Of a stretch of DNA of 51,165 bases, positions 1-51,165 are shown in pieces. A program made the position numbers and the translations under genes. How positions within the stretch are numbered: position 1 is the first letter of the stretch; the number at the start of each line of letters is the position of its first letter. Below the pieces are notes generated by a model, which saw only the letters and a program-made list of their open reading frames with translations, was not told the DNA's origin and ran no database searches. The stretch comes from Deltaproteobacteria bacterium. Its GTDB lineage: Bacteria > Myxococcota_A > UBA9160 > JAJDAL01. The stretch covers positions 122,815 through 173,979 of the forward strand of contig JAJDAL010000003.1 of the NCBI GenBank assembly GCA_029261875.1. Direction: 5' to 3'.

Positions 1-526
1 TGTTCAGCGTCACGTTGGCGGGCGCGATGATGTTCACCGTAAAGGCCAGGACCGATTCCAGATGGAGCAATCCACCCTGGTCCGTGATCGCGAAGCTCGT
101 CGACTCCGACACGACGCCTTCGACGATTTGGCTGATCACCAACGCATTGGCGTGGAACAGGGATTCGAAGTTCGTGCAGCCCGTGCAGGCCGACGGATCG
201 AAGGTCAATGTGTCGCCGACGCGAACGCCGTGAACGCCCGTCGAACCCGTGAACGGGTACGCCATGCTGACGTCGATCACGAGACCGTCCAACAAATCAC
301 CGAATGTGAAGCTCGCTTCTTCGAGCCACCACATGTCGCCATCGACACTGAAGCGGGCACTGCCCGCCATGTCGACGGTGCCGAGGTCGCCGACGCCATC
401 GACGGTGACGTTGAGCGTGCTTCCCGGGTCCACGTTGAACCACAGGTCCATCGGGACCGCGCGGGCATTCGAAGTGCCCATGGAGACGAACGCGAGACAA
501 AAGGCCAGTGCAAAGAGCTTCCGCAT
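1..526 (-). CDS. Secreted protein of unknown function, C-terminus cut by window edge
   Basis: An open frame runs from an ATG at 526 to the left edge without a stop, so only about 175 N-terminal residues are visible. It begins with MRKLFALAFCLAFVSMGTSNARA, a clear Sec signal peptide cut after ARA. The mature part is rich in beta-type sequence with many Gly, Asp and Ser residues and a CTGC motif. Start choice: GGAAGG lies about 9 nt upstream of 526; an in-frame ATG at 535 abuts that ribosome site and is less likely. I do not recognise the family. The style resembles the short exported proteins that carry PEP-CTERM tags in this kind of genome, but the C-terminus that would show a tag is missing. 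Confidence 0.75.
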   Translation of the reverse strand, partial: MRKLFALAFCLAFVSMGTSNARAVPMDLWFNVDPGSTLNVTVDGVGDLGTVDMAGSARFSVDGDMWWLEEASFTFGDLLDGLVIDVSMAYPFTGSTGVHGVRVGDTLTFDPSACTGCTNFESLFHANALVISQIVEGVVSESTSFAITDQGGLLHLESVLAFTVNIIAPANVTLN

Positions 527-650
527 TTTCAACATCCTTCCAGCTAAGAACAGCGACTCTTGCGTGAGAGTTGCGTGGTAACGCCACCCCCAGGCGCGTT
601 TCCAGGCCCCTATGATACCACGAACCCCTCGATTTCATTGAGGGTTTTAT

Positions 651-1331
651 TCATCCGGACTCCTCCATTCGGCGCGCGAATTCGGCCAGGGAAATCTCGG
701 CGTCGGTTTCGAAGTTGCGATCGAGCAGGCTGACTTCGCGCATTCGATCCGGACGAAAATTGCGAAAATCATTTCGAAGCTCGCACCAGGCGGCGAGGGT
801 CCAACGCTTTCCCCAAAAGTAGAGTCCGAGCGGTCGCGCGCTGCGTTGCGTGTGTTCGCCGTCCGCGCGCACATAATGAAAGTCCAGTACGCGTTTTTGA
901 CTGATGGCGCGCCGAATGACGGTGACTTCCCGGGCGGCGTCGCCCGAAGCCCAATCGGGTGCGAACAAAGGAGTGTCGAGTAGAACCTGGCGAAGTGCCT
1001 CGGGGATCACGGCTTCGATCTTCGTCATCGCACTGGCGACGGAATTTGCCAGTTCGGCGTCGCCCCAGGTGCGCACCATGCGCGCGCCCAGTGCGAGTCC
1101 TTCGAGTTCTTCGGAGGTGAAGGTCAGAGGGGGAAGTTCGTAGCCCCGTTCGAGTCGGTAACCGACCCCCGCTTCCCCACGGATGGGAACGCCCGAGTAT
1201 TGGAGATCCGCGATGTCGCGGTAGATCGTGCGCGTCGATACCCGCAGCTCGTCGGCGATCTGTTGGCCCGTGGCGGATCGCCGCGATCGCAGAACCTGCA
1301 CCAACCGAAACAACCGATCCGCACGTCGCAT
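651..1331 (-). CDS. YafY-family transcriptional regulator (HTH-11 plus WYL domain)
   Basis: 226 residues. Residues 1-60 form a DeoR/HTH_11-type winged helix with the pattern QQIADELRVSTRTIYRDI. Residues 130-190 form a WYL domain with LDFHYVRADGE, RPLGLYFWGKRW and WCELRNDFRNFRPDRM, which in this family binds ligand or nucleic acid. Length fits the YafY group (220-330). AAAGGA lies 6 nt before the ATG. It follows the VOC gene on the same strand after 68 nt holding a hairpin. In related genomes such regulators often sit beside VOC proteins, so it may control its neighbour; that is inference and the ligand is unknown. Confidence 0.88.
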   Translation of the reverse strand: MRRADRLFRLVQVLRSRRSATGQQIADELRVSTRTIYRDIADLQYSGVPIRGEAGVGYRLERGYELPPLTFTSEELEGLALGARMVRTWGDAELANSVASAMTKIEAVIPEALRQVLLDTPLFAPDWASGDAAREVTVIRRAISQKRVLDFHYVRADGEHTQRSARPLGLYFWGKRWTLAAWCELRNDFRNFRPDRMREVSLLDRNFETDAEISLAEFARRMEESG

Positions 1332-1353
1332 TCACATCCTTTGCACGGGTTAG

Positions 1354-1380
1354 CGGGAGGCCCGACGATCGGGCCCCCCG
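1354..1380 (-). terminator. Strong GC hairpin between VOC gene and regulator; possible terminator or attenuator
   Basis: The arms 1354-1365 and 1369-1380 pair over 12 positions with a single A-C mismatch around a CGA loop. It lies 20 nt after the stop of the VOC gene and 23 nt before the start of the regulator gene. No T-run follows on the minus strand, so full termination is uncertain; it may only lower read-through or protect the mRNA end. Confidence 0.4.
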
Positions 1381-1399
1381 CGCCTTCATCCGACGGGCC

Positions 1400-1759
1400 T
1401 CATGCGGATCCCGCGGGCGGGTCCATACACAGCCCCACGGCGTTGCCTTCGGGATCCGTCACCACGGCGATCACGGTGTCGGGCAAGCGGGTAATGGGGA
1501 GCAGGGTCGAACTCCCGAGCTCCGTCGCCTTGGCGATGGCGTGCTCGAGATCGGGCACCTTGGTGTAGAACGTCACCCAGCCCGGCCCTCCGTTGGCCGC
1601 CCCCACGCCGCCGGCGATCCCGCCCTCGGCGGCCTCGGCGATTCCGTAATTCATCTCCTCCTGAAGCTGGAATTCGAACCCCAGGAGCTCGGAGTAGAAG
1701 CTTCGCAGCTTGTCAGCATCCTGCCCCATTACTTCGAACCAAACAACCGGATTTGCCAT
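1400..1759 (-). CDS. VOC (glyoxalase/bleomycin-resistance superfamily) protein
   Basis: 119 residues, the length of a single-domain VOC protein with two beta-alpha-beta-beta-beta modules. Recognisable parts are PVVWFEVMGQDADKLRSFY at the N-terminus, the FYSELLGFEF helix-strand, WVTFYTKVPDLEHAI at the start of module 2, and VVTDPEGNAVGL near the C-terminus. The DPEGN turn is typical of this superfamily. AAGGAG lies 7 nt upstream of the ATG. It is probably cytoplasmic. The substrate cannot be told from sequence; relatives are annotated as lyases, isomerases or antibiotic-binding proteins. It precedes a WYL regulator on the same strand. Confidence 0.85.
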   Translation of the reverse strand: MANPVVWFEVMGQDADKLRSFYSELLGFEFQLQEEMNYGIAEAAEGGIAGGVGAANGGPGWVTFYTKVPDLEHAIAKATELGSSTLLPITRLPDTVIAVVTDPEGNAVGLCMDPPAGSA

Positions 1760-1917
1760 GTGTGTTCTCCTTGGTGATTAAGAATGATTCTCTAAAAACA
1801 GTTACTTGTGCGGTTCGAACACCCGCACGCCCAAGCAGGCTAACGAGACGCTATTGCCATCCATTTGTCAGTAGTGTCGAGAATGGGCCGGCACTGTTGC
1901 CAGCGTTGTGGCAGTGG

Positions 1918-3474
1918 TCAGGAATCCGAGGCCGGGCTCGATCGGTGCTCGGCGCGTTGTCGCTCGGCAAGGGCGAGCATGAGCCGGGCGCGCTCGTGAT
2001 TCGGGCGGGCGGCGAGCAGGGTTTCCAGATGCTGGATGGCCTCGTCGACGCGGTCCTGACTTCCGAGCATTGCCGCCAGATTGAGTCGAGCGTCGGTCGA
2101 GTCCGGCTGAATCGCGAGGGCGCGGGCGAAATGGGATTCCGCCCGCGCGATTTCTCCGCGCTGGGCGAGCAACCAGCCGAGGTTGTATTCGACCACGAAA
2201 TTGTCGTCCGTCACGGCGAGCGCGCGTTGCAGCAACGTTTCGTCGCTCGCCCAAAAGCCCACTTGCTCGTGGGCCCGCACCGCGAGCAGGGCCAATACCG
2301 CAACGACCGCGGCCGCCAGGCTGCGGGGCGCGTTCGTCGACGCCGCCATGGCGCGCGCCGTCTCGATCAGGACGAGAAACAATCCGATCAGCGGCAGATA
2401 GGTGTAGCGATCCGCCGAAGCCTGGGTGCCGACTTGCACGATGCCGATGACGGGGACCAGCATCCCCACATACCAGAGCCAACCGACGATCGCGTAGGGG
2501 TGTCGCTTGCGCACGAAGAAGGCGATTGCGCTCACGCCGAGCAGCAGAATGCCCGACGCGATTCCCGCGATCGCGGACGTATCGGCCCCCGCATGGGGGT
2601 AGTGGACCGCGAGGTCGACGGGCCAGAACATGCGCGCGGGATAGAGGACGTAGGCCTGGAGGGCGTTCCAGATCCGCGCGTCGAAGGGGATGAAGGCGAG
2701 ATCCGCGATGGCGGCTTGCTGGGCCCACAGCGTCGCAAGACTGGACAGCAACGCGAGGCCGAACAGCGGAAGCTTTTCGCGGATGCGAACGCGCAGGCGC
2801 GTGTTCGATCGGTCGAGGGGCCAAGCGTCGAGCAGCAGCAACACAAAAGGCAGCGTGACGAGCATGGGTTTCGCGAGGAGTCCCAGCGCCATCGCGAAGA
2901 ATACGCACAGATACCGGCGCACCCCCGGTGCGGCGACGTAGCCCGCGTACGCCCAAAGCGTCAACGCGAAGAAGAACCCGCTGATCAGATCCTTGCGTTC
3001 GTTGATCCAGAGCACGGATTCCACGTGCAATGGATGAATCGCGAACAAGGCGGCGATGCCGAGGCTCGCCCAGGGATTTCGCGTCAGCCGCCGCAAAGCA
3101 AAGAAGAGCGCCGCGACGGCAGCCAGGTGCCACGCGAGATTCTGCGCGTGATAGCCGGCGGGGTTGCGTCCCCAGAGTTCCGCGTCGGCGAGATAGCTGA
3201 GCCACGCGAGGGGCATCCAGTTGCTGCCGTGGGTGGTGGTGAACGACCAGGCGACGGAGTCGCGGTCGAAGCCCACCTGAACGTGGGGGTTGTCCGCGAC
3301 GTTGATCAGGTCGTCGACGACGTAGAAACCGGCGTCGAGGGCGCCGCTGAAAACGACGAGCGTCGCGGCCAGCAGGACGCCAAGGGCCAGGCGTTGGAGT
3401 CGCCGCGAGTCCTGGGAAACATCCAAGTCCACACCAACGCATCGTCGCACGGCGCGTAGAACTGGAGGATTCAC
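1918..3474 (-). CDS. TMTC-like polytopic membrane protein with C-terminal TPR repeats
   Basis: 518 residues from a GTG at 3474. About ten hydrophobic spans are followed by tetratricopeptide repeats (roughly residues 410-510, e.g. VEYNLGWLLAQRGEIARAE). The first extra-membrane loop has the acidic pair in VVDDLIN, and HPLHVESVLWINERKD follows. These features match the TMTC/DUF1736-type family, GT-C-fold glycosyltransferases using lipid-linked sugars in eukaryotes; bacterial members are mostly uncharacterised, so activity is inferred. The frame stays open further upstream, but that part overlaps the transporter gene antisense-free in another frame and is discarded. Start is uncertain: no good ribosome site precedes 3474 or the alternative GTG at 3450. 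It lies 11 nt after the transporter gene and is probably cotranscribed. Confidence 0.8.
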   Translation of the reverse strand: MNPPVLRAVRRCVGVDLDVSQDSRRLQRLALGVLLAATLVVFSGALDAGFYVVDDLINVADNPHVQVGFDRDSVAWSFTTTHGSNWMPLAWLSYLADAELWGRNPAGYHAQNLAWHLAAVAALFFALRRLTRNPWASLGIAALFAIHPLHVESVLWINERKDLISGFFFALTLWAYAGYVAAPGVRRYLCVFFAMALGLLAKPMLVTLPFVLLLLDAWPLDRSNTRLRVRIREKLPLFGLALLSSLATLWAQQAAIADLAFIPFDARIWNALQAYVLYPARMFWPVDLAVHYPHAGADTSAIAGIASGILLLGVSAIAFFVRKRHPYAIVGWLWYVGMLVPVIGIVQVGTQASADRYTYLPLIGLFLVLIETARAMAASTNAPRSLAAAVVAVLALLAVRAHEQVGFWASDETLLQRALAVTDDNFVVEYNLGWLLAQRGEIARAESHFARALAIQPDSTDARLNLAAMLGSQDRVDEAIQHLETLLAARPNHERARLMLALAERQRAEHRSSPASDS

Positions 3475-3485
3475 CTGTTGGGTTT

Positions 3486-4286
3486 TTAGCCCGTCTGCTG
3501 GGGACTCCCGCCGTCGGGGGCGGCCAGGGGGTCGATTTCGAGGTAGCGGCTCAGAAACTTCACGCCGGCGTAGAAGGGCAGTGTGTCGAGGGCCGCGATG
3601 CTGAATTTGAATACGTAGCTGGAGGCGATGAAGACCCAGAGCTGGGGCCAGACAGGCTGCGCGGCATCCACGGGGATTCCCGCCGCATAGAAGTGGGTGA
3701 TGGAGATGACGGCGATCGAATCGACGGCCTGGCTCACCATGGTCGAGCCATTGTTGCGCAGCCACAGGTGGCGTCCGCGCGTCAGCTTCTTCCAGAAGTG
3801 GAACAAGAAGACGTCGCACATTTGCGCCGCGAGGTACGCCACCATGGAGGCGAGTACCGCGCCGAGGGCGAGCTGTCGCACGCGATAGAAGGCGAACTGG
3901 TAGTCGGTGGTCGCGGGCAGGCCCGTTGCCGGGTCGAATTCCGGCACCGGCGGAAGCACGCCGCCCAACCAGAGGATCAACACCACCCAGAGGTTGAGTC
4001 CCAATCCCACCCAAACCACCGCGCTCGCTCGCGCGCGGCCATAGAACTCACTGATGAAGTCGGTGCACAGGAAAGTAATGGGATAAGGGAGCACGCCGAT
4101 CGCCAACAGGAAGGGGATTTCGACTCCGGCGACCTCGAAGGAAAGATCGATGAAGCGCGTTACGCCGAGGACGTTGAGCAGGGTCATCGAACCGAGGAAA
4201 AGCCCCGCGAGCACGAGGAACACGCGCTCGCGGCGCGCATGCAGGGCGGACGCTTCGATCGGGTGCAGGTCGGGTTCGCGGTCCAT
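3486..4286 (-). CDS. yhhQ: Queuosine precursor transporter (YhhQ/COG1738 family)
   Basis: 266 residues with about six transmembrane spans. Diagnostic stretches are LLNVLGVTRFIDL, GVLPYPITFLCTDFISEFYG, AAQMCDVFLFHFWKKLT, LWLRNNGSTMVSQAVDS and FKFSIAALDTLPFYAGV. The TDFISEFYGR and RNN.STM..Q..DS motifs are typical of the VUT/QPTR family that imports preQ0/preQ1 for tRNA queuosine synthesis. It acts in the cytoplasmic membrane. The start ATG at 4286 gives the family length; the open frame extends far upstream but only as a shadow of the Nudix gene. It lies 11 nt after the Nudix gene and 11 nt before the TMTC-like gene, so the three probably share a transcript. Confidence 0.9.
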   Translation of the reverse strand: MDREPDLHPIEASALHARRERVFLVLAGLFLGSMTLLNVLGVTRFIDLSFEVAGVEIPFLLAIGVLPYPITFLCTDFISEFYGRARASAVVWVGLGLNLWVVLILWLGGVLPPVPEFDPATGLPATTDYQFAFYRVRQLALGAVLASMVAYLAAQMCDVFLFHFWKKLTRGRHLWLRNNGSTMVSQAVDSIAVISITHFYAAGIPVDAAQPVWPQLWVFIASSYVFKFSIAALDTLPFYAGVKFLSRYLEIDPLAAPDGGSPQQTG

Positions 4287-4297
4287 CGCGCGGGAGC

Positions 4298-4981
4298 TTA
4301 TCGATCCGGCACGTGTGTGTCGCGTCCGTGGGTCTTGAGCAGCTCTTCGTAGAAATTCATGCAAAGCGAAACCGTCGGACCGGTCACGAGCGCTTCCCCG
4401 TAGGCGAGATAGAAGTGTGCGCGCCGGTCGGGTCGCGTGCGGCCGCGCAATCCGTAAGATTGCGAGTCGAGCAGGGTGTCGAGGGGGATTTCCAGAATCT
4501 CTTCGACTTCGCCTTCCTGGGGAACGAGTTCGACGGGCGGGTCGATGAGGCCGACGACGGGCGCGATGCAAAACCCGCTGTGACTCACGTAATCTCCGAG
4601 CCGACCCAGGACACGGACCCGATCGCGGGCGAGACCGATTTCTTCCTCGGCCTCGCGCAGAGCGGTCTCGAGTGGCGTCGCGTCTGAGGGATCGCGGCGA
4701 CCGCCGGGGAAGGCGATGTGGCCCGGGAAGGAGATGTCGCGGTGTCGCCGCGTCAAGATCACGCGCAGCTCGGGCCCCGTGACGATGGGGATCAAAACAC
4801 TGGCGCGGGTGGCGCGGGCGCGCGCGGCCTCGTCGACTTTCGATTCGAAGTGGGGGTTTCGAAGCGGTGCGCGTTCGCGCGCGGCCGAGCTCGCGAAATG
4901 GCGGACGAGCGTGTCCACGCTGGCGCGGATCGGCGGGTGACGGAAGTTCGACTCGAGTTCCACAGCCTGTGGTGAAACCAC
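4298..4981 (-). CDS. Nudix hydrolase, CoA pyrophosphatase type
   Basis: 227 residues. The core has VILTRRHRDISFPGHIAFPG just before the Nudix box, which runs GGRRDPSDATPLETALREAE and continues EEIGL. The pre-box FPGHIAFPGG segment is the UPF0035 signature that marks CoA pyrophosphatases (NudL/PCD1-like), which split CoA into phosphopantetheine and 3',5'-ADP. The catalytic REAEEE glutamates are intact. Start is a GTG at 4981 with only a weak ribosome site, so the N-terminus is uncertain. It is divergent from the DUF3604 gene and first of a three-gene minus-strand run. Confidence 0.88.
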   Translation of the reverse strand: MVSPQAVELESNFRHPPIRASVDTLVRHFASSAARERAPLRNPHFESKVDEAARARATRASVLIPIVTGPELRVILTRRHRDISFPGHIAFPGGRRDPSDATPLETALREAEEEIGLARDRVRVLGRLGDYVSHSGFCIAPVVGLIDPPVELVPQEGEVEEILEIPLDTLLDSQSYGLRGRTRPDRRAHFYLAYGEALVTGPTVSLCMNFYEELLKTHGRDTHVPDR

Positions 4982-5090
4982 GAAAATCGCCTCGACGCAA
5001 CCCCGGGTCCCCCGGGCGAGTGCCGTCGATCCGTCGGATTCGTTGAACTACACTCGGCGGCTCGTTCTCACACCCTGCATGGAGGGAAGC

Positions 5091-7325
5091 ATGCTCGGTC
5101 GCATCGGCTTGGTGTTCCTCGTCTTGTTCCTGGCCGCCGTGGCGGTGGTGTATTGGATTGGACAAGGAGGCCTCGGCAGTCACGAGGTGCCCGGCGTCAT
5201 CCACCCCGAGCGTCGTCCGGCGAAAGCGGTGACGGCGGCGGAGCAGGCGACCCGGTCCGGCGCGAAATCCGTGGGGGCGCGGTCGAGCAAGCAGATTCTG
5301 TTCGGCGACCTGCACGTCCACACCACGTTTTCCTTCGACGCCTTCATGTTCAGCATGCCGATGGTGGGGGAGGGGGCGCATCCGCCGGCGGACGCCTGCG
5401 ACTTCGCGCGTTTTTGTTCCGCGCTCGACTTCTGGTCCATCAACGACCACGCCGAACAGATCACGCCGCGCCATTGGAGCGAAACCGTCGATTCGATTCG
5501 CCAATGCAACGCCATCGCAGGCGATCCCGACAATCCGGATCTCGTGAGCTTCCTCGGCTGGGAATGGACCCAGGTGGGCGACAACCCCGACAATCACTAC
5601 GGCCACAAGAACGTCGTGCTCGCCCACACCGACGATGCCCGCATTCCCACGCGCCCCATCGCCGCCGGTGCGACGGTGCGACGTGCCCAAGGGGCGATCC
5701 CGGGTACCTGGGGTCGCGGTCTGCTGGGGCTGTTCGCGCCAGAAGATCGCTACCACGACCTCATCACCTATTTCGCCGAGCGTTCGGATTGGGATCTATG
5801 TGACCCCGAGACCCATGTGCGCGATCTGCCCGACGGGTGCCTCGAATACGCCGACACGCCCGCCGACCTGTATCGGAAGCTCGATGAATGGGGCCACGAC
5901 TCGATCGTGATCCCCCATGGAACGACCTGGGGCATGTATACGCCGCCGGCTTCGATGTGGGACAAGCAGTTGGTGGGCGACATGCACGATCCCGATCGAC
6001 AGACGCTGATCGAAATCTACTCGGGCCACGGTGAATCCGAGGTCTATCGCGATTGGCGTGCGCTCGATTACGCGGCCGATGGGTCCGTCACGTGTCCGGA
6101 ACCGCGTTCCAACTATCTACCGAGTTGTTGGCGGGCGGGAGAGATCATCCGGGAACGTTGCTTGGCCGAAGGCGCATCCGCATCAGAGTGCGATGCGCGG
6201 GCGGCGAAAGCGCGCGAACACGCGGCCCTCGCGGGAGAGCAGGTCCACCTGACGGTTCCCGGTGCCGAGATCGAAGACTGGCTCGATTCCGGACAATGCC
6301 GCGATTGCCGCGAGCCCGCGTTCAATTATCGACCGGGGGGGTCTGCCCAGTATGTAACGGCCATTGGCAATTTCGATTCCGAAGAGCCGCGCCGTTTTCG
6401 CTTCGGCTTCATGGCGTCGAGCGACAACCATTTCGCGCGCCCAGGAACCGGCTTCAAGGAACGACACCGACGGGGATTCACGGAATCGGGCCGCGATGGC
6501 GGCAATTCGCCCATGGCGCGCTTCATGGCGCGCCCGGAGGAAGAGCCCGTGGCGCGGTCGAGAGCGTTCGATCACGAGAACACGGCCCTCGCGGGCTTTC
6601 AGTTGTTCGAGTTCGAACGTCAGGCTTCGTTCTTCCTGACCGGTGGATTGGTGGCCGTCCACGCCGAGGGGCGTCAACGCGAGGCGGTTTGGGACGCGCT
6701 CGAGCGACGCGAAGTCTACGGCACCAGTGGGCCGCGCATTCTGCTTTGGTTCGACCTGCTGAACCCGCCGGGAACTTCCGGAGAAACGATCGGGATGGGG
6801 GGGGAGACCGAAATGCGCGACAGCCCGGTCTTCCAGGCGCGCGCGGCCGGTTCCTTCGATCAGCTCGATGGGTGTCCCGACTACGCGGTCCGCGCGCTTC
6901 CCGCCGATCGTCTGGAGCGGTTGTGCAAGAACGATTGCTACAACCCGTCCGATCGGCGACGCCCCATCACGCGCATCGAGGTCATTCGCATCCGGCCTCA
7001 GCTGCGCGCGGACGAGCCCCTCGCGGATTTGATCGATGACCCCTGGCGAAGCTTTCCGTGCGAAGCCGGTGCGCAAGGCTGTGTGGTGACGTTTCAAGAT
7101 CCGGAATACGCTGCGCTCGGCCGCGATACGGTCTACTACGTGCGCGCGTTCGAGGAACCCGCACCGGCAATCAACGCCGCTGGCCTTCGCTGCGAGTACG
7201 ACGAGCGCGGTGAGTGCATCGAAGTGCACCCCTGTCCCGGTCCTGCGGGTCGCGACGACGAGTGCCTGGCGGAGCATGAGCCGCGCGCCTGGTCTTCGCC
7301 GATCTTCGTGGATTTTCCGCGCTAG
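5091..7325 (+). CDS. Secreted DUF3604 (PHP-like metallohydrolase) protein
   Basis: 744 residues. The ATG at 5091 is chosen because GGAGGGAAGC lies directly upstream; a longer reading from 5043 lacks one. Residues 1-22 form a hydrophobic anchor or signal. The metal-site start GDLHVHTTFSFDA has His75 and His77, and later come SINDHAEQITPR, SFLGWEWTQ, IPHGTTWGM and FMASSDNHFARPG, all typical of DUF3604. The family resembles PHP phosphoesterases, but substrates are generally unknown. Several Cys pairs (e.g. CRDC) suggest disulfides in the periplasm. Its 3' end overlaps the convergent SGNH gene by 4 nt. Confidence 0.88.
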   Translation: MLGRIGLVFLVLFLAAVAVVYWIGQGGLGSHEVPGVIHPERRPAKAVTAAEQATRSGAKSVGARSSKQILFGDLHVHTTFSFDAFMFSMPMVGEGAHPPADACDFARFCSALDFWSINDHAEQITPRHWSETVDSIRQCNAIAGDPDNPDLVSFLGWEWTQVGDNPDNHYGHKNVVLAHTDDARIPTRPIAAGATVRRAQGAIPGTWGRGLLGLFAPEDRYHDLITYFAERSDWDLCDPETHVRDLPDGCLEYADTPADLYRKLDEWGHDSIVIPHGTTWGMYTPPASMWDKQLVGDMHDPDRQTLIEIYSGHGESEVYRDWRALDYAADGSVTCPEPRSNYLPSCWRAGEIIRERCLAEGASASECDARAAKAREHAALAGEQVHLTVPGAEIEDWLDSGQCRDCREPAFNYRPGGSAQYVTAIGNFDSEEPRRFRFGFMASSDNHFARPGTGFKERHRRGFTESGRDGGNSPMARFMARPEEEPVARSRAFDHENTALAGFQLFEFERQASFFLTGGLVAVHAEGRQREAVWDALERREVYGTSGPRILLWFDLLNPPGTSGETIGMGGETEMRDSPVFQARAAGSFDQLDGCPDYAVRALPADRLERLCKNDCYNPSDRRRPITRIEVIRIRPQLRADEPLADLIDDPWRSFPCEAGAQGCVVTFQDPEYAALGRDTVYYVRAFEEPAPAINAAGLRCEYDERGECIEVHPCPGPAGRDDECLAEHEPRAWSSPIFVDFPR

Positions 7326-8260
7326 GGGTCGTTCGATCTTTCGGGTGACAGGTCCAAGGTAGAACCGATCATCGGTAGCAACGATGCTGCTATCAGCGCA
7401 TGGCCATCCCGGCTGGGGTGGAAGCGAATGTGGAGGATCTCGTCGATCGACGCGTAGAGGTTGCGGTTGCGATGCTCCCGGAATCTCGATTCCGCATCAT
7501 TCAGGGTCGCCCCGGGGTGCTGCTCGGCGAGTCGCCGAATTTCGCGATTGATCCCGACGAGGTACCGAGACTCTTCCAGCGACGGAAGTGTGTTGAGAAT
7601 GACCGGGATGTTGCGTGCGTGAGCGCGCTCCAGTAGCGCCTCGGTGTGTCGGTGAAAGCGCCAGTTCGATATCTGCTCGGCGCCGGGGATCTTGCGCAGC
7701 GGGTACCACCACGACTCGCGCGAATCGTTGAAGCCCGCCCACAGGATCACGAGATCCGGCGGGGTCGTGGCGGACGCGAGGCGGTGTTCGAATTGGCGGC
7801 GAATCTGCGAGCTGTCGTATCCGACGACTGACGCGTTCTCGACGCGAACACGCGCCGGGTACAATTCGCGCTTGAGAAATTCGGCGAAAGTGAATTCGTT
7901 CGGGGATCCGAGACCGAAGGCACTCGAGTCGCCCAAGATCCAGACCGTCGCCCGGGGGTTCTCCAGGGGGTGCTCGGCGTAGAAGTGCGACGTCCGATTC
8001 CCGGATGCGCCAATCTGGTACGCGTAGATGTAATCCGTCGGGCCACTGAAGAGCTCGTGCTCGGGCCACGAGCGTTCGACCGCCGGGGCATTTCGCCAGC
8101 CGAGATTGGCATCGGCCTCGAGGAAGGGGAACATCGTCACGAATTCGGAATCGATCCAGCGGTCCAGGGACCCCATCGTTTCCGGATCCTTGGCCAACTG
8201 AGCTCCGACGGTCGCGACGACCGTGAGTAGCAGAATGCCAAACAGGCGCGAAACCTTCAC
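7322..8260 (-). CDS. SGNH/GDSL-type hydrolase, membrane-anchored or secreted (1)
   Basis: 312 residues with an N-terminal signal or anchor (MKVSRLFGILLLTVVATVGA). Block I is VWILGDSSAFGLGS with the nucleophile Ser, block III is ILWAGFNDSRE with the oxyanion Asn, and the C-terminal Asp/His block is IDEILHIRFHPSRDGH. It is therefore a likely active esterase or acyl-transfer partner in the periplasm. Its start overlaps the stop of the upstream SGNH gene by 4 nt, showing translational coupling. It is last of the four-gene acylation operon and faces the DUF3604 gene tail to tail. The acyl substrate is unknown. Confidence 0.88.
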   Translation of the reverse strand: MKVSRLFGILLLTVVATVGAQLAKDPETMGSLDRWIDSEFVTMFPFLEADANLGWRNAPAVERSWPEHELFSGPTDYIYAYQIGASGNRTSHFYAEHPLENPRATVWILGDSSAFGLGSPNEFTFAEFLKRELYPARVRVENASVVGYDSSQIRRQFEHRLASATTPPDLVILWAGFNDSRESWWYPLRKIPGAEQISNWRFHRHTEALLERAHARNIPVILNTLPSLEESRYLVGINREIRRLAEQHPGATLNDAESRFREHRNRNLYASIDEILHIRFHPSRDGHALIAASLLPMIGSTLDLSPERSNDP

Positions 8261-9303
8261 GGGAGTGATCCCAGCTGCGCGCGCAGCGTCGGACCCAGGT
8301 GTCGGGCGACTTTCTCGATTCCGCGCGCGTTGGGGTGCATGTCGTCTGGAAAGAAATACGTGTCGGGAAAATCACGGTCCTCGATTCCCAGGTCGATGTG
8401 CTTGATGCCTCGCGCGTCGAGTTCCGAAATCAATGCGGATTTCGATCGATCGTGGCGCGGGAAGAAGAGCACATAGAACTGGTCGGAGTCGAACTGTTCT
8501 GTGTAGCGGCGTGCAATCTCGTCGAGAACGCGGGCCGTATAACGAACCGCGCGTTGCTCCGAGAACAGCGGCCAATCGAGTCCCACTCTGCGCAACAGAT
8601 GGCTGTGCCCGAGCCAGGCATACGCCTTCGCGCGAAGTGGGGATTCGTCCCGAAAGATGCCGCCAAACAGCAGACGGTCATCGCGCATCCAGCGATAGGT
8701 GGGGAAGTTTCCGTGAGACCAGGCGGCGACGCGCGCGGACACGAGGACCCGTCGCAGATGGTCGTCGATGTAGAGGTACACCATGGCCCCGGTTTTCTCG
8801 GGAACCTCGGAACGAAGATGTTTCAGCTCCAGGAGTCGCAGCACGTGGGTGGGCGAATACCCGCTCATTCCGTAGTTGTAGACCCTTGTGTCCGGGAGCT
8901 GGCGCTGGAGTCGTGCGGGAAGGGAACGGTCTTCAGCGAGGCCGTGCCCCATCGCAAAAGAACCGCCGGAAAACAAGAGATGGTGCCGCGGAGTAGAGGC
9001 TGGTGCCGGCACCCGCCGTCGGCCTCGGGAGTCGAAGCGATAGGTCGCGTCGTAGACCGGCTTGCCGTCGGCGTCCGTGCGTCGGTTTCGAATCTCGGAA
9101 TCGACGAAGTACCAACCGAGGTTGCGCCGCATGTCGATCCGGTCCGCGTTCGGGCGTTCCTCGATGATTTCGAAACTGCCGCCGATTTGGTCTATGGGGT
9201 TGGGGTCGATCGCGCGCGCCCCCCATTCCAGGCTGGCGATGGAACAGGCCGCGACGCCGAGCCAAAGGAGCGTCGCGCGGATTGCGCGCCAGCTCCGGCT
9301 CAC
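8257..9303 (-). CDS. SGNH-hydrolase-like protein, membrane-anchored (2)
   Basis: 348 residues. The GTG at 9303 is chosen because it overlaps the upstream stop in a GTGA junction; the open frame upstream is a shadow. Residues 8-25 form one transmembrane anchor. Block I appears as LLFSGGSFAMGHGL, with Ser in a GGSF context instead of GDS. VYNYGMSGYSPTHVL and the C-terminal PDDMHPNARG (Asp-His) complete the SGNH pattern. The fold is well supported but catalytic detail is less standard than in its downstream neighbour. Paired SGNH genes beside an acyltransferase 3 gene suggest transfer or removal of acyl groups on an exported polysaccharide. Confidence 0.82.
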   Translation of the reverse strand: MSRSWRAIRATLLWLGVAACSIASLEWGARAIDPNPIDQIGGSFEIIEERPNADRIDMRRNLGWYFVDSEIRNRRTDADGKPVYDATYRFDSRGRRRVPAPASTPRHHLLFSGGSFAMGHGLAEDRSLPARLQRQLPDTRVYNYGMSGYSPTHVLRLLELKHLRSEVPEKTGAMVYLYIDDHLRRVLVSARVAAWSHGNFPTYRWMRDDRLLFGGIFRDESPLRAKAYAWLGHSHLLRRVGLDWPLFSEQRAVRYTARVLDEIARRYTEQFDSDQFYVLFFPRHDRSKSALISELDARGIKHIDLGIEDRDFPDTYFFPDDMHPNARGIEKVARHLGPTLRAQLGSLP

Positions 9304-9662
9304 GGGTCGCTGGGTGTTCTGCGCGGTTTGAGGAACCGGGGTTGATACTTCGGCGGCGGCGGCGACGACACGCTGCCGACCGGGCCCTTGATGTCTTTGC
9401 GCGCCATGGCCAGGCAAAATTGCTGATCGTCGTTCTTGCTGATCTGGTAGCAATAGGTGAGGGAACGCGAAGCCACCGCGAGACAGGTCAAGCGCTGCGG
9501 CTCGAATTCGATGTCACGACAGATGCGCGGTTCGAATTCCGTGACGCCGCGGCAGAAATTCCGGCTGTTCTTTTCGTGAATCCGATAGCACGACGCTTGG
9601 GCTGCCGTCGGGAAGAGAAACGAGAAGCATAGGGCGAGCCCGCAGGCTCCAATTTTCAACAT
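9300..9662 (-). CDS. Small secreted protein with regularly spaced cysteines
   Basis: 120 residues. Residues 1-23 form a signal peptide ending AAQA. The mature part has Cys at 25, 37, 48, 60, 71 and 83, alternating 12- and 11-residue steps. The unit CYRIHEKNSRNFC (25-37) recurs as CYQISKNDDQQFC (71-83). The tail after residue 90 is Pro-rich and basic. I do not know a named family. The even spacing suggests helical hairpins tied by disulfides in the periplasm. It overlaps the acyltransferase gene by 7 nt and the SGNH gene by 4 nt, so it is embedded in that operon and probably works with it; that role is inference. Confidence 0.8.
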   Translation of the reverse strand: MLKIGACGLALCFSFLFPTAAQASCYRIHEKNSRNFCRGVTEFEPRICRDIEFEPQRLTCLAVASRSLTYCYQISKNDDQQFCLAMARKDIKGPVGSVSSPPPPKYQPRFLKPRRTPSDP

Positions 9663-10804
9663 ACCTTGGACTCCTCGATCGGGCGGGTTTTGACGGGGTG
9701 AGGGACGCGCACGGTGGCGATCCATTCCGTGAGTCGATTCGACAGACGCGCGAAAGGCGTTTCGATGAAGCGTTGGAAGAAGAAGGCGAGCCCGTAGGTC
9801 AAGGCGGTACAGAGCACCAACATTGCGGCCCAACCAACCGGGCTGACGGGCTCGCGGACCAGGGTCAAGCAGGTCATCAGGGTCGCCCAATGCAGCAAAT
9901 AGACGCTGTAGGAAATGCGCCCGCAGAACACCATGAAGGGGGACGCCATGATGCGGTGCATCCAACGGACATGCATGGCGGTCACCATCACGAGTGCGAG
10001 TCCGACGCCCGACATGAGCCAGAGAACGAAGGTGTTCTCGCGCGGGATCGGGATGATGAATCCCGCATAGCCCAGGAGAATGAGAAGCGTTCCGCTCCAC
10101 GCCGAGCGCTTGGCGAAGAATCGCTCGACCCGATGCCGTTCGATGAAAATCGCGATCCCGAGCGCGAAGAAGAACGCGTACTTGAAATGGTAGGTGAACG
10201 CGGCGGGGTAGAAGAACGGAACGCTCGAGACCAGCAGCAGAAGACTCCAATGGGTGCGGCGCGCCAGGAACAGCATTGGCGGCAAAACGAAGGAGAGAAC
10301 GAGTTCGATGGCGATGATCCAGGATGTCGGCATGAGGTTGCCGGTGATGCCGGGAAAACGCAGGGCGCGCAGAACTTCGCCCGCCGAAGCCTGGCTCGAC
10401 GTCAGGGACGCTGCACCGGGGTAGAGGGCCGATTCCGAAAGGGCACCGACGTAGAAGAAACTGGCGGCGAAGGTAAACAGAAGCGCGAACGCGTAGGCGG
10501 GGTGAATGCGCAGAATGCGCCGAACGTAGAACTGCAGCAATCCGCGAACACCGGGCCGTCGCGTCAGCGATGCGGCGAGACAGAATCCACTGAGGATGAA
10601 GAAGAAGCGCACGGGGACGGCGCCGTCTCCGTTGAGCGGCGGCCAACCCGTTACCCGCAGGCTCGTGTAGAGGTGCCACGCCACGACGACGTAGATCGCG
10701 TAGCCCCGCATACCCGCCAGAGCGGCGATCTGCGATAGGTCGCTCGATGTATTGGCATTCGGACCGGCCTCGCCAGTCCGCTCTTCGACGCGGGTGCCCC
10801 TCAC
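9656..10804 (-). CDS. Acyltransferase 3 family membrane protein (OafA/YrhL-like)
   Basis: 382 residues from a GTG at 10804. About ten transmembrane spans are visible. The family start IAALAGMRGYAIYVVVAWHL contains the catalytic His, followed by the RFFFILSGFCLA segment and the YVRRILRIHPAY motif, all diagnostic of Acyl_transf_3. These enzymes move acetyl or other acyl groups across the membrane onto sugars or lipids. It lacks the C-terminal SGNH domain of fused OafA proteins; two separate SGNH proteins follow in the same operon and may supply that function. An internal ATG at residue 32 would cut the conserved first helix, so the longer start is kept. Confidence 0.92.
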   Translation of the reverse strand: MRGTRVEERTGEAGPNANTSSDLSQIAALAGMRGYAIYVVVAWHLYTSLRVTGWPPLNGDGAVPVRFFFILSGFCLAASLTRRPGVRGLLQFYVRRILRIHPAYAFALLFTFAASFFYVGALSESALYPGAASLTSSQASAGEVLRALRFPGITGNLMPTSWIIAIELVLSFVLPPMLFLARRTHWSLLLLVSSVPFFYPAAFTYHFKYAFFFALGIAIFIERHRVERFFAKRSAWSGTLLILLGYAGFIIPIPRENTFVLWLMSGVGLALVMVTAMHVRWMHRIMASPFMVFCGRISYSVYLLHWATLMTCLTLVREPVSPVGWAAMLVLCTALTYGLAFFFQRFIETPFARLSNRLTEWIATVRVPHPVKTRPIEESKVC

Positions 10805-10882
10805 GCGTCTAGCATCGGACGTTTCCCCTAGAGCTTGAGGCGAAGCCCTGGGAGGCGTGGGGCATTTCCCCTCCCCCGGCGC

Positions 10883-11803
10883 TTAGCTGGTGAGGGGGGC
10901 TTCGTAGTGGCGAAACGCGAAGCCCATCAAGATGTGACACACCCCTTGGGCGACGAAGCCCGTGGGCCCCACCAGCAGCGCGAGGATCATCGGGTGGCCA
11001 AGGGTCATTCCGAGGGCAGCGAGGGTAAAGAGGGCGCTGTAGATCGCTCCAAAAATCAAATGAGAACGGACCAGTGTCGGGCGGGCTTCGGGCTGCGTGT
11101 GCCAGGAGAAGATCGTCCAGCTGACGACGTGCCACACGATGAAAAGCGCATAGGGGAGGGAGCCAAAGCGGAAACCGAGTGCCAGCACGGCGGAGCCCAC
11201 CAGCACGAAGCGCAAGTCCCAAACGAGTTTCCACCCCCGACCCCAGTTCTGCGGGCGCGTATCGCGGGAAACCGCGCGCGCGACCCACGCCAGGCAGATC
11301 CCCACCGCACCCCATTGGGCGAGGACGATCTCGATGCGCGCGTCGGAGAAGATCGCGGCCACCAGTAGGGCGGGCGTCGCGATGGATGCACCGACCGGCA
11401 CCAGCGCGTTGCCGATTCCCCGGTGGTCCGGCGACAACTTGGACAAGTGGTAGACCGCATTCTCGGTGGCGTGAAGGAAGAAGAGGATGTGGAGGACGGG
11501 AAGCGAATGGGGCCAGGCCCAATACGCCGCGGCCCCGGCTGCACCACACACGGCGAGGCCCAAGCCGACGGACGGAGTCGCGAACGCACGGCGGCGCAAG
11601 CGCGAGCGGACGAAGAACTCGTACCCCACGCCAAAATGAATGAACGTGATCCACATGGCGAATTGCGTTGCGAGGGTTTCCAGATCGAGTGGACGCGCGA
11701 TCGGATGAACGGCCGCCAAGGCGAGGGCGAGCAAGCCCGTTGCGCCTGCGGCGAACCATGTCATGCGGGCAAAACGCCCCGGGAGCTGGGCCTCGATCCA
11801 CAT
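10883..11803 (-). CDS. Polytopic membrane protein of unknown function
   Basis: 306 residues from an ATG at 11803 with GGAG 7 nt upstream; an upstream TTG at 11842 has no ribosome site and is rejected. Eight or so hydrophobic spans cover the whole length. His residues sit within or at the ends of spans: FIHFGVGYEFF, FLHATENAVYHLSKL, CHILMGFAFRHYEAP. I cannot assign a family. The gene is divergent from the tandem selenoprotein-like pair, with 104 nt between the starts, so the two transcripts may share a control region. Confidence 0.75.
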   Translation of the reverse strand: MWIEAQLPGRFARMTWFAAGATGLLALALAAVHPIARPLDLETLATQFAMWITFIHFGVGYEFFVRSRLRRRAFATPSVGLGLAVCGAAGAAAYWAWPHSLPVLHILFFLHATENAVYHLSKLSPDHRGIGNALVPVGASIATPALLVAAIFSDARIEIVLAQWGAVGICLAWVARAVSRDTRPQNWGRGWKLVWDLRFVLVGSAVLALGFRFGSLPYALFIVWHVVSWTIFSWHTQPEARPTLVRSHLIFGAIYSALFTLAALGMTLGHPMILALLVGPTGFVAQGVCHILMGFAFRHYEAPLTS

Positions 11804-11907
11804 CGCGAAACTCCGGGGGGAAGTGGAGGCGCAGAACTTCAAGGGAAGTCGGGACGCCTCCGATGAAAGAGTGATCGACCGATCCGGCGATCACTGGAGG
11901 GGATTCG

Positions 11908-13092
11908 ATGTTGGGGACGGATGGGCGAAGGCGGACTGCGGCTCGCGTTGGCGTTTTCCTGGCGTTCTGTGTGCTGTTGGCCGGCGGGTTCGGTTGGCTC
12001 CGCGCAACGCCCCAGAAAGCCGACTCGCCGGTCGAATGGCTCGAAGACCTCGACCTTGCGATGGCGCGCGCCCGCGCCGAGGACAAGCCGCTCTTTCTGT
12101 CCTTCAACGTGCGCTATCTCGCGAATCCCGGTGCAGGTCATTGCTGAGCGGGCTGGGACGCCATGCAGTTTCGCATGGCCAACAATCCGAGGCTGGCCGC
12201 CAAGGTCAATCGCGACACGATCCCGGTCGTGATCAACCTGACGGATCAGGGGTTTCCCGACGGACTCCCCGCGCTCGATTACTGGCGGGACCTCCACGCC
12301 CGCGACGTCTGGTCGCATTTCGCCTTCGCGGTTTTCTTCTTGCTCGATCCGGAGGCGGAGGAAAGTTTCGGATTCTACGGCTGCAATTGCGCCGAACACC
12401 TGCGCGTGGCGAAGTTCCGCCTCGACACAATCTATGCGGATCTCGAAGATCAGTTCGACCTCTACCTGGGTCGCTATCGGAAGGTTCGGGCATTGTCGGC
12501 GTCAGGCGAGAACGACGCCGAGGCGCGAGGGGAACTCGCCGGGGTTCGTGCGGAGCTCGCCCGTGAGCTCGAAGGTCGCCGTCAATGTGCGGACGATCGG
12601 CGTCTGTTCACCGCGCGCGTATTGTTGGGGCGCGGTCCCGCACCGTGGTCGCGCATCGTGAAAGCCCTCGAATACCCGCAACCCGGGGAAAGCGATCACC
12701 TCGAAGCCGGCGTTCGCGAGGCGGCGATCCGAACGCTCGCGGACTTCATCACCAACGACGCGCCCTTCGCCGCGGAGGCGATGGAGCACGTGGAAGCGAT
12801 CTACGAAAAACTCGATCCCGAAGAACGCCGGGCGACGATCGCCCGGGTTCGTCAACGCCAGGCCCTGCGGGGTCGGGCGTTTCAACTGACGGATCTCCCC
12901 GTACCGCATTCGCTGCGCGTCCAAGCCGCGCGCGCTTTGGCGACCATCACCCAGCAGGCTTGGGACGGGGGCGAAGAGATGTGGGTCGCACAAGTGCGCC
13001 GTTGGTGGCAGCTCCACGGCCACAACTACGCCTACGAGCCCGCGCTTGCGCCCGTCGCCGCGGCCCCTGCGATGGGGGAAGAGCTGCGATGA
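11908..13092 (+). CDS. Putative selenoprotein: membrane-anchored thioredoxin-like protein with Cys79-Sec80 (copy 1)
   Basis: Read through one in-frame TGA (12145-12147) this gene encodes 394 residues. GGAGG lies 7 nt before the ATG. Residues 14-31 form a transmembrane anchor. Residues 48-110 look like a thioredoxin_7-type strand-helix: KPLFLSFNVRYL, then Cys79-Sec80, then a helix with AMQFRMA and the strand TIPVVINLTD. A CNC motif is at 159-161. The remaining 190 residues are mostly helical and unrecognised. If TGA were a stop, the product would end one residue after the start of its active site. Evidence against decay: the second copy has TGA at the same place, homology continues on both sides, and a SECIS-like hairpin follows. 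Its stop overlaps the next start (ATGA). Redox function is inferred. Confidence 0.8.
12160..12179 (+). promoter_or_regulatory. Bacterial SECIS-like hairpin, copy 1
   Basis: Perfect 7-bp stem GCCATGC/GCATGGC with the 6-nt loop AGTTTC, starting 12 nt after the UGA at 12145-12147. The apical loop starts 19 nt after the UGA, and G is the second loop base. Known bacterial SECIS elements have a stem-loop at about this distance with a G in the first two loop positions. The same 20 nt follow the UGA of the next gene. Confidence 0.78.
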
Positions 13093-14150
13093 ATCGAGGC
13101 GCGGGCAAACGAATCTGGATTGCCGTCGCGATCGCGGGGATTCTCGGTTCCCTGACCGCGATGGCGTCGATCTTTCGTCCGGACCGGATGGTTCGGGGCG
13201 AGGAAGTTCAGTGGGAGCCGGATCTCGCGTCGGCGCTCGAGAAGGCACAGTCTCAAGGCAAGCCGGTGTTGTTGGTCTTCAACGTTCGTTACCTGGGAAA
13301 TCCGCAAGCCGACGAGTGCTGAGTGGGCTTCGAGGCCATGCAGTTTCGCATGGCAGAGGAGCCGGGGTTCGCGGCGCGCGTGAATCGCGAAGTCGTGCCC
13401 GTCATCCACAACGCTACGGACCTGGGCTTTCCCGAGGGTCTACCGGCCCTCGCGCTGTCCCAGGAAGTGTTCGAGCGAAGTCCCTGGTACCACATGACCT
13501 ATGGCTTCTTCGTCCTCATGAACAGCGACGGAACCGAAGCCTATGGGATTTCCGGCTGCCAGTGCGTCGAGCATCTCCACGGGCAGGTGTTCGTGAATCT
13601 GTTTTCCGACTTCGATCGGGCCATGGACCGCGCCCGCCGACTGAAGCAACTCGAAGTCGATTCGGGCGGAGAATCCGTACGAAACGTCGCGATGGAATCC
13701 ATTCGCGCCGAGGTGCGGGAGGAAATGCTCGACGCCGCGCAATGTGGGCTCGACGTGCGATTGATGACGGCCCGCTATCTGCTCGATTTCGGCGCGGCTC
13801 CCTGGGAACGCGTCCTGGAAGTCTTGCGCCCGCCGGCCCACGGGGCGGTGGATCCGTTGGAACCCGGCGTCCGCAGTCTCGCCGTACGCGCCTTGCGCGA
13901 ATTCATCGCCGATGACCGACCGTTCGACCCCCGGGCCGAACATCACGTCGAGGCAATCTATGCGCAGCTCGACCCTTCGGAACGAAGCAAGCTGATCGCA
14001 GATACCCGCGCCAGGCTGGGCTCCAGCATGCGGGTTTCCGACCTGCCCATCCCTCCGTCCTTGCGCCTGCGGGCGGCTCGCGCCCTCGAAGAGATCGAGG
14101 GCGGAATTCGGGGATCAGACGAAGTCGCGGCAGCCAACCCAGCCCGGTGA
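13089..14150 (+). CDS. Putative selenoprotein: membrane-anchored thioredoxin-like protein with Cys77-Sec78 (copy 2)
   Basis: Read through the in-frame TGA at 13320-13322 the gene encodes 353 residues. The ATG overlaps the stop of copy 1, with GGAAGAG upstream. Residues 8-25 are a transmembrane anchor. The thioredoxin-like part has KPVLLVFNVRYL, Cys77-Sec78, AMQFRMA and VVPVIHNATD; CQC sits at 157-159, again 79 residues after Sec. The C-terminal helical region matches copy 1 (TARYLL, VEAIYAQLDPSER) but lacks its last 40 or so residues. Copy 1 and 2 are clear paralogs that have diverged widely except around the UGA. A fragment beginning at a GTG at 13323 would have neither signal nor active site. 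Confidence 0.8.
13335..13354 (+). promoter_or_regulatory. Bacterial SECIS-like hairpin, copy 2
   Basis: The 20 nt are identical to copy 1 (stem GCCATGC/GCATGGC, loop AGTTTC) and again begin 12 nt after the UGA. The flanking bases differ between the copies, so identity stops exactly at the stem ends. This is what selection on RNA structure would leave. Confidence 0.78.
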
Positions 14151-14190
14151 GCGTATACTGGGCCCTCTGAACCCCAGCCGGAGGCTTCCC

Positions 14191-15021
14191 ATGTTCAACC
14201 CGACGGGCGTCGTGATCGACGGTTTTGTCGACAAATTACAAGCCGAGTATCAGCGCAATTACGGTCAGCTCGAGCCCGGCTTCGGAGAGATCCTCGTTTG
14301 GGCTGGGCGCATGGCCCTCGAACGACTCTCCCAGACCGATGCGCTCTACCACACCGTGGAACACAGCATCAGCGTGACGCTGGTCGGTCAGGAGATCCTG
14401 CGCGGACGGCATCTCCGCGACGGCGGCGTGACACCCAGTGATTGGCTGCACTTCATCATTTCTCTCCTGTGTCACGACATCGGGTACGTGCGCGGTGTGT
14501 GCCGAGCCGACAACGGCCGCTTCTGCTCGACGGGAGTCGGGGACGCGATGATCACGCTCGCTCCGGGCGACACGGACGCCTCTCTCACGCCCTACCACGT
14601 CGATCGGGGAATCCGCTTCATCGAAGAGCGCTTCGGGGGGCACCAGGTGATCGATACGAAAATCATCTCCGCGAATATCGGCCTCACGCGCTTTCCGGTT
14701 CCCAACGAAGGCGACGGCGGGATCACGAGTGACTATCCGGGGCTGGTTCGCTCTGCGGACCTGATCGGACAGATGGCTGACCCCAGCTACCTGCGAAAAC
14801 TTCCCGCGCTGTTCCTCGAGTTCGAGGAAACCGGAACCAACGCGAAGCTGGGATACAAGTCCGCGGCGGACCTACGCAACGCGTATCCGAATTTCTTCTG
14901 GACCCAGGTGCATCCCTACATCGAAGACGGCCTTCGCTACTTGTCGGTGACCCAGGAAGGCCGCCAATGGACGGCGAATCTCTACGCCCACGTCTTCGCG
15001 ACCGAACACGAACAGGAATAG
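14191..15021 (+). CDS. HD-domain metal-dependent phosphohydrolase
   Basis: 276 residues. The metal site is YHTVEH (His54, His58) followed by LLCHDIGYV (His95, Asp96), with a later Asp in LVRSADLIGQM. This spacing matches PDEase/HD-type enzymes that cut nucleotides or cyclic nucleotides. No signal peptide or membrane span is present, so it is cytoplasmic. GGAGG lies 6 nt before the ATG. It starts 40 nt after the second selenoprotein-like gene on the same strand and may be cotranscribed with it. The substrate is unknown. Confidence 0.82.
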   Translation: MFNPTGVVIDGFVDKLQAEYQRNYGQLEPGFGEILVWAGRMALERLSQTDALYHTVEHSISVTLVGQEILRGRHLRDGGVTPSDWLHFIISLLCHDIGYVRGVCRADNGRFCSTGVGDAMITLAPGDTDASLTPYHVDRGIRFIEERFGGHQVIDTKIISANIGLTRFPVPNEGDGGITSDYPGLVRSADLIGQMADPSYLRKLPALFLEFEETGTNAKLGYKSAADLRNAYPNFFWTQVHPYIEDGLRYLSVTQEGRQWTANLYAHVFATEHEQE

Positions 15022-15061
15022 GGATTCGCTGACGCGGATACGCTCGCCGCGTCGGGTGACC

Positions 15062-15766
15062 CTAGTCGTTCGAGCGCCGCAGGGGGGTGTGGGCCAGGTG
15101 GAGTCCCACCAGGCGTGCCACGAAGATCGCCACGTAGAGCTGCCCCGTCACCGCTTCGGCGGACGCCAGGGTGCGCGCGGCGGGGGCCACCGGAACCATG
15201 TCTCCGTAGCCCAGTGTCGTCATCGTGACGAAGCTGAAATACATCAGTTCTGGAAAGCGGATTTGCATCTGCGGGTGGTAACTCCGCAGTGTCTCCCCAT
15301 GCAGTAGAAACGCTCCCGGGTGCAGGTATTCGATGAACGCGTACCCCATGACCCACAGAAATCCGATCAACAGGTAGATGCAGATTCCGCCGAAAATCGT
15401 GTCCGTACTCACGTATTCGTCGCGCAAGATTTCGATCATGATGATCGTCGCCACGAAGACGATGAAGATTCCCGTCAGGGCGAGATTCCCCATCACGAAT
15501 ACCGGAATCGGATTCAAGCGCGCCAGGTACTCCAGAACGAGGGAGGGAATCACGAGGATGATGCCGATCCACAGCCAGGAGCGCTCGCCACTGACGGCGT
15601 AGATGCTGGCGACCATCACCGCGGAGAACAACATACTCGCGACGGAGGCGCCTTCGGCGTGGTCGTTGAAGAACGGCGAAATCGCGAACAAGGCGACGAG
15701 GCTCGCGAGCAAGCCCGCAAAACGACCGAACTGAAACGTCTTCCGAATTTCCAACTGCGCCACCAC
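15062..15766 (-). CDS. Potassium-channel-like membrane protein
   Basis: 234 residues. Hydrophobic spans occupy most of residues 13-160. The pore loop and filter are FSFVTMTTLGYGDMVPV, with the selectivity sequence TLGYGD at 184-189, followed by a last span (residues 203-222). The filter is a full match to K+ channels. Extra N-terminal spans resemble the six-span layout without a recognisable S4 arginine ladder, and no cytoplasmic regulatory domain follows. It converges with the HD gene, with 40 nt between stops. Confidence 0.87.
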   Translation of the reverse strand: MVAQLEIRKTFQFGRFAGLLASLVALFAISPFFNDHAEGASVASMLFSAVMVASIYAVSGERSWLWIGIILVIPSLVLEYLARLNPIPVFVMGNLALTGIFIVFVATIIMIEILRDEYVSTDTIFGGICIYLLIGFLWVMGYAFIEYLHPGAFLLHGETLRSYHPQMQIRFPELMYFSFVTMTTLGYGDMVPVAPAARTLASAEAVTGQLYVAIFVARLVGLHLAHTPLRRSND

Positions 15767-15845
15767 GGGCCCTCCTCGATGGACGAGCCAGAGTGTGCCG
15801 CGCGGATGCGAAAGCCGCCCGCGAACTTCGACCGGTGAAGGCGAA

Positions 15846-16517
15846 CTACGCCGCGTTGCGCCTGCGCAATGCGGCGAGGGCGCCGAGCCCCAACGCGATC
15901 CCCCACGCCGGAGTGACCTCGGGGACGGCGACGATCTGTCCGCGAATTGCGCCGGCCGGGTCGTCGCTGGTGTGGAGGTTGAAATACAGATCGAGTTCCT
16001 CGCCGGGCTGCGCGGCCAGGAGGGCGGCGACGAAGTCGTCGAGATCGGCGTTGTTGCCCTCGCCCGAGTCCCATTCCCCGAGCACCGAGGTGCCGAGGCT
16101 GGACGCGAGGACCTGGGTGTCGCCGTCGAGGTCGCTGCTCGGGCTCAGGATGCCGAACACGATGCCACCGTTCGCGCCGCGCGCTGCGTTGTGGATGTGG
16201 AGCGCAGCCACGCTGGCGGTTTCCGGGTCGATCCCGCTGCCGACGGCCGGCGGGATCGTGTTGGTCACGAAGTCACCGAAGTCGATGCCGTCCTCGAAAA
16301 CGAGGTTGAAGGAGAGGTGATTCGATCCGTCCTGTGTCAGCGCGAGGGTCCCGCTGCCGACCAGGGACAATGCGCTCTGGCCACCGGGGAAGACCTCTTG
16401 GCTGCTGTCGAGTTGGACGGTGAACATCGTCGCCGCTCCGGCCAGGGTGGCTCCGAAAGTGCTGAAGAGGAGACCCAGGGTGAGTCGCAATCCGCCGCGC
16501 TTCGTCTGATTCCGCAT
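15846..16517 (-). CDS. Secreted CHRD-domain protein with PEP-CTERM-like C-terminal tag
   Basis: 223 residues from the ATG at 16517 with GGAGGG upstream; the open frame further upstream is not used. Residues 1-29 are a signal peptide ending AGAA. The CHRD domain covers about residues 30-195: FTVQLDSSQEV, VAALHIHNAARGANGGIVFG and LYFNLHT.DDPAGAIRGQI. The C-terminus VPEVTPAWGIALGLGALAAL followed by RRR resembles a PEP-CTERM sorting tag: motif, hydrophobic span, basic end. VPEV replaces the usual VPEP, so it is a variant tag. The protein is probably exported and cut by an exosortase encoded elsewhere. Function unknown. Confidence 0.88.
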   Translation of the reverse strand: MRNQTKRGGLRLTLGLLFSTFGATLAGAATMFTVQLDSSQEVFPGGQSALSLVGSGTLALTQDGSNHLSFNLVFEDGIDFGDFVTNTIPPAVGSGIDPETASVAALHIHNAARGANGGIVFGILSPSSDLDGDTQVLASSLGTSVLGEWDSGEGNNADLDDFVAALLAAQPGEELDLYFNLHTSDDPAGAIRGQIVAVPEVTPAWGIALGLGALAALRRRNAA

Positions 16518-16644
16518 GATTCCCTCCGCTGTTCGTTGAACTCTCGGTACATAGGTACCTGAATTGAAAGCGAAGAGGGGCATCAAAACGGAGTTATATG
16601 AAAGATTTCGTCGCAGCACGCGACGCTGTGGCGAAAGGAAGAAT

Positions 16645-16671
16645 GCGGGGCGCCCCGAAAGGGCGCCCCGC
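16645..16671 (-). terminator. Intrinsic terminator after the trypsin-like protease gene
   Basis: Perfect 11-bp inverted repeat (16645-16655 with 16661-16671) around a 5-nt loop, 19 nt after the protease stop. On the minus strand it is followed by ATTCTTCCTTTC, a T-rich tract. This is the clearest terminator in the window. Confidence 0.75.
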
Positions 16672-16689
16672 GATGGTCCCAAGGATCGA

Positions 16690-18525
16690 TCAGTCGGACT
16701 TGGCCTTGAACAGGCCGGTATCGTTCTTCTTGGCATCGCTGAAGTTGGCACTCCAGCAAGCCTCGTCGGAGATCAACTGGACCGTGACGGTCTGGTTCTT
16801 CGCGAGGGGCAGCATGGGAAGCGGCGCATCCGCTCCCTTGGCGACCAGCGTTACCCCGGCTTTTCCGTCACTACCGGGCTTCAGCATGGCCTTTTGCAGG
16901 CCTGATGCGGTCAGATCCGAATCCTTGTAGTTGAAGCTCGACTTGGTCTTCTTCCAGTTCCCGTTGGCGGGGAAGTGGGTCTCGGCCACCAAGGTGGGGG
17001 ATCCACCGACCGCTTCGTAGACACACAGGTCGTAACCGCTGTCGTCGGTCGGATCGCCAAAGTCGCTCCAGGTCGTCGCGTCGCCCTTCTTCCAGGTCCA
17101 GACCATCTTGTTCTTGTTCGGATTCGCGTGCTTCTTGAAGAGGATCGCGGAACCCTTGGCCTGGGTGGGCATGTAGCAGCCCTGGTACGGTGCGACACTG
17201 CCCGAGCAGACGCCCGCGCTGCAGACATCCGCCGACGTGCATGCGGCGCCGTCGTTGCAGCTCGTCCCGTCGGCGACCGTGCTTCCCATGCAGGTACCCG
17301 ACTGGCAGGTATCGCCGGTGGTGCACTCGTTTCCGTCGTTGCACGCCATTCCTTCGTTCTCGGGCGTACAACCCAGGGAGAACATCGTGGCGGTCAGCTG
17401 GTAATCCGCGGTGCCTTCCCAGCGCGACACCTTCACGAACCAGGTTCCCGGGGTCGGGTTCTCGAATTCGCAGTAGCCGAGCTGGCTGAGGCTTTGGTCG
17501 ACGCAATCGGCATCGTTGGCGCTCTCGGGCTCACTGCCGAACTTCACCAACACGTCGAAATCGGCGTAGACTTTTCCGGTCGGGCCATCGACGAAGGTTT
17601 CCGCACCGTTCATCGAGATCGCGAGTTTGGCAAGTCCGCTGCGGACTTCGATCGCGTAGGTATCGTCGAGATTGCTCGGGGAGAGTTCGGCCACGAAACG
17701 CTCGGTTTCGGTCTGGAAATCGTCGACCTGGGAAATGGTGCCGCAATAGGGGTTGTCGAGATCGACACCGCCTTCTGCGAGGATGAAATTGCGGACCGCG
17801 GGCTCGTAGATGTCCACGTCATAGCTGGAATCGTTGGCGAGGCAGGTGGGGTTGTCGCCACCGGACGTCACGCCCGCGACAACATCGCCCGTGCCGTCGT
17901 TCCAGAAGAGCGGGCCTCCGGAATCGCCTTTGCAGGTGTTGGAGTCCTCACCCGGTGCACCCGGATCCGTGTAGTTCCAGCAGATGCTGCCGGCTTCACA
18001 GCTGGAAGTCTGCACCTGGCCGTAGCGCTTGATCCCGAAGTCCGAGTTGTTGCCGCCGGTGTTGCCGTATCCCACGATCGTGCCCGTCGAACCCACGGGC
18101 ATCGACTTCTTGGTGTTGATCCGCGAAGGCGTAATGCCCTCGACCGGCTGGGCGAGCTTCATGACCGCGACGTCGTAGTCGGGATGAATCGCGATCTCGG
18201 AAACGTCCATGAAACCCGCGTGCTGGAAATAGATCGAGTAGTCGGCGGGGTTCGCGCTCCAGATGCAGTGGGCGGCCGTGAGGACGGTCTCGCACCCGAT
18301 CAGCGTTCCGGTACACGCGACGTGGCGCGTATTGGGATCTCCCGGCGACAGAATGGCGGCGACGGTCGGGTGGCTGCTCGGCAGACCGTTGACGATCTGA
18401 GGGGTCGGCAGACCGTTGACGATTCGCGCGTGCTTGCCCGCGGCGGCGACGGGCCCGGCGGGGGTCAAACCCAGGGCGATCGCAAAGCACGCGAAGGTGA
18501 TGATCTGGAGGTTTCGAAAGTTCAT
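16690..18525 (-). CDS. Secreted trypsin-like serine protease with Cys-rich and C-terminal accessory domains
   Basis: 611 residues from the ATG at 18525. Residues 1-29 form a signal peptide. The S1 domain (about 34-260) has VLTAAHCIW (His), YDVAVMKL (Asp) and CKGDSGGPLFW (Ser), so the triad is complete. The activation motif IVNGLP occurs twice, 9 residues apart. A pre-peptidase-like beta domain follows (about 280-390), then Cys-rich repeats (CNDGNECTTGDTCQSGTC and a relative), then a C-terminal domain of about 170 residues with MVWTWKKGDATTWSDFGDP and YDLCVYE that I cannot name. It is monocistronic, with its own terminator. Likely an extracellular or outer-surface endopeptidase; Asp at the S1 base is suggested by trypsin-like CKGDSGGP context. 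Confidence 0.9.
   Translation of the reverse strand: MNFRNLQIITFACFAIALGLTPAGPVAAAGKHARIVNGLPTPQIVNGLPSSHPTVAAILSPGDPNTRHVACTGTLIGCETVLTAAHCIWSANPADYSIYFQHAGFMDVSEIAIHPDYDVAVMKLAQPVEGITPSRINTKKSMPVGSTGTIVGYGNTGGNNSDFGIKRYGQVQTSSCEAGSICWNYTDPGAPGEDSNTCKGDSGGPLFWNDGTGDVVAGVTSGGDNPTCLANDSSYDVDIYEPAVRNFILAEGGVDLDNPYCGTISQVDDFQTETERFVAELSPSNLDDTYAIEVRSGLAKLAISMNGAETFVDGPTGKVYADFDVLVKFGSEPESANDADCVDQSLSQLGYCEFENPTPGTWFVKVSRWEGTADYQLTATMFSLGCTPENEGMACNDGNECTTGDTCQSGTCMGSTVADGTSCNDGAACTSADVCSAGVCSGSVAPYQGCYMPTQAKGSAILFKKHANPNKNKMVWTWKKGDATTWSDFGDPTDDSGYDLCVYEAVGGSPTLVAETHFPANGNWKKTKSSFNYKDSDLTASGLQKAMLKPGSDGKAGVTLVAKGADAPLPMLPLAKNQTVTVQLISDEACWSANFSDAKKNDTGLFKAKSD
18378..18423 (-). repeat. Direct repeat of 19 bp inside the protease gene
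   Basis: The 19-nt unit at 18378-18396 recurs at 18405-18423 with a 27-nt period, equal to 9 codons. It duplicates the IVNGLP activation motif at the start of the mature protease. The frame is kept. Confidence 0.85.
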
Positions 18526-18733
18526 GTGGTGGTTCTCCGTATGGGGCGACCGCTTACAAAGCAACGTGCGTGCCGAACCCCCACGATGTGTGACCGAAAA
18601 AATGTTGTTTTCTGGAAACCTGAGTCGTTCGGCGGGATAGGGGAACGTGTTGCGTATGCGTGAATGGGGGTGTTGCGCGTGGGCGAGCGAAAAAGCCGGG
18701 TCGTTGTCTGCGAAGAGGGGAAGTGTGGGGTGT

Positions 18734-18756
18734 GGGGTGGAAGTGTTCTCCACCCC
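18734..18756 (-). terminator. Possible terminator after the sigma/kinase operon
   Basis: Perfect 8-bp stem GGGGTGGA/TCCACCCC with a 7-nt loop, about 30 nt after the last stop of the operon. The sequence after it on the minus strand is C/T-rich but has no real T-run, so it may act weakly or with Rho. The rest of the 18526-18786 gap shows no gene. Confidence 0.45.
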
Positions 18757-18786
18757 TGGAAGAAAATTGCGGTGTTGCGAGGCGAG

Positions 18787-19875
18787 CTAACCCGCGAAGG
18801 GGAGTCCCGGGCGGTTGTCGCCGCCGCGAATGCGCAGTAGGCCGTCGATTGCGACCAGGCGGTCCTGGAAGGGAGTGAGGAAGGGCGAGGTCGCGTCGCG
18901 AAAGGTCCAGGAGAATCGACCGCCCGCAATCCCCGCGACGTTGTTTCGACCGGCTGTGAGGTCGATCTGCCAGCCCTCCGCCGTGCGCTGGAATAGATAA
19001 GGAGCGATGAAGGGATCACTCACGCTGTAGAGGATGGCGTGGTCTCCCGCTTCGACGATCTCGAAACGCTGGGCGTATTCGACGACGAAGATTCGATCCA
19101 GGTAGGCGGGCGTCATGGGCCACTCGGCGAGATAAGCCCGTGAGTCCGGCGTGAAGAGCGCGGAGTCGGCCTCGAACACACCCCTCCCCAACCAGGCGAG
19201 GAAGCGGCGGTAGGTCGTTTCGACGTCCTGGCCGGGGGCGAAGGACGCTTGCGGCGAATTCGCGTCCGGCGCGGGGAAAGCGGTCAGACTCTCGCGTCCG
19301 AGCGGCGAAGCACCGGTCGCGCCTGCACCGCCGGCGGGGTAGCGCGCGCGGCGCAACATGGCGATGGCCTGGGGGTCGAAGGCGCCGCCGAGTTGGGCCG
19401 AGCGAAGCCGATCGGTCAGCAGGCGGATTGCCAGGGAAAAGGCGTGGGCGGGTTCTCCCGCGTCGAAGAGATAGCGCGCGTGATCGTCGATCAGGTAACC
19501 CACCAGCGCGTCGGGTAGCTGTCCTTCGAGCGCGTAGCTGATTTCGATCCGTAGACGCTCGGCGGTGGTGTCGTAGACGAACAGGATTCCCCGCTGGTCG
19601 GGCGCATCGGCACCGACCGCGAGTCGCTTGAAACGCTCGACCGCGACGGTATTGAGATTCGCTTCCGCGGGGAAGGCTTCGAAGAGCGCTTGGGCGTCGA
19701 TCCCGAATTGTCGGAAGAAGAGGTCGAGTTGCGCTTCCAAGCCGGCGGTTTCTTCGGAGGTCATCAAAGCGACGCGATCGTGGATGCGCAGCGGCGTCGA
19801 CGGGTCGTTCACGTGCGCGCAAGACACGGCGGAAACCAGGAGCAGAAGCGCGAGCAGGATCCGGCGCAGCGTCAA
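18787..19875 (-). CDS. TPM-domain (LemA-associated) lipoprotein-like protein
   Basis: 362 residues from a TTG at 19875 that overlaps the kinase stop (TTGA); the open frame upstream is a shadow of the kinase gene. The N-terminus LTLRRILLALLLLVSAVSC looks like a lipoprotein signal, although the lipobox (AVSC) is not ideal. Residues 35-170 match a TPM domain (GILFVYDTTAERLRIEISYALEGQ cut short here as the core YALEGQLPDALVGYLIDD). The C-terminal 180 residues are unassigned. TPM proteins commonly sit beside LemA proteins; here LemA is fused to the upstream kinase. It is probably periplasmic. Role inferred only from context. Confidence 0.8.
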   Translation of the reverse strand: MTLRRILLALLLLVSAVSCAHVNDPSTPLRIHDRVALMTSEETAGLEAQLDLFFRQFGIDAQALFEAFPAEANLNTVAVERFKRLAVGADAPDQRGILFVYDTTAERLRIEISYALEGQLPDALVGYLIDDHARYLFDAGEPAHAFSLAIRLLTDRLRSAQLGGAFDPQAIAMLRRARYPAGGAGATGASPLGRESLTAFPAPDANSPQASFAPGQDVETTYRRFLAWLGRGVFEADSALFTPDSRAYLAEWPMTPAYLDRIFVVEYAQRFEIVEAGDHAILYSVSDPFIAPYLFQRTAEGWQIDLTAGRNNVAGIAGGRFSWTFRDATSPFLTPFQDRLVAIDGLLRIRGGDNRPGLPFAG

Positions 19876-21380
19876 AGCAGCGCGCCCAGCTTGGCGGTCG
19901 CGTTTTCCGCCGTCGAAATGAAGTTGCGTTCCGCGAGCTTTCCGGCCACCAGGCGCCAGGGGAATTGCTGGAGTCGCTGATTCAGAAAACCCACCGCTTC
20001 GTTGTAGCGGGCGCGTTCGATGGCAATCCGATTCTTGGTGCCCGAGATCTCGTGAACCAGATCGCGGTAGCGTCGGTCCCGTTCCAGGTCGGGGGCCGCG
20101 TTGGCGAGGTTCAGCGACTGGGCGAGCACGTCGTCCACCGCCTGGGCGGCTTGCGGGTCCAGCCCTCCGTTCTCGCTGTAGAGACGTTCGGCTTCCGCGG
20201 CGACACGCTCGGCGTCGCGGACCTGGTGCGAGTATCGGCTCGCCACGCGAACGAGCTCCGGGAGGAGTTCGCGTTGGCGTTGAAGTTGGTTCTCGACCTG
20301 CTTCCACTGGGTCTCCGCCGTCACCTCGAGGGCAACGAGTTGGTTGTGGAGATGGAATCCGAATCCGCCGACGAGCAGCCCGAGGAGGACCGGGCCCAGC
20401 AAGGCGATCCGCTGGACTCCGCGGCGTCGCACGGTCCGGCGCCGCCAGGAAAGGGTGGGGAGGGAGAAGGAGCGCGCGCTGGCCTCGCGCTCCGCCAACG
20501 CCTGCAGCTCGACGGCGACCTCCGCGGCGGAGTTCGGTCGATCTTCCGGGCACTTGGCGAGAAGTCTCTCGACCAGTCGTTGAACTTCGGTCGGCAGCTT
20601 GTCGAGGCCTTCGGGCTCTTCGAACAGGACGCGCTGGAAATGGGCCTCGATCCGCTCGGCGCGGAAGGGCTCTTTGCCGCTCAGCATGCGGACGATCATC
20701 ACGCCGAGGGCGAACAGGTCCGTGGCTTCGCTGACTTCGCCGCCGCGCAACTGTTCCGGAGCCAGGTAGTGGGGGCTGCCGAGGATCTTGCCGGCCTCGG
20801 TGGCGTGCGAAGTTTCCTCACGCAGGTGAACCAGACCGAAGTCCGCGACCTTCGGGTCGCCTTCCGGCGTGATCAGGACGTTCGACGGTTTCAAGTCCCG
20901 GTGGACGAGTCCGCGGCTGTGGGCTGCGTCGAGTCCGCGCGCGATGGCTGCGGCGATGCGCAACCCCTCGCTGGACGAGAGCTGGCGTTGGTTGCGCAGC
21001 TTCTGATCGAGGGATTCACCGTCGATCTTCTCCATCACGTAATAGGCCTGCACGCCTTCGGGTTCGTCCGAAACGCCCGCGTCGAGTACAGCGGCGACGT
21101 TCGCGTGGAAGAAGCGTCCGGCTGCGCGTTGTTCGCGTTCGAAGCGGCGCATGAGTTCGCCGCGATCCGTCGTGTTCTCGAAGCGGTCGCCGTGAATGAC
21201 CTTGATGGCGACCGAGCGCTCGAGGAGCGGGTCGAAGGCGTCGTAGACAATCCCCATTCCACCACGGCCGAGCTCCCCGCGGATCTCATAGCGTCCGATG
21301 GCGGGAGGCAGCGTGGCGTACTCGGCAAGGGTCTGGCGCCGAATCGCGTCGAACTGATCGACGCTAAGCGGTGTGGCCAT
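19872..21380 (-). CDS. Serine/threonine protein kinase fused to a transmembrane span and a LemA domain
   Basis: 502 residues. The kinase domain (31-290) is complete: glycine loop GRGGMG (38-43), Lys60 in AIK, HRDLKPSN with Asp162, DFG at 180-182 and APE at 207-209. A basic stretch precedes one transmembrane span at about 323-341. Residues 345-490 look like LemA: VTAETQWKQVENQLQRQREL, RDLVHEISGTKNRIAIERAR and YNEAVGFLNQRLQQFPW. LemA is usually a separate anchored protein, so this fusion is unusual. It would place LemA in the periplasm and the kinase in the cytoplasm, a receptor-like layout. Its start overlaps the ECF sigma gene by 17 nt. Confidence 0.9.
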   Translation of the reverse strand: MATPLSVDQFDAIRRQTLAEYATLPPAIGRYEIRGELGRGGMGIVYDAFDPLLERSVAIKVIHGDRFENTTDRGELMRRFEREQRAAGRFFHANVAAVLDAGVSDEPEGVQAYYVMEKIDGESLDQKLRNQRQLSSSEGLRIAAAIARGLDAAHSRGLVHRDLKPSNVLITPEGDPKVADFGLVHLREETSHATEAGKILGSPHYLAPEQLRGGEVSEATDLFALGVMIVRMLSGKEPFRAERIEAHFQRVLFEEPEGLDKLPTEVQRLVERLLAKCPEDRPNSAAEVAVELQALAEREASARSFSLPTLSWRRRTVRRRGVQRIALLGPVLLGLLVGGFGFHLHNQLVALEVTAETQWKQVENQLQRQRELLPELVRVASRYSHQVRDAERVAAEAERLYSENGGLDPQAAQAVDDVLAQSLNLANAAPDLERDRRYRDLVHEISGTKNRIAIERARYNEAVGFLNQRLQQFPWRLVAGKLAERNFISTAENATAKLGALL

Positions 21381-21990
21381 GGAGTACTGCCTCGGGGACG
21401 GCGCGTCGGAGGAGGGAAGCGCGCCAGCTTTCGATTCTCGAATGGCGAGGGGAACTGACGTCTTCGGTTTGCAACTCGGCTTCGAGGGCCCGCGTGGCCC
21501 GTTGCAGGCGTTTGCGGCTGGCGGCGGGACCGATCTCCAGGATCTCCGCGATCTCCTCGTGGGAAAGTCCGTCGATGCGGTGAAGCTCGAGTACGACGGC
21601 CTGGTCGTCGGGCAACCGCTCGAGGGCCGCGACCATCTGTCGGCGTTCGTCGCGCGAGAGCGCCAGGGTCTCGGGGCCCGGTGCGGTGTCGGTGAACTCG
21701 ATGAAGGTCTGTGCGTCCATGCGACCGCGGTTGCGTTCCATCAACGTGAAGCGGGCGACGGAGTACAACCACGTTCGCGCGCTGGAGTCGCCGCGGAAGC
21801 GACAGGCGCCCCGCATGGCGCGAACGAACACTTCCTGGAGCACGTCCTGGGCGTCTTCGGGACCGACCCGACGCGCGAGGAAGCCGAAGACTTCCGGCGC
21901 AAACCGATTGAAGAGTTCTTCCGCTGCGGTTGCATCGCGATCCGCGATCCGGCGAATCAATTCGAAATCCAAGCGTCTGGCTTCGTTCAT
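21364..21990 (-). CDS. ECF-type RNA polymerase sigma factor
   Basis: 208 residues from the ATG at 21990 (GGGGG upstream, overlap with the lipoprotein stop). Region 2 has EELFNRFAPEVFGFLARRVG, EDAQDVLQEVFVRAM and RTWLYSVARFTLMERNR. Region 4 has ALERLPDDQAVVLELHRIDG and LSHEEIAEILEIGPAASRKR. Both regions are intact, and no long C-terminal extension is present. No classical anti-sigma factor is next to it; the kinase fusion follows directly and could control its activity. Target promoters are unknown. Confidence 0.9.
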   Translation of the reverse strand: MNEARRLDFELIRRIADRDATAAEELFNRFAPEVFGFLARRVGPEDAQDVLQEVFVRAMRGACRFRGDSSARTWLYSVARFTLMERNRGRMDAQTFIEFTDTAPGPETLALSRDERRQMVAALERLPDDQAVVLELHRIDGLSHEEIAEILEIGPAASRKRLQRATRALEAELQTEDVSSPRHSRIESWRASLLRRAVPEAVLHGHTA

Positions 21991-23843
21991 GCGGCCCCCG
22001 TGAGACGCGCGCTGAGCGCGTTCAGGATGGAAATCATGTGTTCGACGACCTGGCACAACTGTTCGACGGCCGTGATCATCGAAGGAGAAACCGATTCGAA
22101 ACGCGAACCGCTTCCCGAAGGCAGAAGCTTCGGCCGGTCGGCGTGCAACATGCGGGTCGTACCCGAGTTCGCGTTCGCAACGTTCAGCACCAGCGGAGTC
22201 GGCGGCTCGGTCGCCGAAGCTGCGCTGTCGGCCGGCGGAACGGAAAATCCAAAACCTGCGTCGTGTGAGACGGCGGTGGGGCGGGGCGCTGCCGGAGTTT
22301 CGACGGCCGCAACGACGGTCGGTGCGTCCTCGGAGGACCCGAACCAGCGCGCGATCATTCCCGCGACCTCGCTGAGGTTCTGCGCGATCGAATTCGAGGA
22401 TTCGGAGGCCGGGCTTTCTTTGGCCCGGGCGATCGAATCGTCCGGCGAGGACGCGACGTCCTGGTTTCCCGCGACCGTCCCGGTCTCATGGGAACGTTCC
22501 GTCGACGCGAGGTCATCGATATTCTGGATCTCTGGCTCCGCAACGCGTGATTCTGCGGGTTGTTGGGCTTCGGTCTTCGGTGTCGCGGATTCGATTTCTC
22601 GATTTTTTGCGGCGACCTGCTCGCGCGCGGGTTCCGGAGTGCGCTCGGGCGCGTTCCCGAACTCGGGCCCCGCTTCGAACGGCTCGCCCAGGATGTCGGC
22701 GACTTCGCGCTGGAAATCCGGCGTCGGCGGGGAGGGATCCGCCGGTCGATCGACGTACTCGGGCGCCGCTACGGGAGCGGGCTCGGGGGCGGCCGGCGCG
22801 CGATCGCGCGGGGCGGTGTACTCGGGCTCCGGGATCCGGTCGGCTACCGGCTCGAATTCGTTCGGCGCGAAAGGCTCGTAGGGATCCGGATCCGCGGGCG
22901 CGAGCGCGTAGGGGTCGGGTTCGAACGGCTTCGGCTCGAAGGGGGAGACCACTTCGGGTTCGTAGGGGTCCGTGTCCGGGGGGAAGAAGTCCGTCGGCTC
23001 GTTGCCCGCGAAGGGGTCGGAGAGATCGACCGGGTCGAGGGACACGGGGTCGGTCCCGAGCCCGGGGTCCACGGGCTCTGCCGCTTCGGGTTCGACGGGA
23101 CCGGTGTTGACCGCGCTGCGCGCACCTTCCGGAGAAAGCGGGGCGCCGAGGTCGAGACGCGGATCGCGCACACCGCTGTCCCACACCAAACCCATGGACC
23201 CGCGCCACGGCTTCTTCTGGGCGTCGGGGAGCAGCGTGGGGAGATCCGAGTGTCGGAACAACGCGTTGTATCGGAGGCTGCCGCGAATGCGACCGAGATT
23301 GGGAATGCCCGTGTATTCGAAATCGAGGGCCAGGCGTTGAATACGGCCATCCGCGCCACGCTTTATTTCGGTGAGCCGAAACGCGCCGGATACGCATTCG
23401 TTGGGTTCGTCGGGATCGAGCACCAGGAAGAAACCCTTGGGCGTCGTGGGAATCTCGCGAAGATTGACGACGGTCGTCGTCGTCGGCGGCGGCGCGAGTT
23501 CACATTTCCGATCGACGTAGGTGCGGTTGAGTTTGAGCTGCTTGGGTTTTCCGGGCTGAATGTGGATGAACGCACTTTCGGGTATCGGGCCTCGCCCCGG
23601 ACGCTGTACGAGAAATACGACTTCGTTGTCGTAGAACGCGGCGATCTCGCCGAAAAAGCCCTGGTCCGGAGTGAACGTCGCTTGGGAGCCTTCGTCATCG
23701 AAACGGAGCTTCAGGTACGTCGGGCCGAGGTCCTCCTGGCCTTGGGGCACGGGAAGTTCGTCACATCCGGCGGCGAGGATCACTATCAGGAGGAGCCCCG
23801 CTGCGTTCCGGATTTGTGATGTCGTTCGGTGGTTGGCCATCAT
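21987..23843 (-). CDS. Large lipoprotein with acidic proline-rich central region
   Basis: 618 residues from the ATG at 23843 (AGGG upstream); in-frame ATGs at 23864 and 23840 are possible, and the sequence MANHR is repeated around them. The lipobox is LLIVILAAGC with Asp-Glu following. Residues 25-200 look like a folded beta-type domain. Residues about 240-420 are low complexity, built from Asp, Pro, Glu, Tyr and Phe (DPYEP, FEPDPYA, DPYEPFAP). The rest is Ala/Pro/Glu/Ser-rich up to a short helical C-terminus. No known domain recognised. It heads the sigma-kinase-TPM operon and overlaps the sigma gene by 4 nt, so it may be the envelope sensor; that is inference. Confidence 0.82.
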   Translation of the reverse strand: MMANHRTTSQIRNAAGLLLIVILAAGCDELPVPQGQEDLGPTYLKLRFDDEGSQATFTPDQGFFGEIAAFYDNEVVFLVQRPGRGPIPESAFIHIQPGKPKQLKLNRTYVDRKCELAPPPTTTTVVNLREIPTTPKGFFLVLDPDEPNECVSGAFRLTEIKRGADGRIQRLALDFEYTGIPNLGRIRGSLRYNALFRHSDLPTLLPDAQKKPWRGSMGLVWDSGVRDPRLDLGAPLSPEGARSAVNTGPVEPEAAEPVDPGLGTDPVSLDPVDLSDPFAGNEPTDFFPPDTDPYEPEVVSPFEPKPFEPDPYALAPADPDPYEPFAPNEFEPVADRIPEPEYTAPRDRAPAAPEPAPVAAPEYVDRPADPSPPTPDFQREVADILGEPFEAGPEFGNAPERTPEPAREQVAAKNREIESATPKTEAQQPAESRVAEPEIQNIDDLASTERSHETGTVAGNQDVASSPDDSIARAKESPASESSNSIAQNLSEVAGMIARWFGSSEDAPTVVAAVETPAAPRPTAVSHDAGFGFSVPPADSAASATEPPTPLVLNVANANSGTTRMLHADRPKLLPSGSGSRFESVSPSMITAVEQLCQVVEHMISILNALSARLTGAA

Positions 23844-23996
23844 TTGCACCCTGTGGTTCGCCATGGGGTAATGCAAAGCCAGTGCCCGAACGGGCGAATG
23901 TGCAGAACGGTCGCTTAGGGGTCGGATTTCGCGAGGATTGGGTGTCGTGGCCCCGGCAGGACAGCCGCCTCCGGTCCACGCAAGTTCCTCCGCTCA

Positions 23997-24012
23997 GGGA
24001 AGTAAACTTCCC
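23997..24012. other. Short hairpin in the gap between regulator and lipoprotein genes
   Basis: GGGAAG-TAAA-CTTCCC, a perfect 6-bp stem about 40 nt after the stop of the ATPase regulator, followed on the plus strand by CTTTTC. The T-run is on the wrong side for the minus-strand gene that ends here, so a terminator role is doubtful. The gap 23844-24051 must also hold the promoter of the lipoprotein-sigma operon, but I see no convincing boxes. Confidence 0.35.
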
Positions 24013-24051
24013 CTTTTCGGCCGACTGCGAAAGAAATTGCGCAGCCCGGAA

Positions 24052-27000
24052 CTAACTCGATTCGGATGCTTCCAGCTGAATCGACCATTCGACCGGAACG
24101 CGCGGATCCGGATTGTAGGACACGTAGGTACCCTTTCGAATGGTGGCCTTGAGGTGGGCGCCGAGGTCTTGGTCGACCTGGTCGATCTTGGTGAGCGCCG
24201 CCTTGATGGTTCGCGTAACGCTGACCCGGGCGCGCTCGACGCGGATTTCGGGAACCTGAGGCGGTCCCCCCTCCGCCATGCGTTTCGCGATCTCATCCGT
24301 GAGGCTCTCGAGCTCGCTTTCGAGGGCCGCGACGCGGCCGAGATCATTGAAGTTGCGGGCTTCCTCCAGGGATTCCTGCAATTCCGCAAGTTGCTCGCCG
24401 TATTGCGTCCGCAAATCCTGTTCGAGATCCGCATCCCCTCCGTTCCCATTAGATGGGGCGCCGTTCGTTCCCCGCACCGCGCAGAAGAGTTCGAGGGCGT
24501 GGATTTCCCGCCCGGGTCGGGAGAGGAGCGTCGCGATGTGGCGCAATCCGATTTGATCGCGCAACCGGATGCTCCTTTCGCCGTAAGCGATCTTCCAGAC
24601 CCCTTCAGCCCGGCTGAATGATCCCGCCAGGGACGCGCTGGGCGGAGGCGCTGCTTGCGCCAGCGCGGGTTCGCTCGAGACGGCGGCGAGAAAATTCTCC
24701 ATCCCGAGTTCGGTCGCATTCTGCCGTGCGCGATCGCGCAAGCTGTCCGATGCCTGGGATTCGCCATCCTCCTGGAGCAACTCCGCGTAGGCGATTTGGG
24801 TTCGCGCCATCCAGGCCCTGGCGCCCAACTGGAGGTTCATCCGCAACGCGTTCTCGAAATAGGTCGCGGCCGCCGCTGGATTTCCGGTCAAGCGTTCGAG
24901 CTGGCCCAGGTAGTAGCTGACGCTTCCGTACCAGACCCCAAGGTCTCCCGCTTCGGCATTGACGTCCTGGTAGGGGCTCAACACGCTGACGAGTTCGCCC
25001 GCGCGGGCGCGATCGCCGAGGGAACAGCAGACGTCCGCGATGCGGCAAAGTGCGACGAGTCCGTGCCGGTGGGAAAGGAGTTCAGGGAATCCGAAATGGG
25101 CCAAGCGTTCGAAATGAAGCCGGGCGGATTCCTTGCGTTCGCGCTGACACTCGAACCAGGCGACTTCGCTGCGCCAGACGGGGGCACGCGAAGTGGCGTC
25201 GGTCACCTCGCGTAGCAGGGGTTCCAGTTCAGCGAGTTCGCCCGTCTCGTGACGGAGCACGAGCATTTGCCGAGTAAAGGCCTCCTGGGCGCCCACCGGG
25301 TCCCATTCCCGAGCGAGTTCGAACGCGCGTTGGATCAGACCTCCGGCGGTATCGAAACGGCCTTCGATCAAGGCGAACAAGGCCCGGGCTCGCCAGGCAA
25401 TGGCCCGAATGTGGGGTTCACCGACGTGATGGGTTGCAGCCAACAATCCTTCGAGGTCGATATCCATGGCGCCACCGTTTCCGGATCCGAGTGCGGCAGA
25501 CAACCGGTGCACGCGCCCCTCGATCTCGATTTCCTCGTCCCCGGATTGCCTCGCCAATTCCACCACGCGAGTGGCGATCGCCATGCGGTCTTCGAGGCGT
25601 TCGCCCTCGTCGCTTGCATGCAGGTGTGCGAGCAGCGCGATCCCGTGCGCCCCCGCGTCGCCACTGCGCGCTCCCACGTCGACCGCCTCGCGATGGACCG
25701 CCTCTTCGCTCTTGCGTGCCGCGTGTTGAGAAATTTCGATTGCGAGTAGCGCCAAGAGCTTTGCGCGCAGGGCGGCGTCTTCGGGTTGTTGCTCGAGGGC
25801 ACGTCGCAGCCGGCCCACGAGGGAGCGGTTGGTGTTGCGCTCGGTGCGGGGAATCCTGCCCAGCCCAAGGGTCGCCTCCGCCAAGGCATCCCCCAGGTTC
25901 TCCTGTTCCGCGACTTGTGCTGCGGCTTCGAATGCGGCGCGCGCGGGAGCGGATGTGCCCGCGCGCGAGTGCACCTTTCCGAGTTCGATCAGGAGCGAGG
26001 CACGGTGTTTCGGGTCCGAGGGATGGATCAATTCGAGGGAGTCGATGGCGTTGCGTAGATGGGTCGCGGCTCCCGCGTAATCGCGGACTTGACGCGCGTT
26101 GTGGCTCGCACGGATGGCGAACTCGACCGCCTTTTCGGGATCCGTAAAGCGGGCGATCTGTGCGTAGTGACGCGCCAGTTCAGCGATGACCTCCGGCGAC
26201 TTCGCGGGCTTCTCTTCCAGGTGGGCTGCGATCGCGCGGTGATGGGCGAGTTGTCGCGAAGCGCCGAGTCCCTCGTAGAGCGCCTGGGCGAGGACGGGCG
26301 GACAGAACGCGTAGCGGCCGGGGATGCCGCCCACCTCGCGGATCAAACGGGTGGCGATGGCTTCATCCATGTGTTCCATCGCGATTTCCACGGGGATGCC
26401 CGTGGCACGCACCAGGGTCTCGGAGTCGAATGCGCCGCCCACCACGGATGCGACTTCGAGGAGAAGATTGGCTTGCGCGGTAAAGGTCGGGCGACGTTCG
26501 TCCGCCGCGCGCTGAATCCCGCGCGGCAACAATTCCCGGGGATCCCACCCGGCGAGTTCGATCGCGAAACGAGGGACGCCGCCCGAAAGGAACAACAACC
26601 GCTCATCGCGGAGCTGGCGGTCTGCCACGGGACAATGGGCTTCGGCGAGCTGCAGGGTTTCCGACTCCGCGAGCGGAGGGAGTTCCACTTCGACCACGGG
26701 CGCGCTGCGCACCACGCTCGACATGCGCAATCGCGCTTCGGCGTCCGTGTTGCGGTACGTGCCGACGAGTGCGATCGGAGCATCGGCGATTTCGCGTGCC
26801 AGGAACTCGAATTGCAACAGTGTCGTCCGGTCCGCCCGATGGAGGTCTTCCAGAACGATCAGGATGGGTTCCAGGCGGCTCGTGGCGCGGATCAGGGTCG
26901 ACGCCGCGTCGAGACATTGGAAGACGCTTTCTTCGGTCGAATGATTTCCAACCGTGTCGCTGAAAACCCCTTCGCAGAGCGCGCGGATGCGCCGGTAGAC

Positions 27001-27363
27001 GTCTTCGGCCCGCGGGCCGATTTCAGCACGAACGTCTTCTTCCCGGGTTCGATTCAAGAGTTCGCGCAGGATCTGGATCCACGGCCACAGGGCGGGGGTT
27101 CCCTCGAGGTCCGAGCAGCGGGTCAAACCGGTTCGAAACGGTTTGGGAGCGGCGTCGCGGAGCTCCCGGACCAGGCGCGTTTTTCCGATGCCGGGCGGTC
27201 CCGAAATCAAGAAGGCCCCGCCCGACGAATGGCGAACGCGCCAGAGCGCGGCTTCGAACTCGGACCAAACCCAATCGCGCCCGACGAAGCTTTCGCTGCG
27301 TTGGAGGTCGCGCGTTGCCGGAACGGAGTCCGGGCGCTGGGGCTGGGTCCGCGGGCGGGCCAT
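24052..27363 (-). CDS. Large STAND-type ATPase/TPR transcriptional regulator
   Basis: 1103 residues from the ATG at 27363 (GAGG 6 nt upstream). Residues 25-200 form an AAA_16/NACHT-like ATPase: FVGRDWVWSEFEAAL, Walker A GPPGIGKT (55-62), Walker B-like ILIVLEDLHRAD. A long helical TPR-like region covers about 330-870. A C-terminal module after 900 has WKIAYGERSIRLRDQIGLRH followed by IATLLSRPGREIHALEL, a winged-helix-like segment found in ATPase regulators of this type, then a coiled coil (ELQESLEEARNFNDLGRVAA). It is probably a cytoplasmic signal-responsive regulator. Targets and ligand unknown. It is transcribed alone. Confidence 0.85.
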   Translation of the reverse strand: MARPRTQPQRPDSVPATRDLQRSESFVGRDWVWSEFEAALWRVRHSSGGAFLISGPPGIGKTRLVRELRDAAPKPFRTGLTRCSDLEGTPALWPWIQILRELLNRTREEDVRAEIGPRAEDVYRRIRALCEGVFSDTVGNHSTEESVFQCLDAASTLIRATSRLEPILIVLEDLHRADRTTLLQFEFLAREIADAPIALVGTYRNTDAEARLRMSSVVRSAPVVEVELPPLAESETLQLAEAHCPVADRQLRDERLLFLSGGVPRFAIELAGWDPRELLPRGIQRAADERRPTFTAQANLLLEVASVVGGAFDSETLVRATGIPVEIAMEHMDEAIATRLIREVGGIPGRYAFCPPVLAQALYEGLGASRQLAHHRAIAAHLEEKPAKSPEVIAELARHYAQIARFTDPEKAVEFAIRASHNARQVRDYAGAATHLRNAIDSLELIHPSDPKHRASLLIELGKVHSRAGTSAPARAAFEAAAQVAEQENLGDALAEATLGLGRIPRTERNTNRSLVGRLRRALEQQPEDAALRAKLLALLAIEISQHAARKSEEAVHREAVDVGARSGDAGAHGIALLAHLHASDEGERLEDRMAIATRVVELARQSGDEEIEIEGRVHRLSAALGSGNGGAMDIDLEGLLAATHHVGEPHIRAIAWRARALFALIEGRFDTAGGLIQRAFELAREWDPVGAQEAFTRQMLVLRHETGELAELEPLLREVTDATSRAPVWRSEVAWFECQRERKESARLHFERLAHFGFPELLSHRHGLVALCRIADVCCSLGDRARAGELVSVLSPYQDVNAEAGDLGVWYGSVSYYLGQLERLTGNPAAAATYFENALRMNLQLGARAWMARTQIAYAELLQEDGESQASDSLRDRARQNATELGMENFLAAVSSEPALAQAAPPPSASLAGSFSRAEGVWKIAYGERSIRLRDQIGLRHIATLLSRPGREIHALELFCAVRGTNGAPSNGNGGDADLEQDLRTQYGEQLAELQESLEEARNFNDLGRVAALESELESLTDEIAKRMAEGGPPQVPEIRVERARVSVTRTIKAALTKIDQVDQDLGAHLKATIRKGTYVSYNPDPRVPVEWSIQLEASESS

Positions 27364-27522
27364 GCAATGCCTCGGTCGATTGCGCTCCGCGTGAAAATTG
27401 CGGAGGGAGCCCGGAGGTGGTGAGCGCAGACGACCTCGTGTGACCGCGGACGCATCACGCGGCGGCAAGTACGGGCCGGAAACCCGTGGCTGCGGGAGTG
27501 AATCCGGGATGGGGCTCCGCGC

Positions 27523-28956
27523 CTAGGCGGGAATCCAGCAGGCGTGGAAACCCGCGGGGACGCGTTGCGGCAGCTGGATGCGGGCGACCGGGGGGGCGGT
27601 AACCGCTTGTGCGTCGATCACGAGGACCTCGGACCGGTCCGTGTTCCGATCCGTCACGAAGGACACCAGGTAACCGTCTTCTTCGCTGCCACTGCCGTCT
27701 CGCGGAGCGAAGGGAGACTCGCTTCCGTAGCGACCGGGGCCGAAGGCGTGGGTTTCCGTCGAGCCGGTTTGCGTATCGAATTTGACGATTCCATCGAAGA
27801 GCAGCGTTGGCGCTTCGGGGATCGCGGCCATGTAGGCGTAGCGCGAGGGGCGACCCAGGCGGCGGCCGTCGATGCTCGGGAACTCGGCGTTCTTGGAATC
27901 CTCGATGCGTTCTTCGCGGGTTGCACCGGTCTTCAGGTTGAAGCGATAGCGATGGAGTCGGGCCTCGAGGCGCAAGAACGCGAGCATGCGCGAAAGGCGA
28001 CCCTCGGCGCGATCACCGGCGGGACAGGGATCGAGGGTCACGCAGGCGTCCATCACGATCTCGTCGCCTTCTTCCCAGGCGTTGACCACGTGGTAGATGT
28101 ACGCGGGCTCGGCCTCGAACCAACGAATCTCGGATCCGTCGGCGCGGCGGCCCAGGATGCCGAAGCGGCTCGGGAGTTGCGCGAAGAATTCCACTTTGTG
28201 AATTCCGCGCGCTAGAAGCTCGGGGTTCCAGAACAGCGGCAGATCCATGAGCACGGAATAGTTCTCCGTGATCGCCATGTCGTGGGGCAGGCGCGGGCCC
28301 GGTAGTTCGATGGGGGTCGAGTGGCGGAGTTGCCCGTCGGCGTCCGCCACGTGATAGGCGAGATAGGGCGCGCGGGTCGCGTAGTCGAAGAACATGAGCT
28401 CACCGGTCGCGGGGTCGGCTTTCGCATGGGCGGAAACCTGGCGCTGCAGCGCACCCCCGAAACGCTCCATTCCGTGGGTCGACAGGGTTTTCGGATCTAC
28501 GCTGTAGGGCGTGCCGCACTGGTACCAAAGCGCCAGAGCGCGGTCACCGAAGGCGACGATGTCGGTGTTGGCGGTGTCCTTGAGCCAGCCGTCGGATCCC
28601 GCCCCGCCCGAGACACTGGCGTCCGGCGGATCCATGTAGCCCGGCCAGAGATTCTTCCCGGCTTCGCGCTCCTTGCGGATGGCCGTCGTATCGATCCAGC
28701 GATTGCGATAGCTCGCGCGTCCGTCTTCGAAGTGGAGGGCGTGGAGCATCCCGTCTCCATCGAACCAGTGGTAGTTGCCGCGCGGTGGGAACACGGGGTT
28801 GGGGCCGTTACGGAGATAGATGCCATTCAAATCGCGCGGAAGTTCTCCGATCACCGGAAGATCGTCGGCACTGACTTCGCGGGTGACGGGCGCGTACACA
28901 CCGTCCAGGTAGGGGTTTTCGGCTCCGCGCGACCATTGCGGTGCGTCGTTGGGCAT
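27523..28956 (-). CDS. Carotenoid oxygenase (RPE65/CCD family)
   Basis: 477 residues, typical length for the family. The four iron-binding histidines are visible: His177 (VSAHAKADP), His225 (RLPHDMAIT), His289 (AYIYHVVNAWEE) and His471 (GFHACW). Other family marks are GIYLRNGPNP near residue 45 and YHWFDGDGMLHAL near 62. Such enzymes cleave double bonds of carotenoids or of stilbene-type and lignin-derived aromatics. The substrate cannot be read from sequence. It is cytoplasmic with no signal peptide. The GT-C-like gene ends only 6 nt upstream, so it may belong to the tetR transcript. Confidence 0.9.
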   Translation of the reverse strand: MPNDAPQWSRGAENPYLDGVYAPVTREVSADDLPVIGELPRDLNGIYLRNGPNPVFPPRGNYHWFDGDGMLHALHFEDGRASYRNRWIDTTAIRKEREAGKNLWPGYMDPPDASVSGGAGSDGWLKDTANTDIVAFGDRALALWYQCGTPYSVDPKTLSTHGMERFGGALQRQVSAHAKADPATGELMFFDYATRAPYLAYHVADADGQLRHSTPIELPGPRLPHDMAITENYSVLMDLPLFWNPELLARGIHKVEFFAQLPSRFGILGRRADGSEIRWFEAEPAYIYHVVNAWEEGDEIVMDACVTLDPCPAGDRAEGRLSRMLAFLRLEARLHRYRFNLKTGATREERIEDSKNAEFPSIDGRRLGRPSRYAYMAAIPEAPTLLFDGIVKFDTQTGSTETHAFGPGRYGSESPFAPRDGSGSEEDGYLVSFVTDRNTDRSEVLVIDAQAVTAPPVARIQLPQRVPAGFHACWIPA

Positions 28957-28962
28957 AGGGGA

Positions 28963-31074
28963 TTAATACGTGGGAACGGGTCCGCGTGCAACGAAAGGCA
29001 GATTGTTCACCCAAGCGCTCAGGGGAAGGCCCGGCGGAGACTGCCGGCGATCGTAGTTCCGGGCGGCGCGAATGAAGAGGGCGGAGCGGGCTTCGACGGG
29101 CGGCAGGGAAGCGAGTTGATTCGCCACCGCCAGGGCCTCTTTACCGCGGTCCAGATGGAGCAGGCCGAAGATCAAGCGCTGGTGGGGACGCTCCGCCTTG
29201 GGACGCAACCCGATCGCGCGTCTTTCGAGCGCGATTTGATCCTCGTACGCACCGGCGAGCGCGAGAAAGCGAGCCAGGCTCCCCATGGCGATGAATCGAT
29301 CCTGGGCGCTGCCGGATTCGGAGCGCTCGCGAAGTTCGGCGAAATTTTCTGGCAACAATCCGTGGCGGCTGGCCCAGTCCGGCCGTTCTCGCGTGACCCG
29401 TCCTACATCGAGTCCGTGCGCGGGATCGAAGGGCACGTCTTGCGCCGCGTAATAGGCCGCCACGCGCGCGAAGTTCTCGCGGTTCTTCTCGTGGTCTCGC
29501 AGATACACCGCATGTCGGAAGGAGCGCGAGATCAGCCGCCATCCGGGCGCCCGCTCGAGGTTCGCGGTCGTGTAGTGGGCGAGGTCGGAACTTCGCGGGC
29601 CCCCCGTCGGGATCCCGACGCCGATGAAGACATCCACGTTCCGGCGATTCAGCAGGTCGACGTCGGATTCGCCCTCGCGAAAACCGCGCTGCATGTTGAC
29701 GCGAAAGTATTCCCGCAACACGTCGGCGGGGTAGTGCTCGGTGCGGCCGTCGACGAAGGTGCGAAGGCGCGGCGCATGTCGGTAGGCGAGGTACCCACCG
29801 AGGGTGTAGGGGTTGAAGAGGTTGCCCTCCAAACGGGTGGCGCTCAGGAACGCGTCGAGTTCGGGGTAGTACTTGGTGGGGTGGTAGGGGGTACGGAGAT
29901 ATTCGCCTGCCGACAGCCGCCAATGGCCTCGCGCAAAGGTTTGGTATCCCGCCTGGAGGGGGAATGCGACCGCCGTCGCGAGACTCGCCGTCGCCAAGCC
30001 CCATCCCACCCACTTCTTGTGGCGGGCGAACACCGGAGCCAGGCTGCGAAGCACCACCAACCACGGGAAGAGGCTCAACCACAGGAAGCGAATCGAAACG
30101 CTGAACGCCACGATGGCGGCGGCCGAGATCGCGAGCAGCACCACGTCGACCGGGGGCTGGCTGCGCAAGCTGCGGAGGGTGCGGTAGGCCGCCGGGATCC
30201 AGAACAGCAACATGGCGGTCGTGAGCAACCACCCCAAGCCGCTGACCGACCAGCCGTAGCCCGTCATGTTCCAGGGGGCGAACGGCGTCCATTCGTCGCG
30301 GATCAACCAGATTGCGGATTCGCGTGACGAGGTGAAGAAGGTGAGGTGTTGCTCGAATCCGCGCGGGTTCAGCAGCGTGATCGCGCAACCGGCCCCCAGG
30401 GCGATCCCCAAGCGGCGCGCTCTTTCCCACTGCTGCGCGAGAAACGCCGCGCCGCAACCGGCTCCCAGCAACAACAGGCCCACGGCAAACAGCGAATGAA
30501 CATTGACCCAGATGGCGAACAGCAATGTCCCCGCGACGATGCGCCCGCGGCTCGGTCCGTCCGGCGGCGCGAGTAGCCAGCCGTAGATCAACAGGGTTGC
30601 GGGAATGCTGAAAAGGTCGGGCCGCAACTGATGGAGGCGCAACCAACTCACCGCAAGGAAGACCAACAACGCGAAAGCGGCGAGGGCGGCGGATTCGGTC
30701 GAACGCCTGGCCGTGCGGAACACCAACCCGGCAATGGCGGCGGCCGCGATGGCGTGGAGAACCCGCAACCCGTGGAGTCCCGATAGCTGGTTGATGAGGT
30801 GGACCCCCACGCCGAACAGCCATTCGTGTTGGACCGGAGCGTCTGCGTGGGCGGTGTGGAGGAGGGGGTCCGCGTCGGGCCACAGGCCGAGGGCGAGGTA
30901 GGCCTCCCCCATCTTCAGGTGCCACCAGAGATCGTCGGTGACGATCGGGCCCCCTGCGAGATGCACGACGAGGGCGGTGACGAACGACGCACAGGCGAGT
31001 GCGATCCAGAGCGACGCGGTGGGGGCCGACGCGCCCCGGGTAGGGGCGAGCGCGGTGGCTTGGGTCTCGCTCAA
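28963..31074 (-). CDS. GT-C-like polytopic membrane protein with C-terminal soluble part
   Basis: 703 residues from a TTG at 31074 that overlaps the tetR stop by 4 nt. About eleven hydrophobic spans cover residues 20-410. The first loop has the acidic TDDLWWHLKMGEAYLA and later DADPLLHTAH and HEWLF, a pattern found in GT-C glycosyltransferases and related uncharacterised membrane proteins. The rest is soluble and contains YHPTKYYPELDAFL and TFVDGRTEHYP. Family relatives are usually annotated only as hypothetical. It is coupled in translation to the TetR regulator and followed by the carotenoid oxygenase. Transfer of a sugar is possible but unproven. Confidence 0.78.
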   Translation of the reverse strand: MSETQATALAPTRGASAPTASLWIALACASFVTALVVHLAGGPIVTDDLWWHLKMGEAYLALGLWPDADPLLHTAHADAPVQHEWLFGVGVHLINQLSGLHGLRVLHAIAAAAIAGLVFRTARRSTESAALAAFALLVFLAVSWLRLHQLRPDLFSIPATLLIYGWLLAPPDGPSRGRIVAGTLLFAIWVNVHSLFAVGLLLLGAGCGAAFLAQQWERARRLGIALGAGCAITLLNPRGFEQHLTFFTSSRESAIWLIRDEWTPFAPWNMTGYGWSVSGLGWLLTTAMLLFWIPAAYRTLRSLRSQPPVDVVLLAISAAAIVAFSVSIRFLWLSLFPWLVVLRSLAPVFARHKKWVGWGLATASLATAVAFPLQAGYQTFARGHWRLSAGEYLRTPYHPTKYYPELDAFLSATRLEGNLFNPYTLGGYLAYRHAPRLRTFVDGRTEHYPADVLREYFRVNMQRGFREGESDVDLLNRRNVDVFIGVGIPTGGPRSSDLAHYTTANLERAPGWRLISRSFRHAVYLRDHEKNRENFARVAAYYAAQDVPFDPAHGLDVGRVTRERPDWASRHGLLPENFAELRERSESGSAQDRFIAMGSLARFLALAGAYEDQIALERRAIGLRPKAERPHQRLIFGLLHLDRGKEALAVANQLASLPPVEARSALFIRAARNYDRRQSPPGLPLSAWVNNLPFVARGPVPTY

Positions 31075-31721
31075 CGCGCGCCCTTGGCTGCAGGTGATTC
31101 GGTCTGTCCGCGTACGCCGTGCAGAAACACTTCGCTGATCGTACCGACGATGTCTTTCCGGTCCACCGGCAGGAGGCGTGCGCCGCCGAGAATTTCCTGG
31201 GAGACGAAGAACATCAACACCATGGCGAACAGGCTGCGGCCGGCGACGATGCTGTGGATCTCGCGCATGCGTTCCGGGCCGAGCTTCTCTTCGAGGAAGC
31301 TTGCGAACAGACGGTTGGTTGGGAGCAGGGCCTGTTCGAGGAAGATCTGCGATTGGTCGAGGTGGTTGGGAAGTTCGCGCAGCAACACCCCGACCAATTC
31401 CTTGCGCTCCGTCAGGCGCTCCCAGGTCGCCTCGACCAGTATCCGGACGACCTCCTCGAGCGGCTGGTCGCGAAAGCGTTCCACCAGGCTCTCGACGTCC
31501 GGGCGCAGGGAGAAGCGCGCGATCACGGCTTCCAGCAGGGCGCGTTTGCTCGGGAAATAGAGGTAGAGGGTCCCCTTGGTCATACCGGCGGCCTCGGCGA
31601 TCGCCGACACCGAGGTGGCGTCGAAACCGGCCTTGGACCACAGGCCCAGGGCGGCCTCGAGGATGGCGGCCCGACGACCTTCGATGAACTCCTCGCGTTC
31701 GCTTGCTGCAACTCGGGGCAT
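31071..31721 (-). CDS. TetR-family transcriptional regulator
   Basis: 216 residues. The N-terminal HTH is classical: RAAILEAALGLWSKAGFDAT, VSAIAEAAGMTKGTLYLYF and PSKRALLEAVI. The C-terminal ligand domain has TWERLTERKELVGVLLRELP. The ATG at 31721 is 8 nt from a palindrome that matches TetR operators and covers the promoter of the divergent P450 gene. It is therefore probably an autorepressor that also represses the P450 gene until a lipid or aromatic ligand binds. The ligand is not predictable. It is coupled to the GT-C-like gene behind it. Confidence 0.92.
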   Translation of the reverse strand: MPRVAASEREEFIEGRRAAILEAALGLWSKAGFDATSVSAIAEAAGMTKGTLYLYFPSKRALLEAVIARFSLRPDVESLVERFRDQPLEEVVRILVEATWERLTERKELVGVLLRELPNHLDQSQIFLEQALLPTNRLFASFLEEKLGPERMREIHSIVAGRSLFAMVLMFFVSQEILGGARLLPVDRKDIVGTISEVFLHGVRGQTESPAAKGAR

Positions 31722-31731
31722 CCCGTATAAT
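31703..31731 (+). promoter_or_regulatory. Sigma70-type promoter for the P450 gene
   Basis: TTGCTG at 31703-31708 and TATAAT at 31726-31731 are 17 nt apart, giving a start near 31738, about 44 nt before the P450 ATG. The -35 box lies inside the tetR reading frame. The -10 box overlaps the operator edge. Confidence 0.65.
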
Positions 31732-31750
31732 GACCAACCGGTCGGTCATT
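31729..31750. promoter_or_regulatory. TetR operator palindrome between tetR and the P450 gene
   Basis: The 22-nt stretch has the form AATGACC-AACCGGT-CGGTCATT, matching its own reverse complement at 20 of 22 positions around a central ACCGGT. The layout TGACC..ACCGGT..GGTCA is common for TetR-family sites. Binding here would cover the P450 start site and, on the minus strand, the spacer between TTGAAA and CATTAT (17 nt apart), a plausible tetR promoter. Confidence 0.75.
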
Positions 31751-31781
31751 TTCAACCCAACGCGTGCCCACGAGGTGATCC

Positions 31782-33020
31782 ATGGCCCAGGCCACTCCCG
31801 CATTCAATCCCTTCGCCAACCCCCAGCTGATCGCCAATCCCTATCCCCTCTACGCGATGTTGCGCTCCAACAATCCCGTGCTGAAAGCGCCGGTTCCCGT
31901 CGAAGCCGGGGCCGGGGTCTGGATCCTGACCCGCTACGCGGACGTGCAGTCGGTGCTGCGCGACGGGCGTTTTTCCGTCGACCGCATTCGCGCGGACGTC
32001 GTGAAGGCGAACATGGACCGCTTGCCGGCGAACTTCTTGAGCGGCCCGGGCGGGTTTCGCTCGATGTTGATCATGGATCCGCCGGACCACACGCGCATTC
32101 GCAGTCTGGTCAACAAAGCGTTTACACCGCGTCGCGTGGCTGACCTGGCGTCCCCCATCGAAGCGCTGGTCAAGAACTTGCTCGAGGATGCCGTCGTGGA
32201 CGGCGGTTTCGAAGTGATGGCGGATTTTGCCGAACCCCTGCCCGCCGTGGTGATCGGCGAACTGCTGGGCGTTCCCGAGGAGAACCGACTGGAATTCAAG
32301 CAATGGTCCAAGGAATTGATCTCCTTGCTTGGACAAGGTCCCTGGGAATCTGCGGACCGCTTCGAGAAAGCGCTCGAACCGTTGCTCGATTTTCTGCGGG
32401 GGTTGATCGCGCTGCGCCGCAGCGAGCCGCGCGACGACCTCATCAGCGCCATGATCGAGGCGCAGGAAGCGCGAGAGGCGTTGACGGATCAGGAGCTGCT
32501 CTCGACGAGCTTTCTCTTGCTTCTCGCCGGACACGAGACCACCACGAACCTGATCGGGAATGGACTGCTCGCGTTGTTGCGACACCCCGATCAACTGGAA
32601 CGCCTACGCGGCGATCCCAGTCTCATCGACAACGCGGTCGAAGAGCTGCTTCGTTACGACTCGCCCGTTCAGGCGACGGTCCGCGTCGCCACCGAAGACG
32701 TGGAGATCGGAGGCCAGCCGATCGGGAAAGGGGCACTGGTCGCGTGTGTGATCGGCGCGGCAAATCGCGATCCCGACGTCTTCGAAAACCCGGACCAGCT
32801 CGACGTCGGACGTGCGGAGATCCACCACTTGTCGTTTGGATTCGGCACGCATTTCTGCCTCGGTGCCGGTCTCGCGCGACTCGAAGCGAGAATCGCCTTT
32901 CGCGCCCTGGTGGAGGGGTTCCCGTTCCTCGCCCTCGAGGGAGAAACCGGCCAATACCGGGCGAATCCGGTGTTGCGCGGTTTGACGGAGCTTCGCGTGC
33001 GGGTGAACGCGCCTGCCTGA
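31782..33020 (+). CDS. Cytochrome P450 (bacterial soluble class)
   Basis: 412 residues, usual for bacterial P450s. The I-helix has AGHETTT (249-255), the K-helix EELLRY gives ExxR, and the heme loop FGFGTHFCLGAGLARLE places the thiolate at Cys359. IMDPPDHTRIRSLVNKAFTP is the conserved C-helix region. It has no membrane anchor, so it relies on a ferredoxin/reductase pair not seen in this window. It is probably repressed by the divergent TetR. The substrate is unknown; a fatty, terpenoid or alicyclic compound would suit the nearby acyl-CoA genes, but this is inference. Confidence 0.94.
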   Translation: MAQATPAFNPFANPQLIANPYPLYAMLRSNNPVLKAPVPVEAGAGVWILTRYADVQSVLRDGRFSVDRIRADVVKANMDRLPANFLSGPGGFRSMLIMDPPDHTRIRSLVNKAFTPRRVADLASPIEALVKNLLEDAVVDGGFEVMADFAEPLPAVVIGELLGVPEENRLEFKQWSKELISLLGQGPWESADRFEKALEPLLDFLRGLIALRRSEPRDDLISAMIEAQEAREALTDQELLSTSFLLLLAGHETTTNLIGNGLLALLRHPDQLERLRGDPSLIDNAVEELLRYDSPVQATVRVATEDVEIGGQPIGKGALVACVIGAANRDPDVFENPDQLDVGRAEIHHLSFGFGTHFCLGAGLARLEARIAFRALVEGFPFLALEGETGQYRANPVLRGLTELRVRVNAPA

Positions 33021-33030
33021 CCGGGTCGCG

Positions 33031-34011
33031 CTAGTGACCGAGAACCGGGTGCGGGCGGTAGGGGGCTTCGAGCTCGGCGATTTCCTCGTCGGTCAAAGTC
33101 AGGTCGACGGCGGCGATGGCGGCGTCGAGATGTTCCAGCCGGGTCGCCCCGATGATGGGCGCCGTGACGGCGCGCCGGGAAAGCAACCACGCGAGGGCGA
33201 CCTGGGCGGGTGCGTCGCCGCGCTGTTTCGCGACCGCGGTCAAACGCTCCACCACGTCCCAATCCGAGGGGTCGCGGTAGAGGTATTCCGAGAGCGCATC
33301 GTTGCCCGCGCGGACCGTGGATTCGCGGTCTTTCAGTGAGCTCCGCGTACCGCTCAAGAGTCCACGGGCCAGGGGCGACCAGGGGATGACCCCGATGCCC
33401 AACTCTTCGCACAGGGGAATCATTTCGCGCTCTTCTTCGCGGTAGACCAGGTTGTAGTGGTTCTGCATGGAGACGAATGCGGACCAACCGCGTTGTTCCG
33501 AGCGACTGAGGCAACGCGCGAACTGCCAGGCGAACATCGAGCTTGCGCCCAGGTAGCGAACCTTGCCCTGGGTCACGAGCAGGTCGAGGGCGGAGAGGAT
33601 TTCGTCCATGGGGGTTTTCGGGTCGTAGCGATGGATCTGATACAGGTCGATGCAGTCCACCCCCAGGCGGCGCAAGCTGGCTTCACAGCCTTGTTGAATC
33701 TGTTTCCGCGACAACCCCTGGCGGTTTGGGCCCTTTTCCAACGGGAAGAAGACTTTGGTCGCGATCACCACTTCGTCGCGCTTCGCGTATTCGCGCAGGG
33801 CCTTGCCCGTCAGTTCCTCGCTCTTGCCGAGGGAGTACATGTTCGCGGTGTCGAAAAAATTGATGCCGGCTTCTACGGCGCGTCGGAAGAAGGGCATGGA
33901 ATTGGCTTCGTCGAGCACCCAAGGTCGCCATTCCGGTGACCCGTAGCTCATGCAACCCAAGCAAATGCGCGAGACCTGGAGACCGCTGCGACCGAGCTGA
34001 ACGTATTCCAT
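33031..34011 (-). CDS. Aldo/keto reductase
   Basis: 326 residues. The catalytic tetrad is visible as Asp54 and Tyr59 (FFDTANMYS), Lys86 (VVIATK) and His127 (IDLYQIHRYD). NADPH-site segments follow: GVIPWSPLARGLLSG and the C-terminal PIIGATRLEHLDAA. This is the YhdN/AKR-11-type layout. It faces the P450 gene tail to tail with 10 nt between stops. The substrate is an unknown carbonyl compound. Confidence 0.92.
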   Translation of the reverse strand: MEYVQLGRSGLQVSRICLGCMSYGSPEWRPWVLDEANSMPFFRRAVEAGINFFDTANMYSLGKSEELTGKALREYAKRDEVVIATKVFFPLEKGPNRQGLSRKQIQQGCEASLRRLGVDCIDLYQIHRYDPKTPMDEILSALDLLVTQGKVRYLGASSMFAWQFARCLSRSEQRGWSAFVSMQNHYNLVYREEEREMIPLCEELGIGVIPWSPLARGLLSGTRSSLKDRESTVRAGNDALSEYLYRDPSDWDVVERLTAVAKQRGDAPAQVALAWLLSRRAVTAPIIGATRLEHLDAAIAAVDLTLTDEEIAELEAPYRPHPVLGH

Positions 34012-34053
34012 AGGCCCAGGGTAGCGCTCGAAGTCGGGGGAAGGTCGCGCCCC

Positions 34054-34296
34054 TCAACCCGCGCGAAAGGGTTTCGTCTCGCTTGGCACCCGCGGCGCTG
34101 GATCCATGGCCGCGCGCCGAATTTGCAGATCCGTCTCCGGGAGTCGGGCCCGGACGAGCCCCGCACGGCGTTCCCGCTCGATGGCGACCGCCTGGGAGAC
34201 CTCGCCGGCTTCCACCCAGTGGTGGCACGCAATGGGGGCGATCAACAGGAAGAGCTTTCCAATCGAGAGTCGGCGATGGTCCGGGCGGCGTGCCAT
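34054..34296 (-). CDS. Possible small protein in the gap between badI-like and aldo/keto reductase genes
   Basis: An 80-residue frame begins 31 nt after the badI-like stop and runs in the same direction. It has one moderately hydrophobic stretch (KLFLLIAPIACHHW) and a basic, Arg-rich remainder. The ribosome site before the ATG is weak. It resembles no family I know. The frame could be chance in GC-rich DNA, since other frames are open across the same 315-nt gap. Apart from this frame the gap 34012-34326 shows nothing. Confidence 0.35.
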   Translation of the reverse strand: MARRPDHRRLSIGKLFLLIAPIACHHWVEAGEVSQAVAIERERRAGLVRARLPETDLQIRRAAMDPAPRVPSETKPFRAG

Positions 34297-34326
34297 CCGG
34301 AACGCATCGGCGATCCGGCGCTCTCG

Positions 34327-35109
34327 CTATACGAACTTCCGGAAGTTCGGCGGGCGTTTTTCCGCCAGCGCGGCGACGCCCTCCTTGGCCTCCTCGCTGT
34401 CGTAGTAGAGCGCGACGCCCTGGAAACCCAGGGCGCCGATTCCGCGGATATTTTCGCTGTCCGCATTGAAGGAACGCTTGGCGATCGCGATCGCGGTGGG
34501 GCTTCGTTCCACCAGCTCGCTCGTCCAGCGGTCGACTTCCGCGTCGAGTTCGTCGTCGGGGATGACGGCATTCACCAGTCCCATTTCGAGGGCTTCCGCG
34601 GCACTGTAGCGGCGGCACAGGTACCACATCTCGCGCGCCTTCTTTTCGCCCACGATCCGCGAGAGGTACGCCGTGCCAAATCCGGGGTCGACGGATCCCA
34701 TGCGCGGACCCACTTGCCCGAAGACCGCCGTGTCCGACGCCAGGGTGAGGTCACAGAGGGTGGCGAGCACGTTGCCGCCGCCGATCGCGTAGCCGCGGAC
34801 TTTGGCGACGACGGGTTTGGGGACGTCGCGGATCACCGTGTGGACTTCGTCGATCGGCATTCCGAGTACGCCGCGCCCGCCCTCGTAGGCGCCATCGTGG
34901 CCCGATTGATCTCCGCCGCTGCAAAACGCGCGCGTGCCGGCACCCGTCAACACGATGGCGCCGATCTGCTTGTCGTACCCCGCGTGTTGGAACGCATCGA
35001 TCAGCTCTTCGCAGGTCTTTGCGCGAAACGCATTGTGGACCTGCGGCCGGTTGATGGTGATCGTCACGACGTGGTCGGATTGAGCGTAGGTGATGTCTTC
35101 GTAGTCCAT
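34327..35109 (-). CDS. badI: 2-ketocyclohexanecarboxyl-CoA hydrolase-like crotonase (BadI family)
   Basis: 260 residues. The crotonase core has AFCSGGDQSGHDG and VRGYAIGGGNVLATLCDLTL, forming the oxyanion hole. FGQVGPRMGSVDPGFGTAYL carries the Ser139/Asp141 pair shared with MenB and BadI, and VGEKKAREMWYLCRRYSAAE follows. From memory the whole chain runs parallel to Rhodopseudomonas palustris BadI, which opens the ring of 2-ketocyclohexanecarboxyl-CoA to pimelyl-CoA. The next best guess is a MenB-like naphthoate synthase, less likely because the badH-like gene lies 14 nt upstream on the same strand. Confidence 0.82.
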   Translation of the reverse strand: MDYEDITYAQSDHVVTITINRPQVHNAFRAKTCEELIDAFQHAGYDKQIGAIVLTGAGTRAFCSGGDQSGHDGAYEGGRGVLGMPIDEVHTVIRDVPKPVVAKVRGYAIGGGNVLATLCDLTLASDTAVFGQVGPRMGSVDPGFGTAYLSRIVGEKKAREMWYLCRRYSAAEALEMGLVNAVIPDDELDAEVDRWTSELVERSPTAIAIAKRSFNADSENIRGIGALGFQGVALYYDSEEAKEGVAALAEKRPPNFRKFV

Positions 35110-35123
35110 CGGTCTGGGGTTCC

Positions 35124-35879
35124 TTATCCGTGCATGGTCAGACCACCCGAAACGCTGATGGTCTGACCGGTGATGAAGGCCGCGTCGTCACTCAACAGGA
35201 ACGCGACGAGACCCGGGTAATCTTCGGGTTGTCCGAGCCGTCCCATGGGGATCGCGCGTTCGAGCGCTTTGGCGAGTTTGCCCGAGGGGTCGAAGTTGGC
35301 GAACAGGGGAGTGTCCGAAGGGCCGGGGGAGACGACGTTCACGGGGATCTGTTGGCGCGCCAATTCGCGCGCCAGAGATTTACTGAAGGCGATGATTCCG
35401 CCCTTGCAGGCCGCATAGACGGATTCCCCGGACGAGCCCACGCGTCCGGCATCCGACGCGATGCTGACGATGCGGCCTTCGCCTTGGCGCAGCATGGGCT
35501 CGAGCGCGGCTTTGGTGACGTTCAAGGCGCCGATCAGGTTGATGTCGACCAGCTTGCGCCACAGATCCGGTTCGGTTTCGAGGAAGTTCCCGGCGCGGTC
35601 CCAGCCGGCGTTGTTCACCAATGCCTCGAGTGACCCCGCCTGCGCGACGAAATCGCCGACGGCCTGGTTCACCGCCGAGGCATCGGTGATGTCGACTTCG
35701 TACGCACTGGCCTGGCCGCCGCTGTCGGCGATCGCGCGGGCGGTTCGTTGCGCGCCTTCGCCATCCCGGTCCAGGATTCCGACGACGCAATTTTCGGAGC
35801 CGAGCCGCAGGGCGATCGCCCGACCGATGCCACTCGCGGCACCGGTCACGAGTGTGGTTCTTCCCGCCAAGCCTCGCAT
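35124..35879 (-). CDS. badH: Short-chain dehydrogenase, 2-hydroxycyclohexanecarboxyl-CoA dehydrogenase-like (BadH family)
   Basis: 251 residues of the classical SDR type. The cofactor motif TGAASGIG is at 12-19, NNAG at 89-92, Asn114, and catalytic Ser142, Tyr155, Lys159. Asp37 at the end of strand 2 favours NAD+. IASDAGRVGSSGESVYAACK and the C-terminal ITGQTISVSGGLTMHG are close to R. palustris BadH, which oxidises 2-hydroxycyclohexanecarboxyl-CoA. It sits just upstream of the badI-like gene, the order expected for consecutive steps. A general SDR role cannot be excluded. Confidence 0.8.
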   Translation of the reverse strand: MRGLAGRTTLVTGAASGIGRAIALRLGSENCVVGILDRDGEGAQRTARAIADSGGQASAYEVDITDASAVNQAVGDFVAQAGSLEALVNNAGWDRAGNFLETEPDLWRKLVDINLIGALNVTKAALEPMLRQGEGRIVSIASDAGRVGSSGESVYAACKGGIIAFSKSLARELARQQIPVNVVSPGPSDTPLFANFDPSGKLAKALERAIPMGRLGQPEDYPGLVAFLLSDDAAFITGQTISVSGGLTMHG

Positions 35880-35930
35880 CCGGCCAGCATAGCGCGACCG
35901 GATCGGAGGATTGGCGCTGGGGGCGCGAGC

Positions 35931-36311
35931 CTAGGGACGCTGCGATCGGCGCAGGACGAGGAGGCTCGCCGTTCCGAGCAACACCATGGCGAGCGGAAGC
36001 GGCTCGGGAATGACGGTCATGAAAGTCGCGCTGAAGCTGCCAACGAACCCATCGGCGATGAAGAAATCGTTTCGGCGGTCAGCGGGGTCGAACCCTGGAA
36101 AGGGGCCGATGTCGCTCAGGAATGGATCGCCGTTCAATACGCTGAGGTTGAAACCCAGCGCGTTCTGCTCCGCGGCGAACTGAATGTTCGTCGCGCTCAT
36201 GGCTTCCGTGAAATCGTTTTCTGTCAGGGCATGGGCTTCACCGGCTCCGTGAAGCGCAACCCAAAACAGTGTGAAGAGAAATCCGACCGACAGCGCAATT
36301 CGACGACCCAT
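35931..36311 (-). CDS. Small secreted PEP-CTERM protein
   Basis: 126 residues from the ATG at 36311 with GGAGG 7 nt upstream. Residues 1-29 are a signal peptide ending EAHA. The C-terminus has VIPEPLPLAMVLLGTASLL followed by LRRSQRP, a classical PEP-CTERM tag (IPEP, hydrophobic span, basic end), which exosortase recognises. The mature part is only about 70 residues (AEQNALGFNLSVLNGDPF) and has no known domain. Probably delivered to the cell surface with exopolysaccharide. Confidence 0.85.
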   Translation of the reverse strand: MGRRIALSVGFLFTLFWVALHGAGEAHALTENDFTEAMSATNIQFAAEQNALGFNLSVLNGDPFLSDIGPFPGFDPADRRNDFFIADGFVGSFSATFMTVIPEPLPLAMVLLGTASLLVLRRSQRP

Positions 36312-36369
36312 ACCGCTACCTCCAATACACCCGCCGGAGGCACCATAGCAAGGCGGGATGGGGGGATCC

Positions 36370-37242
36370 TTACGATGCCGGAGCCGGTTCCGGACCCAGC
36401 AACAGCGTCGCGACACCGTGGGTCTCGCCGCGAACCGTGCACACGCGGGTTCCGGGCTTCATGCCGGCGCGGACCGAAGAAACGTCGATTCCCGCAGCCG
36501 CGATGCGTTCACGCGCGCGCTCGACGCTATCGACCCGATAGGAGATTCCCCAGAAGAAATCCTCCTCCGGGGGCTTGGGGTCGTTCAGGACCGAGGCGAT
36601 TTCGACCGTGATACCTCCGACACGAAAGAACAGCAGGCGAAGTCCGCGCGCGTCGAATCGCTTGTCGAGGGCCAGGCGCAGTCCCAATTGATCGCCATAG
36701 AGCGTGCGGGCCGCATCGGGGTCGCCGCTTCGCACGACCACGTGATCGACGGCGTGAATGCAGCTGCCGTCGTTCGTTGCGGGCAGGGTGAGTTCGAGGC
36801 CGGGGCTGTCGGGGTCGTGTTCGATGGCGAAGATCGGGACGCCGCGCGTATTCGCCGGCGCGATGTGGACGTTGTGCCAGCGGCGAACGCTCTGGGTTTC
36901 CGAATCGCGGCCTTCCCCGGCGGCGGGACCCTCGGCGCTGAGACCGCGTTCGTTGAAGGCGGCCGCACACTTCGTGGCGTCTTCGGTTCCGAACGCCAGG
37001 GCGAGCGGACCCTCGCCATGGGAGTCCAGGCGTTGGCGCAAAACTTCGGCCAGACCCCCTTCGGCTTCGGGTGCGATCAGCTCGAGGTAGGTGTTGTCCA
37101 GGGCGAAGAGCGCGTTGGCGGTTCCCAGGGCGGGGTGGCGACCGCGCCAGCTTGCCGGGCGACCGAGGAGTCGGGTGTAATCGGCGTTCGCCTGTTCGAG
37201 ATCATTGACGACGACCACGATGTGGTCGAGGGCATTCAGCAC
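36370..37242 (-). CDS. Two-domain VOC (glyoxalase-like) protein
   Basis: 290 residues with two VOC halves. The N-terminal half (LDHIVVVVNDLEQANADYTR) is glyoxalase_3-like, and TYLELIAPEAEGG carries the likely metal-side Glu. The second half starts IHAVDHVVVRSGDPDAARTL, with ITVEIA at its end. His and Glu residues are at the expected metal positions in both halves, so an isomerase or dioxygenase-type chemistry is possible. It lies 22 nt after the sulfotransferase gene on the same strand, probably cotranscribed. Substrate unknown. Confidence 0.85.
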   Translation of the reverse strand: MLNALDHIVVVVNDLEQANADYTRLLGRPASWRGRHPALGTANALFALDNTYLELIAPEAEGGLAEVLRQRLDSHGEGPLALAFGTEDATKCAAAFNERGLSAEGPAAGEGRDSETQSVRRWHNVHIAPANTRGVPIFAIEHDPDSPGLELTLPATNDGSCIHAVDHVVVRSGDPDAARTLYGDQLGLRLALDKRFDARGLRLLFFRVGGITVEIASVLNDPKPPEEDFFWGISYRVDSVERARERIAAAGIDVSSVRAGMKPGTRVCTVRGETHGVATLLLGPEPAPAS

Positions 37243-37264
37243 GCGAATCCTCCTTGGCGGCGGT

Positions 37265-38518
37265 TCAGACGTCGCTTTCTTCGGGGATGTCGAAACGGCT
37301 CTGGTATGGGGCGAAGCGCTTGCGCTCGCGCGCGGGATCCAGTCCGTAGTCGGCCACGCGATAGCGGTGGCTGCCGTGTTTGTCGCGCGGGTTGGCGGCG
37401 AGAAAGGCCCGCATGCGTTCTTCGGCTTCGCGACTCAATTCCATTTCGAAGTGGTCGTAGATGCGGCGAACCGCGCCGAGCTCGTCCGCCATGAAGTCGC
37501 GGAACTGGATGTCGAGTACGCGGTCGTCGCCCAGCTTGCGTTCCTCGCGTACCTGCATCGCGTGCTCGAGTCCGCGCGCGAGTCGCGGAGCCCAGTCCGC
37601 ACCGACTTCCCCGCGATCCACGTCGTCGCTGGCGAGGCCGCGCAATAGGGTGACCAGGCTTGCCAGGGAGGCGGCGACGCGCAGGGGGTCGCGATGGGTT
37701 TGGACGATTCGCGCATCGGGATACTCGTCGAGCATGGCGTCCAAGTGCCATAGATGGGCGGGGGACTTCAGAACCCAACGCTCGCCCGGACAGCGCCATT
37801 GAAAATACTGGAGCTGGCGACGATGGCCGCGATAGATGGGGCGCATATCGGCCCGCTCGAGCCAGGCCTGGTAACTCGGCACCCGGTGTTGGGTGTGGAA
37901 AATCATCGTCGCAAAATCGTGCGCCATCAAGGTGACGCATTCCTGGGGAAGTTCCGCGGCCATGGGGTGCATCTGCTTGAAGCCCGGCACCAGTCGATCC
38001 ACGCCGGCCAGGTGCTTGTCGACTTCCGCGATGCGGGGATCCGTTCGATAGGTGGCGCGTTCCGGGGGCGGCCAGGGGCGCATGGCTTCCCAACTCGACG
38101 GGACCCGGTTGGCGGGATCCTGGCCGAAGAGTTCGTGGAGGATCGACGTGCCCGTACGCGGCAATCCCAGAATGAAGAGCGGTTGGCGCACCGGCGCGGC
38201 TTCGATTTCGGGATGTCGTTTCCAGGTGTCGACCAGATGCAAGCGATTCTCGAGTAGGCGCAGGCAATCCGAGCCGGCGATCTGGCGACCCAGAGCCGTA
38301 AGGCGCGCTTCCGTGTCGAGGGAGCGAAGGTAGACATCCAACGGTTCCCGAAATGCGGCGTCGCCGAAATCCCGTAGTTGCGTGTGGCGGCTGGCCCGGC
38401 GCAGGAGCGATTCGGGGTCGAGGGAGAGGACGGGCACCCCAAGGGATCGCAATAGAGCGCTGGTCGGTCCAACGATCCGGTTGAATGCGCGAATGGGGAG
38501 GGGGGATTCCTGCGGCAT
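37265..38518 (-). CDS. Sulfotransferase family protein
   Basis: 417 residues. The 5'-phosphosulfate loop is FILGLPRTGTSILHEL, with LGLPRTGTS at 117-125. The 3'-phosphate region is ARIVQTHRDPLRVAASLASL, and WVLKSPAHLWHLDAML lies just before it. These match the Sulfotransfer_3-type enzymes that use PAPS and are numerous in this sort of genome. No signal peptide. It is divergent from the di-iron gene with 62 nt between starts and precedes a VOC gene. Acceptor unknown. Confidence 0.9.
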   Translation of the reverse strand: MPQESPLPIRAFNRIVGPTSALLRSLGVPVLSLDPESLLRRASRHTQLRDFGDAAFREPLDVYLRSLDTEARLTALGRQIAGSDCLRLLENRLHLVDTWKRHPEIEAAPVRQPLFILGLPRTGTSILHELFGQDPANRVPSSWEAMRPWPPPERATYRTDPRIAEVDKHLAGVDRLVPGFKQMHPMAAELPQECVTLMAHDFATMIFHTQHRVPSYQAWLERADMRPIYRGHRRQLQYFQWRCPGERWVLKSPAHLWHLDAMLDEYPDARIVQTHRDPLRVAASLASLVTLLRGLASDDVDRGEVGADWAPRLARGLEHAMQVREERKLGDDRVLDIQFRDFMADELGAVRRIYDHFEMELSREAEERMRAFLAANPRDKHGSHRYRVADYGLDPARERKRFAPYQSRFDIPEESDV

Positions 38519-38580
38519 CGCGGGTCACGATGACGGGCGGGTCCGCCGACGTCAAGCAGGGGCCGCGCTACTCTGTCCCC

Positions 38581-39684
38581 ATGGCGACACCCTCCCTCCC
38601 CGAAAAGCATCCGGTCCAGACCGACGGCGTGAAAGCCGCCATGACGGCCATTTACACCTGGAACTATGACTCCGAGATCGACCAGGTCCGCACCCTGTAC
38701 GCGAATGCGCTGGAGCGGCAGTGGATCTCTCTGCGGGATCTCGACTGGGATGCGGAGATCGACCGCCAGGCATTTACCGAAACCTTCACCATGGGCGGCC
38801 TCCCCATCGACGAGACCGAATTCTGGAAGTCCCTGAGCCTGGAAACGCGTTGGAACGTGGCCCGTACCTCGGCGGCCTTCATGCTGTCGAACTTTCTTCA
38901 CGGCGAGCAGGGGGCCTTGATGGTGGCGGGCCAGTTGGTGAACGCCGTGCCCCACATGGACGCCAAGTTCTACGCCGCGACCCAAACCATGGACGAAGCG
39001 CGCCACGTCGAAGTGTTTGCGGCCTACATCCAGAAGCTGGGTGAAATCCACGAGATCACCCCGGGCCTCAAAGACCTGCTCGACAACGTGATCGGCACGG
39101 AAAACTGGATGTTCAAAGCCGTGGGCATGCAGGTCGTGACCGAAGGCTTGGCGTTGTACTTGTTCCGCGACATGCGCAACCAGACGAGTGAGCCGTTGCT
39201 CAAGAAACTCCTCACCTATGTGTCGCGCGACGAGGCGCGCCATACCGGCTACGGGATCAAGTATTTGAATCACGTCGTGCCGAGCCTCAGTGAGAGCGAG
39301 AATCGCGAACTCCAGGATTTTGCCTTCGAGGCCACGCGCCTCGTCATGGCGTCGCGGGCGGGGCTCAGCATGCGGGATCGCGTGATGGCCATGTGGGCGG
39401 ACGCCGGAGTGGATCCCAGCGAAGCGCTCACCCGACTTGCGAGCGAGCGCGGCATCGTGGCTCGGCAACTGCAGAAAACCGGGGGCCGCTACGGACCCGT
39501 CAGCGGATTCATCATTCCGACGCTGCGCAACATCGGTCTCTACAGCGATCGCACGGCGGGCTACTTCAAAGAAATGTGGACGCAGACCCAGGGAGCCGAC
39601 GCAGCGCAACGCTACGCGAGCTCCGATGTGGATCTTCCGGAAGATCTCGAAGCCTGGGTGAACGAGGGCTACGAGAGCCTGTGA
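38581..39684 (+). CDS. Ferritin-like di-iron protein (ribonucleotide-reductase-like fold)
   Basis: 367 residues from the ATG at 38581; the ribosome site is weak and an internal ATG at 38641 is possible. Candidate iron ligands are Glu109 (HGEQG), Glu139 and His142 (DEARH), Glu188 (VTEGLAL), Glu218 and His221 (RDEARH). Two DEARH motifs in helices with a separate Glu are typical of RNR R2-like and N-oxygenase/desaturase-like proteins. It is not a true ribonucleotide reductase subunit. It sits 10 nt before the acyl-CoA dehydrogenase gene, so an oxidation on an acyl-CoA or lipid is a fair guess, but unproven. Confidence 0.85.
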   Translation: MATPSLPEKHPVQTDGVKAAMTAIYTWNYDSEIDQVRTLYANALERQWISLRDLDWDAEIDRQAFTETFTMGGLPIDETEFWKSLSLETRWNVARTSAAFMLSNFLHGEQGALMVAGQLVNAVPHMDAKFYAATQTMDEARHVEVFAAYIQKLGEIHEITPGLKDLLDNVIGTENWMFKAVGMQVVTEGLALYLFRDMRNQTSEPLLKKLLTYVSRDEARHTGYGIKYLNHVVPSLSESENRELQDFAFEATRLVMASRAGLSMRDRVMAMWADAGVDPSEALTRLASERGIVARQLQKTGGRYGPVSGFIIPTLRNIGLYSDRTAGYFKEMWTQTQGADAAQRYASSDVDLPEDLEAWVNEGYESL

Positions 39685-39694
39685 GGAAGACAAC

Positions 39695-40912
39695 ATGATC
39701 GAGTGGAGTGAACAACATCAGATGATCCGCGACGCGGTGCGGCGCTTCATCGACGCGGAAATCGTCCCCAACCTGGAAGAACTCGAACACGGCACGACGC
39801 CTCCCTACGACGTGTTGCGCAAGATGTTCAAGACGTTCGGTATGGACGAGATGGCGCGTACGCGCTTCGAGAAGCAGATCGCCGCGGAGAAAGCCAACGC
39901 GGGCAAGCCCGAATCCGGCGATCGCAAAGGGCGGGGCGACGCCGTCGCGATGCAGATGATCCCCATCATCGAATTGTGCCGGTATTGCCCGGGGATGGTG
40001 ACCGCCATGGGGGTGAGCGTTGGGCTCGCCGCCGGCGCCGTCATGTCCAAAGGCACCACCGCGCAAAAGGAACGCTGGGGACTCGAGTTGTTGACCCTGG
40101 AGAAGATCGGGGCCTGGGCGATCACCGAGCCGGGCTCCGGGTCCGACGCCTTTGGAAGCATGCGAGCGACGGCGCGGCGCGACGGCGACGACTACGTGCT
40201 CAACGGCAACAAGACCTTCATCACCAACGGACCGTTTGCGGACACCATCGTCTTCATCTGCAAGTTGGAAGAAGACGGCGTGGCGGCCGAGGATCGCAAG
40301 GTGCTGACGTTCGTGCTCGAACGCGGCATGGCGGGGCTCACCCAATCGAAGCCCATGCGGAAGATGGGTCTGCACTCCTCACCCACCGGCGAGCTGTTTC
40401 TGCAGGATGTGCGGGTTTCCAAGGATCGGCTTTTGGGAGAGACCGAGGATTCCGGATCGCGCAAGGGAGCGAAGCAGACCTTTTCGGTCGAGCGGACCGG
40501 TGTGGCGTCCATGGCCCTGGGGATCGTCGACCGCTGCCTCGAACTCTCGCTCGCCTACGCGAAAGAGCGCGTTCAATTCGGTCGACCCATCGGCGAATTT
40601 CAATTGATCCAGCTGAAGCTGGCGAAGATGGAAGTCGCGCGCATGAATCTTCAGAACATGGTGTTTCGCCAGATCGAACTCGCCGAACAGGGACAGGGGC
40701 CGACGCTGGCCGAGGCTTCGGCGATGAAGCTCTATTCCGCGCAAGCCGCCATGGATGTCGCACTGGAGGCCGTCCAGGTCTACGGCGGAAACGGCTACAT
40801 GGCCGAATACCAGGTGGAACAGCTGTGCCGGGATGCGAAGGTATTGCAGATCTACGCCGGGACCGACGAGATCCAGACCTCACAAATCGCCCGAGACCTG
40901 TTGAGTCGCTAG
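39695..40912 (+). CDS. Acyl-CoA dehydrogenase
   Basis: 405 residues with GAGGAAG before the ATG. WAITEPGSGSDAFGSM (141-156) is the flavin/substrate signature, and VYGGNGYMAEYQVEQLCRDA with IYAGTDEIQ closes the C-terminal helical domain. The usual catalytic Glu of MCAD-type enzymes would lie at position 388, where Ala stands; Glu266 in SVERTGVA is at the place used by isovaleryl-CoA and long-chain enzymes. An insertion of about 30 basic residues (56-85) separates the first helices. Probably active on branched, cyclic or long acyl-CoA. It is cotranscribed with the di-iron gene. Confidence 0.92.
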   Translation: MIEWSEQHQMIRDAVRRFIDAEIVPNLEELEHGTTPPYDVLRKMFKTFGMDEMARTRFEKQIAAEKANAGKPESGDRKGRGDAVAMQMIPIIELCRYCPGMVTAMGVSVGLAAGAVMSKGTTAQKERWGLELLTLEKIGAWAITEPGSGSDAFGSMRATARRDGDDYVLNGNKTFITNGPFADTIVFICKLEEDGVAAEDRKVLTFVLERGMAGLTQSKPMRKMGLHSSPTGELFLQDVRVSKDRLLGETEDSGSRKGAKQTFSVERTGVASMALGIVDRCLELSLAYAKERVQFGRPIGEFQLIQLKLAKMEVARMNLQNMVFRQIELAEQGQGPTLAEASAMKLYSAQAAMDVALEAVQVYGGNGYMAEYQVEQLCRDAKVLQIYAGTDEIQTSQIARDLLSR

Positions 40913-40927
40913 GGCGTCGCGGTCCGA

Positions 40928-41800
40928 TTAGCCGCCGGAGAGCGCGGCTCCGCCCACGCCGATCAAGACGGCTCCCAGGACGAACGCCATCATGATGGCC
41001 GTCAGGAACACGGTCCACAGGATGTAGATCCAAAGGCCGCGCACGGGTCCCACGCCGAGGAACTTCGAGAGAATCGCGACGTTGATGACCAGCGGGAGGA
41101 GCGAGGTCAGCGCCTGGAGGGTCGGGGATTGCATCGCGAGCATCCAGGCCGCGGGACCCTCGACACCCTCTTGCACGACCATCAAGGGCCACAACAGAAC
41201 GACGAGTCCCACCACGCCGATGCCACTCAAGCTTTGCAGCATGATGATTCCGTAGGCGCGTTTGAAACTCGGGACTTCCGGTCCGCCGACTTTGCACGCC
41301 AACTTCAGAATCAACGCGGAGAAGACCGCGGCGAGCAAGACGATGAGCACGGTGATGCCGACCACGGCTGCGATGCCCATGGCCGCGATAGTCCCCAGGG
41401 CCGCCATGGCGTCGAGCAGGATCGGGTTGCCGCCGGCTTGCCCGTCGCCCTCACCACCGGCCATGAAGCCTTCCAAGTTGGAGAATTGCGCTTCCATCTC
41501 TTGGAGCTGTTCGGGAGTGAGGCCTTGGATCGAGTCCGGAGCGAGGCCCCCCTCGAAGGCGTGCTCGTCCAGCGCGGGCGTCTCCGCTTCGTAGGCTTCC
41601 CATTCGACGCCGGTGTCGTCGCCCAGGACTTCGCCTGGCTCCGACATTTCCACTACCTCGGCTCCGTGTTGCGCCGGAGGCGTATTGGAAAGGTGGGTGA
41701 TGCCGTGTTCGTCGACGTACTTGTAGATTTCCGCATCCACACCCCCTGCGAAGAGGAGCGTGAGTGCGACGACGGAAAGCGAAAGGCGAAATGCGCGCAT
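40928..41800 (-). CDS. Membrane protein with N-terminal DUF4124 domain
   Basis: 290 residues. A signal peptide (1-23) precedes the DUF4124 motif EIYKYVDEHGITHLSNTPP. An acidic linker follows (about 50-115). From residue 128 on there are five hydrophobic spans, including AAVVGITVLIVLLAAVFSAL and VVGLVVLLWPLMVV. DUF4124 is usually found alone or with short periplasmic partners, so the attached Yip1-like membrane part is less common. It converges with the acyl-CoA dehydrogenase gene, with 15 nt between stops. Function unknown. Confidence 0.82.
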   Translation of the reverse strand: MRAFRLSLSVVALTLLFAGGVDAEIYKYVDEHGITHLSNTPPAQHGAEVVEMSEPGEVLGDDTGVEWEAYEAETPALDEHAFEGGLAPDSIQGLTPEQLQEMEAQFSNLEGFMAGGEGDGQAGGNPILLDAMAALGTIAAMGIAAVVGITVLIVLLAAVFSALILKLACKVGGPEVPSFKRAYGIIMLQSLSGIGVVGLVVLLWPLMVVQEGVEGPAAWMLAMQSPTLQALTSLLPLVINVAILSKFLGVGPVRGLWIYILWTVFLTAIMMAFVLGAVLIGVGGAALSGG

Positions 41801-41843
41801 CCGAAGACGATCGTCGTTGCGGCGCAGCGACTTGAGGTGCCGG

Positions 41844-42068
41844 CTAACGGCGGAGGAATTCTTTGGGCGGCGTATCGCGGAAGGATCCGGTCAATTTCGC
41901 CCGACCGGTCTCGAGCATGCGGCTCACGGTCGTCACGACTTCCTCGTCGTCATTGGCGACTTCACTGAGCACGAAAACGAGTTCCAGGAGGGTCGTATGG
42001 AGTACCCGCTTCGAGTCGGTCTGGGACTCGGTCGGATAGGCGATTTCAGGAGAAGCACTGAGTCGCAT
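41844..42068 (-). CDS. Small soluble protein of unknown function
   Basis: 74 residues, mostly alpha-helical by composition (TLLELVFVLSEVANDDEEVV). It has no Cys, signal peptide or known motif. The length and acidic-amphipathic helix suggest a small partner or regulator. No good ribosome site is seen before the ATG. It lies upstream of the DUF4124 gene on the same strand (43 nt gap). Confidence 0.55.
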   Translation of the reverse strand: MRLSASPEIAYPTESQTDSKRVLHTTLLELVFVLSEVANDDEEVVTTVSRMLETGRAKLTGSFRDTPPKEFLRR

Positions 42069-42253
42069 GATGCACGGAGAAGGTGCATCGGTTGTGCCAG
42101 CGAAAGGGGGGGCTGGTGCAATCTGCGGGCTCTAGGGGGAGGAGGGAGGCACCGAATTTGGACAGGGTGGGGAACCTGCGCCACAGGGCGCAATTCTCTT
42201 CACGGTTGCGGACCTGCGGCGCTCGGAGGAGGCGCGCCGCCGGGGGGCGCGGG

Positions 42254-42328
42254 CTACTCGCTTGCCGTCGCGACGCCGTAAAGCGCCAAGAAGAACAGTC
42301 CAAACAAGAGCAGAGTCGTGAACAGCAT
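42254..42328 (-). CDS. Possible 24-residue single-span membrane peptide
   Basis: The frame MLFTTLLLFGLFFLALYGVA plus TASE is almost wholly hydrophobic and ends at TAG. GAGGG lies 6 nt upstream of the ATG, a better ribosome site than many longer genes here have. It is too short for usual gene calls. Surrounding DNA is AT-richer than the rest of the window and shows no other gene. It could be a real small membrane protein or chance. Confidence 0.4.
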   Translation of the reverse strand: MLFTTLLLFGLFFLALYGVATASE

Positions 42329-42637
42329 TTCGATCCCTCAGTGATAGGTTTCAGCCAACTGCTTCGTGGTTAGAGCAAGCCCCGTGCCAAAATGCATTTA
42401 AGATCCCTAACCTTTTGAAAGAGCACATGAAATCGACCTTCTGGATCTCCCCAGTGTGCGCGGCGTGGACGCCAAACCTGTCTACATTGGCGACATGTTC
42501 TCCGAGATATGTCTCTAACATCCTGAAATTCCTAGGGATCCCTGTCCTGTCTCCCCGGTGGACACCCGTCACCGGGGTTACGGATCCGCCGTTAACACTC
42601 AATTGTGTCAATTAACCAACGTAGTAATAATAAGTCA
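42329..42637. other. Gene-poor gap with one GC-rich hairpin
   Basis: This 309-nt gap is clearly less GC-rich than its neighbours. It holds a perfect 8-bp inverted repeat CCCCGGTG/CACCGGGG (42553-42560 with 42570-42577), 61 nt before the CAP gene start. Frames open on both strands here give no family and no good start. I see no tRNA or mobile-element end. Confidence 0.5.
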
Positions 42638-44032
42638 ATGACAATTCGAGAACGCCCGGGAGCCCTTCGCCATTCTCCGCGCGGCCTGCAGGGGCGCATA
42701 CGGAGCACCCTTCGGTCCGTTGGAATCGCGCTGCTGATCGTCGGCGCCCTGCCCGAATCCGCGTCGGCGGCCGCCACGGACTTCGAACAGTTCATGGTCG
42801 AATTGATCAACCGCTCCCGCGCCAATCCCAATGCCGAAGCCGACTTCTTCGGGATCGATCTCAACGAAGGCCTGCCGGACGCGACGATTTCCTGCGATCC
42901 CAAGCAGCCCTTGGCGATGAACGACGATCTGTCGGGAGCCGCACAGGCCTACAGCCAACATCTGTTGGATACGGGCGCGTTTTGCCATGAATGCGCGGGC
43001 TCTACGATCTTGGGACGCCTGACCGGTGCGGGCTATACGCCGTTTGCCACGTTGGGGGAGAACCTGAGTATCACGGGCTTTTTCGGGCCTGCCGACGTCG
43101 AGTTCGAAACCGCCATCAATCACGAGAACCTGTTCGTGGATGAAGGGTTCCCGGGGCGGGGTCACCGAACGAGCCTGCTGAACCCGGATTTCCAGGAAGT
43201 CGGTGTGGGGATCCGCAGTGGGACCTTCGACTTTCCGCCGCTCGTCAACGCGGTGATGGTGGCCGAAGACTTTGGTGCGATGGTGGGCAAGCGGTTCTTC
43301 ACGGGTGTCGTCTACACCGACGACGACGGGGATGACTTCTATTCTCCGGACGGCGAAGGCCACGCCGGGGTTTCGATTACGGCGACGCGTCGTTCCGACG
43401 GGGCTCCGTTCTCGACCGCGACCGTGAGTTCCGGCGGATACGCACTCGAGGTGCCCCCCGGAACCTACGACCTGTTTGCCGTAGGAGGGGGATTGCCGGC
43501 CCCGTTGTCCGTCGAGAAGGTCGCGATCGGCACCGAGAACGTCAAAGTGGACTTCGTCGACGCGGACGGCGACGGTGTGGTGAATGGCCACGACAACTGC
43601 CCGACCGTGGCCAATGCGGATCAAGCGGATGGCGATGGCGACGACGTAGGCGATCGATGCGACAACTGCGTCGCCGTCTTCAATCCGCGCCTCAACACCG
43701 AGAGCTGCCCCGGCCCGATCCCCTACGCCGAAGCGTTCCAAGCTACCACCGGCGGGCAGCGCGACGAAGACATGGATGGGTTCGGAACCGAATGCGACGG
43801 GAAGTTCGGAACCGCGGGATCGGTGGTCGGCGGTGTGGACGTCGCCCACGCGCTCGCGTCCTTCAACAAAGATCGTTCGGGAAGCGATTGCGGAACCACG
43901 GGCGACAAGCTTTGCGCCCAGTTCGACTTCGACAACACGGGTCAATTCATCGGGGGGGGCGATATCGGTGCGTTGTTTGCGCTCTTCAATCGCGAGCCGG
44001 GACCCAGGTGCGCCAGCTGTCCCTTGCCCTAG
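42638..44032 (+). CDS. Secreted CAP-domain (SCP/PR-1) protein with calcium-binding repeats
   Basis: 464 residues from the ATG at 42638; a GTG at 42605 is possible, and no clear ribosome site is seen for either. A signal peptide ends ESASAA near residue 45. The CAP domain has FEQFMVELINRSRANP, ATLGENLSI and GRGHRTSLLNPDFQEVGVGI, which carries the family His/Glu pair. A carboxypeptidase-like beta domain (GHAGVSITATRRSDGA) follows. The C-terminal part has thrombospondin-type-3 Asp repeats (DADGDGVVNGHDNCP and DGDGDDVGDRCDNC) and a dockerin-like end with NREPGPRCASC. Extracellular, calcium-binding; role unknown. Confidence 0.88.
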   Translation: MTIRERPGALRHSPRGLQGRIRSTLRSVGIALLIVGALPESASAAATDFEQFMVELINRSRANPNAEADFFGIDLNEGLPDATISCDPKQPLAMNDDLSGAAQAYSQHLLDTGAFCHECAGSTILGRLTGAGYTPFATLGENLSITGFFGPADVEFETAINHENLFVDEGFPGRGHRTSLLNPDFQEVGVGIRSGTFDFPPLVNAVMVAEDFGAMVGKRFFTGVVYTDDDGDDFYSPDGEGHAGVSITATRRSDGAPFSTATVSSGGYALEVPPGTYDLFAVGGGLPAPLSVEKVAIGTENVKVDFVDADGDGVVNGHDNCPTVANADQADGDGDDVGDRCDNCVAVFNPRLNTESCPGPIPYAEAFQATTGGQRDEDMDGFGTECDGKFGTAGSVVGGVDVAHALASFNKDRSGSDCGTTGDKLCAQFDFDNTGQFIGGGDIGALFALFNREPGPRCASCPLP

Positions 44033-44128
44033 GCGTCGGCCCGAGCTGCGGAATTCCGGGTAAAACCCCACTCATTCTCTGAGTTTCTCCGGTCCTCCGA
44101 CTGGCAGATCCCTCCGATCAAGAAAAGC

Positions 44129-44431
44129 ATGATTGCTCGATTCCTGCGCCATCTGATGCGGTTGATCGTCTATGGGACCATGATCGTCGGCACGCCTTAC
44201 CTGCTCTTCAGCTTCGTCCCAGGCCAGGTGCGGTACACGCTTTCGTTTCTGGCGAGCCGCAGCAAAGACTTTCATCCGGATACGATCAACATGATCGTGA
44301 GCTTCCAGCGCGACGGGATGATCCCCATGACCTACGTGATGTGTACGTTCATGAGCTTCGTGGTGATTCGCATGGCGATTCAGGGATGGCGCCGCGCAAA
44401 CTACAACGACCGACTTTCGCAAATCTTCTAG
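44129..44431 (+). CDS. Small membrane protein with two spans, unknown function
   Basis: 100 residues with hydrophobic spans at about 12-31 and 66-84. The central loop is RYTLSFLASRSKDFHPD. The ribosome site (AAGAAAAG) is modest. It converges with the PilZ gene, 2 nt between stops. An open frame on the other strand across it has Arg/His-rich composition typical of a shadow, so the plus-strand frame is preferred. Confidence 0.65.
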   Translation: MIARFLRHLMRLIVYGTMIVGTPYLLFSFVPGQVRYTLSFLASRSKDFHPDTINMIVSFQRDGMIPMTYVMCTFMSFVVIRMAIQGWRRANYNDRLSQIF

Positions 44432-44433
44432 GC

Positions 44434-44793
44434 TTAGTTGCGGGCCGTCAGCCCCGCCGCCACACAGGACTCGATGTAGTTTCGAATCTGTGCGCGGTGG
44501 GTCTTCGCGAGTTCCGTGAACTTCAGGCCGAACAGTTTCTCCCGGCCTTCTATCTTCGTGCGGTGTCGAATACTCCCCTTCGCGAGGAACGACTTGTGGC
44601 TGGGAATCGTCAGGACGAGTTCCACTTCCGCTTCGATGTCGCATCCTTCGAATTGGTGGGGAACCCAGAGGCCGACGCCGGTCACGCTGATGTCGCGGGC
44701 CAGAAAGACATCCAGGAAGCCTGCACCCATGATCTGTACTTCGACCGGCCGATCGCCGGCCGGCTGTACACGTGTGGAATCCGGAATGCCCAT
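44434..44793 (-). CDS. PilZ-domain protein
   Basis: 119 residues covering one PilZ barrel: ARDISVTGVGLWVP matches the second PilZ motif (D/NxSxxG), then IPSHKSFLAKGSIRHRT and GLKFTELAKTHRAQIRNYIE. The first motif RxxxR is not clear at the N-terminus (TRVQPAGDRP), so c-di-GMP binding is possible but uncertain. Two more genes on the same strand lie upstream, one with its own PilZ-like domain. Confidence 0.8.
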   Translation of the reverse strand: MGIPDSTRVQPAGDRPVEVQIMGAGFLDVFLARDISVTGVGLWVPHQFEGCDIEAEVELVLTIPSHKSFLAKGSIRHRTKIEGREKLFGLKFTELAKTHRAQIRNYIESCVAAGLTARN

Positions 44794-44873
44794 AAGCGTC
44801 CTATCGGCCTACAGGCGAATTTCTTCGAGCGCGAAACTCCGGAGAAGCAGGTTGGAGCCTTGACCGGATACGG

Positions 44874-45911
44874 CTAGTAGAAACGCTCGATCAGGGGGAC
44901 CACCGGCGGCGTGGGGTGGGCGGCGATGAAGCTGGCGTTCTTTGCGTTGAGCTGAGATTGCGTCCATTCGAGCATGCTGGTGATGCGCGCCCGATCCGAC
45001 GCCTTGAGGGCGTAGTGGCGCCGCTCTCCGACCTTTTCCTGAAACAGCACCTGGGCCTTGAAGCTGTAGTACTCCTGAATCAGGTGGTACTGGTACGTGG
45101 GGTCCACGGGATCGAGGCTCGTGAAGTAGTGGGCGAAGGGACCGTCGGCGGGTTGCGTCGCCCCGCCCGCAAACTGTTTGGCGTCCGAGAAACGGCGATC
45201 CTTGTAAAAAATGGCGTGTTCGAGTTCGTGCAAGAGGGTCGACCGCAGGTACGAGAGCGACGAGAAGGCGGCCGGCGTCAGGCGGATCAGGATCGGGATC
45301 TTGGCTTTGTTGGCGAACATCGAATGGACGTTGAGGGGGACGGTTTCCGCCGACACGCCCTTGAGTTGGGTGGCGCGCCAAACGACCCGTCGCAACACGG
45401 TTCCGTATTGTTGGCGAAATTCCGACGATTCGAAGGCGTACTGGAGCAGCGGGTCCTGTTCGATCAGGTTCTCCAGGATCGAGTTCAAGCGCGAAAGGTA
45501 TTCACCCAGGAACTGGTGGTCGTTCTCGATCTCGTTCTCGAAAGCGGAATGGGCTTCGAGGAACTTGTAGAGCTTCGGGTCCTGGTATTCGCCCCGCAGC
45601 ACCGCGCGCAGGGTCTTCCGCTCGGCGGCGTCGGGACTGCGCGAAATCATCGATTCCTTCATCTTGAGTTCGCGCATCTTCGCCTGGAAGACACCGTAGA
45701 GCTCCGCGTAGTCGACACCCAATTGGGCGTTGACCTGGGCTTCCACCTGCTCGCGCTTCTGGCGGTAGAAGGCTTGTGCCTGGTCGATTTCGCGCTGGAT
45801 CGCGTCCGAGCCACTCTGGGGCTTGGCCTCGGAAGGGCCGGTGTCGATCGCCACGAGGAGGCCGACGGCCGCGAGTAGGCCTGCCATGCGCTGGGGTCGG
45901 GTTCGGCTCAC
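44874..45911 (-). CDS. Periplasmic HExxH metallopeptidase-like protein
   Basis: 345 residues from a GTG at 45911 that overlaps the upstream stop (GTGA); an internal ATG at 45887 would shorten the signal. The N-terminus MAGLLAAVGLLVAIDTG is a signal peptide. Residues 35-130 are helical and coiled-coil-like (REIDQAQAFYRQKREQVEAQ). The zinc-type motif is LLHELEHAIFYKD (HELEH). No closer family is recognised; the motif plus export suggests a zinc peptidase. It is translationally coupled to the membrane PilZ gene, so surface or envelope work under c-di-GMP control is possible. Confidence 0.8.
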   Translation of the reverse strand: MSRTRPQRMAGLLAAVGLLVAIDTGPSEAKPQSGSDAIQREIDQAQAFYRQKREQVEAQVNAQLGVDYAELYGVFQAKMRELKMKESMISRSPDAAERKTLRAVLRGEYQDPKLYKFLEAHSAFENEIENDHQFLGEYLSRLNSILENLIEQDPLLQYAFESSEFRQQYGTVLRRVVWRATQLKGVSAETVPLNVHSMFANKAKIPILIRLTPAAFSSLSYLRSTLLHELEHAIFYKDRRFSDAKQFAGGATQPADGPFAHYFTSLDPVDPTYQYHLIQEYYSFKAQVLFQEKVGERRHYALKASDRARITSMLEWTQSQLNAKNASFIAAHPTPPVVPLIERFY

Positions 45912-46837
45912 GACTCGTCGCGACTCGGCACGCCGACTTCCTCGAGCCAGCGAAGATATTCGCGGAATGTCTTCGTCTCTTGCCGCGACCGGTCTCGGAA
46001 ACGCAGGCCAACGCCAAAGCGGTAAGGCCCCGAACTCGGCGCGGACCACACGACTTCCGCCGCGTATTCGAAGGCCGCGCAATCGAAGTGGCGGGCCGCG
46101 TCCGGATGAACCTGGAGTCGCACGCGAACATCCGTGCCGAGCGCGACCGGGTAGGCGGCGAGGGATTCCCGGGCGGCAATGACTTGCTCCGGGGACAACA
46201 GCATGGCGCCGGTGGGTTCGGTCTTGCGTCGGTCCGGGCTGCCGGAAAGCTTGAGGTCGGGCGCAGCGCCGAAATCCGGCATGGCGCGTTCGTCGAGTTT
46301 GGCAAACACGCCGCCCGACGAGAGGTTCAAGGTGACGATGGGGAAGCGATGCTCGCCGTGAATCAAGACCCCGCGCGATACGAATTGCAGGCGTTCGGGT
46401 TGCTCCCACCAGCGGGCCTTGGGATTCAGGTACGGCGTGCGCAGGGTGTTGGAGAGAAACAGCGCCGTCAGGGCAAACCACGAGCCCGTCAGTGCGAGGC
46501 TCTGGGGCGATTCGAACAGCGGAGCTTCGGAAAGCTCGAGAAATTTCGCGCTCAGGATGTAGAGCCCGAATCCCACGAAATAGACGAAGCTCGCCCGGGA
46601 CACGATGAAGACCGCGATCGCGCACGAGATGCCGCCAAAGGCCTCGAACAAGAAGAACGGGTCCACGGCGAGCTGTGGCATCAAGGTCGTGTCGTAGTCG
46701 ACGGATCGCGCGAGCTGCCAGAAACACAGGGTCGGAATGGCGAGGTAGCTGGCGGCGATTGCGGCGATCCAACGCGGTTTCTTGCGATAACCGCGCACTT
46801 GGCCGGATTTGAGTTCGAACGTCATTTGGGAAGGCAT
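45908..46837 (-). CDS. Membrane protein with C-terminal PilZ-like domain
   Basis: 309 residues from the ATG at 46837 (GAGGCGG 8 nt upstream); a GTG at 46846 is an alternative. Four transmembrane spans lie in residues 20-140. The C-terminal soluble part has RFPIVTLNLSSGGVFAKL, a PilZ-type NxSxxG motif, and YRFGVGLRFRDRS near the end. RGVLIHGEHRFP may supply a basic first motif. A c-di-GMP-responsive membrane protein is likely but not certain. It heads the pair with the metallopeptidase-like gene. Confidence 0.75.
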   Translation of the reverse strand: MPSQMTFELKSGQVRGYRKKPRWIAAIAASYLAIPTLCFWQLARSVDYDTTLMPQLAVDPFFLFEAFGGISCAIAVFIVSRASFVYFVGFGLYILSAKFLELSEAPLFESPQSLALTGSWFALTALFLSNTLRTPYLNPKARWWEQPERLQFVSRGVLIHGEHRFPIVTLNLSSGGVFAKLDERAMPDFGAAPDLKLSGSPDRRKTEPTGAMLLSPEQVIAARESLAAYPVALGTDVRVRLQVHPDAARHFDCAAFEYAAEVVWSAPSSGPYRFGVGLRFRDRSRQETKTFREYLRWLEEVGVPSRDES

Positions 46838-46968
46838 CGGATACACCGCCTCGGGGCCCAGATCGGCAGGTTTCCCCGGCAGCTTGTGTCGGTTGCAATC
46901 AAATTCCTGCGGGGTTTATGCTGCGCTTCTCACGCGTGTGCAGGTCCTTGCCCAAGGAGATTGAATTC

Positions 46969-49900
46969 ATGCAGAAATCCATTTCTCGCCGAATCGGCTC
47001 CAGCGTCCTCGTTTTCAGCGTCCTGGTTCTTTGCGCCGAGGCACGGGCCCAGTTCGTCGCCGCACAGGTGACGCCCGGCAATGCCGCCACCCATCTTTTC
47101 GGGGGAACCGATGCCGACGGCGGGATCGACGACTGGTACGTGAGCAACGGCGTCGTGGAGGCCATTGTCGATGACGCGGCGCCCCAGGCGGACTTGATCG
47201 GATTGTTGGGTGCCGCGGCGCCGCCGAAGGCCAATGAAGCGGCCTTCACCGGCGGGAGCTTGCTCGACCTCGGTTTGGCGGGAGCCGACAACGATCAGCT
47301 GGGTCAGCTGTTCACGGTCGGGGGCCTCAGTACCTCGAACTTCATTCTCTACGATTCCATCGTCGCTTCGACCACCGCTTCCTCGGCCACACTCTCGGTC
47401 TCGGGGAACCTCTTGGGTTTCGAACCCGGCGTGTCGCCCGCGGACCTCGACGTGGTGACGGAATACACCGCTGCGGGAAGCGACCCATTTCTGACGGTGA
47501 CAACCACCGTGACGAACAACGGAGCCGCCACGGCCGTCACCCTGGGCGGCTTCATCGATGCCATCGTCTGGACCCAGCGTGCCGTGGTGCCGTTCTCCCC
47601 ACTGCCGGATCGCGGCTTCAATCACGCGGAACTCGACTTCAACAATCTCGCGAGCGCCCTCGAGCTTCCCGCTTTCGCGGTGGGGCCGGGCAACGTCAAT
47701 CCCGGACACGGCGTCATGGATCCGCCCAGTGGCGGCGTGGCGGGCGAAGTGTCCTACGGATTTCTCGGGGTGGAAGTCAGTCTGGACCAGGATGGTCCCG
47801 GCGGCAGTCCGCCGATCGTGCTGCCCACCAATACGTTGCTCGGCGTGAGCAGCAATCTGGTGACGGCGTTCGGGAACGTTCCGGCCGCCGGGGGGCTGAA
47901 TGCCGGCGGCATCCTGTCCTACAAGCGGCGGCTCTACGTGGGCGATCGCAACGATGTGGCGAGCGCGGCCAACGACATCATCGAGGAACTGGCCGCGCGC
48001 CAGGGCTTCTCGACCGGAACGCTTTCGGGAGACGTCGACGCGGTCGACACGACGGATGTGGTCGCCAGCGCGATTGCCACCCGGACCGGTGGCGTTGCGA
48101 CCCCGGGGTTCGCGACGGGGGCACCGACCACGCATTTCCGCACGGACCCCGACGGCGGCTTCAGCGGCATCGTGCTTCCCGCGGGAACCTACGATGTGGA
48201 ATTTCGGGCGGTGAACCGCCAACCCGTCACCGTCGTCGGTGTCGTGGTGGCGCCCGCGACGGATACACCGATCCTTCCGCCGCTCCTGAGCGGTCTGGGG
48301 TCCGTGGAATTGCAGGTGCGGGAAATCGTGAAAGGCTTCGACCCCGACATCCCCGCCAAGGTGACGTTCGTGGGAATCGATGGGACGCCGGACCCGGTGT
48401 TCAACAAGGACTTCGAGGCGTTCGAAATCCGTGCGGACCTGACGCTGCGCGACCTGATTCCGGAAACCTTCCCCGGCGGCTTTGCCCAGCGCAATTTCGT
48501 GTACCTCGCCGATGGAACCGAAACCGTTCAAGTGCCCGAGGGGAAGTACGAAGTCTTTGCGACCCGCGGTCCCGAATACACCTCCAAGCGGCGCAAAATC
48601 CGCGTGCGCGAGGGAAAGACCAAGCGAGCGACGTTCCGGATCCGCCGCGTGGTGGATACGACGGGCGCGTTGTCGGCGGATTTTCATATTCACTCCGCGC
48701 GCAGTTTCGATAACTCCGCCACCCTGGTGGACCGGGTGGCGAGCTTCGTGGGCGAACAGGTCGAGGTGATGGTGAGTACGGACCACGATTATCACGTCGA
48801 TTACGCGCCGGTCATCGCCGCCATGGGGCTGGGCGCGCACGTGAACTCCATCGTGGGCAACGAGGTGACGACTTCGGTCCCCAACGAACCCGCGTTTCCC
48901 AACGCGGTGGGCCACATCAACGCCTGGCCCGTGACCGTCGATGCCACGGCGCCGCGGGACGGTTCCATCGAAGACGAATACGTGGCGCCGAACTTCATCT
49001 TCAGTCGCCTGCGCGCCCAGGGGGCCCGCGTGATTCAATACAACCACCCGCGCGCGGGCGTGGCGGGGCTGACGTCGATCGGTTTCTTCAACAACATCGG
49101 CTTCGATCCCGACATCGCGGTGACGTCGCCGCCCAACGACGTCTTGCTGGACGACGACATTCTGGGCCCGGGCGGGTCCGGCGTCTTCAATCCCGATGGG
49201 CTGCGCAATCTCGACTTCGACGCCATGGAGATCCTGAACGGAACGGACATCGGAAGCTATCTCGAGATGCGCCGCGATTGGTTCTCGCTCCTCAATCAGG
49301 CGGATGGAACCACCGTGCCGGTCATTTGGGGCACCGGGGTTTCGGACTCCCATCGCATCACCATCGAGAATGCGGGCTATGCGCGCGCCTACGTGCTGGG
49401 CAGTGGCGACGACCCGGCGGCCCTCGATCCAGCCGCCTTCGACGCGCAGATTCTCGCGGGGCGCGTGATGTCGACCACGGGGCCCTATCTCGAAGTCAGC
49501 CTCGAGGACAGCCTGGGCACGAGCGTAGAAATCGGTGGAACGCTGGTACCGAGCACGTCGGACGTGTTGCTCAACATCCGCGTCCAGGCGACGAACTGGA
49601 TTCCCGTGGAAGAAGTGCGGATCTATCGCAACGGTTTTCTCGAAGCGAGTTTCGACGAAGACACCACGCCGGGTTTCAAATCCGCGCCCAAGAAGCCGTG
49701 GTCGAGCAAGAAGAATGCGCTGCGCTTCGAAACCCAGCTGTCCGTGACCCTCGGCGAGGATTCCTATTTCGTCGTCGAAGCCGGAGCGCGCCTGAGTCCG
49801 CTGCCGACCGCGCCGGAATTCATCGACACGGTGGTTCCGGGCATGGTGCCCCTGGCGTTCACGAACCCGATCTTCGTGGATCTCGGGGGCGATGGCTTCG

Positions 49901-50073
49901 ATCCGCCGGGCTTGCCCATCATGGCGGGCGCGCTCGCGGCGAGTTCCTCCGCGGTGTCGGGGGAGTTCAATCTCGAGAGGTTGTCGGCGAAGAAACGGGA
50001 ATCCGTGATGGAGCACTTCCCGCTGCACCGGATCGAGATTCCGGAATCCGCTGTGGCCGACTTGCTACCGTGA
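46969..50073 (+). CDS. Large secreted PHP-domain metallohydrolase (CehA/McbA-like)
   Basis: 1034 residues from the ATG at 46969 with AAGGAG 9 nt upstream; the longer reading from 46918 lacks one. A signal peptide ends ARA-Q. Residues about 30-560 are beta-rich accessory domains with a carboxypeptidase-like repeat (DPDGGFSGIVLPAGTYDVEF). The PHP domain is at about 570-830: LSADFHIHSARSFDNSAT, VMVSTDHDYHVDY, QYNHPRAG and WGTGVSDSH supply His/Asp metal ligands. CehA and McbA hydrolyse carbamates and amides, but this wider group is largely uncharacterised. A hydrolase of the envelope or medium is likely. Confidence 0.88.
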   Translation: MQKSISRRIGSSVLVFSVLVLCAEARAQFVAAQVTPGNAATHLFGGTDADGGIDDWYVSNGVVEAIVDDAAPQADLIGLLGAAAPPKANEAAFTGGSLLDLGLAGADNDQLGQLFTVGGLSTSNFILYDSIVASTTASSATLSVSGNLLGFEPGVSPADLDVVTEYTAAGSDPFLTVTTTVTNNGAATAVTLGGFIDAIVWTQRAVVPFSPLPDRGFNHAELDFNNLASALELPAFAVGPGNVNPGHGVMDPPSGGVAGEVSYGFLGVEVSLDQDGPGGSPPIVLPTNTLLGVSSNLVTAFGNVPAAGGLNAGGILSYKRRLYVGDRNDVASAANDIIEELAARQGFSTGTLSGDVDAVDTTDVVASAIATRTGGVATPGFATGAPTTHFRTDPDGGFSGIVLPAGTYDVEFRAVNRQPVTVVGVVVAPATDTPILPPLLSGLGSVELQVREIVKGFDPDIPAKVTFVGIDGTPDPVFNKDFEAFEIRADLTLRDLIPETFPGGFAQRNFVYLADGTETVQVPEGKYEVFATRGPEYTSKRRKIRVREGKTKRATFRIRRVVDTTGALSADFHIHSARSFDNSATLVDRVASFVGEQVEVMVSTDHDYHVDYAPVIAAMGLGAHVNSIVGNEVTTSVPNEPAFPNAVGHINAWPVTVDATAPRDGSIEDEYVAPNFIFSRLRAQGARVIQYNHPRAGVAGLTSIGFFNNIGFDPDIAVTSPPNDVLLDDDILGPGGSGVFNPDGLRNLDFDAMEILNGTDIGSYLEMRRDWFSLLNQADGTTVPVIWGTGVSDSHRITIENAGYARAYVLGSGDDPAALDPAAFDAQILAGRVMSTTGPYLEVSLEDSLGTSVEIGGTLVPSTSDVLLNIRVQATNWIPVEEVRIYRNGFLEASFDEDTTPGFKSAPKKPWSSKKNALRFETQLSVTLGEDSYFVVEAGARLSPLPTAPEFIDTVVPGMVPLAFTNPIFVDLGGDGFDPPGLPIMAGALAASSSAVSGEFNLERLSAKKRESVMEHFPLHRIEIPESAVADLLP

Positions 50074-50077
50074 GCGC

Positions 50078-50512
50078 ATGATTCCCGGGCATCGTGCTGC
50101 GAAGTTTGGAAAGCGGCTGGCTGCGATTTCGCAAACCTGGATCGCGCTATGCGTGATCGCAGCGAATGCGGCCGCCCACACCCTGCACCCGAGCCAGGTC
50201 GTCGCCGGGCTCGAATCGAAGCCGGTTCGCGAACGCTACGGCGTGGTTGCGGTCGTACGAAACCCCGATCTGGAGCGAATGCTTTCGGTGCGCGTCGACG
50301 AGCGGTTTCGAAAACTGGAAGCCCACCAGCAGCGTCACTTTGCGGAGTCCTGGCTGCACCTGTGGAAGAAGGCGACGCCCAACGGGGTGTTCGCCGTGCT
50401 CGATGCAGCGAGCGGCGAATCGCTCGTGAGCTTCGACGGGGAAGGGCGGGCTCGATTGAAGCGACCGCCCCGGATGGAACCGGCCGCGGACGCCGCAAGC
50501 CTCGCCCCCTAG
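50078..50512 (+). CDS. Small secreted protein of unknown function
   Basis: 144 residues. A signal-like hydrophobic stretch (ISQTWIALCVIAANAAAH) lies at 17-34. The mature part has RERYGVVAVVRNPDLERMLS and RVDERFRKLEAHQQRHFAES, with a FAVLDAASGESLVSFD beta-hairpin near the end. No family recognised. It begins 4 nt after the PHP gene and is probably cotranscribed. Its 3' end overlaps the convergent aminopeptidase gene by 4 nt. Confidence 0.72.
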   Translation: MIPGHRAAKFGKRLAAISQTWIALCVIAANAAAHTLHPSQVVAGLESKPVRERYGVVAVVRNPDLERMLSVRVDERFRKLEAHQQRHFAESWLHLWKKATPNGVFAVLDAASGESLVSFDGEGRARLKRPPRMEPAADAASLAP

Positions 50513-51165
50513 GCGCCGCCGTCGAAGTAGCGCTGCAAGACCGCGATCATGGGCTCGACGTCGGCGCTGCCCGCCATTTCCCGACACGAATGCATGGAGA
50601 GCATGGGGTTTCCGACGTCGACGGTGCGGATTCCCACCCGCGCCGCCGTGATGGGGCCGATGGTCGAGCCGCAACCCAGGTCGCTGCGCGTAACGAAATG
50701 CTGGAAGGACGTGGCGTTGGCGCGGCAGAGTTGCGCGAACAGGGCCTCGGTGGCGGCGTCGCTCGCATAGGCCTGATTGGCATTGCGCTTGATGACCGGC
50801 CCCGCGCCCAGGACCGGACGGTGTCCCGGCTCGTGCTTGTCCGCGTAATTGGGGTGAACCGCGTGGGCCATGTCGGCGGAGATGAGGGTCGATTGAGATA
50901 CGGCGCGCGCGACGCCCTGGGGCGCACCGCCTTTGACGGATTCGACCGTGCGCGAGAGCGCGTCGGCGAGCAAGGTCCCCGATGCCCCCTGGGCGCTTCG
51001 GCTTCCGACTTCTTCGTGATCGTAGAGCACCAGCATGCGGGTGAAGTCGGGACGGGGTTTGCGTTGGGCTTGGAGCAACGCGCAACTGCCGGCGTGGCAC
51101 GACGCCAGGTGGTGGCGGCGCGGCGCATGAATGAATTCGCCGCCCGCGCCCGCGACCGCCGAGGG
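50509..51165 (-). CDS. M18-family aminopeptidase (ApeB-like), N-terminus cut by window edge
   Basis: 219 C-terminal residues are visible; the frame is open to the right edge. Family marks are LVLYDHEEVGSRSAQGA (catalytic and metal Glu), GPVIKRNANQAYASD, RSDLGCGSTIGPITAARVG and NPMLSMHSCREMAGSADV (metal His). This is an aspartyl aminopeptidase type, which removes acidic N-terminal residues in the cytoplasm. Near the edge the usual RLDNL metal-ligand segment is replaced by RRHHL (FIHAPRRHHLASCHAG), so the bridging Asp looks like His. Whether activity is kept is uncertain. Confidence 0.85.
   Translation of the reverse strand, partial: PSAVAGAGGEFIHAPRRHHLASCHAGSCALLQAQRKPRPDFTRMLVLYDHEEVGSRSAQGASGTLLADALSRTVESVKGGAPQGVARAVSQSTLISADMAHAVHPNYADKHEPGHRPVLGAGPVIKRNANQAYASDAATEALFAQLCRANATSFQHFVTRSDLGCGSTIGPITAARVGIRTVDVGNPMLSMHSCREMAGSADVEPMIAVLQRYFDGGA

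Follow-up and report, generated by a model that had tools for sequence, protein, structure and literature searches.

A candidate selenoprotein family with cysteine next to an in-frame UGA in a predicted thioredoxin fold

We analysed a stretch of 51,165 nucleotides (hereafter the window) from a deltaproteobacterial genome of 5.68 Mb that is 94.4% complete. Two tandem genes on its forward strand, A and B, are each interrupted by an in-frame UGA directly after a cysteine codon, and a gene for an HD-domain metalloprotein follows them. The features are given below with their window coordinates and strand:

11896..11900, + strand: GGAGG, likely ribosome-binding site of gene A, inferred from the sequence
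11908..13092, + strand: gene A, predicted 394-aa selenoprotein (from sequence, alignment and model)
12142..12144, + strand: Cys79 codon of gene A, immediately 5' of the UGA, invariant in three paralogs
12145..12147, + strand: in-frame UGA of gene A, predicted Sec80
12160..12179, + strand: SECIS-like hairpin of gene A, GCCATGC-AGTTTC-GCATGGC, 7-bp stem
12382..12390, + strand: Cys159-x-Cys161 of gene A (GCxC motif), kept in three paralogs
12586..12588, + strand: Cys227 of gene A, kept in three paralogs
13089..14150, + strand: gene B, predicted 353-aa selenoprotein
13317..13319, + strand: Cys77 codon of gene B, immediately 5' of the UGA
13320..13322, + strand: in-frame UGA of gene B, predicted Sec78
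13335..13354, + strand: SECIS-like hairpin of gene B, the same 20 nt as in gene A
13557..13565, + strand: Cys157-x-Cys159 of gene B (GCxC motif)
14191..15021, + strand: HD-domain metalloprotein of the Npun_R2479 family (425.6 bits, cut-off 400)

The start codon of gene B overlaps the stop codon of gene A (ATGA). Within each frame the internal TGA is the sole stop, at the equivalent codons where a preliminary description of this DNA had placed it, and the terminal stop is also TGA in both genes. Aligning A with B gave 43% identity over 306 aa, with Cys aligned on Cys, UGA on UGA and the frame unbroken across the TGA, which bears out the continuity of protein similarity on both sides that had been described; the shared blocks FNVRYL, AMQFRMA, PV..N.TD and GFP.GLPAL were all found as reported. 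The GC content at third and other codon positions was similar 5' and 3' of the TGA. Since TGA terminates 7 of the 18 window gene calls checked, as well as A and B themselves, UGA is not a general sense codon here, and its general reassignment is excluded, as had been argued.

Using a profile of A and B, we retrieved a third paralog, C, from another contig of the same genome (G000:C54:189391-190320, minus strand; 314 bits, E 2.1e-93), with 37% identity to A and 42% to B. Its only internal stop is a TGA that follows a Cys at the codon equivalent to those of A and B. The three proteins have in common the Cys-UGA pair, the GCxC motif and one later Cys, and gene B has no further Cys. Past the UGA the reading frame is intact in A, B and C over 275-314 codons, with no further stop or frameshift. 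The tandem pair of the preliminary description thus stands, but the family is larger: it includes this third paralog and, beyond this genome, a divergent subgroup.

We searched the genome for selA, selB, selC and selD, as had been proposed, and found all four: the tRNA-Sec (selC) scored 72.7 bits (cut-off 47) and was called SeC with anticodon tca by ARAGORN, and selA, selB and selD matched with 525.1 (cut-off 268), 314.5 (cut-off 242) and 333.6 bits (cut-off 125) respectively. The selD gene (G000:C39:57900-58823, minus strand) itself contains one in-frame TGA (2392-2394 in locus L025) in the context GGG-U-ARK. This is the usual Sec site and it fits UxxK, the motif given for Sec-containing SelD in a 2026 list of 119 prokaryotic selenoprotein families and subfamilies (PMC13188914; "the list" below), so that SelD is itself a predicted selenoprotein. 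With selA, selB, selC, selD and the UGA in selD, UGA-Sec decoding is expected to function in this genome. As tRNA-Sec is present in 226 of the 377 genomes of the phylum, its presence in both of the genomes that bear the family is weak evidence and amounts to no test. A gene for seryl-tRNA synthetase (serS) shares its strand with selB and precedes it by about 640 nt (L023 6060-9975, G000:C27).

The identical hairpins of A and B, to which the preliminary description makes no reference, begin 12 nt past the TGA and consist of a 7-bp stem and a 6-nt loop with G at loop position 2; the loop begins 19 nt past the UGA, and the hairpin alone folds with -11.5 kcal/mol. The bacterial SECIS rules published in PMC13188914 are a loop of 3-9 nt, a stem of 4-16 bp, a G among the first two loop nucleotides, a spacing of 16-37 nt and an MFE of -7.5 or lower. 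By these rules the hairpins of A, B and a divergent relative (D, described below) conform, and that of paralog C fails as a perfect stem: one base change creates a C-U mismatch, giving 3 + 3 bp and a longest perfect stem of 3 bp. The hairpin behind the selD UGA (6 bp, loop 27 nt downstream, -6.7 kcal/mol), taken on its own, falls short of the energy limit in these rules. Searching the window for the 20-nt hairpin word and tolerating up to 3 mismatches gave exactly two occurrences, where 0.01 were expected. We also counted stems of at least 7 Watson-Crick pairs that satisfy the rules for loop and spacing behind 2179 TGA words (both strands of the window and of four further stretches of the genome, 106 kb), yielding 28 words, or 9 when the stem was placed 10-14 nt past the TGA, with A and B included in both counts.

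In residues 82-89, a stretch picked after the hairpin had been seen, the codons of conserved degenerate amino acids are identical in A, B and C at 5 of 5 positions, including TTT for Phe, the less common Phe codon (142 of 716 Phe codons in the window gene calls). Identical codons occurred at 5 of 9 positions within residues 76-95, UGA excluded, and at 14 of 82 outside them. Random synonymous recoding did not give a significant result, with an equal or longer stem in 4800 (A), 6146 (B), 13319 (C) and 2221 (D) of 20000 recodings each; the conserved peptide alone encodes the stem, and so constraint on the RNA and on the protein are inseparable in this way. Folding z-scores against shuffles were mixed, at -2.0 (A), -4.2 (B), +0.3 (C) and -1.1 (D) for 51 nt, and at -0.4 (A), -1.3 (B) and -0.9 (C) for 43 nt. 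No Rfam family reached its gathering score, and weak sub-threshold matches occurred only near the UGAs of A and of the locus of D (L029).

To assess the distribution of the family, we searched genomes of the same class and phylum with several profiles. Profile A1 detected 1 of 90 genomes of the class and 1 of 377 of the phylum, the window's own. Profile A5 detected 3 of 90 class genomes at E 1e-6, and the other two (G065 and G071) encode CHWC proteins (L030, L032). Profile A2 at E 0.01 detected 108 of 377 phylum genomes, with many rows that stop short of the U column and are uninformative there; outside the window's own genome, an internal TGA was present in G332:C451 only, and a TAG in two others (G082, G344). 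Loci from L028 to L087, read in six frames, encode mostly CHWC/CxxC proteins, and the 18 non-own loci read besides L029 (some in the wrong frame) are likewise mostly of this kind. A relative from the same taxonomic order (L031, G081:C24:16588-16875; E 6.8e-6) encodes a different thioredoxin-like protein with a GCSTC active site and a long C-terminal extension.

Searches of 5.8 billion proteins returned the window genome's own fragment only, both for A (among 7999 candidates scored) and for the A/B/C profile (among 7997). Two scans of genome contigs gave no homolog; one of the two patterns in the first scan had Cys at the UGA position and therefore could not match a UGA gene. No homolog was found in the viral contigs or in the plasmids searched, and PADLOC gave no match. 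Close homologs with Cys at the Sec site, which the preliminary description had suggested looking for, did not appear in the protein searches (at most 7999 candidates each) or in the contig scans. The alternation of Sec with Cys is consequently seen solely in distant CxxC proteins, which align at the U column in 41 of 47 rows, mostly with the first Cys of CxxC.

The divergent relative D (G332:C451, L029 1507-2130) comes from a different class of the phylum; it encodes 207 aa with the motif LCUVGG and an N-terminus that looks like that of a lipoprotein. Behind the TGA of this gene lies an 8-bp hairpin unrelated in sequence to that of A and B, with a 3-nt loop 20 nt from the UGA and -14.0 kcal/mol, and the G332 genome has a tRNA-Sec (63.1 bits; SeC by ARAGORN). 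Comparing the G332 group with A/B/C using hhalign gave 96.4% and E 1e-9, with Cys-UGA aligned on Cys-UGA. A protein search with the joint profile yielded nine proteins among the best candidates (at most 7999), of which three are fragments from the window genome (two tails, and one head whose last residue is the Cys preceding the UGA) and six are external. None of the six external proteins includes the U position: four start at the codon directly after it (MGGAALR or VGGAALR) and two further down (MDP). One of them, P0009, has the same sequence as the tail of the G332 protein and carries the source name Deltaproteobacteria bacterium MAG; in the other five, the protein starts suggest a UGA at the same place. 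The subgroup's own profile detected G332 only among the 377 phylum genomes, and profile A5 detected 31 of 71 genomes of G332's class at E 0.001, with an internal TGA in G332 alone. In the four DNAs read (A, B, C and the G332 gene) the UGA codon is shared, and the random stops and frameshifts that had been named as evidence against a selenoprotein were not seen.

AlphaFold models of A and B show the strand and helix order of thioredoxin and place Cys-Sec immediately N-terminal to the helix after the first strand of the fold, in agreement with the proposed thioredoxin-like fold in which the residue after Cys occupies the redox place. The active-site loop is modelled with low confidence (pLDDT below 50 for residues 71-81 of A, average 50 for residues 71-80 of B). 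In gene A, an N-terminal hydrophobic helix precedes the thioredoxin fold (about residues 40-195) and the C-terminal region is helical; the N-terminus of both proteins is predicted to be a membrane helix or signal. Foldseek returned no match at E 0.001. Mammalian thioredoxin reductase ends in Gly-Cys-Sec-Gly, where the adjacent Cys and Sec are thought to cycle via a selenenylsulfide. Its Cys-Sec pair is on the flexible C-terminal tail of a flavoenzyme, whereas that of A/B/C lies within the predicted thioredoxin fold.

The best Pfam matches were below threshold and of the same fold type as the models: Thioredox_DsbH (PF03190, DUF255) scored 21.6 bits for A (cut-off 27) with no match for B, matching two of the three paralogs at E up to 1 (best E about 2.2e-4-2.5e-4), and Thioredoxin_7 (PF13899) scored 13.3 bits for A and 19.7 for B (gathering cut-off 27; best paralog E 8.7e-4). 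The first Cys of the CxxC of both Pfam families aligns with the U column of A/B/C; they have CxxC where A/B/C have vicinal Cys-Sec, and the C-terminal regions differ. NF041199 (Trx7/PDZ), a (seleno)protein with a Thioredoxin_7 domain, CxxU and PDZ according to PMC13188914 and PMC9312934, matched A with 13.1 and B with 11.7 bits (cut-off 300), whereas A/B/C have CU and Pfam found no PDZ in them. The N-terminal part of NF041383, a thioredoxin-like family with the active site VPGUxxT, scored 13.5 (B), 13.6 (C) and 11.7 bits (G332 protein) against a cut-off of 275, and differs from the CU[VA]G of A/B/C and the G332 protein. In the thioredoxin-like Sec.1 (PF13192) Cys precedes Sec as in A/B/C, but the list gives CxU, with one residue between the two, and another Pfam family; it is set apart here by that listing and not by sequence.

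CU motifs occur in the list (PMC13188914) only in SaoL, SaoC, HgcA, MbdU, a CopZ form and KCU-star, and SaoB is given as CUxxT; the entries for thioredoxin, thioredoxin-like, Trx7 and TlpA proteins have UxxC, CxxU, UxC, CxU, UGC or VPGU. The list thus holds no thioredoxin-like CU family. The NCBIfam models of SaoL, SaoC, HgcA, MbdU and KCU-star had no match at E <=10 in A, B, C or the G332 protein. Literature searches, together with the PMC13188914 table, did not find the family in print. The statement that no described family fits agrees with the list and with the sub-cut-off Pfam and NCBIfam matches, and from their sequences the Cys-UGA proteins A, B and C and the G332 relative appear to form a new selenoprotein family.

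We consider it likely, with a probability of about 0.86, that the UGA in A and B is read as Sec by means of the predicted SECIS hairpin and that the two products are probably membrane-anchored, thioredoxin-fold Cys-Sec oxidoreductases. The selenoprotein reading of the preliminary description is well supported, with selB and selC in the genome and no scatter of stops among the relatives. In the mechanism we propose, SelB with Sec-tRNA-Sec would read the UGA, Sec, standing where CxxC proteins have their first Cys, would attack as the selenolate, and the preceding Cys would resolve it by forming a selenenylsulfide; electrons may then be handed on by the GCxC and the late Cys that the A/B/C subgroup conserves. 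Extracytoplasmic disulfide, peroxide or metal species are candidate substrate classes.

Were A, B and C decaying paralogs, their UGAs would be nonsense mutations from one broken ancestor that was later duplicated. A single ancestral mutation could explain a stop common to all three copies, and the gene is found in 1 of 90 class genomes, the window's own, yet copies that are only 37-43% identical have acquired no other stop or frameshift past the UGA and keep normal coding periodicity, the divergent G332 gene has UGA at the equivalent codon, and the Sec machinery of the genome is complete. Decay is therefore very improbable, as had been held from A and B, and a third paralog with its sole internal TGA at the same codon is more than chance would give. 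We find it similarly hard to believe that these are two-part genes, with translation truly ending at the UGA and the frame behind it being translated separately as a split subunit. Possible starts do lie just past the UGA (ATG 12163 in A, GTG 13323 in B), as do the starts of the public gene calls in the G332 subgroup, but separate subunits would divide the predicted thioredoxin fold at the active-site helix and leave the conserved Cys, the UGA and the hairpin without a reason, and copy C has Leu CTG at the place of the A/B ATG, though with GTG directly after its UGA.

A further alternative is selenium-free programmed read-through or suppression with a standard residue (e.g. Trp or Cys). Read-through of UGA is known in bacteria, and one of the four hairpins is imperfect; against it stand the complete Sec machinery with its UGA-interrupted selD, the accord of the A, B and D hairpins with the SECIS rules and the redox-active place of the residue, and we rate it as quite improbable. 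A selenoprotein whose Cys-Sec pair binds a metal or metalloid, without disulfide chemistry, is unlikely but deserves some weight. Several CU families in the list are metal-linked by name (SaoL, HgcA, MbdU; PMC13188914), GCxC could supply extra ligands, and a neighbouring HD protein and M48 peptidase are metal-dependent enzymes; however, the pair is at the redox position of the predicted thioredoxin fold, and no metal-resistance or transport gene was recognised among 10 scanned neighbours of A/B and C.

The HD metalloprotein gene begins 40 nt after gene B and is possibly co-transcribed with it. Behind paralog C, a gene for a CHASE2/adenylate-guanylate cyclase (L021 4567-6774, minus strand) starts after 18 nt, probably in one transcript with C, and the G332 gene lies behind genes for an ECF sigma factor, a small protein and a caspase-domain protein (L087 2994-6498, G332:C451). 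As no neighbour is common to the A/B, C and G332 loci, the context does not fix the substrate. A wider reading, which we offer as possible though doubtful, is that of a new envelope-anchored family of thioredoxin-fold selenoenzymes in which vicinal Cys-Sec, cycling through an eight-membered selenenylsulfide ring, replaces CxxC, which comprises two or more subgroups (among them one with a GCxC relay and tandem, operon-linked copies, and a minimal lipoprotein form), and which serves as a selenium redox sensor feeding nucleotide signalling. The sensor part is drawn from the operon neighbours, the CHASE2 adenylate cyclase behind C and the HD metalloprotein behind B.

Selenoproteins are routinely lost in annotation because UGA is called as a stop, and this family has stayed invisible because the recovered gene calls all begin past the UGA or, in one case, end at it. 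If the Cys-Sec oxidoreductase reading is true, a thioredoxin fold that houses neighbouring Cys and Sec as its redox pair would have an active-site arrangement new relative to the 119 listed families and subfamilies, and the unrelated hairpin sequences at equal spacing in the two subgroups would provide a natural test of SelB requirements.

We finally scanned the window for coding frames interrupted by a single TGA. Gene B was missed, probably owing to a frame that stays open for a long way upstream, and besides A the scan detected one frame at 34056 (minus strand), without a hairpin, next to a gene that we take from its sequence to be aldo/keto reductase-like; its composition is coding-like on both sides of the TGA, and it probably represents unrelated adjacent frames.
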